64,000 nt of DNA, taken from Zymobacter palmae (GTDB lineage: Bacteria; Pseudomonadota; Gammaproteobacteria; Pseudomonadales; Halomonadaceae). The translations under genes were made by a program, and so were the position numbers. Each line of letters opens with the position of its first letter. The stretch's first letter is position 1. The notes beneath the pieces are model-generated. The model had not been told where the DNA came from. It was given only the letters and a program-made list of their open reading frames with translations, and ran no database searches. Shown here piece by piece: positions 1-64,000 of this stretch. The stretch spans positions 2,204,035 to 2,268,034 of the forward strand of contig NZ_AP018933.1 of the NCBI RefSeq assembly GCF_003610015.1, in the 5' to 3' direction.

Positions 1-842
1 ACCAGTTTGACGCCGATGAAGGCCAGCAGGCATGACAGCCCTACGCCCAGATAGGTCAGCTTCGACATCAGGCCGTGCAGCAGGAAGTACAGCTGAATCA
101 GCCCCAGCAAAGCAAACGCGTTAGCAGTGAACACGATATAGGCCGACGACGTCAGGCCATAGATCGCCGGTATGGAGTCGAAAGCAAACAGCAGATCGGT
201 GATACCCAGCGCGATCACCACCGCCATAATTGGGGTAGCGACCCAGCGCCGACGCCCTTGCGCATCGGTCTGATGCTCCAACAGATGCGGACTGTCGACT
301 TTGTCACTGATCGGTAGCCAACGCTGCAACCATACGAGGATCTTCGGCATCTCTTCGCTGTCATCGTTATGTGCGAAGTGCTCGATAATCAGTTTGACGG
401 CGCTATAGAGCAGGAACAGCCCAAACAGATAGAACAGCCAGCTGTAGCGTTCAAGCGCTGCCGCACCCAAGGCAATCAGACCGCCACGCATCACCAATGC
501 CATTCCGACCCCGATCAGCAGCGCCTTCTGCTGGAAGCGTGGAGGAATCGAGAACTTGGCCATGATGAGGGCGAAGACGAACAGGTTGTCGACGGACAGG
601 CTCTTCTCGGTCACAAACCCAGCGAAGAACTCACCGCCGTGCGTCGGCCCGGTCAGCCACGTCAGCCCAATCCCGAACAGAATGGCCAACGCGATGAAGA
701 AGGCCGACCAAACGGCAGATTCCTTCAAGGTGGGGGCGTGAGGTTTACGCACGTGCGCCACGAAATCAAAGATAAACAGGCCCAGCGTCACCAATAACGT
801 GACACCCCAGACCCAGCCGGGCACCTGAAGCGTATTTTCCAC
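1..842 (-). CDS. TerC/Alx-family integral membrane protein (3' end beyond window)
   Basis: This gene runs off the left edge, so the C-terminus is missing; about 280 residues are visible. The minus-strand translation is a multi-pass membrane protein with the TerC signature EKSLSVDNLF at residues 79-88 and a second conserved acidic membrane motif, DLLFAFDSIPA, near 216-226. TerC/Alx proteins are inner-membrane proteins linked to manganese or other metal export and to tellurium resistance; the substrate here is not shown. A GTG start at 842 is preferred because AGGAGA (851-856) lies nine bases upstream; an ATG at 869 in the same frame lacks a good ribosome site. A hairpin sits in the 5' leader. 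Family assignment is firm, function less so. Confidence 0.85.
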   Translation of the reverse strand, partial: MENTLQVPGWVWGVTLLVTLGLFIFDFVAHVRKPHAPTLKESAVWSAFFIALAILFGIGLTWLTGPTHGGEFFAGFVTEKSLSVDNLFVFALIMAKFSIPPRFQQKALLIGVGMALVMRGGLIALGAAALERYSWLFYLFGLFLLYSAVKLIIEHFAHNDDSEEMPKILVWLQRWLPISDKVDSPHLLEHQTDAQGRRRWVATPIMAVVIALGITDLLFAFDSIPAIYGLTSSAYIVFTANAFALLGLIQLYFLLHGLMSKLTYLGVGLSCLLAFIGVKL

Positions 843-2325
843 AGTAAGACTCTCCTGCTTAGCGGTCATATCATTATCGTTGGCGACACAGCGTTCATCG
901 CTGTGTCCTACCAGCATAGTGCACTCCCCTGCCCATAGAGCGGATAGGCCATGCGAGCCTAATAAGACCCCAATGTGCAGGCAACGTGCTGTAAATCAAA
1001 CTTAACGGATCTGGCGCAGAGTCACGCCCCTTGCCACCAAGTGCACAACATATCACCGGGCACATCTGACGGTCTTGTCTATCACTCCGCCCAAGCACAT
1101 GATCAAGCCCAAGACCCCGGGCTTCCCACCAAACGCCCCTTTCAACCTTGGTGACCCCCTGTAGTGGTGCCAATAGCGCCCCCAGGCCTCGCTCGTGCTG
1201 CATCGTGCCTATACCTGCACGCCCGAGTCCAATCTCATCATGGCACGCAACATTATCATGCCATTGCACACTAGGGCCCTGCCACGATATGGGGGCACTA
1301 CAAGCGTAACGGTCTAATCACACAGGGTAAAACATCGTCCATACCACTGCGCCCACGCCGCCACCTTGGCACCACTTCAAGCAGATTCATCGGCCAATAC
1401 GGCGCAACACCGTAGCCTCAACGGTCACATTGCATTGCTGGCAAGGCGGATGATTAGATACGTCAAAGCGCCTATCTTCGCTGCCTTATAATTAGGCCTC
1501 CTTTTCAACGTACCGTCACGATAATTACCCTCCAAGAAAGTAGGTATTTATAGCGATCCTCGGATTTTCCTACCCACTATTTCATGACGATACCGCTATA
1601 GAAAGCCCCACCTTCAGAACACTTACAACCGGCGCTGTGTGACGCAATACTGATGGTAATTCAGGCCACAGTGGTTGATGTCGCCAAGCCTCCCCGCGCG
1701 AGAAGCGGCACCGCAGGCGTCCCCCTTCAGCGTTTCCCTTTCCCATGTCAGTACTGTGATGACCCCATCGACACAGCAGGCTTTATAGAGCACTGCGTAA
1801 GCCACCTACATATAAAAAATTATTCGCCCCAACTTATAACAACTAAATAACTTCGCGCAGGCATATATAAAATGTATGTATCAGTATGAATAACCCGATC
1901 ATCACAATATCTTCCTACTACAAATAAACAGCCGTACTCATAACAATAAGACAATGCATCTATCAGCGAGCCGTGGCGCTCTGCGAAGGGCATAACCCTT
2001 ATCACTATGTCCATTAGCACAGGTAGGAGAACGGCTACCAACCGCGCCATAGCGGCAGTTACCTCGTGTGATATCCTGCACTTCCCATTGTTTTTGCTCA
2101 GGCGTATCGTACCGTTACTTCTTATTGATGGTGCTGGGCGTAAGGAGCATATGCTCGGACGATCTATACATGTCCAATGATTGTAACTATCCATATAAGC
2201 AATCATTCTTTGACGGCGCATAGGCAATTTACTGACACTGTTATCACACTGCAGAAAAGTCACTTCAATTTCCTGTCGCACCGCACTATGCCTGCGCCGT
2301 CGCCACTCATGAAGGGTGCATATTG
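843..2325. other. 1.5-kb stretch without a convincing gene
   Basis: Between the TerC-family gene and cysJ I see no open frame with family features or a good ribosome site. The longest minus-strand frames (895-1269 and 1820-2338) have low-complexity, Cys/Arg/His-rich translations typical of non-coding frames, and the second overlaps the cysJ start. Base composition becomes AT-rich from about 1500. The region must hold the promoters of the divergent TerC gene and of the cys cluster. A TTGACG at 2210-2215 is a possible -35 box, but no good -10 follows at normal spacing. It may be decayed coding sequence. Confidence 0.5.
885..907 (-). promoter_or_regulatory. Perfect hairpin in the leader of the TerC-family gene
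   Basis: A 9-bp perfect inverted repeat, GACACAGCG/CGCTGTGTC with a five-base loop, lies about 40 bases upstream of the GTG start of the TerC-family gene. No U-tract follows it, so it is not a classical terminator. Genes of this family are often controlled by the manganese-sensing yybP-ykoY riboswitch. A GGGGAG string lies upstream, but the distance is short for that element, so I call only a leader hairpin. Confidence 0.4.
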
Positions 2326-4143
2326 ATGCCAATTTCACCTCTGAACGAACAGCAGCTCAAGGCGCTGCATGACATCATCGACGGTCTGAACGATCAGTCG
2401 AAGGCTTGGCTCTCGGGATATCTGTGGGGGGTCAGTCAGTCTGGCCAGACGCCGCTATCGACCCAGAGCCAAGGCGAACCCGCCAGCGCGGTGCCGGCCG
2501 CCGCTGCCCCCGTCACGATCACCCTGCTGTCAGCGTCTCAGACCGGTAATGCGCGCCATGTTGCGCAGCAGCTGCACGACGAACTCAGCAGTGCCGGCCT
2601 GACGGTGACGCATACCCCCGTCAGCGAGTACAAACCCAAGGCACTGGCAAACGAGCAGTATGTCATCGTCGTTACATCGACACAGGGTGAAGGCGAACCG
2701 CCGGAAGAAGCCTTTGCCTTCTTTAAGTTCCTCGCCTCTAAGAAAGCCCCCTCTCTCAATCAGCTGCATTTTGCAGTGCTGGGGCTGGGCGACAGCACCT
2801 ACACGCACTTCTGTCAGGCAGGCAAGGACATCGATCAGCGACTTGAAGCGCTCGGCGCTTCTCGCCTGCTGCCGCGCGTAGATGCCGACGTGGACTACGA
2901 TGACATCGCTCGTGAATGGCGTGGGCAGGTACTGGACATACTCAAGCAGCACGTCGCGAGCAACAGCGCAAGCACTGCATCGGTAACCACGTCGGCATCG
3001 TCAGTGACGCCGCTTGCCGCCTCTGCTTGGCACCGCGACACGCCGTTCGAAGCCTCTATTCTGGTCAACCAAAAAATTACAGGGCGCAGCTCCGACCGCG
3101 ATGTCCGCCATATTGAAATTGACTTGAGCGGCTCGGGCCTGACCTACACCCCCGGCGATGCGCTCGGCGTGTGGTACGAAAACGATCCTGCGTTGGTCGA
3201 TGAATGGCTGTCCGTCACAGCGCTCTCCGGTGAAGAACCGGTCAGCGTTCAGGACCAGACTCTGTCGCTGCGTGAAGCGCTGCTGCGCCAGTTCGAACTG
3301 ACCGTCAATAGCACGCGCCTGATTGAGCGATATGCCAGCGTTGCCGGCGATGATGAACTGGCGGCACGGGTACGCGAAGGCCGTCCGGCGCTGCAGGCGT
3401 ATGCCGACTCGACATCTCCTATCGACATGCTCCGCCAACATCCGCTGTCTCACCCCATCGACGCGGCAACGCTGGTCAGCTGGCTGCGACCGCTGGCACC
3501 ACGCCTGTACTCCATCTCATCCTCTCAGGCCGAAACCGACGATGAAGTCCATATCACGGTCGGGGTTGTCCGCTATGTCATCGACGACCACGAACGCCGT
3601 GGTGGTGCTTCCGGCTATCTCAGCCGCTTGACGGAAGACGACAAGGTACGCGTATTCATCGAACACAATGATAATTTCCGCCTGCCGGAAGACCCCACTA
3701 CACCGGTCATCATGATCGGTCCGGGCACTGGCGTCGCACCGTTCCGTGCCTTCATCCAGCAGCGTGCCACAGACAACGCCAGCGGACCCAACTGGCTGTT
3801 CTTCGGCAACCCGCATTTTCTGGAAGACTTCCTGTATCAGGTGGAATGGCAGCAATACGTCAAGGATGGCGTGCTCAACCGCATTGACCTGGCCTGGTCG
3901 CGCGATCAAGCCCAGAAGGTCTATGTGCAGGACAAACTGCGCGAACAGGGAGCCGATGTCTGGCAGTGGCTGCAGGATGGCGCCCACCTGTATGTCTGTG
4001 GCGATGCTTCGCGGATGGCCCGCGATGTGGATAGCGCGCTGCTTGGCATCATCCAACAGCATGGCGGCCTCTCAGCCGAGGACGCCGACGATTACCTGAC
4101 GACGCTTCGCTCCGAGCGCCGCTACCAGAGAGACGTCTACTGA
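2326..4143 (+). CDS. cysJ: Sulfite reductase [NADPH] flavoprotein alpha subunit CysJ
   Basis: This flavoprotein transfers electrons from NADPH through FAD and FMN to the CysI hemoprotein, which reduces sulfite to sulfide in the cytoplasm. The 605-aa protein has an N-terminal flavodoxin-like FMN domain with SASQTGNA at residues 69-76. The FAD domain carries RLYSISSS near 392 and the NADPH domain carries [10 protein letters not shown] near 465. It ends in the family-typical [11 protein letters not shown]. Length matches E. coli CysJ (about 599 aa). I use the ATG at 2326, with GAAGGG upstream; an in-frame TTG at 2323 is possible. The stop overlaps the cysI start in TGATG, so the two are translationally coupled. 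It heads the cys cluster. Confidence 0.97.
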
Positions 4144-5876
4144 TGAGCAAACGTTACGAAGGTCCGCTGATCGTCGATGCACCGCTGTCCGATGCCGAAC
4201 GGATGAAACGGGAAAGCAACTTCCTGCGTGGCACTATTGCCGACGATCTCAAAGACGGCCTGACCGGCGGTTTCCGCGGCGACAACTTCATGCTGATCCG
4301 CTTTCACGGCATGTATCAGCAGGATGACCGTGATATTCGCCGCGAGCGCGAAGAAGAGAAGCTCGAACCACGTCACGCCATGATGATCCGCTGCCGTTTG
4401 CCGGGGGGAATCATCTCGCCACAGCATTGGCTGAAGATTGACGAATACGCCAGCGCCAAAACGCTGTACGGCAGCATTCGCCTAACCAACCGTCAAACGT
4501 TCCAGTTTCACGGCATCCTGAAAGGTGATCTGAAGTCGGTTCACCAGATGCTGCACGAGATGGGACTGGATTCAATTGCTACCGCGAACGACGTCAACCG
4601 CAACGTGATGTGCACGTCAAACCCGATTGAGTCCGAACTGCACGCCGAAGCCTATGCATTGGCGGCACGCATCTCCGAGCACCTGCTGCCGAAGACCCGC
4701 GCCTATGCCGAAATCTGGCTCGATAAGGAAAAAGTCGCGACGACCGACGAAGAACCAATCCTCGGCCCGACCTATCTGCCGCGCAAGTTCAAGACGACCG
4801 TGGCCATTCCTCCGCTCAACGATGTCGACCTGCACGCCAACGACATGAACTTCGTCGCGATCGCCGAAAATGGGCATCTGGTAGGCTTCAACCTGCTGCT
4901 GGGAGGCGGTCTGGCCTATACCCACGGCGACACGTCCACGTTCCCGAGCTTGGCACTCGAAGTGGGTTACCTGCCTGCCGAGCATGCGATCAAAGTGGCC
5001 GAGGCCGTCGTGACCACACAGCGCGACTGGGGTGACCGCACCAATCGCCGCCAGGCACGCAGCAAGTACACCCTCAATCGTGTGGGCGTTGACCGCTTCC
5101 GCGCCGAAGTGGAGCGCCGTGCGGGCATCACTTTCGAGCCAATCCGCCCATATACATTCACCGAACGCGGCGATCGCTTCGGGTGGGTCAAGGGCATCGA
5201 CGATAAGTGGCACCTGACGCTGTTCATCGAAAGCGGACGCCTAATCGACCACCCAGGGCTACCGATCAAAACGGGCGTGGCCGAAATCGCCAAGGTGCAC
5301 AAAGGCGACTTCCGTCTGACGGCGAACCAAAACCTGATCGTGGCAGGCGTGCCGGAAGAAGAAAAAGCAACGATCGAGCGTATCGCACGCGACTACGGCC
5401 TGATGCGCGATGTGACACCGCTGCGCCTCAACGCTATGTCCTGCGTCTCGTTTCCAACCTGCCCACTGGCCATGGCCGAAGCCGAGCGCTACCTACCACA
5501 ATTCATTGATGATGTGGATGCACTGATGGCGAAACACGGCGTCAGTGACGAGTACATTGTCACGCGCATCACTGGATGCCCTAACAACTGCGGCCGTGCC
5601 GTGCTGGCCGAGGTCGGACTGGTCGGCAAGGCCCCAGGGCGCTACAACCTGCATATCGGTGGTAACCGTGTCGGCAACCGCATCCCTCGCCTCTACCGCG
5701 AGAACGTCCAGACGCCGGAAATTTTGGCTGAACTGGACTCGCTGATCGGACGCTGGGCCACCGAGCGTCAGCCTAGAGAAGGCTTCGGCGATTTCGTCGT
5801 CCGCGCGGGCATTGTCGTACCGGTACAGGATGCTGCCATCGATTTCCATGCAGATGAGAACGTCAGCAACGGCTAA
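4143..5876 (+). CDS. cysI: Sulfite reductase [NADPH] hemoprotein beta subunit CysI
   Basis: This subunit catalyses the six-electron reduction of sulfite to sulfide on a coupled siroheme/4Fe-4S centre. The 577-aa protein has the paired cysteine clusters that bind the cofactor: [17 protein letters not shown] around residues 432-448 and TGCPNNCGR around 476-484. Substrate-binding basic stretches such as [11 protein letters not shown] lie near 118. Its start overlaps the cysJ stop by one base, as expected for subunits made in fixed ratio. It depends on siroheme, which CysG (encoded two genes downstream) makes. Length and motifs match the family closely. Confidence 0.98.
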
Positions 5877-5989
5877 TGGCCACCGAGGAGTCGCCAGCGC
5901 TGGCGGCTCCTCCACCAATGTTCGAGGCCGTCCATCGGATGGTATTCACCCTTATCGTCGATGCCCGTAATGATCGCGCAGGAGACCTT

Positions 5990-6745
5990 ATGACAACATT
6001 CACTTCTTCTGATCTTGCCGCGCTGAGCACTGAGCCACGCGAGGCACAGGCCCAAGCGCTGGCCGATGCCAACCGCCATCTGGCGACGCTTGATGCCAAG
6101 GGCCGTGTCGCATGGGCACTCGAACACCTTCCCGAGACGCAGGTGCTGACCTCAAGCTTCGGCATCCAGTCAGCGGTGATGCTGCATCTGGTTACTCAGC
6201 AACGCCCTGATGCGCCCGTCATCCTGACGGATACAGGCTATCTGTTCCCTGAAACCTACCGTTTCATTGACCAGCTGACCGAGCGCCTTCACCTCAACCT
6301 CAAGGTGTACCGTGCAACGCTATCCGCCGCTTGGCAGGAGGCGCGCTACGGAAAGCTGTGGGAAGGCGGTGTCGAAGGAATTGAACGCTACAACCACCTC
6401 AACAAAGTCGAGCCGCTGAACCGCGCGCTTGATGAACTCAATGCCAGTACATGGTTTGCCGGGCTGCGCCATGACCAGTCCAGCAGCCGTGCCCAACTTC
6501 CGATCCTGTCGATCCAGCGTGGCGTCTTCAAGGTGCTGCCCATCATCGACTGGACCAACAAAGACGTGCACTACTATCTGGAAGCCTTCAATCTGCCCTA
6601 TCACCCGCTGAGGGAAGAAGGCTATTTCTCCGTAGGCGACACACATACCACCCAGAAATGGGAACCCGGCATGAGCGAGGAGCAGACTCGCTTCTTTGGC
6701 CTTAAGCGCGAATGCGGTCTGCACGAAGACGACGGCAGCCGCTAG
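5990..6745 (+). CDS. cysH: Phosphoadenosine phosphosulfate (PAPS) reductase CysH
   Basis: This enzyme reduces PAPS to sulfite and 3',5'-ADP using thioredoxin or glutaredoxin. The 251-aa protein has the ATP-pyrophosphatase-like fold signature ([10 protein letters not shown]) near residue 50 and the C-terminal catalytic motif KRECGLHE. It lacks the extra paired cysteines that hold the iron-sulfur cluster of APS reductases, so the PAPS-type enzyme is indicated, in agreement with cysC downstream. The frame is open back to 5876, but the start is placed at ATG 5990: CAGGAGA lies five to six bases upstream, the length then fits E. coli CysH (244 aa), and the upstream extension is not conserved-looking. 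Confidence 0.96.
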
Positions 6746-6805
6746 TCCCGGATTTCATTCTTTCGGCCCACTGCCAGCGGGCCACGTCATCAGGAAAGAC
6801 AGCAC

Positions 6806-8230
6806 ATGGCGCATTTCCCTCTTTTTGCTGACCTTGACGGACGCCCCGTGCTGATCGTGGGCGGTGGCGATGTCGCCGCACGCAAGGTCACGCTGTTGCT
6901 CAAGGCCAAGGCCGACATTCTGGTCGTTGCGCATACACTCAGCGATGAGATGCAGGCGCACGTAACGCACAGCGAGCTGCGTTGGATCGCACACGATTTC
7001 TCTCCCGAGCTGATCGATGACGTGTTCCTCGTGATTGCCGCCACTAACGACCATGCGCTCAACCAGACCGTCAAGGAGGCCGCCGACGCGCGCCACCGTT
7101 TGGTCAATGTCGTTGACGCACCGCAGCACTGCAGTTTCATCGTACCGGCCATCATCGACCGCGATCCCATCACTATCGCCATTTCGTCGGCAGGCAAGGC
7201 CCCCGTGCTGCTGCGTACGCTACGGGAACGTCTGGAATCGCTGCTGCCAATGCACCTCGGCCCAATGGCGGAAATTGCCAGCCGCTGGCGCGACCGCGTC
7301 AAACAGCGCTTCAGTCGCATAAGTGACCGCCGCCGTTTCTGGGAAAAAGCCTTCAAGGGTGACTTTGCCTCTGCCGTAGCACAGGGCGAAGAAGCACATG
7401 CCGAAAGCCTGCTTGAGCACGCTCTGTCCAGCCCCGCCGCCGTAGAAGCCCCGCAGGGTGAAGTTATTCTGGTCGGTGCCGGGCCCGGCGATGCCGGTCT
7501 TCTGACATTGCGTGGGCTCCAAGAACTTCAGCAGGCCGACGTGGTGCTGTTCGATCAATTGGTCAGCGCTGACGTGCTGGAACTGGTACGCCGCGATGCT
7601 CAGCGCATCTGCACCGGCAAGCGAGCCGGTTGCCACAGCATGCCACAGGATGAGATCAACCAGCTGATCGTCCGCTTAGCCCGCAAAGGGCAGCGTGTGG
7701 TACGCCTAAAAGGTGGCGACCCGCTAATTTTCGGCCGTGGTGGTGAAGAGATGCAGGCCATCCGCGCCGCGGGCATTCCCTATCAGGTGGTACCTGGCAT
7801 CACTGCAGCCTCAGCCGCTACGACCTATGCGGGCATCCCGCTGACACATCGCGAACATGCTCAAAACGTGATGTTTATGACCGGTCATCGCTGCGACAGT
7901 ACTGATGCACCTGACTGGCAGGACCTTGCGCGCCACCACCAGACGCTGGCGATCTACATGGGCACGGTCAAAGCGGCTGAAATCTCGGCACAGCTGATCC
8001 GCCACGGCCGCCATGCCAGCACGCCCGTGGCCGTCATCAGCAATGCGACCCGTGCCGACCAGAAAGTGCGGCTTGGCCGCCTCGATCAACTGGCAGCGCT
8101 TGCTGCCGAAGCCGAACGCCCCGCCCTGCTGGTGATCGGCGAAGTCGTGACGCTTCACGATGAACTGGCGTGGTTCAGAACGCCCTACCGACTCGACCTC
8201 CAGAACGTTCCTCTGGTCAACCTTGCGTGA
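6806..8230 (+). CDS. cysG: Siroheme synthase CysG (trifunctional)
   Basis: This protein makes siroheme, the prosthetic group of CysI, from uroporphyrinogen III. Over 474 aa it has an N-terminal NAD-binding precorrin-2 dehydrogenase/ferrochelatase half, with [13 protein letters not shown] near residue 15 and [18 protein letters not shown] near 130-147. The C-terminal half is a SAM uroporphyrinogen III methyltransferase, with [15 protein letters not shown] near 225, [16 protein letters not shown] near 300 and PGITAASAA near 330. The ATG at 6806 follows CAGGAAAG. Its place between cysH and cysD ties cofactor supply to sulfite reductase; in E. coli cysG is next to nitrite reductase instead. Confidence 0.97.
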
Positions 8231-8238
8231 GGATCATC

Positions 8239-9147
8239 ATGACGACAAACCGATTGACTCATCTGCAACAGCTCGAAGCCGAAAGCATCCACATCATCCG
8301 CGAAGTCGCTGCCGAATTTGATAACCCGGTCATGCTGTATTCGATCGGCAAGGACTCATCGGTGATGCTGCATCTGGCACGCAAAGCCTTCTACCCGGGC
8401 CGACTGCCCTTCCCGCTACTTCATGTCGATACCGGCTGGAAGTTCCGCGAAATGTACGAGTTCCGAGACCGCACGGCCAACGCCTATGGCTTTGACCTGC
8501 TGGTACACAAGAATCCCGAGGGCGTGGCGATGGGCATCAATCCTTTCGATCACGGCAGCGCTCGTCATACGGACATTATGAAGACCGAAGGGCTGAAACA
8601 GGCCCTCGACAAATACGGTTTCGATGCCGCCTTCGGTGGCGCACGCCGTGATGAGGAAGGTTCACGCGCCAAGGAACGCGTCTATTCGTTCCGCGACCGC
8701 TTCCACCGCTGGGACCCTAAGAACCAGCGCCCCGAGCTGTGGCACAACTACAATGCCCGCATCAACAAAGGGGAAAGCATCCGCGTGTTCCCGCTGTCCA
8801 ACTGGACGGAACTGGACATCTGGCAATATATCCTGCTGGAGAACATCGACATTGTGCCGCTCTACCTAGCGGCCAAGCGCCCGGTTGTGGAACGCGACGG
8901 CATGCTGATGATGGTCGACGATGAGCGCTTCCCTCAGCAGCCGGGCGAAAAGATTGAAGAGAAAATGGTGCGCTTCCGTACGCTGGGCTGCTGGCCGCTG
9001 ACGGGGGCCATCGAATCCGAGGCCACCACGCTGCCCGAGATCATCGAAGAGATGCTAGTGGCAACAACCAGCGAACGTCAGGGGCGCCTGATCGACCGTG
9101 ATCAGGTGGGATCAATGGAGCTGAAAAAACGCCAAGGCTACTTCTGA
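8239..9147 (+). CDS. cysD: Sulfate adenylyltransferase subunit 2 CysD
   Basis: This is the catalytic subunit of ATP sulfurylase, forming adenosine 5'-phosphosulfate from ATP and sulfate with its GTPase partner CysN. The protein is 302 aa, the same as E. coli CysD. It has the PP-loop [12 protein letters not shown] near residue 34 and family-typical stretches such as [16 protein letters not shown] and [14 protein letters not shown]. The frame is open upstream to 8170, inside cysG. ATG 8239 is chosen for the GAGGA ribosome site at 8229-8233 and for the length. It starts eight bases after the cysG stop, consistent with one transcript. Confidence 0.97.
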
Positions 9148-9196
9148 TCACCACTCGATAGCCCGCGGCACTGGCCGCACGCGCTGGCACCTTGCA

Positions 9197-9212
9197 GGCC
9201 ATTTTTATGGCC
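9197..9212 (+). other. Small hairpin in the cysD-cysN spacer
   Basis: GGCCAT and ATGGCC are separated by four T's. The stem is six base pairs and nothing T-rich follows it, so it is more likely an RNA-stability or processing element than a terminator. The 165-base cysD-cysN spacer is unusually long for genes whose products form one complex. Confidence 0.3.
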
Positions 9213-9312
9213 CATCATCATCTGCGGCAGTGGCACTGCAGCAGCGCACGGTTACTCTTACAGGACAGGCCGTTCCGGCCATCGCTCGGCGGGAACGCGC
9301 AGGAGAGGATTG

Positions 9313-10794
9313 ATGACTCAACATACGGCGGCACAGGATGCCCACACCGACAGCAGCATGGATAACAGCGCTATTGTGCGCGAGATCGCCGAATACGGCG
9401 GCGTCGAAGCCTATCTGAAAGCGCAAAGCAACAAAGGCATGCTGCGCTTTTTAACCTGCGGTAGCGTCGACGATGGCAAGAGCACATTGATCGGCCGTCT
9501 GCTACACGACACACGTCAGATCTACGAAGATCAGCTGTCGAGCCTGCACCAGACCAGCAAGCGCCACGGTACGCAGGGCGAAAATCTTGATCTGGCACTA
9601 TTGGTAGCCGGTCTTCAGGCGGAACGTGAGCAAGGCATCACCATTGACGTGGCCTACCGCTATTTTTCGACCCAGAAACGCAAGTTCATCATCGCCGATA
9701 CGCCCGGACACGAGCAGTACACGCGCAACATGGCAACCGGTGCCTCCACCTGCGAACTGGCCGTCGTACTGATCGATGCGCGCAAAGGGGTACTCGACCA
9801 AACGCGCCGCCACAGTTTCATCGTTTCGCTGCTGGGTATTCGCCATCTGGTAGTTGCCGTCAACAAGATGGATCTGGTCGACAACGATCAGGACGTCTTT
9901 GAAAAAATCCGGTCCGACTACCTTGATCTGGCCGAACAGCTGCCGGGCAAGCTGGATATTCGCTTCGTTCCGTTGTCAGCCCTGACCGGCGACAACATTG
10001 TCGAGCGCACCGGCGACACACCCTGGTATACCGGCCCCTCGCTGCTGGAACTGTTGGAAACGATTCAGGTCACGCCGGCGGCCATCGACATGCCACTGCG
10101 ATTCCCGGTGCAGTACGTCAACCGTCCCGACCTCGACTTTCGCGGCTATGCCGGCACCGTAGCGGGCGGTACGTTGACCGCCGGGCAAGCCATCAAGGCG
10201 CTGCCGTCCGGCCGCACCTCGCATATCGACCGCATCGTGACCTTCGACGGAGACCTGAACGAAGCACAGGTCGGTCAGGCCGTCACCGTGACCCTGAAGG
10301 ACGAGCTAGACATCAGCCGTGGAGACCTGATTGTGGCCGCTGATGACACGCTCAAAGCCGCTTCAGGGGCCAGCGTCGACGTCGTCTGGATGACTGAAGC
10401 GCCACTCGAAATTGGCAAGCGCTACCTGCTCAAAGTGGCCGGTGAAAGCTGCCAGGCGCAGGTGACCGGCATCGACTATCAGGTCGAGATCAACACCCTT
10501 GCCCAGGTGGATGCCGATGCTTTGCCGCTTAACGGCATTGGGCGCGTGCGCTTGGCCTTCGACAAGCCGCTGCTGATCGACCCGTACACAACCAATAGCG
10601 TGACGGGGGGGGCGATTCTGATCGACCGTATCAGCAACGTTACGGTAGGGGCTGCGATGGTGCACGACACGCTGACGGATGCCTCTCAGGGAACACCGTC
10701 CCAGTACAGTGCCTTCGAGCTGGAGCTCAATGCGCTTGTTCGCCGCCACTTCCCACACTGGAATGTGCGCGACCTGCTTAACGAAGGAAAATAA
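9313..10794 (+). CDS. cysN: Sulfate adenylyltransferase subunit 1 CysN (GTPase)
   Basis: This is an EF-Tu-like GTPase whose GTP hydrolysis drives APS synthesis by CysD. The 493-aa protein shows G1 GSVDDGKST near residue 50, G3 DTPGHEQY near 129 and G4 NKMD near 183, followed by EF-Tu-type beta-barrel domains. There is no C-terminal APS kinase domain; that activity is a separate gene, cysC, just downstream. The ATG at 9313 is preceded by AGGAGAGGA (9301-9309); an in-frame TTG at 9310 lies too close to that site. Motifs and length are clear. Confidence 0.97.
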
Positions 10795-10801
10795 CGAAAC
10801 G

Positions 10802-10834
10802 CTGGCACACCCACCGCCCTTCGGCGTGTGCCAG
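10802..10834 (+). other. Hairpin in the cysN-cysC spacer
   Basis: A perfect 9-bp inverted repeat, CTGGCACAC/GTGTGCCAG with a 15-base loop, begins just after the cysN stop. No T-run follows. It could protect the upstream mRNA, act as a weak attenuator before cysC, or be a Rho-related pause site. Confidence 0.4.
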
Positions 10835-10939
10835 TGACTGGTAGGTGCCCGCACGGCCGCATGCCTGCCGTGCCAACGCACCCAACGTACCCACCGTGCA
10901 GGCCAAGGCCGCGCACCGTACGTCAGGAGAAACGTCCTC

Positions 10940-11572
10940 ATGCCCGAGTCACGGCAGGACAAGGCCAACCTTAGCGAACACGCCCCCGACATTGTTTGGC
11001 ACCAGCACGCCGTCACGCGCGAAAGCCGCGAGCTGCGTCAGGGCCACCAAGGGGCCGTGCTGTGGTTCACCGGGCTATCCGGTTCGGGGAAATCCACCCT
11101 AGCAGGTGCCGTAGAACAGGCCCTTCAGCAGCAGCGTATCAACACCTATCTGCTGGATGGCGACAACACGCGCCACGGCCTGTGCAGCGACCTCGGCTTT
11201 ACCGCTGATGATCGCCGAGAAAATATCCGTCGTGTCAGCGAAGTCGCCGCGCTCATGGTCGATGCGGGGCTGGTCGTATTGGCCGCCTTTATTTCACCAC
11301 ACCGCGCCGAACGTCAGGCGGCCCGTGACAAGCTTCCCCAAGGGCGCTTCCTGGAAATCTTCGTCGATACACCGCTGGATGAATGCGAACGCCGCGACCC
11401 AAAAGGCCTCTACCGCAAGGCGCGTGCCGGAGAGATTCGCAACTTCACCGGCATTGATGCCGAATACGAGGCCCCCGATGCGCCAGAGCTTCACCTCGAC
11501 GGTCGCCAGCCGCTTGCCACGCTGGTCGATGCGGTGCTCTACGCTCTGCGCCAGCGCCGCATGATTCCCTGA
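10940..11572 (+). CDS. cysC: Adenylylsulfate (APS) kinase CysC
   Basis: This enzyme phosphorylates APS to PAPS, the substrate of CysH. The 210-aa protein has the P-loop GLSGSGKST near residue 46, the conserved DGDNTRHGL stretch, [14 protein letters not shown] near 116 and the C-terminal [16 protein letters not shown] and GIDAEYEAP motifs. CAGGAGA precedes the ATG. It is the last gene of the cys cluster and is followed by a strong terminator. No sulfate permease gene is present in the window. Confidence 0.97.
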
Positions 11573-11607
11573 AAACTGGTCATCAGAATAGCAAAGCGCA
11601 TCGTAGG

Positions 11608-11655
11608 AATGAGAAACGCCCCGACAACCATTAGGCCATTGGGGCGTTTCTCATT
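11608..11655. terminator. Bidirectional intrinsic terminator between cysC and the dehydrogenase gene
   Basis: A perfect 15-bp stem (AATGAGAAACGCCCC and its complement) encloses an 18-base loop. It lies between the 3' ends of the converging cysC and dehydrogenase genes and is likely to stop transcription from both sides. Confidence 0.85.
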
Positions 11656-11686
11656 GTCGATGACATCTCATGTCATCACAGCGCTA

Positions 11687-12742
11687 TCACGCAAGAGATG
11701 GAGAGACCAGTACTTTGATCTGGGTCTTATCCGTGTTAAGGCGCTCGAACCCTTCTTCAATGGCATCCGCCAGCGGAATTCTGGCCGTTACGAAATCTTC
11801 CGTTTTGAAGAAGCCGCGCTTCATCAGCGAGATAACGGTCGGGAACACATTGCGGTAAGCGAAAACACCCATCACGTTACGCTCTTTCAGCAGCAGCACG
11901 TTTGGCTGAACGGTAGCGGGTTCTTCCCATACGCTAACCACAACGGTCTGACCGTGGCTACGCGTGCAGGACAGGCTAGCCTGCAACATACGGCTAGCAC
12001 CCGTGACCTCAAAGGCCACGTCTACGCCGCCACGGGTCAGCTCAATCAGTTTTTCGACCGGATCAACCGCAGACGGGTCGATCGTGATCGCGCCCATTTC
12101 TTCCGCCTTGCGACGGCGTGCTTCAGAACGCTGGACGACGTAGATATCCTGAGCGCCCGCGGCTTTCAGGGTCTCGACCAGCATCAAACCGATCGCACCA
12201 GCCCCAAAGATCGCCACGCGATCGCCCGGTTTGAACGCACTACTACGCACGGCATGAACGGCAACCGCGACCGGCTCAACTAACGCGCCCTGCTCCAGCG
12301 AGACTTCATCCGGCAAACGGTGCAGCAATTTTTCGGACAGCGTGACCTCTTCAGCGAAACCGCCGCCAATACCGGAGATGCCAATCAAACCACCATCTTC
12401 GCACAGGTGATAGTCGCCCTGACGGGAGGAAGGAGAGTCAGGGTTGAACAGCAGCGGCTCTACCGTTACGCGATCGCCGACCTTCCATTCCGTGACACCT
12501 TCGCCCACTTCAGCGATGGTGCCGGACAGTTCATGGCCCAGTACGACCGGCGCAGTTTCACCGGTCAGCGGATGCGGTGCTTCCGTTGGAATGATAACCG
12601 GGCCCGCATTGTATTCATGCAGGTCGGTACCACAGATGCCACACCACGCCACATTGATGCGCACCTCGCCTGTGCCAGGCGCACGGCTATCGATGTCATC
12701 AATTCTGAGGTCGCGGCGAGCATGCCAACGTAATGCTTTCAT
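11687..12742 (-). CDS. Zinc-dependent (R,R)-butanediol dehydrogenase-like protein, copy 1
   Basis: This is a medium-chain zinc alcohol dehydrogenase of 351 aa. Catalytic-zinc motifs CGICGTDLHEY and LGHELSG lie in the first 70 residues, with the Rossmann NAD site FGAGAIGLMLVETL near 180. The PLTGETAPV and GLIGISGIGGGFAE segments are typical of 2,3-butanediol dehydrogenases, which interconvert acetoin or diacetyl with butanediol. The start is ATG 12742, with AAGGGG upstream; the frame is open further upstream but without conserved sequence. It is a clear full-length paralog of the next gene on the same strand and converges on cysC. The exact substrate is inferred from family only. Confidence 0.88.
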   Translation of the reverse strand: MKALRWHARRDLRIDDIDSRAPGTGEVRINVAWCGICGTDLHEYNAGPVIIPTEAPHPLTGETAPVVLGHELSGTIAEVGEGVTEWKVGDRVTVEPLLFNPDSPSSRQGDYHLCEDGGLIGISGIGGGFAEEVTLSEKLLHRLPDEVSLEQGALVEPVAVAVHAVRSSAFKPGDRVAIFGAGAIGLMLVETLKAAGAQDIYVVQRSEARRRKAEEMGAITIDPSAVDPVEKLIELTRGGVDVAFEVTGASRMLQASLSCTRSHGQTVVVSVWEEPATVQPNVLLLKERNVMGVFAYRNVFPTVISLMKRGFFKTEDFVTARIPLADAIEEGFERLNTDKTQIKVLVSPSLA

Positions 12743-13116
12743 TAATGTTATCCCCTTAAATGAATGACGGTCGTCATAGACCGGCATGTGTGAAAGAAAT
12801 GAGATCACACATAACTGGGGAGTGTTTTTATAACGGAGGCCGCCAAGAGACGATAGGACACATGCGCACACTAGCCAAAAGAATATCAGACCAAGTGTTA
12901 ACTGCATGGAACTTGAAAACGGCGTATTAATATGACCCAAGTTACCGATAAGGATACGCTAAGCATAGACCGTCCCGCAGTACAGAACGGCGACTTGGCG
13001 ATGCTCTGAGCAGTGCATCACTTATATGTCGATCAGAAACGAAAACGCCGCCCCTATACAGGAGCGGCGTAGCAACGGACAAGGCAGAAGGTGTTCCGGA
13101 AAAACACCTAACCGCA
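12743..13116. other. Spacer between the two dehydrogenase paralogs
   Basis: No gene is seen. The spacer holds the promoter region of dehydrogenase copy 1 and, at its right end, the terminator of copy 2. The two copies therefore appear to be separate transcription units. Confidence 0.6.
13045..13070 (-). terminator. Intrinsic terminator of dehydrogenase copy 2
   Basis: An 11-bp stem with one mismatch (ACGCCGC... with ...GCGGCGT) and a four-base loop is followed on the minus strand by TTTTCGTTT. It lies 47 bases past the stop of the 13117-14175 gene. Confidence 0.8.
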
Positions 13117-14175
13117 TTATGCGTTGTGAGCAGAAACCAGGATTTTGACCTGATCTTTCTCGTTCAGCAGCGCGTGGAAGCCTTTTTCTACGACGTCGTT
13201 CAGCGCAACCTTATCGGTAACGAAGTCATCGACCTTGAAGTAGCCCTGAGCCATCAGGTTCAGAACGGCCGGGAAGACGTTGCAGTAAGCGAACACGCCA
13301 GTCATGCTACGTTCTTTCAGCAGCAGAGCGTTCGGCTGGATCGGAGCCGGTTTAGTCCATACGCTGATGACGATCGCTTCACCGTGCATTTTGGTGCTGT
13401 CGATAGCCTGCTGCAGAACCGGAGCAACACCGGTTACTTCGAAGGCGACGTCGACACCGCCGTCGGTTTCTTCGACGATCAGGTCAACGATGTTGTCGAC
13501 TTTGGCCGGGTTCAGAACGGTAGCACCCAGTTTTTCAGCGCGTGCACAGCGTTCTTCGGACAGCTCGATCGCGTAGATCTTGTTGGCGCCAGCGGCTTTC
13601 AGAGATTCGATTGTCAGCAGACCAATCGGACCTGCACCGAAGACAGCAACGTTGTCGCCCGGTTTGAAACGGCTACGACGGACAGCGTGGAATGCTACGG
13701 CAGCAGGCTCGACCAGCGCGCCCTGTTCGTAGGAAACGTTTTCCGGCATGCGGTGCAGCATGTCGACCGGTACGCAAGCGTATTCGGAGAAGCCACCGCC
13801 CATACCTGACAGACCGTACAGACCCATGTCATCGCACAGGTTGTACAGGCCAACGCGGCCAGCACGAGATTTCGGGTTGAACATCAGCGGTTCGACAACG
13901 ACGCGGTCGCCGACGTTCCAGCCTTCTACGCCTTCACCGATTTCGAGGATTTCACCTGCGAATTCGTGACCCAGCGTTACCGGCGCGGTTTCGCCAGTCA
14001 GCGGGTGCGGCTTGTCTGTCGGGATGAAAACAGGACCACCTTCGTATTCGTGAAGGTCAGTACCGCAGATACCACACCAGTGAACTTTCAGTTTCACACA
14101 GCCCGGTTTTGCTGTTGCTTCTTCGACTTCGTCAACACGAATGTCTTTTTGAGCATGCCACCTGAGTGCTTTCAT
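13117..14175 (-). CDS. Zinc-dependent (R,R)-butanediol dehydrogenase-like protein, copy 2
   Basis: This 352-aa zinc alcohol dehydrogenase is collinear with copy 1. It shares CGICGTDLHEYEGGPVFIP, LGHEFAGE, LYGLSGMGGGFSEY and the NAD site FGAGPIGLLTIESL. The translation starts MKALRWHAQKD at ATG 14175 with GGGA upstream; the open frame extends to 14247 but the extra residues are not family-like. The C-terminal VKILVSAHNA resembles VKVLVSPSLA of copy 1. Likely reaction: NAD-linked oxidation/reduction of butanediol/acetoin. Two copies may differ in stereo- or substrate preference or in expression; this is inference. Confidence 0.88.
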   Translation of the reverse strand: MKALRWHAQKDIRVDEVEEATAKPGCVKLKVHWCGICGTDLHEYEGGPVFIPTDKPHPLTGETAPVTLGHEFAGEILEIGEGVEGWNVGDRVVVEPLMFNPKSRAGRVGLYNLCDDMGLYGLSGMGGGFSEYACVPVDMLHRMPENVSYEQGALVEPAAVAFHAVRRSRFKPGDNVAVFGAGPIGLLTIESLKAAGANKIYAIELSEERCARAEKLGATVLNPAKVDNIVDLIVEETDGGVDVAFEVTGVAPVLQQAIDSTKMHGEAIVISVWTKPAPIQPNALLLKERSMTGVFAYCNVFPAVLNLMAQGYFKVDDFVTDKVALNDVVEKGFHALLNEKDQVKILVSAHNA

Positions 14176-14458
14176 GGTTTCAATCCCAACATTAAGAAGT
14201 AGATGTTTTACACGCGAACGCGTGTCCCAGAATTTGGCGCCCAGCATAAAAGGAAGCTGTACTAAAGGGAAAGACTAATTCTCTCTCACGCCGTGGCGAG
14301 TTGCCGCACTATCAGCGTCAACAATAGACAGCTCCTTTATCGGCCGTCGCCTTGCGTGCTTAACCATACCTTCGCAGTAGGCCAACCACTCACCTTTAGA
14401 CGCTCGGATTTATATCAACAAACCGAGTGTTTACCAAAACGAAATCATACTAATTTAC

Positions 14459-15349
14459 TTAGCCATGAGGGTGCGGCGTCATCACCTCAATCATCAACGA
14501 TGACGGCTCACTGGCGTGAACCCTAATGGCGTCGGCCTCTGCAGCCACAGCCTTCCACGCGTCGTTTTGCCGCTGCTGGATATCGCTCCATCCCTGCCAA
14601 CGCTGCAACACGCGATGGCACCAACGCATCAACGGCGAGAGATGGCGATGGGCGAACAGCGCTTGAGCTACCAGATGATGCCCTTCCAAACGTTGCTGAC
14701 AACGCAGGCGTTCGCTGGCGACACTCTGTCTGCCATGCGGCACCAATTCGGCCTGAGCTTCGAAGCGTACATGCCAACCCGCCTGGTAGCAGCGCAGACC
14801 ATAATCCGCTCCCGCCCATTCCACGCTAGCGTCCATCTGTTCATCGAACAGGCCAATCTGCTCGGCCGCTTGGCGCCGCACGCTGAAATTATGCTCACCC
14901 AAACGATTGGTGCGTCCGCCCGCAAGGCAGTTGAACTGTCCCTTGAGCTGGCACGTACGCGACAGAGTGGGCACGCGAGATGAAGCGGTTTCACTGGTAA
15001 CGATGCGCCCCTGAACCGCGCCCATCTGCGCCTCTAAATAACAGGCCATATGCTGATCGACAAAGTAAGGCCCGAAGGACACATGATCGGTGATAAAGAT
15101 CAGCACATCCCCCGTGGCATGCGTCAGGGCATGGTTGTAGAGCGCCAGACGTGAGCGCTTGGGCAACACCATATGGCGGATGCGCGCCTGCTTGCGCTCC
15201 AGAAAATCTTCTGCGATCAGTGAACGGTTGTCGACGCTATCCAGCACCAACACTTCGAGCTGGGCATAGCGCTGCGCCAGAGCGCATCTGAGGGTATTGA
15301 CCAGGTGTGTGTCGCGACCACTGGCCGCCACGATCAGAGAGGCCTTCAT
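14459..15349 (-). CDS. Family 2 glycosyltransferase-like protein
   Basis: The 296-aa protein begins with the GT-A type fold (MKASLIVAASGRDTHLV...) and has a nucleotide-sugar stretch, GDVLIFITDHVSF, near residues 85-97. A later EWAGADYGLRCYQAGW segment resembles the acceptor-side ED-x-D-LSLR-x-RRAG motif of GT2 enzymes. The usual DxD is altered (TDH), so activity is uncertain. ATG 15349 has AAGGA upstream. The gene stands alone, well away from the polysaccharide locus at 19.5-30.8 kb. The acceptor and sugar cannot be told from sequence. Confidence 0.7.
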   Translation of the reverse strand: MKASLIVAASGRDTHLVNTLRCALAQRYAQLEVLVLDSVDNRSLIAEDFLERKQARIRHMVLPKRSRLALYNHALTHATGDVLIFITDHVSFGPYFVDQHMACYLEAQMGAVQGRIVTSETASSRVPTLSRTCQLKGQFNCLAGGRTNRLGEHNFSVRRQAAEQIGLFDEQMDASVEWAGADYGLRCYQAGWHVRFEAQAELVPHGRQSVASERLRCQQRLEGHHLVAQALFAHRHLSPLMRWCHRVLQRWQGWSDIQQRQNDAWKAVAAEADAIRVHASEPSSLMIEVMTPHPHG

Positions 15350-15647
15350 GTTATCCGTCCTTGCTTGCGGGGAGACTGCGAACAGTACGCTACCGCCAGC
15401 CACGCCCAGCTAGTGCTCAGGCAAGCGGTCGGCAGCATACCGATACGTATCTACAAGTGAACAAGTGTGGCGTAACTCAAGAAGGACAAACGGCAGGAAT
15501 AACGCAGCGGAATGACGCCTGTTCGCCTGACACCGCAACGCTCGTCTTGGCAACGGCATACCACTGTGCCAAAGGGCACGTTTGGATGGCACCCGCCTTG
15601 AAAGCATTGACCAAGCGAGGCCATTGTCAGTGCAATGGCCGCACCCG
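15350..15647. other. Spacer with a small hairpin
   Basis: No gene is seen. A perfect 8-bp inverted repeat GGCCATTG/CAATGGCC with a six-base loop at 15619-15640 lies just after the stop of the minus-strand small acidic gene and may be its terminator, although no T-run follows. Confidence 0.4.
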
Positions 15648-16028
15648 TCAGTTGTCGATGGTCAATTCGATAGCGGTATTATCAAGACACAGGTGAAGGT
15701 ACTGCGCTAGCAGCTGGTGCTCATGACGTTCAGGCAAGGTCACCTCGATCGTGCCGTAACCCAACAGCTCCTGCCATTTTTCCGTCAGTGCCACCTCCAT
15801 GTGGTGACGCGCCAGCCGTACCGCCGTGAAGCCCTCCGTGACAGGGCGACCGGTCGCTTCTGTCTGCATCTCGATACTCTGTTCACCTGGGATGCCATCT
15901 TCACGCATCTGCATCAAGACGACAAAGTGCTCTGGCTCTTGATCGTCATCACTCAGCCCGATGATATCGACGCCGTTTTCACTGAAGCAGCTGACGCTGG
16001 TCGCTTCGAAACGATGGATGTCCTGCAT
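15648..16028 (-). CDS. Small acidic hypothetical protein, possibly Imm10-like
   Basis: The predicted protein is 126 aa with no signal peptide or membrane segment. The pattern of an N-terminal GVDIIGLSDDDQEPEHFVVL stretch, a middle EGFTAVRLARHHMEVAL segment and a final beta/helix unit (YGTIEVTLPERHEH...LLAQYLHLCL) resembles the Imm10 family of polymorphic-toxin immunity proteins. This is recognition of a pattern, not a match to a model. No toxin gene is adjacent: neighbours are a glycosyltransferase and a DUF1349 protein. The ribosome site (GGGA) is weak. It could equally be an unrelated small cytoplasmic protein. Codon use looks like a real gene. Confidence 0.55.
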   Translation of the reverse strand: MQDIHRFEATSVSCFSENGVDIIGLSDDDQEPEHFVVLMQMREDGIPGEQSIEMQTEATGRPVTEGFTAVRLARHHMEVALTEKWQELLGYGTIEVTLPERHEHQLLAQYLHLCLDNTAIELTIDN

Positions 16029-16678
16029 AACTATGATTCCCTATTACGTAGATGGATCGCGGGCTAAGTGATACACGCTTTGGCCGCCAAGCGATGGCAT
16101 AAGCAACCCCATACAGCGGCGTTTTTCTTCTGTAGTACATGCGACACGGTGATGCCGTGTCGTGCGCTGAGGCCGACGCGCATCGGAATGCGTACCGCCT
16201 CAATCAGAACATTACTAGACAGCATCTAAACGGATGCGTTGCATGCCACGATCGCTGAGGGCGCAAGGAAATGAACCAGCAACACCGAACAAGCCCACCC
16301 AACGGCGGCGTATCCATCGCTCACGGGCCGATCCCTTACAACCTCGTCGGCATCGGATCGGGACAGGTCAACACGTCACCCAGATTGTACAAACGTACAA
16401 TTTCGATCCGCATGAAATATAGGCACTCTGTCAAAGCACTGTTGCGCCAAAAGAGCACAACGGTCAGCTGGAAACGCGCCTAAATCACGCCTGATGCGAT
16501 ACTACTGACAGCATATGGATCGGAGGTTGAGCCGTAATCTGCTCAACCTTATGATCGACAGCAGTACCATGATCAGTGCCGAAAGCACCGCTACGTGAAA
16601 CATTTATGACGGCGTGATCACCTCTGGCCATCGGTGCCGCCCTTTTCAACCCACATGTAAAGAATCAAGGTGCCACTC
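16029..16678. other. 650-base spacer with no recognised gene
   Basis: It lies between two divergent small genes and should hold their promoters. The short frames within it (16234-16422, 16271-16483) have no ribosome site or family features. I see no RNA gene here. Confidence 0.5.
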
Positions 16679-17248
16679 ATGAAACGTTACCGATGGCTCA
16701 ATGCGCCGCAGCAATGGTCAGGCGATGAATCGCATTTGCACGTCGTCACCGATGGCGCGACGGACTTCTGGCGTGAAACGTGGTACGGCTTTAAACGCTT
16801 CAGCGGCCACTTTTATGGCACCGAAGTGAACGGAGACTTCACCTTTCAAGCCCATATCCAAGCTGACTTTAAGACACTGTATGACCAAGCCGGCATCATG
16901 CTGGTCGCTGATGAAACATGCTGGTTGAAGGCAGGCATCGAATACAACGACGGTCAGCCTGCGATCGGTAGCGTGCTGACACAAGGCCATTCGGATTGGA
17001 CAACGGGGGTATTTCCCGGAAACGCGCGCAATTTCTGGATGCGCCTGACGCGCCGCGGCGACAGCCTGCGCCTACAATACTCGGCGGACGGCAACGTATG
17101 GCCATTGCTGCGCTTGTTCCACCTCAAAGCCCAACACTGCCGCGTCGGCGTAATGTGCTGCACACCTGAGCGAGCCGGGCTAGCCGTCGACTTTAGTGAA
17201 CTGACATTGACGCCGCCACTGGATAAAGCCTTGCATGACCTAAGCTAG
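16679..17248 (+). CDS. DUF1349 domain protein (concanavalin-like fold)
   Basis: The 189-aa protein matches what I know of DUF1349 proteins across its length: an N-terminal RYRWLNAPQQW, FWRETWYGF, GDFTFQAHI, YDQAGIMLVADETCWLKAGIE and a C-terminal VGVMCCTPERAGLAVDFSE. Proteins of this family are small beta-sandwich proteins of unproven role, sometimes annotated as enolase-regulating or carbohydrate-binding. ATG 16679 is used because CAAGGTG precedes it; an in-frame GTG lies at 16670. It is a single-gene unit, followed 315 bases later by the convergent GH13 gene. Family call is good; function is unknown. Confidence 0.82.
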   Translation: MKRYRWLNAPQQWSGDESHLHVVTDGATDFWRETWYGFKRFSGHFYGTEVNGDFTFQAHIQADFKTLYDQAGIMLVADETCWLKAGIEYNDGQPAIGSVLTQGHSDWTTGVFPGNARNFWMRLTRRGDSLRLQYSADGNVWPLLRLFHLKAQHCRVGVMCCTPERAGLAVDFSELTLTPPLDKALHDLS

Positions 17249-17563
17249 CCATCCCCGCAAAAAGCGAACGGACAGGAAAGACAACACATGCGGCCCGTAA
17301 TTTCCTGAATACGGCATATTGCACTACCAACACGACCTTCATGTGCCGCGCTGATCCATCCCATAAACCCCTTCTACTCGGTTCATAAAACCTCATCCCA
17401 TAAAAAAGCGCCCTGCCCTTTATGGAAATACCATCGGTATCTCATCAAAGGCCGAGCGCTAAGCTAACTTACATCATGTCCGAAGTGACATGCCTATTAT
17501 CGTTATGAGGTGGCGTACTGATGGCGGTCATACGCCGCTCGCAGGACACGGTGCATTCGCAGA
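17249..17563. other. Convergent spacer between the DUF1349 and GH13 genes
   Basis: No gene is seen. The only structure I can support in it is the intrinsic terminator of the GH13 gene at 17402-17460. Confidence 0.6.
17402..17460 (-). terminator. Intrinsic terminator of the GH13 glucosidase gene
   Basis: On the minus strand an interrupted long stem (AGCGCTCGGCCTTT... with ...AAAGGGCAGGGCGCT) containing an internal GATACC/GGTATC hairpin is followed directly by TTTTTTAT. It lies about 100 bases after the gene's stop. Confidence 0.75.
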
Positions 17564-19195
17564 TCATTCACTGTCGGTCGAATCATCCTCGCCGTCATCT
17601 TCATCGTCGTCTTCCACCGCCCAGTCCTGATAAAGCCATACTGCGGCATTGGCTGGCAGGTCGTCGGTTACGTCGATATCCGGCAAACTTTTAGCAATCA
17701 CTTCACCTGCGGGCATTGGAGCCGCTTCATTGCCAAAGTTGATCGCGAGGCAAATGTTGCCATTGCGTGCCACAATCACGTCGTCGCTGTCGGTGTCGAG
17801 GAATGTGACTTCGCCTGCGGCTAATCCCAGTTCCTGTCGTTTCTTGAACAACGCGCGGTACAGGCTCAGCATCGAGGTATCGGACTTCAGCTGCACATCG
17901 ACGGCCAGTTCACGATAAACCTGCGGCTGAGGCAACCAAGCACGCGCGGCGGTGCTGAAGCCAAGATTCGGCTTGTCGGACATCCACGGCATTGGCGAAC
18001 GGCAGCCATCGCGGTCCATATCGCGGCCCTGCAGGTCGGCGTCGGTCAGCGTGGTGTGATCCGGCAGCCCCAGTTCTTCACCGTAGTAGGTGCAGATGGC
18101 GCCCGGCAGCCACATGGTCATCAGGGTCATGGCACGCGTACGGCGCGTGCCCAGCTCCAGATCCGGCTGTTCGTCCTCCGGGCCAATATCACTGCCTTTA
18201 TTCTTCGGATCGGGGAAGCCCAGATAGGACACTTGGCGGATGAGGTCGTGGGAAGAGGACACCCATACCGAAGAAGAACCATGTTCGCGAGTAGTGGTTA
18301 CCCATGAATCGATGATGTCCTTGAACTCGCCCGCCTGCCACGGCGCTTCCTGATAATCGAAGCAGAAGATCTGGTTCATATGCGCCTTATCGACGAAGTT
18401 TTCCATACCGGTTTCGGCATCGTCGAACACTTCACCGATCATGCAGCGCGGACCAAATTCTTCATCAAGCATCGTGCGCCACTCGGCATAGATCGGGAAC
18501 AGATCCGGCAGATTGTCTTCCACTTGTTTGGCCGTCAGCTCCGGTTTGATCAGCAGCGTGGGGGCATCGACACGCAGACCATCGACGCCTCGATTCATCC
18601 AGAAGCGCAGCGTGTTCTTGAACTCTTCACGCACCTCGGGATTGCGCCAGTTGAGGTCGGGCTGCTCTGCCGAGAACATGTGCAGATACCACTGCGTATC
18701 GACCTTGGTCCACGGTTCGGTGGTCGTCCAACCTCCCCAAGCGTTCGGCGCCAGCTTACCGCCATCACGGCCATCAACGAAGATATAGCGATTGCGTTCG
18801 GCGCTACCCGGCGCCGCTTTAAGTGCGGCTTGGAACCACGGGTGCTGAGAAGAGGTATGGTTAGGCACGATATCGATGAACACGCGCACATTGAGTGAAT
18901 GTGCTTTAGCCACCATCGCATCGAAATCGTCCAGCGTGCCGTAGGTTGGATCAACGTTGCGATAATCGGCAACGTCGTAGCCCATATCAGCCTGGGGAGA
19001 CGGATAGAACGGCGTCAGCCAGATGGCATTGATCCCCAAATCTGCCAGGTACTGAAGATGTTGGGTGATGCCCGCAATGTCACCCACCCCGTCACCGTTC
19101 GAATCCGCGAAAGAACGCACATAGATCTGGTACAGGTTCATATTCAGCCACCACTCGGTGGACTGCGCTTTTGAAGTAATCACGTTCTGTAACAT
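17564..19195 (-). CDS. GH13-family alpha-glucosidase
   Basis: This glycoside hydrolase probably cleaves alpha-linked glucosides such as maltose or sucrose-type sugars. The 543-aa protein carries the four GH13 conserved regions: DIVPNHTS (I), GLRVDAP with the nucleophile Asp (II), MIGEVFDDA with the acid/base Glu (III) and SSSHD with the stabilising Asp (IV). It also has the oligo-glucosidase stretch QGRDMDRDGCRSPMPW. No signal peptide is seen, so it should act in the cytoplasm. The C-terminus is an odd run of about 15 almost purely acidic residues (EDDDEDDGEDDSTDSE). AAGG precedes the ATG at 19195. No transporter gene is adjacent. Exact specificity is uncertain. Confidence 0.9.
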   Translation of the reverse strand: MLQNVITSKAQSTEWWLNMNLYQIYVRSFADSNGDGVGDIAGITQHLQYLADLGINAIWLTPFYPSPQADMGYDVADYRNVDPTYGTLDDFDAMVAKAHSLNVRVFIDIVPNHTSSQHPWFQAALKAAPGSAERNRYIFVDGRDGGKLAPNAWGGWTTTEPWTKVDTQWYLHMFSAEQPDLNWRNPEVREEFKNTLRFWMNRGVDGLRVDAPTLLIKPELTAKQVEDNLPDLFPIYAEWRTMLDEEFGPRCMIGEVFDDAETGMENFVDKAHMNQIFCFDYQEAPWQAGEFKDIIDSWVTTTREHGSSSVWVSSSHDLIRQVSYLGFPDPKNKGSDIGPEDEQPDLELGTRRTRAMTLMTMWLPGAICTYYGEELGLPDHTTLTDADLQGRDMDRDGCRSPMPWMSDKPNLGFSTAARAWLPQPQVYRELAVDVQLKSDTSMLSLYRALFKKRQELGLAAGEVTFLDTDSDDVIVARNGNICLAINFGNEAAPMPAGEVIAKSLPDIDVTDDLPANAAVWLYQDWAVEDDDEDDGEDDSTDSE

Positions 19196-19524
19196 AGCAA
19201 GACCTTATTGTTATTATTTACACTTGGATGAGTACAGATATAAAGACATGCCGTACTCAAATGGCCGAGCCATACTCACAGATGATCAAATAATATTCAT
19301 CTCAAAAGGATTGTAAATACGCGTTCCAGCGATCATTACTTCATATCGTTATTTATCTAATGGATAATATTCAAAAAATGAGAAAAATATAATTACCTGA
19401 TATATAAAGAGATAAATCCATACCGATACACAATATTACTAGCATAGAGAAGAATTGCACAAAGCATCATCATTTCCATAAAATAATTGGAGACCACTCT
19501 CCGAGCGATAAAGGCGCCACCATA
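19196..19524. other. AT-rich spacer upstream of the GH13 gene
   Basis: This 329-base stretch is visibly richer in A and T than its neighbours. It must contain the GH13 promoter and the 3' end of the rfbB transcript. I see no open frame or clear terminator in it. Confidence 0.5.
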
Positions 19525-20580
19525 TCAACCCAAGCGCTTCAATCTGTAGTCGCCACTCAGCACTCGCTGCCACCATAAAGTATTATCCAGATACCATTGC
19601 ACGGTTTTTCGCATCCCCGTCTCAAATGACTCCAGAGGAATCCATCCTATTGCGTGCCTTATTTTTTCAGCATTTATTGCATAACGGGAATCATGGCCAG
19701 GACGATCCTTGACGAAGGTGATTAGATCACTGTAATGATCAATATCTTTTGACTTTTCTGGGCAAAATTCTTCTAACAAATCACAAATGGCATAAACAAC
19801 GTCTATATTACGCTTTTCATTATACCCACCAATATTATATGTTTCACCCACAGTGCCAGAAACCAAGATGCTATATAACGCGCGCGCATGATCATTGACG
19901 TACAGCCAATCGCGAATCTGCGAACCGTCCCCATATACAGGCAACGCTTTGCCATGCAGAGCATTAAGTATCATGTGAGGAATCAGCTTTTCTGGAAACT
20001 GATATGGTCCATAATTATTGGAACAGTTGGTTACCAGGACAGGCAGCCCAAATGTACGATGCCAAGCCCTAACCAGATGATCTGACCCCGCTTTCGAGGC
20101 AGAGTAAGGGGAGCTGGGAGCATAGGGGGTAGACTCAGAAAAAGAACTCAGGGTATCTGCAAGATCACCATACACTTCATCGGTAGAAATATGATGGAAG
20201 CGAAAGGCCTTCTGCCTTTCTACAGGAAGTTTTTGCCAGTAACCACGAACAGCTTCTAGCATAGAACAGGTACCTACAACATTGGTTTGGACAAATGCTG
20301 TAGGTCCTTCGATAGAACGATCCACGTGGGACTCAGCAGCAAGGTGCATCACGGCATCAGGTTGAAACTGTTCTAGCAAAGCGGTGATTGCAAAAGTATC
20401 GCAAATATCCGTTCTAGAAAAATGATAACGGCCGCTATCGTGCACCGGAGCCAACGAGTCCAAATTACCAGCATAAGTCAGTCTATCGACATTCAATACG
20501 TTATCGCTAGTATTCGCGATGATATAGCGTATCAATGCAGACCCGATAAACCCTGCACCTCCAGTAATCAGCACATTCAT
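19525..20580 (-). CDS. rfbB: dTDP-glucose 4,6-dehydratase RfbB/RmlB
   Basis: This short-chain dehydrogenase-fold enzyme converts dTDP-glucose to dTDP-4-keto-6-deoxyglucose, a precursor of rhamnose and other deoxy sugars of surface polysaccharides. The 351-aa protein has the NAD motif GGAGFIGSA at residues 7-15, [10 protein letters not shown] near 80, the catalytic STDEVYGDL near 130 and [12 protein letters not shown] near 160. ATG 20580 has AGGAGG nine bases upstream; the open frame reaches 20640 without conserved residues. It is the last gene of the minus-strand polysaccharide locus. The usual partners rmlA, rmlC and rmlD are absent from the window. Confidence 0.95.
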
Positions 20581-20632
20581 GACAGCGCACCTCCTATAGC
20601 AAAGAAGCAAACAGCTCATCTTATTAATGAAA

Positions 20633-20664
20633 ATGCCCACTCACGAGTCATCATAGGTGGGCAT
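20633..20664 (-). terminator. Intrinsic terminator after ugd
   Basis: An 8-bp perfect stem ATGCCCAC/GTGGGCAT with a 16-base loop is followed on the minus strand by TTTTC. It lies between ugd and rfbB, so rfbB probably has its own promoter or depends on read-through. Confidence 0.65.
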
Positions 20665-20738
20665 AGACATATCTGGCACTAAGCTAACAAAAATGCGCAA
20701 GCAAACAGTTGCTTCTATTCTATATTAGCCTCGTATAA

Positions 20739-22091
20739 TCAGTGACCTTGCAGCGAGTCCGCGCGACCAACACCGTAGTACATCAGCCCTGCATCCTTGA
20801 CCGCTTTCGGATCAAAGACATTGCGACCATCGACGATCACCGGGAAACGCAGAGCCGCCTTAACGGCAGCGAAGTCTACACTGCGGAATTCGGTCCATTC
20901 GGTGCAAATAACCAACGCATCGGCACCTTTCAGGGCATCCATGCGATCGTCGACCAACTGCAAGTCGTCACGCTGGCCATAAATACGGTGGCATTCGTCT
21001 TCTGCCACTGGATCATAGCCACGCACGGTAGCGCCCGCCTTCCAAAGTGCTTCCATCAGCACTCGGCTGGGCGCATCACGCATGTCATCAGTTTCCGGCT
21101 TGAACGACAGCCCCCAGACAGCAATCGTGCGGCCTTTCAGGTCACCGTCCAACGCATTGGAGAGCTTGGTGAACAGCGTCTGTTTCTGGCGCAGGTTGAC
21201 CGCTTCTACCGCTTTCAGCAGCTCAGCGTCGTAACCAACTTCGCTGGCCGTACGTGTCAGAGCCTGCACGTCTTTCGGGAAGCAGGAACCGCCATAGCCG
21301 CAGCCGGGATAGATGAAGTGGTAACCAATACGTGGGTCAGAACCGATCCCCTGACGCACCTGCTCGATATCGACATCCAGACGCTCAGCCAAGTTGGCGA
21401 CTTCATTCATGAAGCTAATTTTGGTCGCCAGCATACTGTTGGCAGCGTATTTGGTCAGCTCTGCCGCACGCACATCCATGAACATCAGCTTATTGCGGAT
21501 GCGGTTATACGGCGCGTAGCATTCGCTCATCAGTTCACGAACGCGCTCAGAACCCGTGCCAACGACGATGCGCGCGCCTTTGGAGAAATCTTCAATGGCC
21601 GCCCCTTCCTTGAGAAATTCTGGGTTGGAGCATACATCGAACGCGGGACGATCCGCTTCAGATGGGAAGCGTTCGGCTAATACTGCGGCAACGGCATCAC
21701 GAACTTTGTCAGCGGTTCCGACGGGAACCGTGGATTTATCAATCAACACCTTATAACTGGTCATGTGTTGTCCGACCAGACGAGCGACGTTCAGAACGTA
21801 CTGCAAGTCAGCACTGCCGTCTTCATCGGGAGGCGTACCCACCGCAATGAACTGAAGTACACCGAATTCGACCGCTTTGGAAGGCTCCGTAGTGAAGAAC
21901 AGACGCCCTGCTGCCACATTACGCGTCACGACGTCATCCAGGCCCGGTTCGTAGATCGGCACTTCGCCTTTTTGCAGGCGCGCAATCTTATCCGGGTCGA
22001 TGTCCATGCACATGACCTCATGGCCCGCGTCTGCCAGACATGCCCCCGTGACCAATCCCACATAGCCCACGCCGAAAACGGAAATTTTCAT
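20739..22091 (-). CDS. ugd: UDP-glucose 6-dehydrogenase
   Basis: This enzyme oxidises UDP-glucose to UDP-glucuronic acid with two NAD molecules, supplying acidic sugar for capsule, exopolysaccharide or LPS. The 450-aa protein has the N-terminal NAD motif [24 protein letters not shown] near residue 85, the catalytic [16 protein letters not shown] near 255-270 (nucleophile Cys) and [18 protein letters not shown] near 320. It is a member of the minus-strand polysaccharide locus, with 146 bases separating it from the ligase-like gene upstream. All motifs are intact. Confidence 0.97.
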
Positions 22092-22111
22092 GGCTCATTC
22101 ATCCTTGTGTT

Positions 22112-22163
22112 AAGCCGCACGAAGCGGCTTGCCCAGACAATATCAGTGCGGCTCCAGCCGCAC
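22112..22163 (-). other. Two GC-rich hairpins upstream of ugd
   Basis: AAGCCGC/GCGGCTT (22112-22130) and GTGCGGC/GCCGCAC (22146-22163) are each perfect stems. Because both contain the GCCGCAC or GTGCGGC sequence, an arm of one could also pair with an arm of the other. They sit in the leader or intercistronic RNA before the ugd start and could act as an attenuator or stability element. Confidence 0.4.
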
Positions 22164-22237
22164 AGAGAAATGTAAATCCTTGCATGCCGTCGCCCGACGT
22201 TTATCAGACGAGAAAAAGGCGTTACCGTTCTTGTAAC

Positions 22238-23539
22238 CTACTTGGACGACGGGAGAAATCCGCTATTGGTCCAACGTAGCTGGGCCTGCCGATAACGCAG
22301 GCATGCCCAGAACACCGCGATCGCGTAAGGGTACACCATGACCGCGTCGTTATGAGTGAAAAGCACCTGCGACATCCCAAAATCCATAAAGCATACAGGG
22401 ATCATTGCCCCCCCTAAGGCCAGCGAACGGGTTGTCATGTCACGGCTCTTGCGGTAGCGCGAGAACAGCGCGAGAGGTACAAGATAGACGCCCAGAAGCG
22501 CAAGGACACCGATGCTGCCGCGCTTGGCGGCAGCATCTAGGATTTCATTGTGGGCGGATTGCAGATCCTGCTCGATGACGCCCTGCCCGTAACCAAACTT
22601 TTCATGAATCTCGTTGCGCATTTCTACGAACTGATAGGACCCATAACCAAAGATGGGTCGGTGGCCGTACATGTAATTGGCCATTCGCCACAAGTCAAAG
22701 CGGGCCCCCAGCGACGTATTGTTTTCGCCCTGTCTATAGTCATGTATGTCGATGTAGATTTGATGAATACGCCGCGCAACGCCCGTTTCGGGAATCGCCA
22801 CGACAGCAGCACCACACATGAATATCCCTGTGATAAGGCCAATCCACTGAGTACGTGACAGGAAGTTCGAGTAATTGCGAATCAGCATAAGAAAGATCAA
22901 CGGTGCCCCGATCCAGCCCCCGCGAGACCCCGACAACAGCGAAGCCCCTATTCCCATTGCCGCACCCAACGCAAAAGCCGTAATCCAGTAAGCACGACGC
23001 TTCTGTTCCTGTCCCCAAGCAATGCCTGCAAGGCATAGCACGCCCATCAGCATGGAAAGATCACCAAACTGAATGGGGTACAAGAAGCCTTCTGCCCTAT
23101 CCATCCCAAGCCATATCTTCTGATAGACAGCGATGACGCCAGCAGATACCGCGCTTAAGATTACGCCCCGCCAGAGCCAAGTGACACGCGGGGGGTAACG
23201 CAGCAAAATCAGTAGTACCGGAATCGCCAGCAGAAAACGAGCGGGTTTATCAAGTTCACGAGATTTAAGGTGGAACCAAAGAATTTCCGCTGCCAGCGCA
23301 CAGAAGTAAGCTCCAAAGGCGGCCATCAACCAGCGGTCATGAGCATTGATTCTAAGCTTGAACGGGGTTGCGGAACTGAGCCAAGAACGAGGCAGCAACA
23401 GCACCACAGACAGCAGCAGCAATAGCGTCGGCCCCAGCGAGTAACCACCGGGAAAGGAAAGGTTTATGGCGAACATCAAAAATACGATTAGGGTGGTGAC
23501 CCAGCGCCATCGACATGTAGGTTCAGCCCTTACGGCCAT
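22238..23539 (-). CDS. O-antigen ligase/Wzy_C-type polysaccharide membrane protein
   Basis: This 433-aa polytopic membrane protein has about ten to twelve hydrophobic segments. The family signature GSRGGW lies near residue 215, and a large periplasmic loop contains SLGARFDLWRMANYMYGHRPIFGYG near 290-315 and AHNEILDAAAKRGSIG near 340. Members join O-antigen or exopolysaccharide chains to lipid A core or polymerise repeat units. A separate Wzy-like polymerase in this locus makes ligase (WaaL-type) the more likely role. ATG 23539 follows CAGGAG. A GATAGAC repeat tract starts 46 bases upstream, in the promoter/leader region. Confidence 0.85.
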   Translation of the reverse strand: MAVRAEPTCRWRWVTTLIVFLMFAINLSFPGGYSLGPTLLLLLSVVLLLPRSWLSSATPFKLRINAHDRWLMAAFGAYFCALAAEILWFHLKSRELDKPARFLLAIPVLLILLRYPPRVTWLWRGVILSAVSAGVIAVYQKIWLGMDRAEGFLYPIQFGDLSMLMGVLCLAGIAWGQEQKRRAYWITAFALGAAMGIGASLLSGSRGGWIGAPLIFLMLIRNYSNFLSRTQWIGLITGIFMCGAAVVAIPETGVARRIHQIYIDIHDYRQGENNTSLGARFDLWRMANYMYGHRPIFGYGSYQFVEMRNEIHEKFGYGQGVIEQDLQSAHNEILDAAAKRGSIGVLALLGVYLVPLALFSRYRKSRDMTTRSLALGGAMIPVCFMDFGMSQVLFTHNDAVMVYPYAIAVFWACLRYRQAQLRWTNSGFLPSSK

Positions 23540-23585
23540 GATAACTCCTGATATGATTGGTACAGCCAAGCGGTAAATGGCAGTC

Positions 23586-23625
23586 GATAGACGATAGACG
23601 ATAGACGATAGACGATAGAATAGAC
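23586..23625. repeat. GATAGAC heptanucleotide tandem repeat
   Basis: Four perfect copies of GATAGAC are followed by a partial copy and a degenerate one (GATAGA-ATAGAC). The tract lies 47-86 bases upstream of the ligase-like start codon, where a change in copy number would alter promoter or leader spacing without shifting a reading frame. Confidence 0.9.
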
Positions 23626-23799
23626 CTCCTGTCTACCAAAATGTCTCTTCCATGATTTGGCTTATCGACTTATTTTGTATGGATTATGCATAACAAAACA
23701 TATTCAAGAACAGATTATTTAGGGCAACAATAGGTCTATTTCTTTATATTAACAGAATATTAAAGCATTCAACTACGCAACTTCATATCAAAACAAAAA

Positions 23800-23825
23800 G
23801 GGTGGCTAATTTTTTCATACCACCC
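23800..23825 (-). terminator. Intrinsic terminator of the sugar-phosphate transferase gene
   Basis: On the minus strand the stem GGGTGG/CCACCC with a 14-base loop is followed by TTTTTGTTTTG. It lies 27 bases after the stop of the 23852-25243 gene and closes the AT-rich polysaccharide operon. Confidence 0.8.
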
Positions 23826-23851
23826 ATTAATTTCAAATATAGCTATATATC

Positions 23852-25243
23852 TTAGCTTGCAGATTTATCGCTAATAACCTTAAAGAAGGTCATAAATATA
23901 ATTTTTATATCTAACCATAACGACCAGTTTTCAATATACCACAGGTCATATTCTACTCGGCGTTCAAGGCTAGTGTCGCCCCTCAGCCCATGAATCTGAG
24001 CCCAGCCAGTAATACCAGCCTTAACCATATGCTTTTGCATATAGCCCGGAATTTCTTCACCAAATTTTTTGACAAAGATGTCGCGCTCTGGACGCGGCCC
24101 CACGATCGACATATCCCCCTTAAGAACGTTAAGGAACTGCGGAAGCTCATCTAGGCTAGCCTTACGAATGAACTTACCAAACGGCGTGATATCTTTATTT
24201 TTTGCGTTACCCCAGACCACCTTGCTCTTTTCGCTATCCACTGGCATAGACCGGAACTTCAGCATGCCAAAATTGCGGTTGTTCCAGCTAACGCGCGTCT
24301 GCCTATAGAAGATAGGTCCTTGGGAAGACAACTTGACACCCAGTGCCACTAGTAGCAACACAGGAAAAATCATCACAATGATGAGAGATGACAGCACAAT
24401 GTCTTCAAGGCGCTTAATGCACCGTTTACTTTTCGTCATGGGCGAACAGCTAATATCAAGCAACCTAACGCCGGAAAACGTCGATGGTTTGTAGTTGATC
24501 AGCCTCAGTTCCTGCATTCCCGGCATAAACCGGATGTTCAATGACATCTTGTCGAGCGCATCTACGATTGGCGCTACCTGATCGCCCAAAGAGATCGGCA
24601 GGCAGATCCAAACTTCATCCTCATCAATGTTGAGCTCCTGCAAAGATGCCATCGAATAGGTGTTCCAACCTAAGAGGGCTGCTGCATCGCTATCGCTTTC
24701 TCTGACAAGTACGCGTGACACTTCGAACTCAGAATATTGGTCTTGTCGCAATGCCTGCGCGACCTGATCACAATAAGTATAGTTGCCGATCAATAGTACT
24801 TTATACTTTTGCTTTTGTATGACACAGCGATAAACCGAATATGCCAGAGCGCGCGCAATCAAAGTTAAAAAAAATGCTATCCCGCCCCAATAAAGAAGCC
24901 ATTCCCTGACAAATTTTTCGTTAAGATCGAAAAAGAATAGCACAACCAAGATGCTGATGCCCCATATAATGTAGCCTCGCATGATGTCACAGAAAATTTT
25001 TAATGCACTTTTCCCCTTCCAGCTGGCATACATGCCCACAAGAGGGAATATACAAGCTGCTAACAAAGCGCCTACAAGAGTGGCCCAGCTATATTTTTCG
25101 ATAGACATAGCTAAGCTATTAAAATAAAAAGAATATGCCAACCATCCTGACATTATTATAAGCACAACATCTAGCACATTAGAAAAACAAGCGCTAAAAT
25201 TTATAGCAGTAACTGTCAAATGCTGATTTTCGTTACTTTTCAT
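23852..25243 (-). CDS. Undecaprenyl-phosphate sugar phosphotransferase (WcaJ/WbaP type)
   Basis: This initiating enzyme transfers a sugar-1-phosphate, often glucose or galactose, to undecaprenyl phosphate at the inner membrane. The 463-aa protein has four N-terminal membrane segments (about residues 20-150), a CoA-binding-like Rossmann region (VLLIGNYTYCDQVAQAL), a fifth hydrophobic segment near 285 and the C-terminal bacterial sugar transferase domain with GPIFYRQTRV, MLKFRSM, RKASLDELPQFLNVLKGDMS and VGPRPER. ATG 25243 is preferred over a TTG at 25273, with GGA upstream. It is the last gene of the AT-rich operon and base composition is intermediate between island and flanks. Confidence 0.93.
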   Translation of the reverse strand: MKSNENQHLTVTAINFSACFSNVLDVVLIIMSGWLAYSFYFNSLAMSIEKYSWATLVGALLAACIFPLVGMYASWKGKSALKIFCDIMRGYIIWGISILVVLFFFDLNEKFVREWLLYWGGIAFFLTLIARALAYSVYRCVIQKQKYKVLLIGNYTYCDQVAQALRQDQYSEFEVSRVLVRESDSDAAALLGWNTYSMASLQELNIDEDEVWICLPISLGDQVAPIVDALDKMSLNIRFMPGMQELRLINYKPSTFSGVRLLDISCSPMTKSKRCIKRLEDIVLSSLIIVMIFPVLLLVALGVKLSSQGPIFYRQTRVSWNNRNFGMLKFRSMPVDSEKSKVVWGNAKNKDITPFGKFIRKASLDELPQFLNVLKGDMSIVGPRPERDIFVKKFGEEIPGYMQKHMVKAGITGWAQIHGLRGDTSLERRVEYDLWYIENWSLWLDIKIIFMTFFKVISDKSAS

Positions 25244-25367
25244 AAAAAGTCCATATAACCTGTCGCGTTTCAACGCTTATAGCAGAATTGACTAAAAACA
25301 ATTACATGTATTTTTCAAATATCCACAATAAACCTTTAATCTTTTTGTATTTAGTAAATTATATTCA

Positions 25368-26117
25368 TCAGCTTCTAACTTTAAACTCAACTGCCCTAAA
25401 AACGTAGTGTGTAAAAAAATATAACGACCTTATTATACTGAAATGGAAGCTTTTACGCAAAACATTCCAATGCCAAGTAATTGCTTTTCGTTTGGAAGAT
25501 GAAAGACTATTATTTGATATATTATGAAAAACCAAAGGCTCTTTTTCAAAACCTAACTTCTTATTGGAGGTAGCGTCAATCACTTTATATATAAAAGCAA
25601 AATCTTCATGTCCAATGTTTTCAAAGTAAGTTTGATCAGCCTGTTTTTTTCTAACTACAACACTTGAAAAACAGACTCTTACTTTTTTCTGCAAAAATTC
25701 TTTGGAAGTAACATTTCCAGGCATATTAATTGTTTTCTCTACTTTGTTTTTCACATAAAAATAACTTGCACCTACTATATCAAAATTTTTTAAAATTTTT
25801 GTTTGTCGTTCAAGTTTATCAATAGACCAAGTATCATCACTATCGATAAAAGCCAAAAATTCACCTTTGCTATTTTGTATTCCTTTATTTCTTGAATAAG
25901 AAACCCCCTGATTTTCAGTATTTTTTAAAATCTTTACTCTATTATCTTTTATGTTTTCGATAATTTTGTGCATGCTATTATCAGTCGAACTATCATCTAT
26001 CACTATGAGCTCAAGAGAAGAAACTGTTTGTTTCAAAACAGATTCAACAGCTTGAAGCACTGTATCTTCTGCATTATATACAGGTAATATTACACTAAAT
26101 TTAACATTTTTAATCAT
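25368..26117 (-). CDS. Glycosyltransferase family 2
   Basis: The 249-aa protein has a GT-A fold start (FSVILPVYNAEDTV), the nucleotide-sugar DDSSTDNS near residue 42, NKGIQNSKGEFLAFIDSDD with a DxD near 90, and a short variable C-terminus. It probably adds one sugar to the lipid-linked repeat unit. ATG 26117 overlaps the upstream gene's stop as ATGA, with GGAG eight bases upstream, so translation is coupled. It is strongly AT-rich, like the rest of the island. Confidence 0.88.
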   Translation of the reverse strand: MIKNVKFSVILPVYNAEDTVLQAVESVLKQTVSSLELIVIDDSSTDNSMHKIIENIKDNRVKILKNTENQGVSYSRNKGIQNSKGEFLAFIDSDDTWSIDKLERQTKILKNFDIVGASYFYVKNKVEKTINMPGNVTSKEFLQKKVRVCFSSVVVRKKQADQTYFENIGHEDFAFIYKVIDATSNKKLGFEKEPLVFHNISNNSLSSSKRKAITWHWNVLRKSFHFSIIRSLYFFTHYVFRAVEFKVRS

Positions 26118-27169
26118 AACACTAGCTCCAACCATTTAGGCTTGATTTCATCTAGACAAAAACGTTTAGAATTTTTAATAGCAGCACATCGCATATCACT
26201 CAAAAGGCTTTCATTCGAAGTCAAAAGCATCAGTGAGCTAACAAATTCTTTACTTGTTTTAACAACAAATCCCCCCCTTGAGTTTCCTATTATTTCTTTT
26301 GGTCCTGTCGGGCAATCCATTACAACACATGGCAATCCATATGCTTGAGATTCAATCAAGACCATTGGAAACCCCTCATAAGCGGAGGTCATTAGAAATA
26401 AAGAAGACTCTTGATAAATAGCACTGGTATCAGCAAGCATTCCTCTAAAATTAACCGATGCAGAAATACCAAGTTCATCTCTATATTTTATAAGCTTGTT
26501 TTTTTCATCACCATCGCCCACTATATCTAAACACCACCCATCAGCATCCTGCTTTTTAAAATCAGCCCAGTACTCTAATAAATGATCAACTCGTTTTTGA
26601 TGAACTAATCGCCCTACAAATAATGCTCTTTTCTTCCTATTACTATCAGTAACTTTTACATTGCAAGTAGGCGCTATATTAGGGATAACAAACGTAGGAA
26701 TTTTAGCTTTATTTTTTATCCAGCTTTCGTTTTCTTTTGTCAACAGTATTGCTGCCTTGTAGTATTTAGAAGTTGCTATTTTTAAAAATTTTACGATCAA
26801 AGAATAACTTGCATATGAAACATGCTCACAGACATATGTATTTAAAAAAATATTCTTCTTTTTTATCTTGGATATAACACTGTATATGCATGAAAGTTTC
26901 CCCATTGTTATTACAAATACTGCTTTATATTTTTTACTATTTATAGCATCCACTATACTCCAAATAGAAGTGATATAACCACTATGATCAGCACAAATCA
27001 CATTCGCATCAGACATATCATAAAAAGTTTTTACACCTGACTTTATTGAGTATATGTCTACATTCAACTCTGAAGAAAGGATATATGCCATATTGCTAAC
27101 AACACGCTCAGTTCCACCAAAGCCGAAAGCATTATCAATTACAATTGCGACACCGCTACTATCAGTCAT
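26114..27169 (-). CDS. Glycosyltransferase family 4
   Basis: The 351-aa protein has a GT-B fold. The N-terminal GFGGTERVVSNMAYIL acceptor-side glycine motif lies near residue 16. The C-terminal half has the nucleotide-binding FVGRLVHQKRVDHLL near 190 and the SAYEGFPMVLIESQAYGLP motif with conserved E-x7-E near 265-280. It probably adds one sugar to the repeat unit on the cytoplasmic side. Its start overlaps the flippase stop by eight bases (ATGACTGA) and its stop overlaps the next start by four bases. AT-rich. Confidence 0.92.
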   Translation of the reverse strand: MTDSSGVAIVIDNAFGFGGTERVVSNMAYILSSELNVDIYSIKSGVKTFYDMSDANVICADHSGYITSIWSIVDAINSKKYKAVFVITMGKLSCIYSVISKIKKKNIFLNTYVCEHVSYASYSLIVKFLKIATSKYYKAAILLTKENESWIKNKAKIPTFVIPNIAPTCNVKVTDSNRKKRALFVGRLVHQKRVDHLLEYWADFKKQDADGWCLDIVGDGDEKNKLIKYRDELGISASVNFRGMLADTSAIYQESSLFLMTSAYEGFPMVLIESQAYGLPCVVMDCPTGPKEIIGNSRGGFVVKTSKEFVSSLMLLTSNESLLSDMRCAAIKNSKRFCLDEIKPKWLELVL

Positions 27170-28463
27170 TTTTACTCTCCATAACTTTTTTCACTAGACC
27201 GTAAGTGATAGCAAAATATAAAAGCAAAATATTGGTTAAAGCTTCTGATATAAAAATAGCTATGGCTCCTCCCGTTGCCCCCCACATAAGACATAAAGGG
27301 ATAGCAATAGCGATATGAACTACAGCCACAACTATAGGAATTGAAACAAATACCTTATTATAACCAAAAGGAAGAAGTATATAATTTGCTAAAATCACAG
27401 ATGCAGTTACAAGAAATATTAAAGGGGACATTATCTTCATGTCAACAACAGCATTACTGTATTCATTTCCAAGAATACAATACACAACCTCATTTGAAAA
27501 CAAATATAATAAAAAAGACATAAAAAAAGTAATAACCAGTTTAAAAATAGCGACATTTTTTATAAACCAAGCAGCCTTCCTTTCATCATTCTCCAATATA
27601 CTAATAATCCTAGGATAAATAGCCCCATTCATTATTATAACAATCCCGGTCACAGCCATTCTTATTTTATCGACCCCATTAAATAGTCCCGCATCCCTAG
27701 ACGAAGAGAATATCCCCAAAACAATAACTGTACTAAGCGTATAAAAACTAATCGCAACATTAGATATAAAAAAAGAAAAGCTTTTTTTCAAGTTAAAAAA
27801 AACAAAATGGAATGTTATTTTGCTTTTAACAACTAGCTTTTTACTTAATACCAATGTAAATCCGATTAAGCCTGATGATATAGTAACCAAGGATTGTATT
27901 ATGATAGCAATCATAAGGTCGTCTTTACTTTTTACTAAACACAAAATAAATAATAAACCACACCCTCTAGCTATTAGATTAGAGACAGTAATCCCCCAAA
28001 GTTTTTCTACCCCTTGAAAAAACCAGTTAGGAAATAGCACACTACCAATGACTTGAGTAGATGCCAAAACAATAATTAAAGCGCAATCATAAAGCTGAGG
28101 TATAAAAGTGCAAAGTAAAATCAAAAAGAAAAAACATAAAATAGCCAAAAAAAACTTTGCTGCCAATACATTCCAAAATAAAGAAGAAATTTTTTCTTTG
28201 TTTTCTTTATTTATAGCTATATCTTTTGTTGCACTTATATCAAAACCATAGTTTGTGGCAATAATGCAATATTGGGATATTGCTAAAGCAAAACCATAAA
28301 TCCCAAATTGGGATGGGGATAAGACACGAGCCAAATAAGGTAGCGTCGCTAATGTTAATACATATTGCCCTCCCTGGAGCATAATTAATGAAAATACATT
28401 TGTCAGAAATTTTTTATTCTTTTCAAGAATAATTTTAGCTCTATCATATATTTTGCACTGCAT
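27162..28463 (-). CDS. wzx: Wzx-type polysaccharide flippase
   Basis: The 433-aa polytopic membrane protein of the MOP/RfbX superfamily has about twelve hydrophobic segments and an N-terminal MLQGGQYVLTLATLPYLARVL typical of O-unit flippases. It should move the undecaprenyl-linked repeat unit to the periplasmic face for polymerisation by the Wzy protein encoded two genes upstream. ATG 28463 has AAAAGG upstream and lies inside the 3' end of the preceding glycosyltransferase gene, so the two overlap by about 60 bases. AT-rich. Confidence 0.9.
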   Translation of the reverse strand: MQCKIYDRAKIILEKNKKFLTNVFSLIMLQGGQYVLTLATLPYLARVLSPSQFGIYGFALAISQYCIIATNYGFDISATKDIAINKENKEKISSLFWNVLAAKFFLAILCFFFLILLCTFIPQLYDCALIIVLASTQVIGSVLFPNWFFQGVEKLWGITVSNLIARGCGLLFILCLVKSKDDLMIAIIIQSLVTISSGLIGFTLVLSKKLVVKSKITFHFVFFNLKKSFSFFISNVAISFYTLSTVIVLGIFSSSRDAGLFNGVDKIRMAVTGIVIIMNGAIYPRIISILENDERKAAWFIKNVAIFKLVITFFMSFLLYLFSNEVVYCILGNEYSNAVVDMKIMSPLIFLVTASVILANYILLPFGYNKVFVSIPIVVAVVHIAIAIPLCLMWGATGGAIAIFISEALTNILLLYFAITYGLVKKVMESKND

Positions 28464-29389
28464 AAACAAAACCTTTTTCCAAAGATTGCTAACAAAAAAA
28501 TAGTGAATCCTTTGAAAGTCTTAATTACATTGTTATTTTTCCAAGAAAAACACCACTTTTTCATATCTATAGTTAAACCATTCTTCCAACATGATTTTAA
28601 ATAAAAATTTAAAAGATAGTCATGATATTCCTTATCTTTTTCTTGCAAAAGATAACGCTTATACTCATTTTTCCCTTCAAGCTCCCCTACAATTTCTGGA
28701 AAATCCATAGGATTATTTGAAGAAGCAGTATTACCCTCCGTATCTATATTATAAGTCACCAGAGGTTTATTTACGAATACTGTATTATTCAGTATACTCA
28801 ACATAAAGAAACAGCTGATATCTTCCCCTATTTTTTGACTTTCTGGAAAGAATATTTTGTTATCGCAGAATACTGATTTATGCGCACAAAAGGATGAAGG
28901 AAAGTATGGAAATTCACCTACACTCTTCAGATCGTTGTAATTAATGACACAAATTTCACTAGTATTTTTCAATGTTTTATCAATAGTATTATTACTAGAC
29001 TTTTTTATTCTATATGCAGAAGCAAAAATGTTTTGCCCTGGGTATAAAGAAACAGCTTTTCTTATGTACTCCAAATACTCGTTTTCCCAATGATCGTCAG
29101 CGTCTAGAAAACAGATTAAACTATCTTTCGGAGATTCGATGATAGCTCTATTACGAGCAGAAGATACTCCTCCATTTTTTTGTTTAAAAACATCAAAAGA
29201 AACACCCAGATTTTCAAATTTTTTCTTATATTTATATATTTCTTCCAATGAGTTATCAGTAGATCCATCATCTACTATAAAAACACTGTTAGGCGCCGAT
29301 GTTTGCTTAAGTAATGAATTTAAAGTTCCTCCAATAACATTGGCTTTATTATAAACAGGAATTGCCACTATTATTTTTTCAATATTCAT
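28403..29389 (-). CDS. Glycosyltransferase family 2
   Basis: The 328-aa protein has the GT-A start IIVAIPVYNKANVI, nucleotide-sugar motif VDDGSTDNS near residue 43, GVSSARNRAII and the DxD in CFLDADDHWE near 95. The C-terminal third is family-variable. It probably builds the lipid-linked repeat unit. ATG 29389 overlaps the Wzy stop (ATGA) and has AAGGGTG upstream; the open frame continues upstream inside the wzy gene without conserved sequence. AT-rich. Confidence 0.9.
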   Translation of the reverse strand: MNIEKIIVAIPVYNKANVIGGTLNSLLKQTSAPNSVFIVDDGSTDNSLEEIYKYKKKFENLGVSFDVFKQKNGGVSSARNRAIIESPKDSLICFLDADDHWENEYLEYIRKAVSLYPGQNIFASAYRIKKSSNNTIDKTLKNTSEICVINYNDLKSVGEFPYFPSSFCAHKSVFCDNKIFFPESQKIGEDISCFFMLSILNNTVFVNKPLVTYNIDTEGNTASSNNPMDFPEIVGELEGKNEYKRYLLQEKDKEYHDYLLNFYLKSCWKNGLTIDMKKWCFSWKNNNVIKTFKGFTIFLLAIFGKRFCLCSAKYMIELKLFLKRIKNF

Positions 29390-30765
29390 ATTTTCACCCT
29401 TTTTCGCCCGTGGAGATTTATAAACTTTATTGCTACTGAATACAATAACAATAATAAACAAATAAATAAACTATAGTAAAAAAAATTATTGGAGTAAATA
29501 AAAAGCCCAGCCCTAGGCAAATAAATAATCTTTGGAATCAATGAAATAAACACCATGCCAAAAAATGGCTTTTTGAATGTTTCATTATTTAATATTGCGA
29601 TACTTATTCCGGTTAAGAAGCATAAGAAAAAATACAAAATAATATTTTTTTGGGATAAGTGATATATATCCAAAAAAACAGACCAGCCTAAACCGTGTCC
29701 GTTATTAAAAAACTCAGGGTTCAAGCTAAACGCAAAATAATTAAAAAGATTTATGTCTATGCTGGATTTTATAACACCTAGCATAGAAAATATACCCCCA
29801 ACAGGAACTAGCATTGTTATAAGAGAGTATATTGAATACCCACTCATATGCCAAGCCGGAATAGCAACAACAGAAGTAAATCCTTGTTTATATAAAAAGT
29901 CGAACAAAATAAAACCATGCGTTACTGGATTCCCTCTATATGCCTCTACAGCTACAGAAATCAACACGGCAAGTGTAAATAATAAAAACAAATTTAAACT
30001 AGAAACTTTCTTGCTTTTCCCATGATCATATACCCAAAGAGTGCAAAAAACCCATGTTATTATCGACTCTCTTGCTCCTACTAATAGCAGCAGCACTGAA
30101 TACACAAAAACAAATAAACATGCAATTAATACTAATTTTTTGCTTTTAGAAAACAAACTCAAAGAAAACGAAACAGGTAAAACAATAGAAACCAATCTAA
30201 GGAAATTAAATTTATAGCTTGCCTGACTGATGTATAAACCATCATAGCCGTAATTAACAACTGATATGATTTTATTATATAAATCAAAGGGCAAACAACA
30301 TGCCAATATTAAAAATGTGAATACACAACCTTTTTTTGCAAAATCTTGAATTTTTTCTTTACCATTGCAAATAACAGTTAAATGATCGTTTCTTTTTATA
30401 AATAAAGCAATTCCACACCAAAAGAAAAAAAAGCCCGTATTAAACAAGAAGAAACTATTTGTTATTTCTAAAGAAGTCGGATGATAATATACTCCATATC
30501 CTAAAGTAAAATCAGAATAGTCTTCAAAAAAAGACCCGACAAAATATCTACCATATATAAATGAGAAACATCCAATCATGTAAAGATGTAATATAGATAG
30601 TCGTTCTAATTTTAAAAGATATGTGGCCAAAGAAATACCGCAAAAAAGAAACATAGAAACTACTCGATGCGCATCTATGCTATCAAAAACATAGGGCAAT
30701 ATAAAAAGGTAGCTAAAATAAAAAGACACGCTCATATATATTATAAAGTGTTTTTTGTTACACAT
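29386..30765 (-). CDS. wzy: O-antigen/exopolysaccharide polymerase (Wzy-like)
   Basis: The 459-aa protein is very hydrophobic, with about eleven predicted membrane segments and a large loop around residues 275-330 (VEAYRGNPVTHGFI... HMSGYSIYSLI), as in Wzy polymerases, which link repeat units on the periplasmic side. Sequence conservation in this family is low, so the call rests on topology and on its place beside wzx, glycosyltransferases and the initiating transferase. TTAGGTG precedes the ATG at 30765. It is the first gene of the AT-rich operon. A role as another O-antigen membrane enzyme is possible. Confidence 0.8.
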   Translation of the reverse strand: MCNKKHFIIYMSVSFYFSYLFILPYVFDSIDAHRVVSMFLFCGISLATYLLKLERLSILHLYMIGCFSFIYGRYFVGSFFEDYSDFTLGYGVYYHPTSLEITNSFFLFNTGFFFFWCGIALFIKRNDHLTVICNGKEKIQDFAKKGCVFTFLILACCLPFDLYNKIISVVNYGYDGLYISQASYKFNFLRLVSIVLPVSFSLSLFSKSKKLVLIACLFVFVYSVLLLLVGARESIITWVFCTLWVYDHGKSKKVSSLNLFLLFTLAVLISVAVEAYRGNPVTHGFILFDFLYKQGFTSVVAIPAWHMSGYSIYSLITMLVPVGGIFSMLGVIKSSIDINLFNYFAFSLNPEFFNNGHGLGWSVFLDIYHLSQKNIILYFFLCFLTGISIAILNNETFKKPFFGMVFISLIPKIIYLPRAGLFIYSNNFFYYSLFICLLLLLYSVAIKFINLHGRKRVKI

Positions 30766-30794
30766 TAATACACCTAATATTTTTTACTTGAAAC

Positions 30795-30825
30795 CGCTCA
30801 TAGTTGTTGTTAACAACTATGAGCG
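30795..30825 (-). terminator. Long perfect hairpin between glyA and the polysaccharide operon
   Basis: A 14-bp perfect stem CGCTCATAGTTGTT/AACAACTATGAGCG with a three-base loop lies eight bases past the glyA stop. The T-run after it is poor on the minus strand, but position and stability suggest the glyA terminator. It marks the sharp change to AT-rich sequence. Confidence 0.65.
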
Positions 30826-30832
30826 ATTTTGG

Positions 30833-32095
30833 TCAACGATACACAGGCAGCTTCCCACAAACAGCTTTTACTTTTTCCCGCACCTCAGCTTCCACTGCTT
30901 CGCTATCGCCTTTCACCAGCGCATCCAGCACATCGCAGATCCAGCCAGCCAGCGCCGTACACTCTTCTTCTTTAAAGTCACGTGTCGTTACCGACGGCGT
31001 ACCGATACGCAGACCAGAGGTAACGAACGGGCTCTGCGGATCATTCGGCACGGCATTCTTGTTGACGGTAATGTTGGCACGACCCAAAGCGGCGTCCGCA
31101 TCTTTACCCGTCAGCCCTTGCTTGACCAGCGATACGAGGAACAGGTGATCCTCGGTGCCGTTGGACACGACGTCGTAACCGCGATCCATGAAGACCTTGG
31201 CCATAGCCTTAGCATTCAAAACTACCTGATGCTGATACGTCTTGAATTCAGGTTCCAACGCTTCCTTGAAGCACACAGCCTTGGCTGCAATGACATGCAT
31301 CAACGGACCGCCTTGGATACCAGGAAAGATAGCCGAGTTAAGCTTTTTGTAAAGGTCCTGATCACCAGTCGCAGACAGGATCAGACCACCACGCGGACCA
31401 CGCAGCGTCTTGTGCGTCGTCGTTGTGACGACATGCGCGTGCGGTACGGGACTCGGATATTCACCCGCAGCGATCAGACCCGCAACGTGAGCCATATCGA
31501 CCATGAACCACGCGCCTACGCTATCAGCGATCTGACGGAAGCGCGCCCAGTCAACGACCTGTGAATAGGCAGAAAAACCGGCAACGACCATTTTCGGCTG
31601 ATGTTCTTTGACCAGACGTTCAACTTCGTCGTAGTCGATCAGGCCTTCGTCATTCAGACCGTACTGAATGGCATTATAGTTGCGGCCAGAGAAGCTAGGT
31701 TTGGCACCGTGAGTCAGGTGACCACCTGCATCCAAACTCATACCGACCACGATATCACCCGGTTTAACCAGCGCCTGGTAAACCGCTGCGTTGGCCTGAG
31801 AACCCGAGTGCGGCTGTACGTTGGCATAGTCAGCGCCGAACAGTTCGCAAGCACGTTCGATGGCCAGCTTCTCAACCTCATCGACGTACTCGCAGCCACC
31901 GTAGTAGCGCTTACCCGGATAGCCTTCAGCGTATTTGTTAGTCAACTGGGAGCCCTGAGCTTCCATCACACGCGGGCTGGTGTAGTTTTCGGAAGCGATC
32001 AGCTCGATGTGGTCTTCCTGACGCTGAACTTCCTGCTGGATCGCACGCTCGAGAGCATCGTCATAGCCGGCAATGGTCATATCGCGGGTAAACAT
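30833..32095 (-). CDS. glyA: Serine hydroxymethyltransferase GlyA
   Basis: This PLP enzyme interconverts serine and glycine with tetrahydrofolate, the main source of one-carbon units. The 420-aa protein has [10 protein letters not shown] near residue 32, [22 protein letters not shown] near 100, the PLP-lysine motif [16 protein letters not shown] near 220-236 and the C-terminal [14 protein letters not shown] 32095 is chosen because GAGGA lies seven bases upstream; the frame stays open to 32191. It is a core gene flanking the polysaccharide island. Confidence 0.98.
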
Positions 32096-32434
32096 GCAAC
32101 GGTCCTCGCACTGTAGGTCGTTATAAAGGGAAAGCCTCTTGGCATCTTGTGCTCTAATCGCAGTGCTGATGCGCGGTCCTGCGGCCACCACTGCAAGCCA
32201 AAAGGGAGATCCAATATGCCATTGCTAGCGAGCGTGCACAACGGCGCAGCACAGCCCTCTCAATATTAGAACGGGCAAATGTACCTTGGTACAGGAAAAA
32301 GACAACCCTCGCTAAAGGAAATCTCATGTTCTGCCTGAAGATTTCTCTATTTCGCCATTTTTTTCAGAAAGCGCGCAGGCCTCTGGTAAACTTCTAAAGG
32401 CTTACAGCATTTAGTGATCACGGACTGACTTCAT
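32096..32434. other. Divergent promoter region of glyA and zntB
   Basis: No gene is seen. A perfect short palindrome, TGTACC-TT-GGTACA at 32280-32293, is the most obvious candidate operator. Which of the two divergent genes it would control cannot be told from the sequence. Confidence 0.45.
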
Positions 32435-33412
32435 ATGCCTCATACCTCTCACGATGCCTTTGTCGCGGCCTACCGCCTAGACACCCTCGGCCACGGCTCT
32501 CCCGTCACTAAAGACGAGCTGTTTCAGGCATGGCGCCAGAGCAATGACCCGTTATGGCTACACCTTGACCTCACGGCCCCCAGCAACATTGATCATTATC
32601 TGCATGACATCGCACAGCTGGATCACTCGCAGTGCACCGCCATGTGCGAAGAAGTCACTCGCCCTCGTGTGGCTCATTTCGGCAATGGCCTGCTCACCAC
32701 GCTGCGCGGCATCAATACCTCTCCCGAGGCTGAATACGATGATCTCGTCACCCTGCGCATCTTTATGTCGAGCAATCGTCTGATCACCGTACGCCGCCGT
32801 CCGCTCAAACCGATCGAAGACATCATGGGCCTACTGGCCGAAGGTGCTGGACCACGCTCAGCCACCGAGCTGCTGGGCATGCTGGCCGACCGCATCATCG
32901 ACCAGTTCGGTGATCGCATGACCGCACTGGACGAAACGCTGAGTCAGCTGGAAAAGCAGCAGCTTGATGAAGACGATGTCGATATGGCTCAGCTCAGCAT
33001 GCTGCGCCGACCTATGATTACTCTGCGCCAGTTTATGGAGCCGCAGTACGCCTGCCTCAGCCGACTGGCCGAAGCGACAGATGGCCTTGAACCGATGACA
33101 CGCCTGATCATGCGCGAAAGTGCCAACCAGCAGTACCGCTATATAGAAGACGTACGCGCCATGCAGGAGCGCGCCCTGATCTTGCAGGAACAGATGTGGA
33201 ACACCCATAACGAGCAGCTCAACAACCGCCTCTATCAGCTCTCATTCATCTCGGTGCTATTCCTGCCGCTAACCTTCCTGACGGGCCTGTTAGGCATCAA
33301 CGTTGGCGGAATCCCCGGCAACGAGAACCCTCATGCGTTCTGGATAGTGGTTGGTATCTGTGCCGTACTGACCGTCGTACTAATCCTGATGATGAAGCGC
33401 TGGAATAGGTGA
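32435..33412 (+). CDS. zntB: Zinc transporter ZntB (CorA family)
   Basis: This inner-membrane protein belongs to the CorA/2-TM-GxN superfamily and moves zinc. The 325-aa protein has a long cytoplasmic N-terminal alpha/beta and helical domain and two C-terminal membrane helices. The pore signature after the first helix is GINVGGIPG, the ZntB form in place of the GMN of magnesium transporters, followed by a basic C-terminus KRWNR. The family start is at ATG 32435; its ribosome site is weak. Direction of transport is debated for the family. Confidence 0.92.
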   Translation: MPHTSHDAFVAAYRLDTLGHGSPVTKDELFQAWRQSNDPLWLHLDLTAPSNIDHYLHDIAQLDHSQCTAMCEEVTRPRVAHFGNGLLTTLRGINTSPEAEYDDLVTLRIFMSSNRLITVRRRPLKPIEDIMGLLAEGAGPRSATELLGMLADRIIDQFGDRMTALDETLSQLEKQQLDEDDVDMAQLSMLRRPMITLRQFMEPQYACLSRLAEATDGLEPMTRLIMRESANQQYRYIEDVRAMQERALILQEQMWNTHNEQLNNRLYQLSFISVLFLPLTFLTGLLGINVGGIPGNENPHAFWIVVGICAVLTVVLILMMKRWNR

Positions 33413-33445
33413 TGCTTTTCGGCAAGAGCAGCGGCTGATTACTCC

Positions 33446-34177
33446 CTAGGCAACACTGGGTAGTTTTGCTTCAAAGACAATCTTCTGAATCAGCTGCTGC
33501 CTATACCGCATCCGCAGGTCTTCTGGCAAACACGTCTCTTCAGCCTGTGCGATCAGCCAGGCCTTTCTTGCGCTCTCTTCTTTAGGCAACCGCTTCACTC
33601 GCGTATCCACCCACACAAAACTCATCCGCTGTGTGTCGATCATCACGTTTCCCAATGTCAGATCGTCGTGATAGTACCCCGACTGCGCCAGTGTACTGAC
33701 GCTATTCGCCAGCGTGGTGGCCAGCCATTCATGGTCAGCCTCCGTCGTATGGCTATCATGGAATTCCTGCCCTGAAATGCAATGCGGCAACCAAGCCATC
33801 ACGTGTACAGAGCCCAAGGAGTTGAGCGGATTCAGCGCGACACCGTAACCGAAAGTCGGCACCGTTGCGTGCCCTTCCCTCTCTAGAATGCGGTTGCTGT
33901 CATACTCCTTGCGGCTGTCATGCTGACAGCGCACTCGCTTGTCAATCATGTCGCGCCCAAGCCAGTGGGCGAACTGCGCCGGGCGATGCTTATCCAGCAC
34001 GAACTTAAACAAGTGTGTCCGGTCAGCGCTGAGATAGAAGCGCGTGCGCGGATTATGGCTCAGCGACAGTCGCTGCTTAGGCTGTTGGAATACCTCGTGC
34101 AGCACGATATCGTGCGCATCCATGCCGGACATGGCGTACCAGAAAGTGCCTTCTGGCAAGGTGATCGAGCGCAGCAT
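33446..34177 (-). CDS. InaA/WaaP-like (RIO-type) lipopolysaccharide kinase family protein
   Basis: The 243-aa protein has a kinase-like arrangement: a possible ATP lysine in LFKFVLDK near residue 59, a glutamate near 91, a catalytic loop YYHDDLTLGNVMID at 168-181 (HxD...N) and a metal-binding aspartate in FVWVDTRVKR near 191. This is the pattern of LPS-core heptose/Kdo kinases and InaA-like proteins. ATG 34177 is chosen for the GAGGA upstream; the frame is open to 34312. It is a single gene between convergent zntB and divergent ettA. The substrate is unknown. Confidence 0.68.
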   Translation of the reverse strand: MLRSITLPEGTFWYAMSGMDAHDIVLHEVFQQPKQRLSLSHNPRTRFYLSADRTHLFKFVLDKHRPAQFAHWLGRDMIDKRVRCQHDSRKEYDSNRILEREGHATVPTFGYGVALNPLNSLGSVHVMAWLPHCISGQEFHDSHTTEADHEWLATTLANSVSTLAQSGYYHDDLTLGNVMIDTQRMSFVWVDTRVKRLPKEESARKAWLIAQAEETCLPEDLRMRYRQQLIQKIVFEAKLPSVA

Positions 34178-34701
34178 GCAGCAATTCCTCGTGGAGACGA
34201 CGCCGCCTCCTGGACACGGTCGCATGGCCGTGCCGGTGTGTATCGCTGCCGTCATGGTGTATAACGCTCGACGGCAACGTCCCTGCAAGAACTCCGTGCC
34301 GGCATCTCTCATGGTTCAGGCTTCCAAATAGCCGAACATTGGCATGACATGCAACGGGGCCTAGCCCTATAGATAACAGGCTAATCATACCGATGACATG
34401 AGGATCTCTGTAACATCTTGCTTATTGAATCAGCACGATAGCGCAAGTATCGAGCAGGATCGGGCATGCTTGTAAACACCATCTTTATACAGCTCTGCTA
34501 TCCTTATCCGTTTGCTTTCTTCAAACTTAATGATTTCGCGTTCACGTTCAGGGACTGGCCTTGCTGCGCTATGCCCCTTATCATTTGAGTCATCGGTGTG
34601 TGCACTCTCACAAACACCGCTTTATTCCATTTCATTCACTCCCGTACGAACAGTGTGGCGATCGTCGCGCACGACTGTTCGCATCGACATGATGGATTCC
34701 T
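34178..34701. other. 524-base divergent spacer before ettA
   Basis: No gene with a ribosome site or family features is seen. It should contain the promoters of the kinase-like gene and ettA. No strong hairpin or repeat stood out. Confidence 0.5.
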
Positions 34702-36363
34702 ATGGCACAGTACGTGTACTCCATGAATCGGGTAGGCAAGATCGTGCCGCCCAAACGCGAGATCCTGAAAGACATCTCGCTCTCTTTCTTTCCGGGCGCC
34801 AAGATCGGTGTGCTAGGTCTGAACGGTGCGGGTAAATCTTCGCTGCTGCGCATCATGGCGGGCGTCGACAAAGACTATGTCGGTGAAGCCCAGCCGATGC
34901 CGGGCATTAACGTCGGTTACCTGCCACAGGAACCGCAGCTCGATGACAGCAAGACGGTTCGCGAGATTGTCGAAGAAGCGCTGTCTGACGTACTGAATGC
35001 GCAGGCAGAACTAGAAGCGGTCTACGCCGCCTATGCTGAGCCGGATGCCGATTTCGATGCGCTGGCCGCCAAACAGGCCAAGCTCGAAAACATCATCGAA
35101 GCGTCCGATGCGCACAACCTTGAGCGCAAGCTCGAGGTCGCCGCCGATGCGCTGCGTTTGCCGCCGTGGGAAGCCAATGTCGGCAACCTCTCCGGGGGTG
35201 AACGCCGCCGCGTGGCGCTGTGCCGCCTGCTGCTGTCCAATCCGGACATGCTGTTGCTCGATGAACCGACCAACCACTTGGATGCCGAGTCCGTGGCGTG
35301 GCTGGAACGCTTCCTTGTCGAATACCCCGGTACCGTCGTAGCCGTCACCCACGACCGCTACTTCCTCGACAACGCAGCGGGCTGGATTCTGGAACTCGAC
35401 CGCGGTCGCGGCATTCCGTTCGAAGGCAACTACTCTGACTGGCTGGATGCAAAAGAGCAGCGCCTCACACAGGAAGCCAAGCAGGAAGCTTCTCGTCAGC
35501 GCGCTATCAAGCAGGAGCTTGAGTGGGTACGTCAGGGGGCCAAAGGCCGTCAGGCCAAGAACAAAGCGCGTCTCGCTCGCTTCGAAGAAATGCAGTCTGG
35601 CGATTTCCAGAAGCGCAACGAGACCAATGAAATCTACATTCCGCCCGGCCCGCGTCTGGGCGACAAGGTCATTGAGTTCCACGGCGTGACCAAGTCGTTT
35701 GAAGACAAGCTGCTGTTCGAAAACCTCGACTTCGTCATCCCGAAAGGGGCAATCGTCGGTATCGTAGGGGGTAACGGCGCTGGTAAATCGACACTGTTCA
35801 AACTGATTGCAGGCAAAGAACAGCCGGATCAGGGTGAGGTGGTGATCGGTGATACGGTCAAGATCGCACACGTTGAGCAGCTGCGCGATCATCTGGACAA
35901 CAGCCAGACCGTATGGGAAGCCGTGTCCGATGGACAGGACATTCTCAACATCAACGGCTACGAAACATCGTCGCGCGCCTATGTGGGTCGTTTCAACTTT
36001 AAGGGCACCGACCAGCAGAAGTTCCTCAAGGATCTGTCCGGTGGTGAACGCGGTCGTCTGCAGCTGGCCCAGACTCTGAAACAGGGTGCCAACGTGCTGC
36101 TGCTTGATGAGCCGTCAAACGACTTGGATATCGAAACGCTGCGCGCACTGGAAGAAGCCCTACTGGTCTTCCCCGGTACCGCCCTGGTGATCAGCCACGA
36201 CCGTTGGTTCTTGGACCGCGTGGCCACCCATATCCTGGCTTATGAAGGTGATTCTCAGGTGACCTTCTTCGAAGGCAGCTACACCGAGTACGAAGCGGAT
36301 CACCGCAAGCGCGTCGGCAACGATACGCCCAAACGTACCAAGTACAAACGTATCGACGCGTAA
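34702..36363 (+). CDS. ettA: Energy-dependent translational throttle protein EttA (ABC-F)
   Basis: EttA is a soluble ABC-F ATPase that binds the ribosomal E site and gates the first steps of elongation according to ATP/ADP level. The 553-aa protein has two ABC domains: GLNGAGKSS near residue 39 with LSGGERRR near 163 and LLLDEPTNHLD; and GGNGAGKST near 356 with LSGGERGR near 441 and LLLDEPSNDLD. The charged linker between them (about 245-300) includes WVRQGAKGRQAKNKAR. There are no membrane segments. Length matches E. coli EttA (555 aa). A strong terminator follows. Confidence 0.97.
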   Translation: MAQYVYSMNRVGKIVPPKREILKDISLSFFPGAKIGVLGLNGAGKSSLLRIMAGVDKDYVGEAQPMPGINVGYLPQEPQLDDSKTVREIVEEALSDVLNAQAELEAVYAAYAEPDADFDALAAKQAKLENIIEASDAHNLERKLEVAADALRLPPWEANVGNLSGGERRRVALCRLLLSNPDMLLLDEPTNHLDAESVAWLERFLVEYPGTVVAVTHDRYFLDNAAGWILELDRGRGIPFEGNYSDWLDAKEQRLTQEAKQEASRQRAIKQELEWVRQGAKGRQAKNKARLARFEEMQSGDFQKRNETNEIYIPPGPRLGDKVIEFHGVTKSFEDKLLFENLDFVIPKGAIVGIVGGNGAGKSTLFKLIAGKEQPDQGEVVIGDTVKIAHVEQLRDHLDNSQTVWEAVSDGQDILNINGYETSSRAYVGRFNFKGTDQQKFLKDLSGGERGRLQLAQTLKQGANVLLLDEPSNDLDIETLRALEEALLVFPGTALVISHDRWFLDRVATHILAYEGDSQVTFFEGSYTEYEADHRKRVGNDTPKRTKYKRIDA

Positions 36364-36384
36364 TCCGCGCTACGATGTACACCA

Positions 36385-36415
36385 AGCCCCCGTGTCATGC
36401 ACTCGGGGGCTTTTT
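36385..36415 (+). terminator. Intrinsic terminator of ettA
   Basis: A perfect 8-bp stem AGCCCCCG/CGGGGGCT with an 11-base loop is followed by TTTTT. It lies 22 bases after the ettA stop. Confidence 0.9.
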
Positions 36416-36482
36416 CTTGGGTGGCAGTCAGCCTACCACCGTTCGCACACGATAGACGCCGCCGAGAATCGCGCGGCATTCA

Positions 36483-38678
36483 TCAACGCTTCCTTTCCTT
36501 GGTGACATCCTCAGCTACCTTGATCAGCTGGACACGTAGCGTGTCGATAGCCCCGCACACCTTTTTGGTTCGCACCACGGGCGTCCACAGCAATGCGTTG
36601 ATCTCCTCAAGCTTGTCTTTCAGTGGCTGAAGGGCTTCACGCTGGCGCTGATGCAGAGCATGGCTCAACTCGCGATAGGCTTTGCGGATGTTCTTCTCGG
36701 CCGCTTTACGCTGCTGGCTTTTCCGATAATCATCACTGAAGTAGCCCCAGATCGACTTGAACAACCCGGTCAGCAGGGTGACATCGCCCAATGGCGCCAT
36801 GCCCCACCTGACAGGAGCCCACGACAACGGCGCTCCATCGACCACGCCCTCGATCAGTCCGTGGAGGTCGATGCCGCGATCAACATGCACGTCAATAGCA
36901 AGCTCACGGGCCATCGCCGAGGCATTTATACGCTCATGACAAAGCAGAATGTCTTTGGCATGTTCTTCGAAGCGTTCGATGATGCCCGCCACCTGCCTCT
37001 GGCACTGCTGGACCTTACCCTCGAACTGCTCCGGCAGACCGTCCTGAACCGCCCCTTGTTCTTTTTCCATAATGGCCTGCAGTCTGACCTCAAACTCATC
37101 ATTGCTGATATCTTCTTCGATCTGGGCATTGATCTGCTGCCGCACTCGAGCACCAAACGCCATGATCGATTGACGCCCTATAGCGCTGACCTCTTTGTCC
37201 AGCCGGGCACGCGCCCTGTCCAGCTGGAGCCCCGCATAGCCCGTCTCCTTATGCAGCTCATCTTGAAGCGGCAAGAACTGCTCACCCACCAACCGTGCTA
37301 TGACAGTACACGCGCTGTCGATCGCTACGCGGATCTTGTTCGCGTTGGCATGCTGAATCTTGCTCTCGGTGTCCTTGATCACCTCCTGCATCAGCAACTG
37401 GTTGAAGTTCCCGACACCGGAGGCGTCGAGCAGCCGTTCAGCCGTCAGGGCATCCATAAAAGTCTTCCTGCTTAGTGCCCTGCTCGACAGTGGCGTCAGG
37501 CAATCGGCCAGCGCCAGAAAGCCCGGCAATGCGCTCAATGTCGTGCTGCGCTTGTAGTGTCGCCCTAGCGCCTCACGCATCTGCCTGTCCAACTCGGTCA
37601 GCCCAGACTGATCGTCATTACTGACCAGCGCGACCTTGCGCAACACTCTAGGGTTAGAAACAGGCTTGTTGAAGACAGTCCAGACTTCCGTCTGGGCACC
37701 AAGATGCACTTTGATTCTCTCAAGCGTTTCTGCATCATCATCCGTCGACGGCGGTGCGGCTCGGTGAGTGACATAGAAGACCGCATGCGCACATTTGACC
37801 GCGTTCTGGATGTCCAGGTGAAAGTGTTCGTTGCTGACCTCAATACCCGGCACGTCCAGAATTCGGAATGACCGGCCATTGACCATGAACTCGTACTGGC
37901 GAATTCCATGCGAGGTACCAGAGCGCCCGCTATTAATAATCGAGCCGTCTTCATAGGCTTCCAACTGATGACGATTATCGAGTGCTGTCTGGTGCTGCTT
38001 CATAATGTTCTGATGCTTGAGCTGCGCGTCGTGCTGCTGGCGCTGCAGACGTTCGATGACCAGCGCATGCTGCTCGGGCAGCCGGGAGAACTGCTGCTGC
38101 AATTGCTTCAGCATTGCGTCCTCAGGAAGCCGGCGCACCCGAGAGAACAGACGCTGAGGGATACTCGCCGTGCACCTGCTATCGCTGATGCGCTGGCGCA
38201 ACTCGCTTATCTTCCGCGCAAGATCGGTTTCCTGCTGCCCATACTGATGATCGGCTTCCGCCATCTTCTGCCGGGCATCGGCCTGACGGCGTTCGAACTT
38301 GTCGGCCTGCTGTTCCAGCAGATTCAGGTCATGCTCGTACAGTCCGAATTGCTTCTGTAGCGCACGAAACGCCTGTCGCTGCTCCTGCTTGCCCTCCTCC
38401 TTGAGCAAAATTCTGAGGCACTCGATCAATGTCGACTTGCCGGCGTTGCGCTCACCATAAAAGGCGATGGTGAACGTGTTCCACTCAGCACTGTCGCGCA
38501 GATCATTCATCAGCTGGCGTAGCATACCCTCGATGCCATCAAGCACCACTCTGGCCGTGGCGTATTCCACTCTCTGCCGACCATCAGAGATGTCATGCTC
38601 AAGCGCACTGATGACGTCATGGATCTGTTCGAGCACGCCATCATAAAGGCACGCTGCAAAATTGTTAGTTTTGGTCAC
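36483..38678 (-). CDS. Large dynamin-like GTPase with coiled-coil insert in the G domain
   Basis: I do not recognise a named family. The 731-aa protein has a P-loop GERNAGKS at residues 75-82, a G3 motif LDVPG at 274-278 and a G4-like NKPV at 337-340 (the usual Asp is missing). Between G1 and G3 lies a long Gln/Lys/Glu-rich heptad-like stretch (about 95-240), predicted as coiled coil. Residues 410-600 are again helical, then a hydrophobic stretch (about 625-660, with WAPVRWGMAPLGDV and LLTGLFKSIWGYF) could touch membrane, and the C-terminus is basic helix. This order resembles bacterial dynamin-like proteins. The start is GTG 38678 with TTAGGA upstream. It is a single-gene unit converging on ettA. 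Cell role unknown; membrane remodelling or phage defence are possibilities only. Confidence 0.72.
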   Translation of the reverse strand: MTKTNNFAACLYDGVLEQIHDVISALEHDISDGRQRVEYATARVVLDGIEGMLRQLMNDLRDSAEWNTFTIAFYGERNAGKSTLIECLRILLKEEGKQEQRQAFRALQKQFGLYEHDLNLLEQQADKFERRQADARQKMAEADHQYGQQETDLARKISELRQRISDSRCTASIPQRLFSRVRRLPEDAMLKQLQQQFSRLPEQHALVIERLQRQQHDAQLKHQNIMKQHQTALDNRHQLEAYEDGSIINSGRSGTSHGIRQYEFMVNGRSFRILDVPGIEVSNEHFHLDIQNAVKCAHAVFYVTHRAAPPSTDDDAETLERIKVHLGAQTEVWTVFNKPVSNPRVLRKVALVSNDDQSGLTELDRQMREALGRHYKRSTTLSALPGFLALADCLTPLSSRALSRKTFMDALTAERLLDASGVGNFNQLLMQEVIKDTESKIQHANANKIRVAIDSACTVIARLVGEQFLPLQDELHKETGYAGLQLDRARARLDKEVSAIGRQSIMAFGARVRQQINAQIEEDISNDEFEVRLQAIMEKEQGAVQDGLPEQFEGKVQQCQRQVAGIIERFEEHAKDILLCHERINASAMARELAIDVHVDRGIDLHGLIEGVVDGAPLSWAPVRWGMAPLGDVTLLTGLFKSIWGYFSDDYRKSQQRKAAEKNIRKAYRELSHALHQRQREALQPLKDKLEEINALLWTPVVRTKKVCGAIDTLRVQLIKVAEDVTKERKR

Positions 38679-39140
38679 AGTAAAATCCTAAGGTCTCATT
38701 GGTTTGCTATAGAATTTTTGCGTTGGACCATCCCTGCCCCCGGCAACCCAAAGCTGCCATTCTCCCTGCCGCTCATTCCCACGGGTACGCCAGAATGACC
38801 GGTACGCCAAATGCATCAACAAATTGAAAGGTTTCGATGCAGCGGACGTTTATTTACAATCGAGTTACAACTTTACGGAGGGTAGCTGATGATATCGCCC
38901 CCTCTCTTTTATAGATAACGCATGAATAACAGATATCAGTGTCGCTTACAGTAAGCGCCACCTTATTTAGAAACAGCAGTAAATTCCCACATATCGAAGA
39001 TTATCGTTATTTGCGCCTCATTAGAGGCTACAAGATAATGACACCGTAAGTTATCCCCATGTATACAAGGCCAATCTCTTTAAATAATTACAAATATAAT
39101 TAAATGATTACCATTCTTTACATTCAGGCTTCATAACAAC

Positions 39141-39225
39141 AGCACAGCACAGCACAGCACAGCACAGCACAGCACAGCACAGCACAGCACAGCACAGCAC
39201 AGCACAGCACAGCACAACACAGCAC
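39141..39225. repeat. AGCAC pentanucleotide microsatellite, 17 units
   Basis: Fifteen perfect AGCAC copies (39141-39215) are followed by one variant AACAC and one more AGCAC. The tract lies in non-coding, otherwise AT-rich DNA about 460 bases upstream of the dynamin-like GTPase start and about 415 bases past the 3' end of the lpxL-like gene. Long pure tracts of this type are prone to slipped-strand length change. Confidence 0.97.
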
Positions 39226-39571
39226 AGCGGTCATCTAAATAAGCAGGCAACTTTGATATCGCTATAATTAAATACGTAGATGATATTGACCAATATTCAT
39301 TTCATAAATAAAAGAGATTAACGATATGCGCAGAGCGCACCGATGAAACATATATCATTTTTACTAAAAATACGCCAATAAAAGCAAGTAGCAACCACTT
39401 ATGCTAAACACGTGATCATTTAAACAAACAAGGCCATAAGTTATCACCTGGATAAATCAGGTGTAATTATCAAGGGAAGGGGGGAATGGCGTCTATCAAC
39501 GCCAGAAGTATAACGCCAGATATAGGGGATGCCGCTTTCATCTGGCAGAAAGCACTCACGCATAGCCACGC

Positions 39572-39628
39572 TGCCGCCCCTCTTGCCATGTCACTCAACG
39601 CATTAGGCATGGTGGATGAGAGGCGGCA
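39572..39628. terminator. Long imperfect inverted repeat past the lpxL-like gene
   Basis: TGCCGCCCCTCT and AGAGGCGGCA flank a centre that itself contains GCCATG/CATGG pairing. It lies 13 bases beyond the stop of the minus-strand acyltransferase gene. No T-run follows, so it is a tentative terminator. Confidence 0.4.
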
Positions 39629-39640
39629 CCGCACTAAAGC

Positions 39641-40570
39641 TCACTCTTGGGCGTAAAGGTCAGGATCGTCCACGTGGGGGCGTGTCTTGAAGCGACGGTG
39701 CAGCCACAGATACTGTTCAGGGTGACGGCGAATGGCCTGCTCAATCACAGCGTTGATACGTGCGGCATCGGCGACGTCATCGCCGCTCGGGAAATCTGCC
39801 AGTGCGGGCAGATATTCAAGCGTATACGTCTGATCATCGTCATTGCGATGAAAGATCAGTGGCATTACCGGAGCGCCGGTCATGCGCGCGATCTTGGCCG
39901 TCAGTTTGATCGAAGCCGCTTCAATGCCGAAAAATGGCGCAAACACGCTAACGTCACGTCCGAAATCCTGATCGGGTGAATACCATACGGCATTCCCACT
40001 CTTGATCCGTTTAACCACGCCACGCAGGTCGTGACGGTCGATGGCACGTCCAAAGATATGGCTACGCGCATGGGTCATAAACTGTTCGAATACGGGATTA
40101 TCGTGCGGACGATAGACAACATCGGCATCGAAAAAAAGCGAGTGCAACGCACCACCCAGATCCAGCGTCGAGAAGTGGATACCGATGATCAATGCGCCTT
40201 TGCCCTGCGCCAGCGCATCACGCATATGATCGGCGCCTTTGAACGTCACGCGACGACGCATGTGCTCGGGGTTACGGCACCAACCGGTGGCAGTTTCCAA
40301 GATGCCGATACCATTGGCGCGGAAGATGCGCTTCACCAGCGCCTGCCGCTCAAGGTGGGACAGCTCTGGAAAGCACAGGCGGATATTGGTATCGGTGATA
40401 TGGCGACGGCGCTTAACAAGGTGGTAGGCCAGCCAGCCAATGCTGCTGCCCAGCCCGACACGCAGCCGCCAAGGCAGCCAGGCTCCTACGCGCATCAGCG
40501 TGATGGCCAGCCATGCCGTCCAATAGCGCGGATGGGCGTGTTCCATAAAAGAAGAAGTTCTGCGAGACAT
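39641..40570 (-). CDS. lpxL: Lipid A lauroyl-type acyltransferase (LpxL/HtrB family)
   Basis: This inner-membrane enzyme adds a secondary acyl chain to Kdo2-lipid IVA using acyl-ACP. The 309-aa protein has an N-terminal membrane anchor region (about residues 18-52), the catalytic HxxxxD motif in GIHFSTLDLGG (H132, D137), YRPHDNPVFEQ near 153 and WYSPDQDFG near 195, which are LpxL/LpxM hallmarks. The C-terminal EQYLWLHRRFKTRP is also family-typical. Whether it adds laurate or another chain cannot be read from sequence. It is a single gene, with alr 250 bases upstream on the same strand. Confidence 0.92.
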   Translation of the reverse strand: MSRRTSSFMEHAHPRYWTAWLAITLMRVGAWLPWRLRVGLGSSIGWLAYHLVKRRRHITDTNIRLCFPELSHLERQALVKRIFRANGIGILETATGWCRNPEHMRRRVTFKGADHMRDALAQGKGALIIGIHFSTLDLGGALHSLFFDADVVYRPHDNPVFEQFMTHARSHIFGRAIDRHDLRGVVKRIKSGNAVWYSPDQDFGRDVSVFAPFFGIEAASIKLTAKIARMTGAPVMPLIFHRNDDDQTYTLEYLPALADFPSGDDVADAARINAVIEQAIRRHPEQYLWLHRRFKTRPHVDDPDLYAQE

Positions 40571-40821
40571 GAAGATTCCAGATCAAATAACGGTACGACA
40601 CGCAAGAAGCGGCCTACGGTAGCAAAGAGGTCGCTCTCTCATTGCGGTAAATAGCATGACAATGATACTGACACAGACCGTTTCGTGCCTGTATTGATGA
40701 TGTCGCGTGTACCACGCTGCGACGACACAGGCGTGACAGAGGACGACCAATCCGGCCGTTTCGCCCTGTACTACCTTAGCATGGTCAGCACAAAGGGATG
40801 ATCCATGCCGCAGAGGTCGGA

Positions 40822-41943
40822 TCATGACCGATGGTAGCGGCGCGGTACACGCGCAGATACGCCCGTCATCAGCGTATAGGAGATGGTATCGCACCCCTGT
40901 GCCACCTCATCGACGGCCAGAACGGTGCCGTCTTCCGCCCGTCCCCACAGCACGACATCACTGTCCAGCGTGGGCGCGACGATGTCCGTTAGATCAATGG
41001 TCAGCATATCCATCGACACTCGACCAACGATGCGTGAGCGCTGCCCACCGACCAACACAGGTGTTCCCTCTCGGGCATGACGATCATAGCCATCGGCATA
41101 GCCACAGGCGACGATACCCACCGTCATGGCATGGGGTGCGATGAAACCTCGCCCATAGCCAAGCGGCTCGCCTGCCGCGAGGCTACGAATAGCAATCAGA
41201 CGACTCCTTAGGGTCATCACAGTCTTGAGGCTGACTGACCGCACTTTCGGGTCACAAGGGGCGGCGCCATACAGGATGATACCCGGCCGGTGCCAAGCTC
41301 CCTGTGCATTGCCACGCACGGTGGCGGGCGAGTTGGCCAGACAGCACGGTACCTCGTAGCCTAACGCGTTCAAGCGCTCGACAACGTCTGTCACGCAGGC
41401 GCGTTGCCGTTCATATTGCTGCTGAGCAGCGTCGTCTGCGCCATCAGCCGTCGCAAAATGGGTAATCAGATGCAGTCCTTGTACGTGCGAACACGCCGCC
41501 AGCCGCTGCCACTGTGTAACCGCTTCATCAGCGGAGAACCCCAGTCGATGCATGCCCGAATCCAGCTTAAGCCATGCGTTGATCGGCCGGGCTGGGCGCG
41601 CTGCCAGCAACGCGTCTACCTGCCAAGCCTGATGCACAGCAGGCCAGTACCCCTGCTCAGCGATCAGCGGTAGCTCTGCTGGTGAAAAGAACCCTTCCAA
41701 CAGCACAATAGGATGAGTGATACCACTGTCACGCAGCGCATCGGCCTCTTCGATCATCGCAACGGCAAAAGCTGGCGCTAAATCGGCCAGCGCGTGGGCG
41801 CAAGCGGTAGCACCGTGCCCATAGGCGTTGGCCTTCACCACAGCCAGACAGCGTCCACTGCCTGCCTGTGCCTGCGCCAGGCGATAGTTATGCCGTAATG
41901 CATCTAGATCAATGTCAGCCCGCAGCGGACGGTACCTACCCAT
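40822..41943 (-). CDS. alr: Alanine racemase
   Basis: This PLP enzyme interconverts L- and D-alanine for peptidoglycan synthesis. The 373-aa protein has the PLP-lysine motif AVVKANAYGHG near residue 33, the active-site GYADGYDR with the second catalytic tyrosine near 255, and the PLP-phosphate region VSMDMLTIDLT near 300. ATG 41943 is chosen for the AAGGAG directly upstream; the frame is open to 41985 over the preceding terminator. It may be alr or a dadX-type catabolic copy; no dadA lies nearby, which favours the biosynthetic role. Confidence 0.95.
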   Translation of the reverse strand: MGRYRPLRADIDLDALRHNYRLAQAQAGSGRCLAVVKANAYGHGATACAHALADLAPAFAVAMIEEADALRDSGITHPIVLLEGFFSPAELPLIAEQGYWPAVHQAWQVDALLAARPARPINAWLKLDSGMHRLGFSADEAVTQWQRLAACSHVQGLHLITHFATADGADDAAQQQYERQRACVTDVVERLNALGYEVPCCLANSPATVRGNAQGAWHRPGIILYGAAPCDPKVRSVSLKTVMTLRSRLIAIRSLAAGEPLGYGRGFIAPHAMTVGIVACGYADGYDRHAREGTPVLVGGQRSRIVGRVSMDMLTIDLTDIVAPTLDSDVVLWGRAEDGTVLAVDEVAQGCDTISYTLMTGVSARVPRRYHRS

Positions 41944-41966
41944 GATGACTCCTTGCATGACGTAAA

Positions 41967-42001
41967 CAGGCCCCGCCACCAGCAACGGTGTACGGGGCCT
42001 G
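41967..42001 (-). terminator. Intrinsic terminator of the TolC-family gene
   Basis: A perfect 9-bp stem CAGGCCCCG/CGGGGCCTG with a 17-base loop is followed on the minus strand by TTTACG. It ends only about 24 bases before the alr start, so alr must use read-through or a promoter inside or overlapping this structure. Confidence 0.65.
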
Positions 42002-42057
42002 CATCGAAGACAGCTTACTGCCCTATCAGGCAGCCCTTGTCCATCATACGGCGCTTA

Positions 42058-43461
42058 TCAGGAGCGCGCACCTGTTGCCGAACCGACCACGCGGGTATCG
42101 ACACCGTCGATATGCACAGCACGATCCGCACGCAGCCATTGGTTAATGGCAGACAGGGCATTCACATCAAGAATGCCAGCATACTGGCGCAGTGCCAGTA
42201 CGTGCAGTACGTAGTCGTAACGTGCTTCAGCATAGCTGGCAACAGCACTGTAGTAGGTTTCCTGCGCATTCAGCACGTCGAGAATAGTACGCGTACCGGC
42301 TTCATAACCGTTGCGGGTCGCTTCCAGAGAGGCACGGCTAGACACAATGGCACGCTGGCGAGCACGGATAGTGTGTACGTCGTTGCTGCTCTGTGCAAAG
42401 TAGGAATTGACCGACTGGATCGCTTCGCGCAGTGACTCTTCCGCGTTGAACTGGGTCTGTTCGAGGGTATAGGTCGCTTTGCGTACGGAGGCACTGGTCG
42501 CGCCACCGCTGTAGATTGGCAGTGACGCTGTTAGGCCGACGGAACCGCCTTCATCATAGCCGTGATAGGCATCGCGGTTGCTGTCACCGTACGTGTAGGA
42601 GGCACTGGCCGACAGTGTCGGCAAATGACCTGCACGCGCTTCCTTAACGCTTTCACGCGCCACGTCGATGCCGGCACGCGCGGCTTGAACAGCCAAGTTG
42701 CCCGTCGTGGCCATATCAACCCACGCGTCACGGCGAGCCGGTACCGGCGCTTCAATCGGCATAGCATCATCCAGCGCATCCAGAGACGCATACTGTTTGC
42801 CGGTCAGCTGCTCAAGTGCTTCGAAGGCCACCTGCAGTGTACTTTCCTGAGCGATGCGCTGAGCCTGAGCGCTATCGAACGAAGCTTCAGCTTCACGCAC
42901 ATCGGTTGCCGCTACGACACCAACCTTGAACTGCTGGCGCACTTGATCCAACTGACGTGCATAGGCTTCTTCTTCGGCGCGGTAGGTATCCAGCACATCA
43001 CGTGCTTTCAATACGGTGAAGTAGGCATTGGCGACGTTATAGAGCAAGGTCTGCTCTGTACCGGCCAGCTGTAAACGCGCCTGTTCGGTGGTGCGCTTGG
43101 CTTCTTTCAACGCATACCAGCTGGAGGCGTCGAACAGTGATTGAGAGGCGCTAATGGATGAAGAGGTGGCGGTATAGCGTTTTTGCGCAGCGGCACTGCT
43201 GGTCGTACTGCCCGACTGAGCATATTGACTGCTGTGATTGTCGTAACGCGTCACCCCTGCCGAGGCGTTGATCTGCGGCAGGAATGCACTGCGTGCCGTC
43301 GCTTCGCCTTCCTGCGTAGCGTTGACCCCTGCGCGGCTGCCCAGCAGCGACGCGTTGTTTTCGAGAGCATCGCGCGCTATCGACAAAAGGTCCGTGGCAT
43401 GAGCCAGTGGAGCCGTCATCGCAAGGCCCAGCGCCAGAGGCAGCATCTTGAATGTAGACAT
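42058..43461 (-). CDS. tolC: TolC-family outer-membrane efflux channel
   Basis: This is the outer-membrane component of tripartite efflux or type I secretion. The 467-aa protein has a cleavable signal peptide ending near TAPLAHA and then two homologous halves of alpha-helical hairpin plus beta strands. The half-site motifs include DVREAEASFDSAQAQRIA near residue 190 and TRTILDVLNAQETYYSA near 390, as in TolC. The GYEAGTRT stretch is family-typical. ATG 43461 is chosen because AGGA lies about nine bases upstream; the frame is open to 43545. No membrane-fusion or pump gene is adjacent, which fits a general TolC. Confidence 0.93.
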   Translation of the reverse strand: MSTFKMLPLALGLAMTAPLAHATDLLSIARDALENNASLLGSRAGVNATQEGEATARSAFLPQINASAGVTRYDNHSSQYAQSGSTTSSAAAQKRYTATSSSISASQSLFDASSWYALKEAKRTTEQARLQLAGTEQTLLYNVANAYFTVLKARDVLDTYRAEEEAYARQLDQVRQQFKVGVVAATDVREAEASFDSAQAQRIAQESTLQVAFEALEQLTGKQYASLDALDDAMPIEAPVPARRDAWVDMATTGNLAVQAARAGIDVARESVKEARAGHLPTLSASASYTYGDSNRDAYHGYDEGGSVGLTASLPIYSGGATSASVRKATYTLEQTQFNAEESLREAIQSVNSYFAQSSNDVHTIRARQRAIVSSRASLEATRNGYEAGTRTILDVLNAQETYYSAVASYAEARYDYVLHVLALRQYAGILDVNALSAINQWLRADRAVHIDGVDTRVVGSATGARS

Positions 43462-44153
43462 CGAAGCCATCCTGTTTCGTGAATCGTGGCGTGACATGCA
43501 CGCGACGCCTGTTATCTCATCACAACTGTATGGTATGGATTCCACCTGTCGATCACAGCGGAATCACGTATAGGCCAAGAGTATCATAACCGGCCGCGGT
43601 TAACATACAGTCACGCATGTTTGCCAGTTCATCCTACTCGCAGGTGCGATGTAGCAAGGCCAAGAATAGCAGCAATCCTTTTACGATAGCGCCTTTCAAC
43701 CCGCATCATCTTCTCCAAATACTGTCAGTCTTCCCTCGAATATCTTCCTGTTTCTTCGCAGTTCTTCTTCCCATGTTACGGCAGCACATTACGCTCCTTC
43801 ACTGATCTATCGCCCCGATACCGATACTTTATGGAACTTTTCGTACGGCAACGTCCGCTGACAGTAACCCCGTACTGCTGCATAACTTTTACCCTAAAAA
43901 TGAACAAAAAGTGTAAAAGAAGGACACATTTCAACTTATTTCACATTGCGCGCACCAAGGCAGCACCTACCTTTCATGTTGTTTGAACATTCGGACGGCG
44001 AAGGAAATGCCGCCTGAGGTGGATGCTTCAGCGCGTGTTTTCAGGACAATCACCAAAGAAAACCGTCAGGCATCCAATTCTGGCAGCGAGAGCGTCTTTC
44101 CATTACGACCAGACCCTCACTGCCACTTCCTCTGAAGACCATCAGGAGATGTC
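43462..44153. other. 692-base divergent spacer before the fimbrial operon
   Basis: No convincing gene is seen. It must hold the promoters of tolC and of the major pilin. I did not spot flanking inverted repeats or a recombinase gene that would suggest a Fim-type invertible switch. Confidence 0.5.
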
Positions 44154-44732
44154 ATGATCACTCTGAACAAAAAAGCATGCGTGCTCGCTGCTGTCGTTTC
44201 TGCACTGGCTTCCGGTAGCGTCTTTGCTGCAGATGCCACGGGTACTGACCAGGGTTCTGGTCGCATTCACTTCACTGGTACGGTCATCAACGCTCCGTGC
44301 TCTATCGCACCGGGTGATGAAGACATCAACGTCAACCTCGGCCAGATCGCTAACAAAGTACTGGAAGCCGGCAACAAATACTCCCAGAACGTTAGCTACA
44401 CCATCCACCTGCAGGACTGCTCTCTGAGCGCAGCCAGCGCTTCTACCGGTACGACTTACAAAGACGTATCCAAAGTCGCTGTTAAATTCTCCGGTGCGAC
44501 CAACGCCAACAACGCAGACCTGCTGGCCAACACTGGTGGCTCTCAGGGTCTTGGTATCCGTCTGATCGACGCCAACGGTGCGCTGCTGAAAGTGGGCGAT
44601 ACCAGTGCTGACATCATGCTGGCCAACGGCAACAACGAACTGACGTTCGCTGCCCGCGCAGAATCTGATGGTACCGCTGTTCAGGTCGGTCCGATCAAAG
44701 GTCAGGCTACTTACGCCCTGAACTATAAGTAA
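44154..44732 (+). CDS. Major fimbrial subunit (type 1 pilin family)
   Basis: This is the probable main structural pilin of a chaperone-usher fimbria. The 192-aa precursor has a clear signal peptide ending near SGSVFA (residue 25), the first cysteine of the pilin disulfide in INAPCSIAPGD (C49), the second in HLQDCSLSA (C89), and a C-terminal beta strand ending ATYALNYK with the penultimate tyrosine used in donor-strand interactions. CAGGAG precedes the ATG. Codon use is strongly biased, suggesting high expression. A hairpin separates it from the usher gene, which would allow much higher pilin than usher output. Confidence 0.93.
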   Translation: MITLNKKACVLAAVVSALASGSVFAADATGTDQGSGRIHFTGTVINAPCSIAPGDEDINVNLGQIANKVLEAGNKYSQNVSYTIHLQDCSLSAASASTGTTYKDVSKVAVKFSGATNANNADLLANTGGSQGLGIRLIDANGALLKVGDTSADIMLANGNNELTFAARAESDGTAVQVGPIKGQATYALNYK

Positions 44733-44775
44733 GAGCTGCTCGACGCCTTTGCTTAGGTAGAGAGGGCACGACAGC

Positions 44776-44805
44776 GCGCATGGAGGCAAGGATGTCTCCA
44801 TGCGC
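44776..44805 (+). promoter_or_regulatory. Hairpin between pilin and usher genes
   Basis: A perfect 10-bp stem GCGCATGGAG/CTCCATGCGC with a ten-base loop lies between the pilin stop and the usher start. No T-run follows. It is well placed to stabilise the pilin message and to limit transcription or processing into the usher gene. Confidence 0.55.
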
Positions 44806-44847
44806 CACTGCGTGACATGACGATGACAACAACCTCATGGTCCTTGC

Positions 44848-47409
44848 ATGAACCACGTCCTGAACAGAAAAGTGCCGACCTTTCGCACCCGCGTGACTGC
44901 ACGGAAGCTGCGTGCGGTGCTGCTATTGGCCATGGCGATTACAGGCTGCAATGCTCACTCAGCATGGGGCGTGCAGTTCAACACTGACATCATCGACACC
45001 AAAGATCGCAGCAACGTCGATCTGTCACGCTTTGAAGTCGCAGGCTATATTCCTCCCGGCGAATACTTGCTGGAACTGTCCGTCAACGGGCACTTTCTTC
45101 CCGGACAACAGTTAATCCGCTTCATCGCTCCTTCAGCCAATACATCGGCCCAAGCCTGCCTGACACCGGAAATGGTGCAGGGATTCGGGCTAAGCGATGA
45201 CGTTACGCACCGCCTCACCACTTGGCATGATGGCCAGTGCGTCAGTTTCAATGGCGAGCCTGATGTGCGGATCAATTTCGATCAGGCACAGCAGCGTTTG
45301 TCGCTTTCATTCCCTCAGGCCTGGATGCGCTACAAGAACCAGGACTGGGTCGGCCCCGAAGCATGGGATCACGGTGTTTCAGGGCTGCTCTTCGACTACA
45401 ACATCATGGGTAGTCGTTATGACCCCGATGAAGGATCCCGTACAGATAGCGTCAGCAGCTACGGTACGCTAGGGGCTAACCTCGGGGCATGGCGTCTGCG
45501 AGGTGATTACCAGTACTCCTATTCTCACTCTCCCGGTTCTCCAGAAAATCATCGTTTCGACTGGAACCAGGTCTATGCCTTCCGCCCTCTTCCCTCGATC
45601 AATGCCCGCCTGACGCTGGGGCAAAGCTATCTGCGTTCTGATATTTTCGATAGCTTCCGTTTCGTCGGGGGATCATTGGTCAGCGATCAGCGAATGCTGC
45701 CGCCCACCATGCGCGGCTACGCTCCACAGGTCACTGGGGTCGCCCAGACCAATGCACGCGTTATCATCAGTCAGCGTGGACGCGTGCTGTACCAGACCAA
45801 GGTCACACCAGGTCCATTTGTCATTCAGGATCTGTCTGATGTCATCAACGGACTGCTGGACGTTCGCGTTGAAGAGGAAGACGGCCGCGTTAACGTCTTC
45901 CAAGTCAACGCCGCCAGCGTGCCATTTTTGACCCGCAAGGGCACCATCCGTTACAAGGTGGCTTCAGGTAAGCCAACACTCGGTATCGACAACGACGAGC
46001 TGTCACCGCTGTTCTATACCGGTGAGATGACCTACGGTCTGTTCAACGATACCTCTTTGTATGGCGGTACCATTCTTACCGAAAAGAATGACTATAACGC
46101 GCTGGCACTCGGGGTCGGTCAGAACCTGCACGACCTAGGGGCGATCTCTTTTGACGCGACTAGATCCGATGCCAAGCTCGAACAATACGAACGCAAGTCG
46201 GCCTACAGTTATCGCGTCAATTATTCAAAACGTTTTGACAGCACCAGCACCCAGATCACCTTCGCGGGCTATCGCTTCTCGGAACGTAACTTCCTGAGCA
46301 TGAGCCAGTACATCGACAAGCAAAACCATTTGCTCAATGTTCGCGATGACAAACAGACCTACACACTGACCGCCAACCAGTACGTGCCGTGGCTAGACAT
46401 GACCGTCTACGCTTCCGCACTTCGCCGCACTTACTGGAACGATGAGAAATCGGATAGCTATACCCTCTCTCTCAGCAAGACCTTCGACCTTGGCCCGTTC
46501 AAAGGGGCATCAGCAACGCTGAGCGGCAGCAAGGCCGCTTACGGCGATGACAACGGTAACCAAGTCTATCTGTCACTGACGCTACCGATCTCGAACGGTC
46601 AGCAACTGGGCTACGACATGACCCACGATAGCGACGGTGGCTATCTGCAAACCGCCTCTTACTACAACAGCGAAGACCCGAACAACACTTGGCGTCTCAG
46701 CGCGGGCGGCACCGCTTCCCAGATCAACAGTGGCGAAGGCGTGGTGCGTGCCGGCTATGTGCACACCGCTTCAACGGGTCAGTTGAGCATCGATGGCAGC
46801 AACAGCCAGCATAACTACCGCTCCATGAGCGCCAACTGGTACGGCTCGATCACAGCTACACCTCACGGTGCCGCCTTCCATCAAAGCAGCATCGGTAATG
46901 AACCTCGCTTGATGCTGGATACCAATGGCGTTCCGAACGTGTCCTTCAACGGTGGTAATGCACGCACCAACAGTGCTGGCATCGCGGTACTCGGTAGTAC
47001 ACCGAGCTACCAGACCACCGATACACGCGTCGATATGGGCCGCCTGCCCGACGACACCGAGGTCTACACCAGCATGCTGCAGGATACCCTCACCGAAGGG
47101 GCGATCGGTTACCGCAAAGTTCGCGCCGTCCGCGGTCAGCACTTCTTGGCTCAGGTTCGTCGCGAAGATGGTTCGCTCCTGCCGCTAGGCTCCGCTGTCA
47201 CTAATCGTAAGACCGGTATGGACATGGGCATCGTCGGCGACAGCGGCATGGTCTACCTTTCAGGTATCAACGAAGGCGATCTGTTGTCGGTGTTCTGGAA
47301 CGATCGTGAACAGTGCCGTATCCGCATCATTGGCACCCACATGGTTCAGGACGGCGCGGCAAGCGAAACCTGCTACACCGTTACCGGCAACGATACAGAG
47401 CAAAAGTAA
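44848..47409 (+). CDS. Fimbrial outer-membrane usher protein
   Basis: The usher is the outer-membrane pore that receives chaperone-subunit complexes and assembles the fimbria. The 853-aa precursor has an N-terminal export signal, an N-terminal binding domain starting VQFNTDIIDTKDRSNVDLSRFE, the beta-barrel region with PPTMRGYAPQVTGVAQTNARV near residue 290 and a plug-type GPFVIQDL, and the C-terminal domain with a Cys pair (EQCRIR ... SETCYT). Length is normal for FimD/PapC. The signal region contains a lipobox-like AITGC, unusual for an usher. It precedes the chaperone gene, the reverse of the E. coli fim order. Confidence 0.95.
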   Translation: MNHVLNRKVPTFRTRVTARKLRAVLLLAMAITGCNAHSAWGVQFNTDIIDTKDRSNVDLSRFEVAGYIPPGEYLLELSVNGHFLPGQQLIRFIAPSANTSAQACLTPEMVQGFGLSDDVTHRLTTWHDGQCVSFNGEPDVRINFDQAQQRLSLSFPQAWMRYKNQDWVGPEAWDHGVSGLLFDYNIMGSRYDPDEGSRTDSVSSYGTLGANLGAWRLRGDYQYSYSHSPGSPENHRFDWNQVYAFRPLPSINARLTLGQSYLRSDIFDSFRFVGGSLVSDQRMLPPTMRGYAPQVTGVAQTNARVIISQRGRVLYQTKVTPGPFVIQDLSDVINGLLDVRVEEEDGRVNVFQVNAASVPFLTRKGTIRYKVASGKPTLGIDNDELSPLFYTGEMTYGLFNDTSLYGGTILTEKNDYNALALGVGQNLHDLGAISFDATRSDAKLEQYERKSAYSYRVNYSKRFDSTSTQITFAGYRFSERNFLSMSQYIDKQNHLLNVRDDKQTYTLTANQYVPWLDMTVYASALRRTYWNDEKSDSYTLSLSKTFDLGPFKGASATLSGSKAAYGDDNGNQVYLSLTLPISNGQQLGYDMTHDSDGGYLQTASYYNSEDPNNTWRLSAGGTASQINSGEGVVRAGYVHTASTGQLSIDGSNSQHNYRSMSANWYGSITATPHGAAFHQSSIGNEPRLMLDTNGVPNVSFNGGNARTNSAGIAVLGSTPSYQTTDTRVDMGRLPDDTEVYTSMLQDTLTEGAIGYRKVRAVRGQHFLAQVRREDGSLLPLGSAVTNRKTGMDMGIVGDSGMVYLSGINEGDLLSVFWNDREQCRIRIIGTHMVQDGAASETCYTVTGNDTEQK

Positions 47410-47487
47410 CGCTCTCCATCCGCTCGGATGCGAGAACACAGGACATGGATGAATGCCTGTTCGCAGGCATCACACAGGGAGATTCAC

Positions 47488-48249
47488 ATGACCAGGACGT
47501 CAGCACAGTCCCTGCGATGGTTAGGCGGAATGTGTGGTTTGGTGGTCGCGCAGATGATCGGCAGTGTGCAGGCGCATGCGGCGATCAACATCGACCGTAC
47601 GCGCATCATCTTCAACGGCAAAGAACATTCGTCCAGCGTCATTCTAGAGAACCAGAGTCGCCACCTGCCCTATCTAGCGCAGTCATGGATAGAGAACACA
47701 CAGGGCGTCAAGGACAACAACTACATCATGGCCTTGCCGCCGATGCAGCGCATCGAACCAACCGAGAAGAGCCAGGTGCGCCTGATGAAGATGGATACCA
47801 TCCGTCAGCTGCCTACCGATCGCGAAACGCTCTTCTACTTCAACGTGCGTGAAGTACCACCGAAAAGCGAGCTGGAAAATGTGATGCAGGTGGCCATTCA
47901 GAGCCGCATCAAGTTGTTTTATCGTCCCGACGCAATCAAAGCCCGAGACGGCGATGTCTGGCAGGAACGTTTACAGGTATCGCGCAACGGGCAGACGCTG
48001 ACCATCGCCAACCCAACGCCGTACTACATCACGATCGGCTATATGGCCGGTGACGATCACAAGAACTTCGCGAAATTCGACAGTGTGATGGTCGCGCCAT
48101 TCGGCCATGAGCAGTACACCCCACCGACCAGCTATCACGGCAACGAATACACGCTCGGTTTCATTGATGACTACGGCGGTCTCAACATGCGTGTTTATGA
48201 CTGCACGTCTTCCACGTGCACCATGCAAACTCCACACAAGGAACGGTAG
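47488..48249 (+). CDS. Periplasmic fimbrial chaperone (PapD/FimC family)
   Basis: This chaperone caps pilin subunits in the periplasm by donor-strand complementation. The 253-aa precursor has a signal peptide ending near SVQAHA, an N-terminal domain starting INIDRTRIIFNG with the conserved arginine, alternating hydrophobic G1 strand residues around SQVRLMKM, and the signature LFYFNVREVPPKSE near residue 115. The C-terminal domain ends with a Cys pair (YDCTSSTC). ATG 47488 is preceded by AGGGAG; an earlier in-frame start at 47428 has no signal-like sequence. Follows the usher by 78 bases. Confidence 0.95.
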   Translation: MTRTSAQSLRWLGGMCGLVVAQMIGSVQAHAAINIDRTRIIFNGKEHSSSVILENQSRHLPYLAQSWIENTQGVKDNNYIMALPPMQRIEPTEKSQVRLMKMDTIRQLPTDRETLFYFNVREVPPKSELENVMQVAIQSRIKLFYRPDAIKARDGDVWQERLQVSRNGQTLTIANPTPYYITIGYMAGDDHKNFAKFDSVMVAPFGHEQYTPPTSYHGNEYTLGFIDDYGGLNMRVYDCTSSTCTMQTPHKER

Positions 48250-48258
48250 GACAGGCTC

Positions 48259-48876
48259 ATGGTGCTAACACATGCGATTTTCAGGCAAACGGTGGCGCTG
48301 CTGATAGGTACAGCAGCCCTTCTTCCTACTGCCGTACAGGCGGCCCACAAGGAGCTGGACCCGTTCCAAGTGCAAGGGCTACACGGTGACGTACACTTCG
48401 GAGGCGCCATCATCGCTGCACCTTGCCGTGTTTCGCTGGACAGCTTGGAGCAGACCGTCTCTCTGGGCGAGCAGAACACCAGTCACTTCCGTCAGGTCGG
48501 TGACATGACAACGCCTGTGTCTTTCGTCATCCGACTCCAAGACTGCCTGCGCTCGCACCGTGTCATCAATCCCTACGCCATGAGCCACGACACCAATACT
48601 GAAGGATCACTGGTCAGAATCACCTTTATCGGGGAAGGTGCCGACCCACGAGCACCGGATCTGCTGGGCGGTTCCGGTCTGGGCGGCGTTGGTCTGCGCT
48701 TGATGGACGGTGAAGGTCGGCTGATTCCGTTGGGTCAGAGCAGCGACCCTCTGACCGTGCATTTCGCCAACGATAGTGTGCCGTTCAAGGTATCGCTGCA
48801 AAGCTATGCACCTCAAAGAGAGATCCTGCTTGGCCGCTTTCATGCTATGACAACCTTTCGGTTATCCTATCAATGA
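48259..48876 (+). CDS. Minor fimbrial subunit
   Basis: The 205-aa precursor has a signal peptide ending near PTAVQA, pilin-type cysteines in AAPCRVSLD and RLQDCLRSH, a glycine-rich GGSGLGGVGLRLMDGEG segment matching QGLGIRLIDANG of the major pilin, and a C-terminal FRLSYQ beta strand. It is a divergent homolog of the 44154 pilin and may be an adaptor or terminator subunit. It starts ten bases after the chaperone stop, with TAGGACAGG upstream, and its stop overlaps the next start (ATGA). Confidence 0.9.
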   Translation: MVLTHAIFRQTVALLIGTAALLPTAVQAAHKELDPFQVQGLHGDVHFGGAIIAAPCRVSLDSLEQTVSLGEQNTSHFRQVGDMTTPVSFVIRLQDCLRSHRVINPYAMSHDTNTEGSLVRITFIGEGADPRAPDLLGGSGLGGVGLRLMDGEGRLIPLGQSSDPLTVHFANDSVPFKVSLQSYAPQREILLGRFHAMTTFRLSYQ

Positions 48877-49886
48877 GAAATGCCATGACCACTCTTTTAC
48901 TTGATCGCCGCGCGCATCCACGGCTTAAAAGAGCTGTCGTACTGACGGCGCTGCTAGTAGGGAGCCTTGCGTTACCGCTTACTGCCAGCGCTTATACGTG
49001 TCGCTACCGCTCGACCGCACCCAATGGACTGGCCTTGCAGGTTATCAAAGGTAACAGCAATGCCACCATACAGGTGCCAGTAAGCAATACGGCAGAGACA
49101 GGCCAGACAAACATTATCGACCTATCCTCTTATATAGAGTGCAAGAACGATATCCCTCAGTCGTACTCCGACTATATGGATCTTCAGCAAGCCACGACTA
49201 TTCTGAGCAACAACTTCGACGTCAAGGTCAAAGCTCGCTCGAATGAATACAGTGTCCCATTTTCTGGTAACGCTAATATTCTGACGCTTCCAAGAGGTGG
49301 GAGTGGCAGCTACGCTCCAATACCACTGCAAATTTACTACTACATGAAGGAAATCCCCGGCGAAAAGGTTGCCATCAAAAAAGGACAAACCATTGGTGCA
49401 ATCCGGGCTCATCACCACAGTATTCCAGTCGAAGGCGACTATATTTTTACGTGGAACTTCGTTGCAGCCAACGAGACGATCGTGACCTCAGGGGGATGCG
49501 CTATCAATAATGGAGATGCTATCGAGATCGACTTCGGAAGCGTCAATCAAAAACAGCTTTCCAGTACAGCAACCACTCGCAGTGTTTCTCGCTATATCCC
49601 TTATAAATGCCGTAGCAATAGCGTCACTATGGGCATACAGCTGTCTTTGGTCGCTGATTCTCCTTCTTTTTCTTCATCTTTGATCAAGACATCTAATAGC
49701 GCGATTGGCATCAAAACTATGCGCGGTGGCGACGCTCTGACGCCCTATAACAATGCAATCCACTCTACGATAACTCAAGGCATGGGCGGCGATAACTTTA
49801 CTTTTTCTCTGTTAAAGCAAGAAGGTACAACACCCAGCACCGGCGCTTTCACAGGATCAGCAACGTTAATCATGAGTGCAGATTGA
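48873..49886 (+). CDS. Two-domain fimbrial adhesin-like protein, family A copy 1
   Basis: The 337-aa precursor has a signal peptide ending near PLTASA, an N-terminal domain beginning YTCRYRSTAPNG with few cysteines, then a C-terminal pilin-like domain starting near residue 200 with SGGCAIN and IPYKCRS as the likely disulfide and ending GSATLIMSAD. Two-domain fimbrial proteins of this size are usually tip adhesins that bind a receptor through the N-terminal domain. It is translationally coupled to the minor pilin (ATGA). The next gene is a close paralog. Codon choice is more AT-rich than in copy 2, although the proteins are similar. Confidence 0.82.
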   Translation: MRNAMTTLLLDRRAHPRLKRAVVLTALLVGSLALPLTASAYTCRYRSTAPNGLALQVIKGNSNATIQVPVSNTAETGQTNIIDLSSYIECKNDIPQSYSDYMDLQQATTILSNNFDVKVKARSNEYSVPFSGNANILTLPRGGSGSYAPIPLQIYYYMKEIPGEKVAIKKGQTIGAIRAHHHSIPVEGDYIFTWNFVAANETIVTSGGCAINNGDAIEIDFGSVNQKQLSSTATTRSVSRYIPYKCRSNSVTMGIQLSLVADSPSFSSSLIKTSNSAIGIKTMRGGDALTPYNNAIHSTITQGMGGDNFTFSLLKQEGTTPSTGAFTGSATLIMSAD

Positions 49887-49946
49887 AGAAAATATACTCA
49901 CTTGACATAACTGATACTCAGTTAATAGAAAAGAGACTCTCTTATA

Positions 49947-50951
49947 ATGGCAAGCTATACCGCTTACTTAACGTCAAATATCAAACAACGCATTGCGCGG
50001 GGTCTTGGCATTGCTCTAGCGGGAGTTAGCTTGCTGATGGCTTCGCACGCCAGCGCTTATACCTGCCGCTATCGTTCATCAGCCCCCGCGGGACTGGCTG
50101 GCACGACCATACAAGGCAGCAGCAACGCTACCATTCCCGTACCCGTCCAAGACACTGCAGAAACAGGCCAGGTCAACATCATTGACCTCGCAGCCTATAT
50201 CGAGTGCAAGAACGATAACCCCGGCACCTATACAGACCATATGGACATGCAGCGCGCTTCGACCGTGCTCAGCAACAACTTCGATGTCAGGGTCAAAGCC
50301 AACGGCGTCGAATACACCGTACCATTTTCAGGTAGTGCCACTGTGCTGCACCTGCCCAAAGGCGGCAGCGGATCATATGCGCCCATTCCGTTGCAGATCT
50401 ATTACTACATGAAAGAGATCCCTGGCGAACGCGTTGCCATCAAGAAAGGTCAGGTCATCGGCTCCATTCAGGCTCACAAGTACAGTATTCCCGCGGGCGG
50501 CGCACCAACATTCACGTGGACCTTCACTGCCGCTAACGACACAATCGTGACGTCAGGGGGCTGCGCCATCAACGATGGTAACCAGATCGAGATTAACTTC
50601 GGGGTCATGAACCAGCAACAACTATCCAGCACCGAAGATCGACGCCAAGTCACCTCCTATATCCCTTATAAGTGCCGTAGCACCAGCGTCAATATGGGCA
50701 TAAAGCTCTCGCTGGTGGCCGATCAACCCACTTTTTCCAGCGATCTAGTGCAAACCTCCAACTCGGCTATTGGGATCAAAGTGATGCGCGGCAGTGATCA
50801 GTTGAAGCCTTATAGCAATACACTTCACTCCACCATCACCCAAGGGGTTGGCGGCGATAATTTCACATTTTCGCTGTTGAAACAGAGTGGCAGTACACCT
50901 GCCGCGGGGACGTTTACAGGATCAGCCACTTTAATCATGAGCGCAGACTGA
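49947..50951 (+). CDS. Two-domain fimbrial adhesin-like protein, family A copy 2
   Basis: The 334-aa precursor has a signal peptide ending near SHASA and then follows copy 1 almost residue for residue: YTCRYRSSAPAGLAG, AETGQVNIIDL, GGSGSYAPIPLQIYYYMKEI, SGGCAIND, IPYKCRS and GSATLIMSAD. Differences concentrate in the first 80 mature residues and in exposed-looking stretches. It begins 60 bases after copy 1, with a weak ribosome site. It is followed by a strong terminator, which likely ends the fimbrial transcript. Confidence 0.82.
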   Translation: MASYTAYLTSNIKQRIARGLGIALAGVSLLMASHASAYTCRYRSSAPAGLAGTTIQGSSNATIPVPVQDTAETGQVNIIDLAAYIECKNDNPGTYTDHMDMQRASTVLSNNFDVRVKANGVEYTVPFSGSATVLHLPKGGSGSYAPIPLQIYYYMKEIPGERVAIKKGQVIGSIQAHKYSIPAGGAPTFTWTFTAANDTIVTSGGCAINDGNQIEINFGVMNQQQLSSTEDRRQVTSYIPYKCRSTSVNMGIKLSLVADQPTFSSDLVQTSNSAIGIKVMRGSDQLKPYSNTLHSTITQGVGGDNFTFSLLKQSGSTPAAGTFTGSATLIMSAD

Positions 50952-50971
50952 TTATTTTCTGAATTGATGTG

Positions 50972-51015
50972 AATGCCGGGCGTATAGCAACAACTCTATA
51001 CTGCTCGGCATTTTT
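50972..51015 (+). terminator. Intrinsic terminator after adhesin family A copy 2
   Basis: AATGCCG...GTATAG pairs with CTATAC...CGGCATT across a short loop and is followed by a T-run (TTTTT). It lies 20 bases after the stop. Confidence 0.8.
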
Positions 51016-51192
51016 AATACCTTTAATTTGCTGGAATGAAAAATACCATCATACCCACCATAGAAACATGTAGGTGATATACCCAGAGAAATTACCAGAT
51101 CCGCCTCACGAACCGTGAGCGCATGTCTGATAACGGCTGATTGTCATTCAATCACTCATTGCTAATTGCAAGATGTTTAGGCCTTTATCATC

Positions 51193-52179
51193 ATGACCAT
51201 ACAAACTCATCGGCGCCGCATTTATTGGCAATTAAGTTCATCCGCATGTGCAGCTTATCTGCTGTTGGCATGCGCCCCTTCACATGCCATGGAATGTGTT
51301 GAAACAAGTAGTGGCATGTCAGACCCCTCCCCTATTCCGGTTGAGTCGTTAGCCATTCCCTCCAATGTGCCCAAGGGTACCAAAGTGTGGGAATCCGATG
51401 TCATTCACGTTACGGCCACTTGCGACAATCCCTATAACGGGATGGACGTCGTGCATTTCTACTTCAATCCTAAAAGCATGTCTTTAGGCAATGGCCTGAA
51501 GATGGGGGTGTCCTATAACGGCCAAGATCTCGAAGATAATGGCCAGCGCCTAAGTACCGGCAGCAAGCCAATCGGAAAAGGCGAAAAAATCACCATCAGC
51601 GTCGACTTCCGCCTCTACATCAAAGTGGCAGGCACCGCGCCAAGCAGCGGTTACTACGATGGCGGTGATCAATTCACCGTGTTCCAGCTCGACGGTAGTG
51701 GCGGTATCAACTACAACGCAGGGGCCAGAAACCTCAAATATACGCTGTCCAACTTGCGCTCGATTCGCTTTCTTGCATGCGGTGCCAATCTAGCCGTCGA
51801 CCCCAACGATCAAGAAGTCAATTTCGGCACACTGATGCAAAAGAACTTGCTCAGCGGCAACAAATACCAGCGGCCATTTTCAGTCACCGCTCAGAAGCAA
51901 TCAGGCTGCTCTGATAACTTCTCGCTCAAAGCAGAATTCCTGACCACCAATTCATTATTCGAAAGCACCAGTATCGACTTAGGAAACGGCACGCAATTAC
52001 GTCTTCTGAATGAAGAACAGCAACCTGTCACCTACAATCAATATGAACAGTTCGCTGAACTGAACAACACTTCGCAAGCTACTCGCAATTATATTGCCGA
52101 AGTCTCCCAACGCTCAGGACAAAACGTAACACTTGGCGCATTCAGTGCCACGACGATTATCAAGGTTACATATTACTAA
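51193..52179 (+). CDS. Two-domain fimbrial adhesin-like protein, family B copy 1
   Basis: The 328-aa precursor has a signal peptide ending near APSHA and an N-terminal domain starting MECVETSSGMSDPSPIP with a Cys pair (residues about 35 and 77). The middle is GSGGINYNAGARNLKYTLSN and the C-terminal pilin-like domain starts near residue 195 (FLACGANLAVDP, DQEVNFGTLM, SGCSDNFSLKAEF), ending TIIKVTYY. The layout suggests an alternative tip adhesin for the same usher. It lies after a terminator with 241 bases of upstream sequence, so it probably has its own promoter. It is not similar in its N-terminal domain to family A. Confidence 0.8.
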   Translation: MTIQTHRRRIYWQLSSSACAAYLLLACAPSHAMECVETSSGMSDPSPIPVESLAIPSNVPKGTKVWESDVIHVTATCDNPYNGMDVVHFYFNPKSMSLGNGLKMGVSYNGQDLEDNGQRLSTGSKPIGKGEKITISVDFRLYIKVAGTAPSSGYYDGGDQFTVFQLDGSGGINYNAGARNLKYTLSNLRSIRFLACGANLAVDPNDQEVNFGTLMQKNLLSGNKYQRPFSVTAQKQSGCSDNFSLKAEFLTTNSLFESTSIDLGNGTQLRLLNEEQQPVTYNQYEQFAELNNTSQATRNYIAEVSQRSGQNVTLGAFSATTIIKVTYY

Positions 52180-52224
52180 TCGGGGCCATTCTATCCCGAT
52201 CCTTATATAAGGCTATTTCACTCA

Positions 52225-52253
52225 CCCGAAGCCTATAGCGCACAACCTTCGGG
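52225..52253 (+). other. Hairpin between family B adhesin genes
   Basis: A perfect 7-bp stem CCCGAAG/CTTCGGG with a 15-base loop lies 46 bases after the stop of copy 1. No T-run follows, so it may be a weak terminator or RNA-stability element. Confidence 0.4.
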
Positions 52254-52379
52254 CGCTGTGTGAGACAGCCTTATTAATGCGCCTAAATAAGGCGATCAAT
52301 TTGAGGCTGTTATACACGATCCAAGAGGTTATTTCTTCACGCAATGACACAGTAATCTACCCATAAGGAAAATGTTATA

Positions 52380-53363
52380 ATGACCGCTAAATCTTGCCGT
52401 TATGCTCTGTGCATGACCATTAGAAAGCTTGCTCTTGGGCTATTTCTTTTACTCTCTGCAACGTCGGCAATGGCCTTAGACTGCGTTGAAAAAAGCAGCG
52501 GCATCGCCGATCCTGCGCCCATCCCTGTCGATACGCTTGCTATCCCAGCCAATGTCCCTTCGGGTACTAAGGTATGGGAATCCAATCCCATCCATGTCAC
52601 GGCTTACTGCAATAACGTGCTACACGGTAGTGACGTCGTGCATTTCTATTTCAATCCGAAGAATGCATCACTGGGTGAAGGGTTGAAGATGGGGGTGTCC
52701 TACAACGGTCAGGACCTTGAAGCCAACAGCCAGCGTCTTAGCACGGGCAGCAAGGCCATAAGCAAAGGGCAAAGCGTTACCGTTGACGTTGATTTCCGCC
52801 TTTATATCAAGGTCACTGGCAAGCCACCGAGCAGTGGCTACTACACCGGCAACGATCAATTTACCGTTTTCCAGCTTGATGGGAGTGGCGGGATCAACTA
52901 CACGCAAGGGGCCAAGAACCTCAAGTACACGCTCTCCAATCTACGCTCAGTGCGTTTTATTGCCTGTGGTGCCGACCTAACCGTCGATCCCAGTGACCAA
53001 GAAGTCAATTTCGGCACGCTAATGCAACGAGACCTACTCAAGGGCCGTAAGTATCAGCGCCCTTTCTCTATAACAGCCACTAAGCAAGGGTGCTCTGATC
53101 TTTTTTCTCTGAAAGCACAGTTCGGAACATCCAACGCGCTGCTGGACGAAAACAGCATCAATTTAGGCAACGGGCTGCAATTGAAACTGTTGGGCGAAGA
53201 CCAAAGCCCTGTAACGTTCAACAAGTACATCCCTTTCGCTTCGCTTAATAATACCGCTCAGACTACGCGCAGCTATATGGCAGAGATATCCCCTATATCC
53301 GGCAAGGATGTGTCGCTGGGCGCTTTCAGTGCTACCACAATCATCAAGATCACGTACTACTAG
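52380..53363 (+). CDS. Two-domain fimbrial adhesin-like protein, family B copy 2
   Basis: The 327-aa precursor has a signal peptide ending near TSAMA and a mature start LDCVEKSSGIADPAPIP. It follows family B copy 1 throughout: GTKVWESNPIHVTAYC, DVVHFYFNPK, GLKMGVSYNGQDLE, FTVFQLDGSGGINY, DQEVNFGTLMQ and the final TIIKITYY. ATG 52380 has AAGGA ten bases upstream; ATG 52413 is an alternative that would also leave a complete signal peptide. It is followed by a bidirectional terminator shared with rpoS. Confidence 0.8.
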   Translation: MTAKSCRYALCMTIRKLALGLFLLLSATSAMALDCVEKSSGIADPAPIPVDTLAIPANVPSGTKVWESNPIHVTAYCNNVLHGSDVVHFYFNPKNASLGEGLKMGVSYNGQDLEANSQRLSTGSKAISKGQSVTVDVDFRLYIKVTGKPPSSGYYTGNDQFTVFQLDGSGGINYTQGAKNLKYTLSNLRSVRFIACGADLTVDPSDQEVNFGTLMQRDLLKGRKYQRPFSITATKQGCSDLFSLKAQFGTSNALLDENSINLGNGLQLKLLGEDQSPVTFNKYIPFASLNNTAQTTRSYMAEISPISGKDVSLGAFSATTIIKITYY

Positions 53364-53480
53364 ACACGTGCTACTAGAAAAGAACGTCGATATCCTAGGC
53401 CGCTAGATGAAGAGCGTTGATCATCAATGCTCCTACTCATTTCAGAATATCCTATGCTGAACTCCATCTAACGCCATAAA

Positions 53481-53516
53481 AAAAGCCTTCTTGCGGGTGA
53501 CAGCAAGAAGGCTTTT
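53481..53516. terminator. Bidirectional terminator between the last adhesin gene and rpoS
   Basis: A perfect 14-bp stem AAAAGCCTTCTTGC/GCAAGAAGGCTTTT with an eight-base loop has A/T flanks on both sides. It lies 15 bases beyond the rpoS stop and about 118 bases beyond the adhesin stop. Confidence 0.9.
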
Positions 53517-53531
53517 CGATGGGTCAATCAC

Positions 53532-54569
53532 TTATTCAAAGATCGTGTCCAGTGACAATCCGCGGCCTTCCAGCATGCGGCGCAGTTTTTTCAGCGCTTC
53601 AACCTGAATCTGGCGAACGCGTTCGCGGGTCAGACCGATTTCATCGCCAACTTCTTCAAGCGTGGCGGACTCATAACCGCGCAGCCCAAATCGACGCATC
53701 ACGACTTCCTTCTGCTTATCAGACAGCTCGGACAGCCATGCATCAACGTGCGCTTTCATGTCGTGGTGCACAAGATCAGACTCGGGGCCGGCAATGCCAT
53801 CGTCGGCAATGGTGTCGATCAGCGGTTTGTCGCTGTCGCTACCTACCGGATAGTCGACGGAGGAAATACGTTCGTTGAGCCCCAGCATGCGTTTGACCGA
53901 TGCCACAGGACGATCAAGATAGGTCGCGATGTCTTCAGGCGTCGCTTCGTGATCCAACTTTTGGGTCAACTCGCGTGCGGCGCGCAGATAGACGTTCAGC
54001 TCCTTGACGACATGAATCGGCAGACGAATGGTACGCGTCTGGTTCATCAGCGCTCGTTCGATCGTCTGACGAATCCACCATGTCGCATAGGTCGAGAAGC
54101 GGAACCCGCGCTCAGGGTCGAACTTCTCAACGGCACGGATCAGCCCGAGGTTGCCTTCTTCGATCAGATCGAGCAGCGAAAGGCCACGGTTCAGATAGCG
54201 GCGTGAGATCTTGACGACCAAGCGCAGGTTGGACTCAATCATACGTTGGCGACCGGCAGGATCACCCTTACGTGCTAGGCGGCCGTAGAAGACTTCCTCT
54301 TCCGGCGACAGCAGTGGGGAGAAACCGATCTCGTTGAGGTATATCTGGGTAGGATCGAGGCTGGACGTGCTCTGGCGCTCTTCACGATGAAGCGCCTTCT
54401 CAAAAGCCTCATTTTCGCTTTCGTCGTCGGCTACTGCATCCGCCGCGTCGATGTCTTCGCTGTCATCTGCCTCCAGCTCCTCCACCATGTCGAGGTTATC
54501 GTCTTCCTCGGTAGTGCGTGGGCTGACAGGACGTTTTTTATGCGTTACTTCGCGTTCGACAACGTTCAT
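53532..54569 (-). CDS. rpoS: Stationary-phase sigma factor RpoS
   Basis: RpoS directs RNA polymerase to general stress and stationary-phase promoters. The protein has an acidic N-terminus (about residues 20-60), region 1.2 [16 protein letters not shown], region 2 with [20 protein letters not shown] and [18 protein letters not shown], region 3 with [10 protein letters not shown], and region 4 with the [26 protein letters not shown] 54569 is preferred because AGGGA lies nine bases upstream; in-frame ATGs at 54575 and 54587 are possible. Gene order with nlpD upstream is conserved in gammaproteobacteria, where rpoS promoters often lie in nlpD. Confidence 0.97.
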
Positions 54570-54785
54570 GGTCATGTTTCCCTTCATCCTTGATGATTCC
54601 CGATCAATCCTTGATCCGGCACACGCTCGGGGCGTCAGCGTGCCTTTCGTAACGGAGCGAATACCCTATCCGCACCGCCACACCCTAACTTCTGCCCTAC
54701 ACCATCATCGGGTATGACAGAAGAAACGCCCGCCGAAGCTCTTGCAAACATCCTGCCTGCTACTTCGGCGAAGCACCGCGCTCGT

Positions 54786-55781
54786 CTATGAGCGAGGCAA
54801 AAACTGTTGAGGATCTTTCGCTTGGCTGTCCTGGCGGATCTCGAAGTGCAACTTCGAGCGGTCAGCCTCAGAATCCCCCATGGTAGCAATCATCTGGCCC
54901 GCCTTGACGGTGTCGTTCGTGTGCACCTTCAAGGTATCGTTATGGGCATAGGCACTCAGAAAATGATCATCGTGCTTGATGATTACAAGGTTACCATACC
55001 CTCTCACACTGTTACCGGCATATACAACTGTACCTGAGCGCGAGGCTACCACGGGCTGCCCCTTCTGCCCAGCAATATCGAGCCCTGCAGTAATCGCGCT
55101 GGGATCGCTGAAATGCCCGACAACCGTGCCTTTGGTAGGCCATAGCCACCCCTTCGAAGACGTTTGTGCCGACGAATCAGGCACTTTGGCCTCACTCGCT
55201 GCCGGCTTAGCTGCGTTCTCTGTGGAGACTGCCGACGCTTCTGCCGACTTGGCCGCAGGCGGGGCTGCCGGTACCGTTGGCGCTGCGCCATTCGTTTCTT
55301 TGCTCGTTGGCGTTACAGCCGCACTTCCTGCCGCACCGTCACCGCTGGCGTTCACTGCTGGCTGCACATCCGTACTCGTTGCGGCTTTGGCAGGCGTACT
55401 AACAAGCCAGCTGTCATCTTCAGAGTTAGCAGGCACTGACATACTATCATTGCCGGACAACGGCTTCACCTGCACCGCATTGGCAGTGGATGCGGCGGGC
55501 GGCGCGGAAAGCCGCAGTTTCTGCCCTGCCCGCAGGGAATAGGGCGGTTGAATATCGTTCCAACGCGCAAGATCGTGGTAGTCGATGTTATAACGCCAGG
55601 CGATGCTGTACAGCGTATCGCCCAGACGCACTTCGTAACTGGCATCCGTCGCCGCAGGCGCAGCGGCGCGGCTGAAGGAGGCGTCACGAATTTCAGGAAT
55701 GCGGGAGTTAGTTCCGCACCCTGCCAGCATCAGCCATGACAGTGCGGCAATGCTCATCGCGGCGTTCTTGATTGTGGACAT
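54786..55781 (-). CDS. nlpD: Lipoprotein NlpD (LysM and degenerate LytM/M23 domains)
   Basis: NlpD is an outer-membrane lipoprotein that activates the amidase AmiC at the division site. The 331-aa precursor has the lipobox LAGC near residue 20, a LysM peptidoglycan-binding domain (YEVRLGDTLYSIAWRYN... LRAGQKL) near 47-90, an Ala/Thr/Pro/Ser-rich linker (about 95-205) and a C-terminal M23 fold (GWLWPTKGTVVGHF, GLDIAGQKGQPV, GYGNLVIIKHDD, KLHFEIR). The zinc-binding histidine before GLDIAG is absent, as in other NlpD proteins that activate rather than cut. ATG 55781 follows AGGAG. Confidence 0.95.
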   Translation of the reverse strand: MSTIKNAAMSIAALSWLMLAGCGTNSRIPEIRDASFSRAAAPAATDASYEVRLGDTLYSIAWRYNIDYHDLARWNDIQPPYSLRAGQKLRLSAPPAASTANAVQVKPLSGNDSMSVPANSEDDSWLVSTPAKAATSTDVQPAVNASGDGAAGSAAVTPTSKETNGAAPTVPAAPPAAKSAEASAVSTENAAKPAASEAKVPDSSAQTSSKGWLWPTKGTVVGHFSDPSAITAGLDIAGQKGQPVVASRSGTVVYAGNSVRGYGNLVIIKHDDHFLSAYAHNDTLKVHTNDTVKAGQMIATMGDSEADRSKLHFEIRQDSQAKDPQQFLPRS

Positions 55782-55813
55782 CCTGTCGCTCCTGTACGTT
55801 CTAACCATCGCGC

Positions 55814-56572
55814 TCAGCGTCGAACTAGGCTGTCCAGCCACATGTTCACACTTTCAAGCGCTGAATATTGGGTCACATCGCTGGCCAGCGGCGTGATCGA
55901 AACATATCCCTCTTCGATCGCCTTGAAATCGGTATCGTTCCCTTCATCAACGTATCGCCCGACGGGACCGATCCAGTAGCGCGTTTCACCGCGTGGATCC
56001 TTGACCGGAATGGGACGGGAGCTGTTGTCTTCGCGTCGGCCAAGGCGTGTGATGCGAACACCGCTGATCTCGGACCACGGCAGATCAGGCACGTTGACGT
56101 TCAGCAAAGCCCGTGCCGGCAAAGAAACGGTATCAATCGCATCCAGCAACATGGCTGCGACCTTTCCTGCCGTCTCGAAGTGCGTATCGCCGACCAGTGA
56201 AATGGCAATGGCAGGACGCCCCAACGCACGGCCCTCACGGGCAGCAGCGACCGTTCCCGAGTACAACACGTCATCGCCAAGGTTGGCCCCGTGGTTAATT
56301 CCAGAAATTACCAAATCAGGCGTATCGGGCCAGATGGCGCTGACGCCAAGATACACGCAGTCAGCGGGCGTGCCGTCCACGCTGTAAAAACCGTTTTCCA
56401 ACTGCTTAAGCAGCAGCGGGTAGCTCAAGGACAGCGAGCTGCTGGCACCGCTCTTGTTGCGGTCCGGCGCAACGACGCGGATACGGCTGGCATGCTGGCG
56501 AATGGCCTCGTGAAGCACGTGCAGCCCTTCAGCGTGCACGCCATCATCATTGGAAAGCAGAACGTGAGGCAT
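55814..56572 (-). CDS. surE: 5'/3'-nucleotidase SurE
   Basis: SurE is a metal-dependent nucleoside monophosphate phosphatase linked to stationary-phase survival. The 252-aa protein has the catalytic N-terminus [16 protein letters not shown], the phosphate-binding SGASSSLSL near residue 41, and [27 protein letters not shown] near 90-115. ATG 56572 follows AAGGA; the open frame runs to 56596 without conserved residues. Its stop is 32 bases from the nlpD start, leaving no room for pcm, the gene usually found between them in E. coli. Confidence 0.96.
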
Positions 56573-56722
56573 GATGAACAGGTCCTTGTAAGGCACAAAG
56601 GCCCGCGTTAGACGCAGACCTTATGGACAGAAGACGAATGCGAGCCAACCCGCGGCCGTCGACGCATGAACAGACAGGCGGCATGAGTACATCACATGAT
56701 GATGCCAGCATGCCGCTACGCC

Positions 56723-57784
56723 CTACAGCCCCGGCGCTTCAATCAGCTCGCGCAGTACAGAGGTCGCGAAAGCCCCCTTGACCAGCGAAAATTCGAGCTT
56801 GGCTCCCTCTTCGGTCGCCACAAAGCGGGGTTCACGCAGACGCAGGCGCAGAGCACGACGTGCGGAGGTCAGGCCCGCAGCAATCAACCCTTCAGCTACG
56901 CGAGGAAGCTCATCGGCCACAGACTGTTCCAGCTCGGCCACGCCGTGCTGCGATCCCAGCGGCCCCTTGCCCCACATCGGCCCGGTCGGGTGAATGTCCA
57001 GGCGCGCTAGGCGCGCATGAAGGGTAGCGTCCACCTTATCTTCGTAGAACTGACTCGCAGTACCGTCCAAATTGAAGACATCGCCGGGCAGCGCGCGATT
57101 CCAGTTGCCCAGCGCGACGCGACGCGCCAGCAGCTGGTTGAACAGCAGGCTGCGCGCAGCAGAAAGAAAGATACCCTGTTTGTCGTCGCGCTTGCGCCAG
57201 CCACGTGCAAACAGTTGCAGCGCATGTTCGATATTGCGCCCCTGGAACCCAAAGCGCTGCGAACCGAAGTAGTTCGGTACGCCTTCGGAAACAATGCGTG
57301 TCCAGCGGTGCATAATGTCGTCGCGGTTCGGCTCATCGAAACCGATCACCAACGAGAAATGATTGAAACGGTGGGTGCCACGTTTGAGCTTGCGCGGGTG
57401 ACGGCGCATGGACAGTACTCGAATGCCCTGCGCTTCCAGCGGAGCCAAGACGGAAGCTTCTGGAATACCCCCTTCCGGCATCGGCAAGGAAATCCACTGG
57501 CGCGTGATAGCCGTCTTGTCCTTAAGGCCGCTGAACCCCACGTTGCGGCGCGGCACATCGAACAAGCGCGCTAGACGATCCACGACCTGCATGGTGTTCA
57601 GTTCGCGTTTCTCGACCCAGAACCAAAGGTGTTCACCGTGATCTTCAGGCTCGAAGCCCAACTGCTCTGTCACAATGAAATCGGCAGGGCACTGACGATA
57701 GCGCCCAGCCGGTGGAAGGTCGGTGGCACGAGGCCAGTCGGGAAGCGCCGTAGAGGCTGTAGCAAGAGAAGACGTTGAAGACAT
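56723..57784 (-). CDS. truD: tRNA pseudouridine(13) synthase TruD
   Basis: TruD makes pseudouridine 13 in several tRNAs. The 353-aa protein has the catalytic aspartate in GFSGLKDKTAITRQW near residue 90, the conserved NYFGSQRFG near 178, NLDGTASQF near 247 and GPMWGKGPLGSQHG near 275. It is slightly separated from surE (150 bases) and 77 bases from ispF on the same strand. All family motifs are present. The ribosome site is weak. Confidence 0.95.
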   Translation of the reverse strand: MSSTSSLATASTALPDWPRATDLPPAGRYRQCPADFIVTEQLGFEPEDHGEHLWFWVEKRELNTMQVVDRLARLFDVPRRNVGFSGLKDKTAITRQWISLPMPEGGIPEASVLAPLEAQGIRVLSMRRHPRKLKRGTHRFNHFSLVIGFDEPNRDDIMHRWTRIVSEGVPNYFGSQRFGFQGRNIEHALQLFARGWRKRDDKQGIFLSAARSLLFNQLLARRVALGNWNRALPGDVFNLDGTASQFYEDKVDATLHARLARLDIHPTGPMWGKGPLGSQHGVAELEQSVADELPRVAEGLIAAGLTSARRALRLRLREPRFVATEEGAKLEFSLVKGAFATSVLRELIEAPGL

Positions 57785-57861
57785 AGATGACTGTAATCGC
57801 TCAGATCAAAGAAGACGCAGGCTCCACGTGCGGCCACCTGCCTGTTCAAAGGCAAAAAGGC

Positions 57862-58374
57862 TCAATCGCGCACGGCAGTATCTTTAGCCAGCAGTATGAC
57901 GGCGGCTTCCGTGGCAATACCTTCCTCTCGGCCAGTGAACCCTAGGCGCTCACTGGTCGTCGCTTTGACGCTGACCTGAGCGATATCGAGTGCTAACGTA
58001 TCGGCGATGCTCTGACGCATTGCCGCGATATGCGGCGCTAGCTTAGGTGCCTGAGCAATGACCGTAGCATCGATGTTACCGATCATGTACCCCTGCTGAT
58101 CCACCAGAGTGGCCACGTGTGCCAACAGCTGGCGACTATCGGCCCCCTTCCAGCGTACGTCGGTATCAGGGAAATGATGACCGATATCGCCCAGCGCACA
58201 GGCACCCAGCAATGCATCGCTGATCGCGTGCAGCACGACATCACCATCAGAATGAGCGATGAAACCAGAGGTATGGGGGACGCGTACGCCTCCCAGCATC
58301 AGATGATCTCCTTCGCCGAAACGATGGACATCCACCCCGTGACCGATGCGGAAAGGCAGAAGACTTGCAGGCAT
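57862..58374 (-). CDS. ispF: 2-C-methyl-D-erythritol 2,4-cyclodiphosphate synthase IspF
   Basis: IspF catalyses the cyclisation step of the MEP isoprenoid pathway. The 170-aa protein has the metal-binding GHGVDVHRF at residues 11-19, [18 protein letters not shown] near 42-59, HHFPDTD near 66 and the C-terminal [18 protein letters not shown]. It lies one gene from ispD, which makes an earlier intermediate of the same pathway. GGAG is 11 bases upstream of the ATG. Confidence 0.97.
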
Positions 58375-58545
58375 TACGTGGAACGCTCCATTGATAGCCG
58401 AGGCCGAGGCTGACGCTCACAATCGCACGTGTAGGGTTGAATACTGCACGCCGAACGACACGTGAAGACAGCTCGGATCATGAGACCTTCCGTATTTATA
58501 CCTGATATCCCCGCCTTGCGTAACCACTCGCATTGCAACGGGATG

Positions 58546-59298
58546 TTACGCCAGCGCATCTTGCTGCGCGGCGATAATCTGCTCGGCCAGCGCTAGGTCT
58601 TCAGGATGAGTGATCTTGAGATTGTCGCGCCGTCCCACCACCAGCCTCGGTGACAGGCCCAGCGCCTCTACAGCCGACGCTTCATCGGTGATGGTCTCGG
58701 CAATGCTGCGCCCTTGCACTTCGGCACGTTGATAGGCGCCATGCATAGCCTGACGCAGTACACCATAGCGAAAGAGCTGCGGCGTCAGCGCATGCCACAA
58801 ATCGACGCGGCTTTCGGTATGCGCGACCTGATTCTGTCCGGCACACGCCCGCTTCATCGTATCGGATGCGGGAACGGCCAGTAGCCCACCCACAGGGTCA
58901 CCCTGCAAGGCTGCCGCCATAGCCTGCAGCTCTTGAGGGCGTACACACGGTCGCGCGACATCGTGCACGGCAACCCAGTCCTGCGGGTTAGCATGGCCTT
59001 CCAGCGCCACCAAGCCAGCCCACACCGAATCTGCACGCTCTGCGCCGCCGTCGATACGCAGCCAGTTAATCCCGTCCGGCAACATGCCACTGTCAAAGTA
59101 GGCATCCTGCGACGAAAGGCATACCAACTGCTGTGCCTGCGGCCAAGCCTCATGCAACCGAGCCAGCGTTGTGCTCAGCACGCACCGGCCGGCCAGCGGT
59201 AGATACTGCTTGGGAACATCGCTGCCCATGCGACGGCCGACGCCCGCCGCGGGCACAATCACCCAGCGTACGGTTTCAAACGGCTTGGACATCATCAC
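58546..59298 (-). CDS. ispD: 2-C-methyl-D-erythritol 4-phosphate cytidylyltransferase IspD
   Basis: IspD couples MEP with CTP in isoprenoid synthesis. The 250-aa protein has the nucleotide-binding VIVPAAGVGRRMGSDVPKQY near residue 13, VAVHDVARPCVRP near 110, the conserved ITDEASAVEALG near 205 and the C-terminal NLKITHPEDLALAE. The start is taken as GTG 59298, which overlaps the ftsB stop (GTGA) and has GGAG eight bases upstream; ATG 59295 or 59292 are alternatives. Conserved neighbour of ftsB and ispF. Confidence 0.96.
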   Translation of the reverse strand: MMMSKPFETVRWVIVPAAGVGRRMGSDVPKQYLPLAGRCVLSTTLARLHEAWPQAQQLVCLSSQDAYFDSGMLPDGINWLRIDGGAERADSVWAGLVALEGHANPQDWVAVHDVARPCVRPQELQAMAAALQGDPVGGLLAVPASDTMKRACAGQNQVAHTESRVDLWHALTPQLFRYGVLRQAMHGAYQRAEVQGRSIAETITDEASAVEALGLSPRLVVGRRDNLKITHPEDLALAEQIIAAQQDALA

Positions 59299-59636
59299 GG
59301 TATCTGCTCCGGTGAGCTGTTCTCAATAGGCGCTTCCGGCAGTTCATGCAGCGTTCTTACGACGCTGGCGGGCACCCACAAGAACTGCTCATCGTTGCGC
59401 ACCATGCCTAGATCGTTGCGTGCACGCTCTTCGATCGCATCAAGCCCGGTCTTGAGATCGACCACCTCGGCCGTCAGCTGGGCATTGCGCTCGCGCAGCA
59501 CACTGACCTTCGCTTCCTGCGTATCAGCGCGCGTCGTGATCATGTGCAGTTCGAGCAGCCCACCGTCACCGAACCACAGGTGGTACTGCAATCCGGCCAG
59601 CGCAAGTACCAGCGCCAGAGAAAGCCATTTCAGCAT
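59295..59636 (-). CDS. ftsB: Cell division protein FtsB
   Basis: FtsB is a small bitopic protein that forms the FtsQLB divisome complex. The 113-aa protein has one N-terminal membrane helix (about residues 4-20) with the characteristic LQYHLWFGDGG at its end, then a coiled coil (about 35-75, ENAQ-type leucine heptads with RERNAQLTAEVVDLK) and the family motif EERARNDLGMVR. GGAA precedes the ATG. It is first in the minus-strand run ending with rpoS. Confidence 0.95.
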   Translation of the reverse strand: MLKWLSLALVLALAGLQYHLWFGDGGLLELHMITTRADTQEAKVSVLRERNAQLTAEVVDLKTGLDAIEERARNDLGMVRNDEQFLWVPASVVRTLHELPEAPIENSSPEQIP

Positions 59637-59707
59637 ATGCTACATTCCGTTCCTGTCACTAACCGTCGATCCAGCCGATATCACTGCTCATAGCGAGGTG
59701 CGCGGTC

Positions 59708-60019
59708 ATGTATCAACTCATTGTGTATGTACCCGTTGATGCTGCCGAACAGGTAAAAGAGGCCATTTTCAACGCGGGTGCTGGCACTCTAGGCCAATAT
59801 TCTCATTGCTGCTTCGAAATACGCGGTACAGGACAGTTCATGCCGACAGCCGACGCTCACCCAGCCGTGGGCGAATGCCAGCAGATCAATCAGGTCGAGG
59901 AGCTACGCATTGAGCTGCTCTGCCCTGATGACCGCCTGAAAGAAGCCATCGCCAGTCTGAAAGCCGCTCATCCGTACGAGCATCCTGTCTATGCCGTCAT
60001 TGCGCTTGTTGATGCCTAA
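59708..60019 (+). CDS. Stand-alone YqfO/NIF3-insert-like protein
   Basis: The 103-aa protein resembles the CutA-like YqfO domain that is inserted in NIF3/DUF34 metalloproteins in some bacteria: YQLIVYVPVDAAEQVKEAIF, GAGTLGQYSHCCFEIRGTGQF, HPAVGECQQINQVEELRIE and a C-terminal ALKxAHPYEHPVY-like end (KAAHPYEHPVYAVI). Here it is not fused to NIF3. Its role is unknown; metal or regulatory-ligand binding has been suggested for the fold. GAGG lies nine bases before the ATG. It is divergent from ftsB. Confidence 0.85.
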   Translation: MYQLIVYVPVDAAEQVKEAIFNAGAGTLGQYSHCCFEIRGTGQFMPTADAHPAVGECQQINQVEELRIELLCPDDRLKEAIASLKAAHPYEHPVYAVIALVDA

Positions 60020-60061
60020 ATGACGACTGTGCCCGAGTGAACTCGTCAGATCAGGGCGTCG

Positions 60062-60586
60062 TCAACGAATGACGTCCTGATGCAGCGGAAAGTGTCCATG
60101 CACCCGGTCCTCGAAGAACAGCTTCAGCGTGCGGCGTACGGTCTCAAAGGCGATCTGATCCCACGGGATATCCTTTTCGTCGAACAGGGCAACGTCAAGG
60201 CTCTCGGTGCCGGCCGAAAAGTCACCCTCCAGCTCGCTGCGGAAGATCATATAGACATTGTTGAAGCGTGGAATATCCAGCACGGTATACAGCATAGCGT
60301 TTTGCACCTGCGCCCCGGCCTCCTCACGCGTTTCGCGCAGCGCCGCTTCGACGGTTGTCTCACCGTTCTCCATGAATCCCGCTGGTAATGTCCACAGACC
60401 ATAGCCAGGTTCGATGGCACGCTGACACAGCAATACGCGTGAGCCCTGTACGGGCAGCGTGCCCGCAACGATGACGGGGTTACTATAGTGAATGGTGCCA
60501 CAGAACGAACAGACATCTCGGAGGCGATCATCGCCATCAGGAATAGCCTGATGGACAGGGTGACCGCACTGACTGCAGAAATTCAT
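60062..60586 (-). CDS. NUDIX hydrolase with N-terminal zinc ribbon
   Basis: The 174-aa protein starts with a zinc-ribbon CSQCGHP...CSFCGTIHY (residues about 4-34) followed by a NUDIX box, GFMENGETTVEAALRETREEAGAQV, near 70-95 that matches GX5EX7REUXEEXGU. NUDIX enzymes cleave nucleoside diphosphates linked to another group; zinc-ribbon members include NADH pyrophosphatase-like proteins. The exact substrate is not evident. ATG 60586 is chosen for GAGG directly upstream and because the ribbon starts here; the frame is open to 60715. Confidence 0.9.
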   Translation of the reverse strand: MNFCSQCGHPVHQAIPDGDDRLRDVCSFCGTIHYSNPVIVAGTLPVQGSRVLLCQRAIEPGYGLWTLPAGFMENGETTVEAALRETREEAGAQVQNAMLYTVLDIPRFNNVYMIFRSELEGDFSAGTESLDVALFDEKDIPWDQIAFETVRRTLKLFFEDRVHGHFPLHQDVIR

Positions 60587-60754
60587 GCCAACCTCATCAC
60601 AGGGCGAATGCATTTGCCTTTTACAATACGCTGAACCGCGGTCCAGACGCCATTGCCGTGTACGTACTGCCAAGGCAAGGCTGCCCTGAAACCCGCCCTC
60701 AGGTATACTCTCCATCCTTATTACGGTTTCGATACACGCGTTACGGCAGATGAC

Positions 60755-61687
60755 ATGACCACCAAAGACCGTTTCAGTGCCGCACTGATCTCATGGCTCT
60801 GGCGTCGGCTTTCCCGATGCCGACTGAGCACTCTCTGGCGCCTTGCCGGCCTGATGCAGCCTCTCTACCGCGCGCTCGCTCACCGCGAACGTCGCGTCAC
60901 CCGCGATAATCTGGCGCGCGCCTATCCCATGCTAGACCATGAGCAACGGGCACGACTGGCTCGCCTCAGCCTGCGCCACTCCATCGTCACAGCGCTGGAG
61001 CTCGGCTTTGCTTGGCAAGGGAAGGTCGCTTCCGTTAATGCATCGATCAAGCGGATCGAAGGACTGGCGCTGCTCGAAGAAGCGCAGGCCCAGAAAAAGG
61101 GGGTCATCATTCTGGCGCCCCATTTCGGCAACTGGGAGGTGCTCAACTTCTGGCTGTCATCGAACATGCCATTCACGGCCATGTACGAACCGCCTCGCTT
61201 GCATCGGCTGGATGACATCATCCGCACCGGCCGCGAACGCATGGGCGCACATCTCGTGCCAACCACCGCTCGCGGGGTATCGGCGCTCCTGAAAGCGCTC
61301 AAGCGTGGGGAAGCGGTAGGTATTCTGCCCGATCAAGTGCCGGATGACACGGGAGGCGTGATTGCTCCGTTCTATGGCTATCCCGCGTACACGGCTACAC
61401 TACTGCCGAAGCTGGTCAGCCGCACAGGCGCGCAGGTAATCGTCAGCGTTGCGCGTCGACTGCCTCGCGGCGAGGGCTATGTGCTGCACTTCATGCGTGC
61501 AGACGAACGCGTGTATGCCGACGACGATGCCACAGCAGCGCACGGCGTGAACGCCAGTGTCGAACGCGTCATTGCACTTGATCCAGCGCAGTATCAGTGG
61601 GAATACAAGCGCTACAAGCACACATCGCACCTGTATCAGGATAATCAGCTGATCACCCCGTGGGACACATCGACTCCCGTTCCCTAA
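60755..61687 (+). CDS. Lysophospholipid/lipid A acyltransferase (LpxL/LpxM family)
   Basis: The 310-aa protein has the catalytic HxxxxE motif in LAPHFGNWEVLNFW (H123, E128), MYEPPRLHRLDDIIRTGRER near 145 and GILPDQVPDDTGGVIAPFYG near 200-220, as in secondary acyltransferases of lipid A and related lysophospholipid acyltransferases. It is a divergent relative of the 39641 gene, which has the D form of the motif. ATG 60755 is used because the conserved region starts there; the frame is open to 60653, but those residues look non-coding. It may add the second acyl chain to lipid A. Confidence 0.87.
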   Translation: MTTKDRFSAALISWLWRRLSRCRLSTLWRLAGLMQPLYRALAHRERRVTRDNLARAYPMLDHEQRARLARLSLRHSIVTALELGFAWQGKVASVNASIKRIEGLALLEEAQAQKKGVIILAPHFGNWEVLNFWLSSNMPFTAMYEPPRLHRLDDIIRTGRERMGAHLVPTTARGVSALLKALKRGEAVGILPDQVPDDTGGVIAPFYGYPAYTATLLPKLVSRTGAQVIVSVARRLPRGEGYVLHFMRADERVYADDDATAAHGVNASVERVIALDPAQYQWEYKRYKHTSHLYQDNQLITPWDTSTPVP

Positions 61688-61692
61688 TACAA

Positions 61693-61722
61693 AATGCCCG
61701 CAGCGGCAACGCGGCGGGCATT
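61693..61722 (-). terminator. Terminator between the acyltransferase and Lrp-family genes
   Basis: A perfect 9-bp stem AATGCCCGC/GCGGGCATT with a 12-base loop is followed on the minus strand by TTTTG. It serves the converging Lrp-family gene and perhaps the acyltransferase gene. Confidence 0.7.
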
Positions 61723-61746
61723 CATTCATCGACAAGATAAAAACGA

Positions 61747-62217
61747 CTACTCTGCCAGTGGCAACCCTGCCAGCGGCAACGCCGACGTATCCTTGAGCGT
61801 TTCCATCACCATCCGTGCCTCCAGAGTCGACACCGCTGGAAAAACAACCAGCTGATGAGCCAGCGCATCATAAGCGGCCAGATCAGCCACCTGAACATGC
61901 AGCGCATAGCTGGCGCTGTCCTGCAGACGGTACAACTGTGTCACTTCGGGCATCGCCATCACGGCCGCCAAAAAGGCATCAACGCTCGGGCCAAAAGCCG
62001 TGTGCAGACGCACGGACACCAGCAGTATCAGCGCCGCCCCGATCTGCCGTGCATCCAGCAGCGCTACGCGCTTGCGGATAATGCCTTCACCTTCCAGCTT
62101 GTGCATTCGACGCCAGCAGGCTGTCGTTCCCAATCCAATGCGATCGGCCAGTGCACTGACGGAAACGCTACAGTCCTGCTGCAACGCCTCAAGAATATCC
62201 CTATCGTACTGATCCAT
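61747..62217 (-). CDS. Lrp/AsnC-family transcriptional regulator
   Basis: The 156-aa protein has an N-terminal winged HTH (DRDILEALQQDCSVSVSALADRIGLGTTACWRRMHKLEGEGII) and a C-terminal RAM/ligand-binding domain with the VSVRLHTAFGPSVDAFLAAV and TQLYRLQDSASYALHVQVADLAAYD stretches. Such proteins bind amino acids and regulate their metabolism or transport. No metabolic gene is adjacent, so the target is unknown. Confidence 0.93.
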   Translation of the reverse strand: MDQYDRDILEALQQDCSVSVSALADRIGLGTTACWRRMHKLEGEGIIRKRVALLDARQIGAALILLVSVRLHTAFGPSVDAFLAAVMAMPEVTQLYRLQDSASYALHVQVADLAAYDALAHQLVVFPAVSTLEARMVMETLKDTSALPLAGLPLAE

Positions 62218-62648
62218 GGTGGCCCCTGCTTGCCCCAGAAGTCGTGAGGAAGAAGCCCCATTCTACCGCTGACCGTCCGCTCGCCAGCGCCACGAAAGCA
62301 ATCAAAACATTGGCTTATCCGTGGGTTGCAACTGCTTGCGGCGCGAAAAACGATCGCAGTGCATATTCATTGATGATTATCACTAAATGAAAGACAACGT
62401 GCACATTACCCGTATTCGGCGCATAAAACATGGCTCAAATCTGGCTGAATAGCACAATGGTGCAGAGACTTCCTCGCTTTATGTCACAAACATGTCCCCA
62501 TGCGTGCTCCACTAGGGCAGCAGTAACAGGCAAGCCTATTCGCCAAAGCGCACTACTGGCACCTGATTGAACATGATCTGGCAAATTTCACCTAGGTTAT
62601 GCCGATATATGCCATTCACTCAATCGATAACGTTTCTGGACTCATGTC
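62218..62648. other. 431-base divergent regulatory spacer
   Basis: It lies between divergently transcribed Lrp-family and LysR-family genes and probably contains both promoters and operators. The section from about 62300 is AT-rich. I see no gene, clear palindrome or terminator in it. Confidence 0.5.
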
Positions 62649-63611
62649 ATGACGCAGCATAAGGATGTAGGTGCAATTCAACGCCTGTCGCCCACAAATG
62701 CCGAACAGCTAACACACTTCATCCAGCGCCGAATGACCCTCAAGCAACTGCAGGTCATTCTGGCTCTTCAGCGCCACAAGACCATTGCCAACGCTTCCGG
62801 GTCGCTGTGCATGACAGCGGCGAACGTCTCCCTCTACATTCGAGAGATGGAACAGCAGCTACAGACACCGCTCTTCCTGCGCAACAATGGATTGTATCGC
62901 GCCACGGCCGCCGGACTGCTGCTGACGCAGCTGGCCCAGCGCATCGACAACGAGTGCCAGCGCACCATCGACCGCTGCCGACAGGCCGTGCTTCACCCCG
63001 AAGCCCACAGCCTGGGCATCGGTTATATCGGGGCCTCGATGAGCGCTTACGCTTACGCGCTGTGGCATCGCCTGCTGCCTCAGGTGGAAGGCAACAGTCT
63101 GCATATCGAAGACCTCTCGGGGTTGCTTCATAACAGCGACATGCAGATGCCGCGCGATGAACAGCTGGGCATCGTTCTATCGACCAGCCCACTGAACATG
63201 GCCTATGACAGCAGCGAATGGCACATTCAGACCTTCGTGTTGCGCCAATATCACATCCTCGTGGATTCACGCTCCCCGCTGTCGAACGCGCCCAGCTTCC
63301 TGCTGCCGCGCGTCAACGCCACGCTGGACGCTATGCTCCACGACCACATACTGGTGCACTACCCCGACCACAGCGCGATCAGCTTCTATAACAATGCCAT
63401 GGCGGTCATGCAGGCCGGCCTTCCCGAAGATACAGCGCTGATCGTATCCGCTTTCGAATTTGAAGGCCTCGCGCATCAGAACGCCCTGCAGGTGCTTGAT
63501 TCATTGCAGGTCGATCATCTGTGCTACCTCTATGTCCATCCGCGCGCCAACATCATCGCGGGCCTGCCCGATGCGCTAAGCACGCTGATTGAGATGGAGC
63601 ATGCCGCCTAA
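62649..63611 (+). CDS. LysR-family transcriptional regulator
   Basis: The 320-aa protein has an extended N-terminus (about 28 residues) and then the LysR winged HTH (MTLKQLQVILALQRHKTIANAS... NVSLYIREMEQQLQTPLFLR). The ligand domain follows (LGIGYIGASMSAYAYALWHR near residue 120) and ends with HPRANIIAGLPDALSTLIE. An ATG at about residue 29 could be the real start, since the HTH begins there, but its position is less well supported by a ribosome site. The target gene is unknown. Confidence 0.88.
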   Translation: MTQHKDVGAIQRLSPTNAEQLTHFIQRRMTLKQLQVILALQRHKTIANASGSLCMTAANVSLYIREMEQQLQTPLFLRNNGLYRATAAGLLLTQLAQRIDNECQRTIDRCRQAVLHPEAHSLGIGYIGASMSAYAYALWHRLLPQVEGNSLHIEDLSGLLHNSDMQMPRDEQLGIVLSTSPLNMAYDSSEWHIQTFVLRQYHILVDSRSPLSNAPSFLLPRVNATLDAMLHDHILVHYPDHSAISFYNNAMAVMQAGLPEDTALIVSAFEFEGLAHQNALQVLDSLQVDHLCYLYVHPRANIIAGLPDALSTLIEMEHAA

Positions 63612-63655
63612 CCGAATAGACCCGGCACCGACTGTCGGGTCATAATCCGACCACA

Positions 63656-63695
63656 AAAAAAGACGCGCCACCGTAAAGGTGGGTGCGTCTTTTTA
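63656..63695. terminator. Bidirectional terminator between LysR and glutaredoxin genes
   Basis: An interrupted stem AAAAAGACGC...CCACC with GGTGG...GCGTCTTTTT has A/T runs on both sides and lies between the two converging stops. Confidence 0.85.
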
Positions 63696-63715
63696 TATCT
63701 AGACAGACATGACCA

Positions 63716-63985
63716 TCATTGGACGTTAGTGTGCAGCCAGTCAATGATGTCATCGGATTCATACAGCCAGATGTCCTGGCCGTGTGACGCGATATGCAGA
63801 CAAGGCACCTGCTTGCGACCACCACCGGCCAAAAGCTCTTCGCGATGGAGCGGATTCTTGTGAATATCCCGCATCGCGATCGGCAGCTGACGCTGCTCGA
63901 TATAGCGCCGCACCTTCAGACAGAAAGGACAGCTTTCGAAATGATAGAGCGTCAAGCCACGGCAGGAACGTGCCAGATCGGACAT
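63716..63985 (-). CDS. Glutaredoxin-family protein
   Basis: The 89-aa protein has a thioredoxin fold start LTLYHFESCPFCLKVRRYIE with a CPFC active site near residues 19-22, a cis-proline loop GGGRKQVPCLHI near 54-66, and YESDDIIDWL at the C-terminus, which resembles glutathione-binding glutaredoxins and the N-domain of GSTs. It probably reduces disulfides with glutathione. It is nearly at the right edge; the start at 63985 and the CAT on the + strand look complete. Confidence 0.9.
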   Translation of the reverse strand: MSDLARSCRGLTLYHFESCPFCLKVRRYIEQRQLPIAMRDIHKNPLHREELLAGGGRKQVPCLHIASHGQDIWLYESDDIIDWLHTNVQ

Positions 63986-64000
63986 AAGGACTCCCAGTCA

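Follow-up and report, generated by a model that had tools for sequence, protein, structure and literature searches.

What is a solitary dynamin-like GTPase with nearly 200 residues lodged between its nucleotide-binding motifs doing in the genome of Zymobacter palmae? The gene lies in a stretch of 64,000 nucleotides that was analysed as a whole (the window), and the initial annotation left the choice between a little-known subfamily and a mechanistically different GTPase. By sequence it encodes an unsplit LeoBC, the larger partner in the dynamin-like LeoBC–LeoA pair. The PADLOC model of LeoBC (PDLC03841) covers residues 7–707 of the protein (profile positions 13–576 of 601; E = 2.8e-112, 375 bits), and the separate models of LeoB and LeoC match residues 211–692 (3.9e-38) and 4–167 (9e-22), respectively. 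The family motifs GxxxxGKS in the P-loop, DxPG and NK are all kept. The full-length match, together with the bacterial dynamins that head the Foldseek search described below, bears out the description as a dynamin-like GTPase. The subfamily is little known, as was supposed, yet it has already been named: LeoBC in PADLOC, and LeoB with LeoC in the available text of PMC4159319. The sequence NKPV (residues 337–340), singled out as a departure from NKxD at G4, is present but is no oddity, the relatives' consensus FNKRITNP being likewise devoid of the NKxD aspartate.

Table 1. Features of the Z. palmae leoBC locus, in positions of the window.
Feature	Positions	Strand	Remarks
LeoBC-like dynamin-family GTPase, single chain, orphan	36483..38678	minus	GTG start, 731 aa; PADLOC LeoBC 2.8e-112
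N-terminal helices, residues 2–63, neck/bundle part	38490..38675	minus	AF2 model
G1 P-loop GERNAGKS, residues 75–82	38433..38456	minus	family T77 is R here
G-domain insert, residues 92–242, alpha1 to switch I	37953..38405	minus	
Coiled-coil arm 1, residues 115–170	38169..38336	minus	AF2 model; heptad test
Hairpin tip helix, residues 173–181	38136..38162	minus	AF2 model
Coiled-coil arm 2, residues 185–234	37977..38126	minus	AF2 model; heptad test weak
Switch I (G2)	37905..37949	minus	DGSIINSGRSGTSHG against DGxIIGDGRSDFTR in relatives; G249N, D254G, T256S
G3 LDVPG, residues 274–278	37845..37859	minus	nearby conserved residues altered: G281V, E283N, V286F
G4 FNKP, residues 336–339	37662..37673	minus	NK without Asp, likewise in relatives
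Paddle region, residues 585–655	36714..36926	minus	poorly hydrophobic, low pLDDT
leoA start site of relatives	36364..36482	minus	TGATG stop/ATG overlap, 16-codon frame only, no LeoA

Generic domain models recover the protein in part. In Pfam, MMR_HSR1 scores above its cut-off; Dynamin_N reaches 21.8 bits against a curated cut-off of 27, a weak test since the insert interrupts the domain, and G-alpha reaches 30.9 bits against 48.8. Such pieces of GTPase models are what is expected of an interrupted domain. A phmmer search of PDB sequences gave no significant match, and neither did a profile of the family alignment. A scan of genome contigs, seeded with the motifs flanking the P-loop in four insert-bearing proteins, recovered 76 relatives, all at or below 41% identity to Z. 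palmae LeoBC. Insert-free relatives are probably under-counted by this choice of seeds, and near-copies (such as L018/L095, L067/L099 and L082/L100) are kept in all counts.

The PADLOC LeoBC model is broader than the insert-bearing group. It gives 543 bits to a sister protein from Pseudomonas (L021), 375 to Z. palmae, 350 to the insert-free L082 and 344 to the more distant L103, whose G domain is compact and which matches at 7.6e-103. At E ≤ 1e-15 the model matched 13 of 398 genomes of the phylum, and 1e-100 was passed only by Z. palmae and by G626, whose protein has a compact G domain; the best matches of the remaining genomes were weak, at 1.8e-25 and above. The G626 genome encodes a pair of dynamins with compact G domains (L103 and L115) that PADLOC names LeoBC and LeoA, and our LeoBC alignment profile barely detects L103. 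The PADLOC name hence spans more than one lineage.

The spacing that drew attention to the protein is real: the P-loop GERNAGKS (75–82) and G3 LDVPG (274–278) are separated by about 193 residues, close to the 200 first noted. The insert between them (residues 92–242, 151 amino acids) consists of 18% Gln, 11% Arg and 9% Glu. An AlphaFold2 model, built from an alignment of 75 LeoBC proteins, folds it into two long helices (115–170 and 185–234) joined by a tip helix (173–181), with ten-residue means of pLDDT between 80 and 96 and a dip to 70 at the tip. The model of sister L021 contains a matching hairpin (helices 115–169 and 185–240), and in both models the root of the hairpin adjoins switch I. 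Heptad periodicity exceeds that of shuffled sequences in the first helix (21 of 2000 shuffles as high) and is weak in the second (265 of 2000). The Gln/Lys/Glu-rich coiled coil of the initial annotation is upheld as a predicted coiled coil, the insert being modelled as an antiparallel coiled-coil hairpin between alpha1 and switch I.

The G domain itself is not split. The model shows an ordinary compact domain (strands 69–75, 260–266, 269–275, 299–304, 331–337 and 375–381; alpha1 81–91) from which the hairpin projects between alpha1 and beta2, so that structure prediction returned the compact fold foreseen as an alternative but, contrary to that alternative, an insert that is real and not misread. 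Foldseek ranked the bacterial dynamin BDLP first (1.9e-6), followed by SynDLP and IniA, with query TM-scores of 0.16–0.22 over the top seven rows; below the dynamins came mostly G-alpha subunits and mitofusins, as they also did for L021, whose matches include LeoA (4aur). The Foldseek ranking agrees with a dynamin fold of G domain, neck and trunk, the TM-scores being a weak point. VIA-align placed EF-Tu first (Z 15.0, 189 residues), level with mitofusin 1 (Z 14.4, 316 residues) and therefore does not single out dynamins. Neither septin nor CrfC was named among the 50 matches listed for each fold search (Foldseek with the Z. palmae and L021 models, and VIA-align).

A parallel to the insert lies outside dynamins. 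In G-alpha subunits a helical domain is inserted between alpha1 and switch I, the point at which LeoBC carries its hairpin, and G-alpha appears among the Foldseek matches while remaining below the Pfam cut-off. The G-alpha insert is a globular helical domain, whereas LeoBC combines a coiled-coil hairpin with a dynamin stalk, and the likeness lies in the position of insertion. BDLP and DynA have compact G domains. BDLP of Nostoc (2j69), the first match to the Z. palmae model, belongs to a different subfamily, as does DynA of Bacillus subtilis. We saw no description of the insert in open-licence papers, and the word 'coiled' is absent from the available text of PMC4159319.

The insert is common to the relatives and so is not a chance feature of Z. 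palmae, which also disposes of a new kind of GTPase created by a split G domain. We gauged it by the spacing between the P-loop Lys and the G3 Asp in 78 proteins including that of Z. palmae (L063 gave no spacing and was left out), and 72 of them carry it. The distance is 193 residues in 37 proteins, 190–192 in four, 210–212 in nine, 251–261 in 16, 152–160 in three and 314–386 in three; the remaining six, at 48–54, are without an insert. With a spacing of 193, the Z. palmae protein keeps the hairpin length exactly. On a quick tree of 75 rows (LG+G4, insert columns removed, SH-aLRT as the only branch support) the length classes, six in all, change 10 times where shuffles need 31.7 changes; the rows lacking an insert fall together on one side of a branch. 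The mean difference to outgroups is 0.80 in the insert, 0.57 in the G domain and 0.75 in the stalk. A sequence that diverges most while its length is kept is as expected for a spacer or lever. Eleven Pseudomonas-type LeoBC frames (L033, L038, L039, L044, L046, L051, L062, L066, L092, L096 and L097) are 1076–1150 amino acids long; their hairpins are longer by 68 residues, and their N-termini are extended by some 280 residues, unless an upstream frame merely stays open.

These lengths bear on the view that the hairpin makes LeoBC a GTPase of a new mechanistic class, in which a coiled coil does the switching in the manner of Rad50 or SMC proteins. The root of the hairpin beside switch I in both models, the stepped lengths that follow the tree and the G-alpha chains ranked next to the dynamins would suit such a class. 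Six of the 78 proteins nevertheless manage without a hairpin: L078, L082, L084, L085, L087 and L100, of the Acetobacteraceae/Novosphingobium type, all have LeoA behind them (cut short in L084) and are natural hairpin-less variants. Moreover, the PADLOC LeoBC model also fits the compact L103, and long coiled coils are common spacers. We regard a new class as improbable.

The insert is also where the family's chain is divided in the split pairs aligned here. According to the available text of PMC4159319, LeoB and LeoC of enterotoxigenic Escherichia coli (ETEC) represent a dynamin gene split in two beside LeoA. Aligned with the single-chain relatives, the two ETEC H10407 chains together match Z. 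palmae LeoBC as members of the same family, and the break falls inside the insert. Our alignment assigns switch I, with the conserved DGxIIGxGxxDFT, to LeoB, whereas the text available in PMC4159319 places switch 1 in LeoC. In ETEC the chain is divided over two genes, LeoC ends in a hydrophobic stretch and LeoA adjoins (PMC4159319, as far as available), while Z. palmae has one chain with a coiled coil, and LeoA was not found. A second LeoC|LeoB split, unlike ETEC in sequence and likewise within the insert, occurs in L012 (G113, 1489–3614), where LeoA is next. Within the family of Z. palmae itself, genome G834 (L122/L123) repeats the ETEC layout, with LeoC of 250 and LeoB of 551 amino acids in separate frames, a hydrophobic stretch at the end of LeoC, and LeoA directly behind LeoB. 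Since the break lies where the single-chain relatives have a hairpin, this is a plausible place to cut the chain and still assemble it.

What distinguishes the Z. palmae gene is the lack of its partner. Among 86 loci with a LeoBC reading frame (L015–L101), 82 have at least 1 kb of downstream sequence, and LeoA lies downstream in 80 of these, mostly within 30 bp. The two exceptions are fragments: L020, whose LeoBC is interrupted by IS1216, and L089, which holds a piece of LeoC. LeoA of Luteibacter (L025), used as a query, had no match in the Z. palmae genome (99.65% complete, two contigs) and found LeoA in all three control genomes with LeoBC or LeoC and LeoB. A LeoA profile gave 18 matches at E ≤ 1 in the Z. 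palmae genome, two of them in leoBC and none of those elsewhere longer than 195 of 559 positions; Dynamin_N matched leoBC and, over short stretches, frames of 371–492 amino acids, a size fitting housekeeping GTPases. As in L025 and L026, the stop codon of leoBC shares bases with an ATG, but the frame opened by this ATG runs for only 16 codons. A leoA remnant in the flanking DNA was considered and rejected, as none was detected (best tblastn E 0.45). A leoA may once have stood at this locus, and a partner unlike LeoA may be encoded far away. With LeoA not found, the Z. palmae gene is not the two-gene LeoBC–LeoA system. Apparent decay of an entire pair can be seen elsewhere: on an Enterococcus faecium plasmid (L019) LeoBC–LeoA is broken into many frames, an apparent pseudogene, and on an E. 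lactis plasmid (L017) it is intact.

The surroundings of the gene give no sign of an operon, and the initial description of it as standing alone was correct. ettA is convergent and lies about 120 bp beyond the leoBC stop. Upstream, a gap of about 960 bp with no ORF of 100 amino acids separates leoBC from an acyltransferase-like (lpxL-like) gene in the same orientation (ettA, lpxL-like and alr are names read from translations). These neighbours look like housekeeping genes, and leoBC resembles the neighbouring genes in its GC content by codon position. Consensus promoters and terminators do not exceed shuffled counts. An RNA or tRNA landing site within the window was rejected, with no Rfam match at gathering score and no tRNA in the 64 kb. 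The upstream gap contains 18 copies of the pentamer ACAGC/GTGCT (39139–39228, 97% matches), which could vary in number by slippage. Elsewhere in the window (44154–47409), a fimbrial-subunit-like frame is followed by a large usher-like frame, both named by eye from their translations.

Comparison with relatives points to an inserted gene. The order ettA, lpxL-like gene, alr is kept in nine of the 12 relatives fetched (the other three are L148, L151 and L152), with no LeoBC there and 79–2609 bp between ettA and the lpxL-like gene. Gene order thus indicates that leoBC was inserted into a core gene block. In L144 (5660–7164), L149 (5660–7284) and L150 (3392–6000) the interval from ettA to the lpxL-like gene, where Z. 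palmae has leoBC, holds a membrane-protein-like frame of 443–462 amino acids; this site may be a minor hotspot for insertions. The survey of homologs and their neighbours proposed at the outset found LeoBC to be rare among kin, besides the near-constant LeoA described above. A match to the Z. palmae protein was present in one of 58 relatives (Z. palmae itself), in three of 369 genomes of the class (Z. palmae, one with a split pair and one with a weak match) and in three of 275 genomes of the family (itself, one protein at 33% identity and the ETEC-like pair). Its nearest rows in the tree are Luteibacter L025 (SH-aLRT 92) and then Pseudomonas proteins, and a tyrosine integrase lies upstream of LeoBC in Pseudomonas loci L021 and L024. 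Phage origin was rejected, the phage collection holding no match to Z. palmae LeoBC; five loci were found in IMG/VR.

The orphan has also departed from its relatives where they vary least. In columns conserved in at least 90% of the other rows, Z. palmae differs at 11 of 61, against a median of one over the 75 rows; the only rows with as many differences or more are L087, L095, L084 and L082. In near-invariant columns compared with six sisters it differs at 11 of 59 (one a deleted residue), while the sisters differ at 0–1 each (1 of 355 pooled), a contrast that is not a clean probability given the relatedness of the sisters. The altered positions include T77R in the P-loop, G249N, D254G and T256S in switch I, and G281V, E283N and V286F past DxPG. 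Six of the 11 changes fall in switches I and II (6 of 18 columns against 5 of 41 elsewhere; Fisher p = 0.07), which is suggestive only. The switch I pattern DGxII-G-x-G-xx-D-F/Y-T, near-invariant in 74 relatives and not known as family-defining, is broken. A Thr stands one residue ahead of the lost switch I Thr, and with this residue and the core motifs GxxxxGKS, DxPG and NK kept, GTP binding or hydrolysis may survive. Changes confined to Z. palmae outnumber those confined to a sister by 29:7 (L021), 23:12 (L025), 29:11 (L030) and 29:6 (L026). A frameshift in switch I was rejected, frame and spacing being exact.

The putative membrane-facing part is affected as well. The initial annotation took a late hydrophobic segment as a sign of membrane contact. 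That segment is the least hydrophobic of 74 aligned paddles, its best 19-residue Kyte–Doolittle mean being 0.90, against 1.50 for the next lowest and a median of 1.88. The Z. palmae model breaks the paddle helices seen in that of L021, the paddle being of low confidence in both. Membrane contact by the Z. palmae copy is doubtful.

These changes could mean that the gene is simply a decaying relic of a horizontally acquired LeoBC–LeoA island, now without function. No partner was found in the genome, the active site is changed and the paddle weak, and about 960 bp upstream are without a 100-residue ORF. The protein is the sole match in the 58 relatives and one of three in the 275 family genomes, and its end branch is long (0.88, against 0.52 for its tree sister L025, SH-aLRT 92), though not uniquely so, with 14 rows of the tree flagged as long, up to 1.93. 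The reading frame speaks against such a fate: neutral simulation to equal damage produced 7.1 stops on average and none in only one of 300 runs, while Z. palmae retains 731 codons without a stop. Indel events are few (two against L021, one against L025, and one or two across L021, L025 and L026), and the GC content by codon position is that of the neighbours. The rate of change falls with column conservation from 0.59 to 0.06, except that the most conserved columns climb back to 0.24 (p = 0.11). An intact frame with most conserved positions held makes long decay unlikely, and a long-standing pseudogene was rejected on the simulated stops; a functionless relic as such we consider possible, if unlikely.

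Intact frame, exact hairpin length, retained P-loop, DxPG and NK, and conserved columns that change less than variable ones might equally describe an ordinary working LeoBC that pairs with itself without LeoA, as many eukaryotic dynamins do, and tolerates the changed residues. Against it stand the 80 of 82 loci with LeoA, both exceptions being fragments, the changes in switches I and II, and the weak paddle. A partner may also be indispensable by analogy: Cj-DLP1 and Cj-DLP2, tandem heterotypic bacterial dynamins, are inactive unless both are present, according to the available text of PMC6104087. Their structures (5owv and 5oxf) are among the Foldseek matches to the LeoBC models, and Cj-DLP1 has an N-terminal assembly domain, with a G-domain insert not mentioned in the available part of that paper. 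A self-sufficient LeoBC therefore seems quite unlikely.

For the family as a whole, we picture a compact GTPase domain bearing a hairpin rooted between alpha1 and switch I. The hairpin would serve as a rigid lever or reach arm, its base moving with switch I. GTP would drive LeoBC and LeoA to pair through their G domains, a step proposed here by analogy with Cj-DLP1/2, and the hairpin might carry or read that state over a distance, coupling it to a contact made by its tip. The stalk and hydrophobic paddle would act on the membrane. In the Z. palmae copy, whose activity has presumably been lost, this normal cycle is made unlikely by the failure to find LeoA, the altered switches and the weak paddle, while the kept frame argues for another role or for recent abandonment. 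The reading we favour, with a probability of roughly 60%, is that Z. palmae carries an orphan single-chain LeoBC that no longer runs the normal LeoBC–LeoA cycle of GTP and membrane action. It would be either a recently abandoned remnant or a protein with a partner-independent role, for instance as a soluble coiled-coil scaffold; retention for such a role appears a little more likely than recent abandonment. A bolder and rather doubtful version is a retasked subunit, a partnerless soluble scaffold on a rod of fixed length, GTP-independent or weakly switching, in which the G-alpha-like insertion of LeoBC would be a ruler coupling nucleotide state to a distant target.

A defence role reaches the Z. 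palmae protein by inheritance. Databases and genome surveys annotate LeoABC as anti-phage (PMC13335696, PMC10999152 and PMC11811056, in their available text), and Eleos is called a dynamins-like defence system in the available text of PMC11811056. In B. subtilis infected by phage, lysis is delayed by DynA (PMC8844932, available part). The LeoBC profile of the pairs listed as 'dynamins' in PADLOC and as Eleos in DefenseFinder is shared with Z. palmae; their LeoA is not found there. Eleos, composed of LeoBC and LeoA, was reportedly tested against phages by Millman et al. in 2022. Among annotated loci, the LeoBC–LeoA pair of E. coli TC24 adjoins a type I restriction system, that of ETEC H10407 lies about 5 kb away from such a system, and that of Raoultella is next to TerY-like genes; Enterococcus loci have mobile-element and metabolic genes instead. 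PADLOC, run on ten selected neighbours at four sister loci, matched none but a WYL regulator and a glycosyl hydrolase, the latter similar to one portion of a CARF-fusion model. A phage-defence role of the Z. palmae copy derives from this annotation of LeoBC–LeoA pairs, no partner having been found, and no result supports an action of this copy by itself on membranes or against phages.

The break within the insert offers an answer to the puzzle, raised in the available text of PMC4159319, of why LeoC and LeoB exist as two halves of one dynamin. With its few discrete lengths, the insert opens the role of the hairpin to direct testing in a family that carries an anti-phage annotation, and the orphan copy of Z. 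palmae provides a natural test of LeoBC acting without LeoA.
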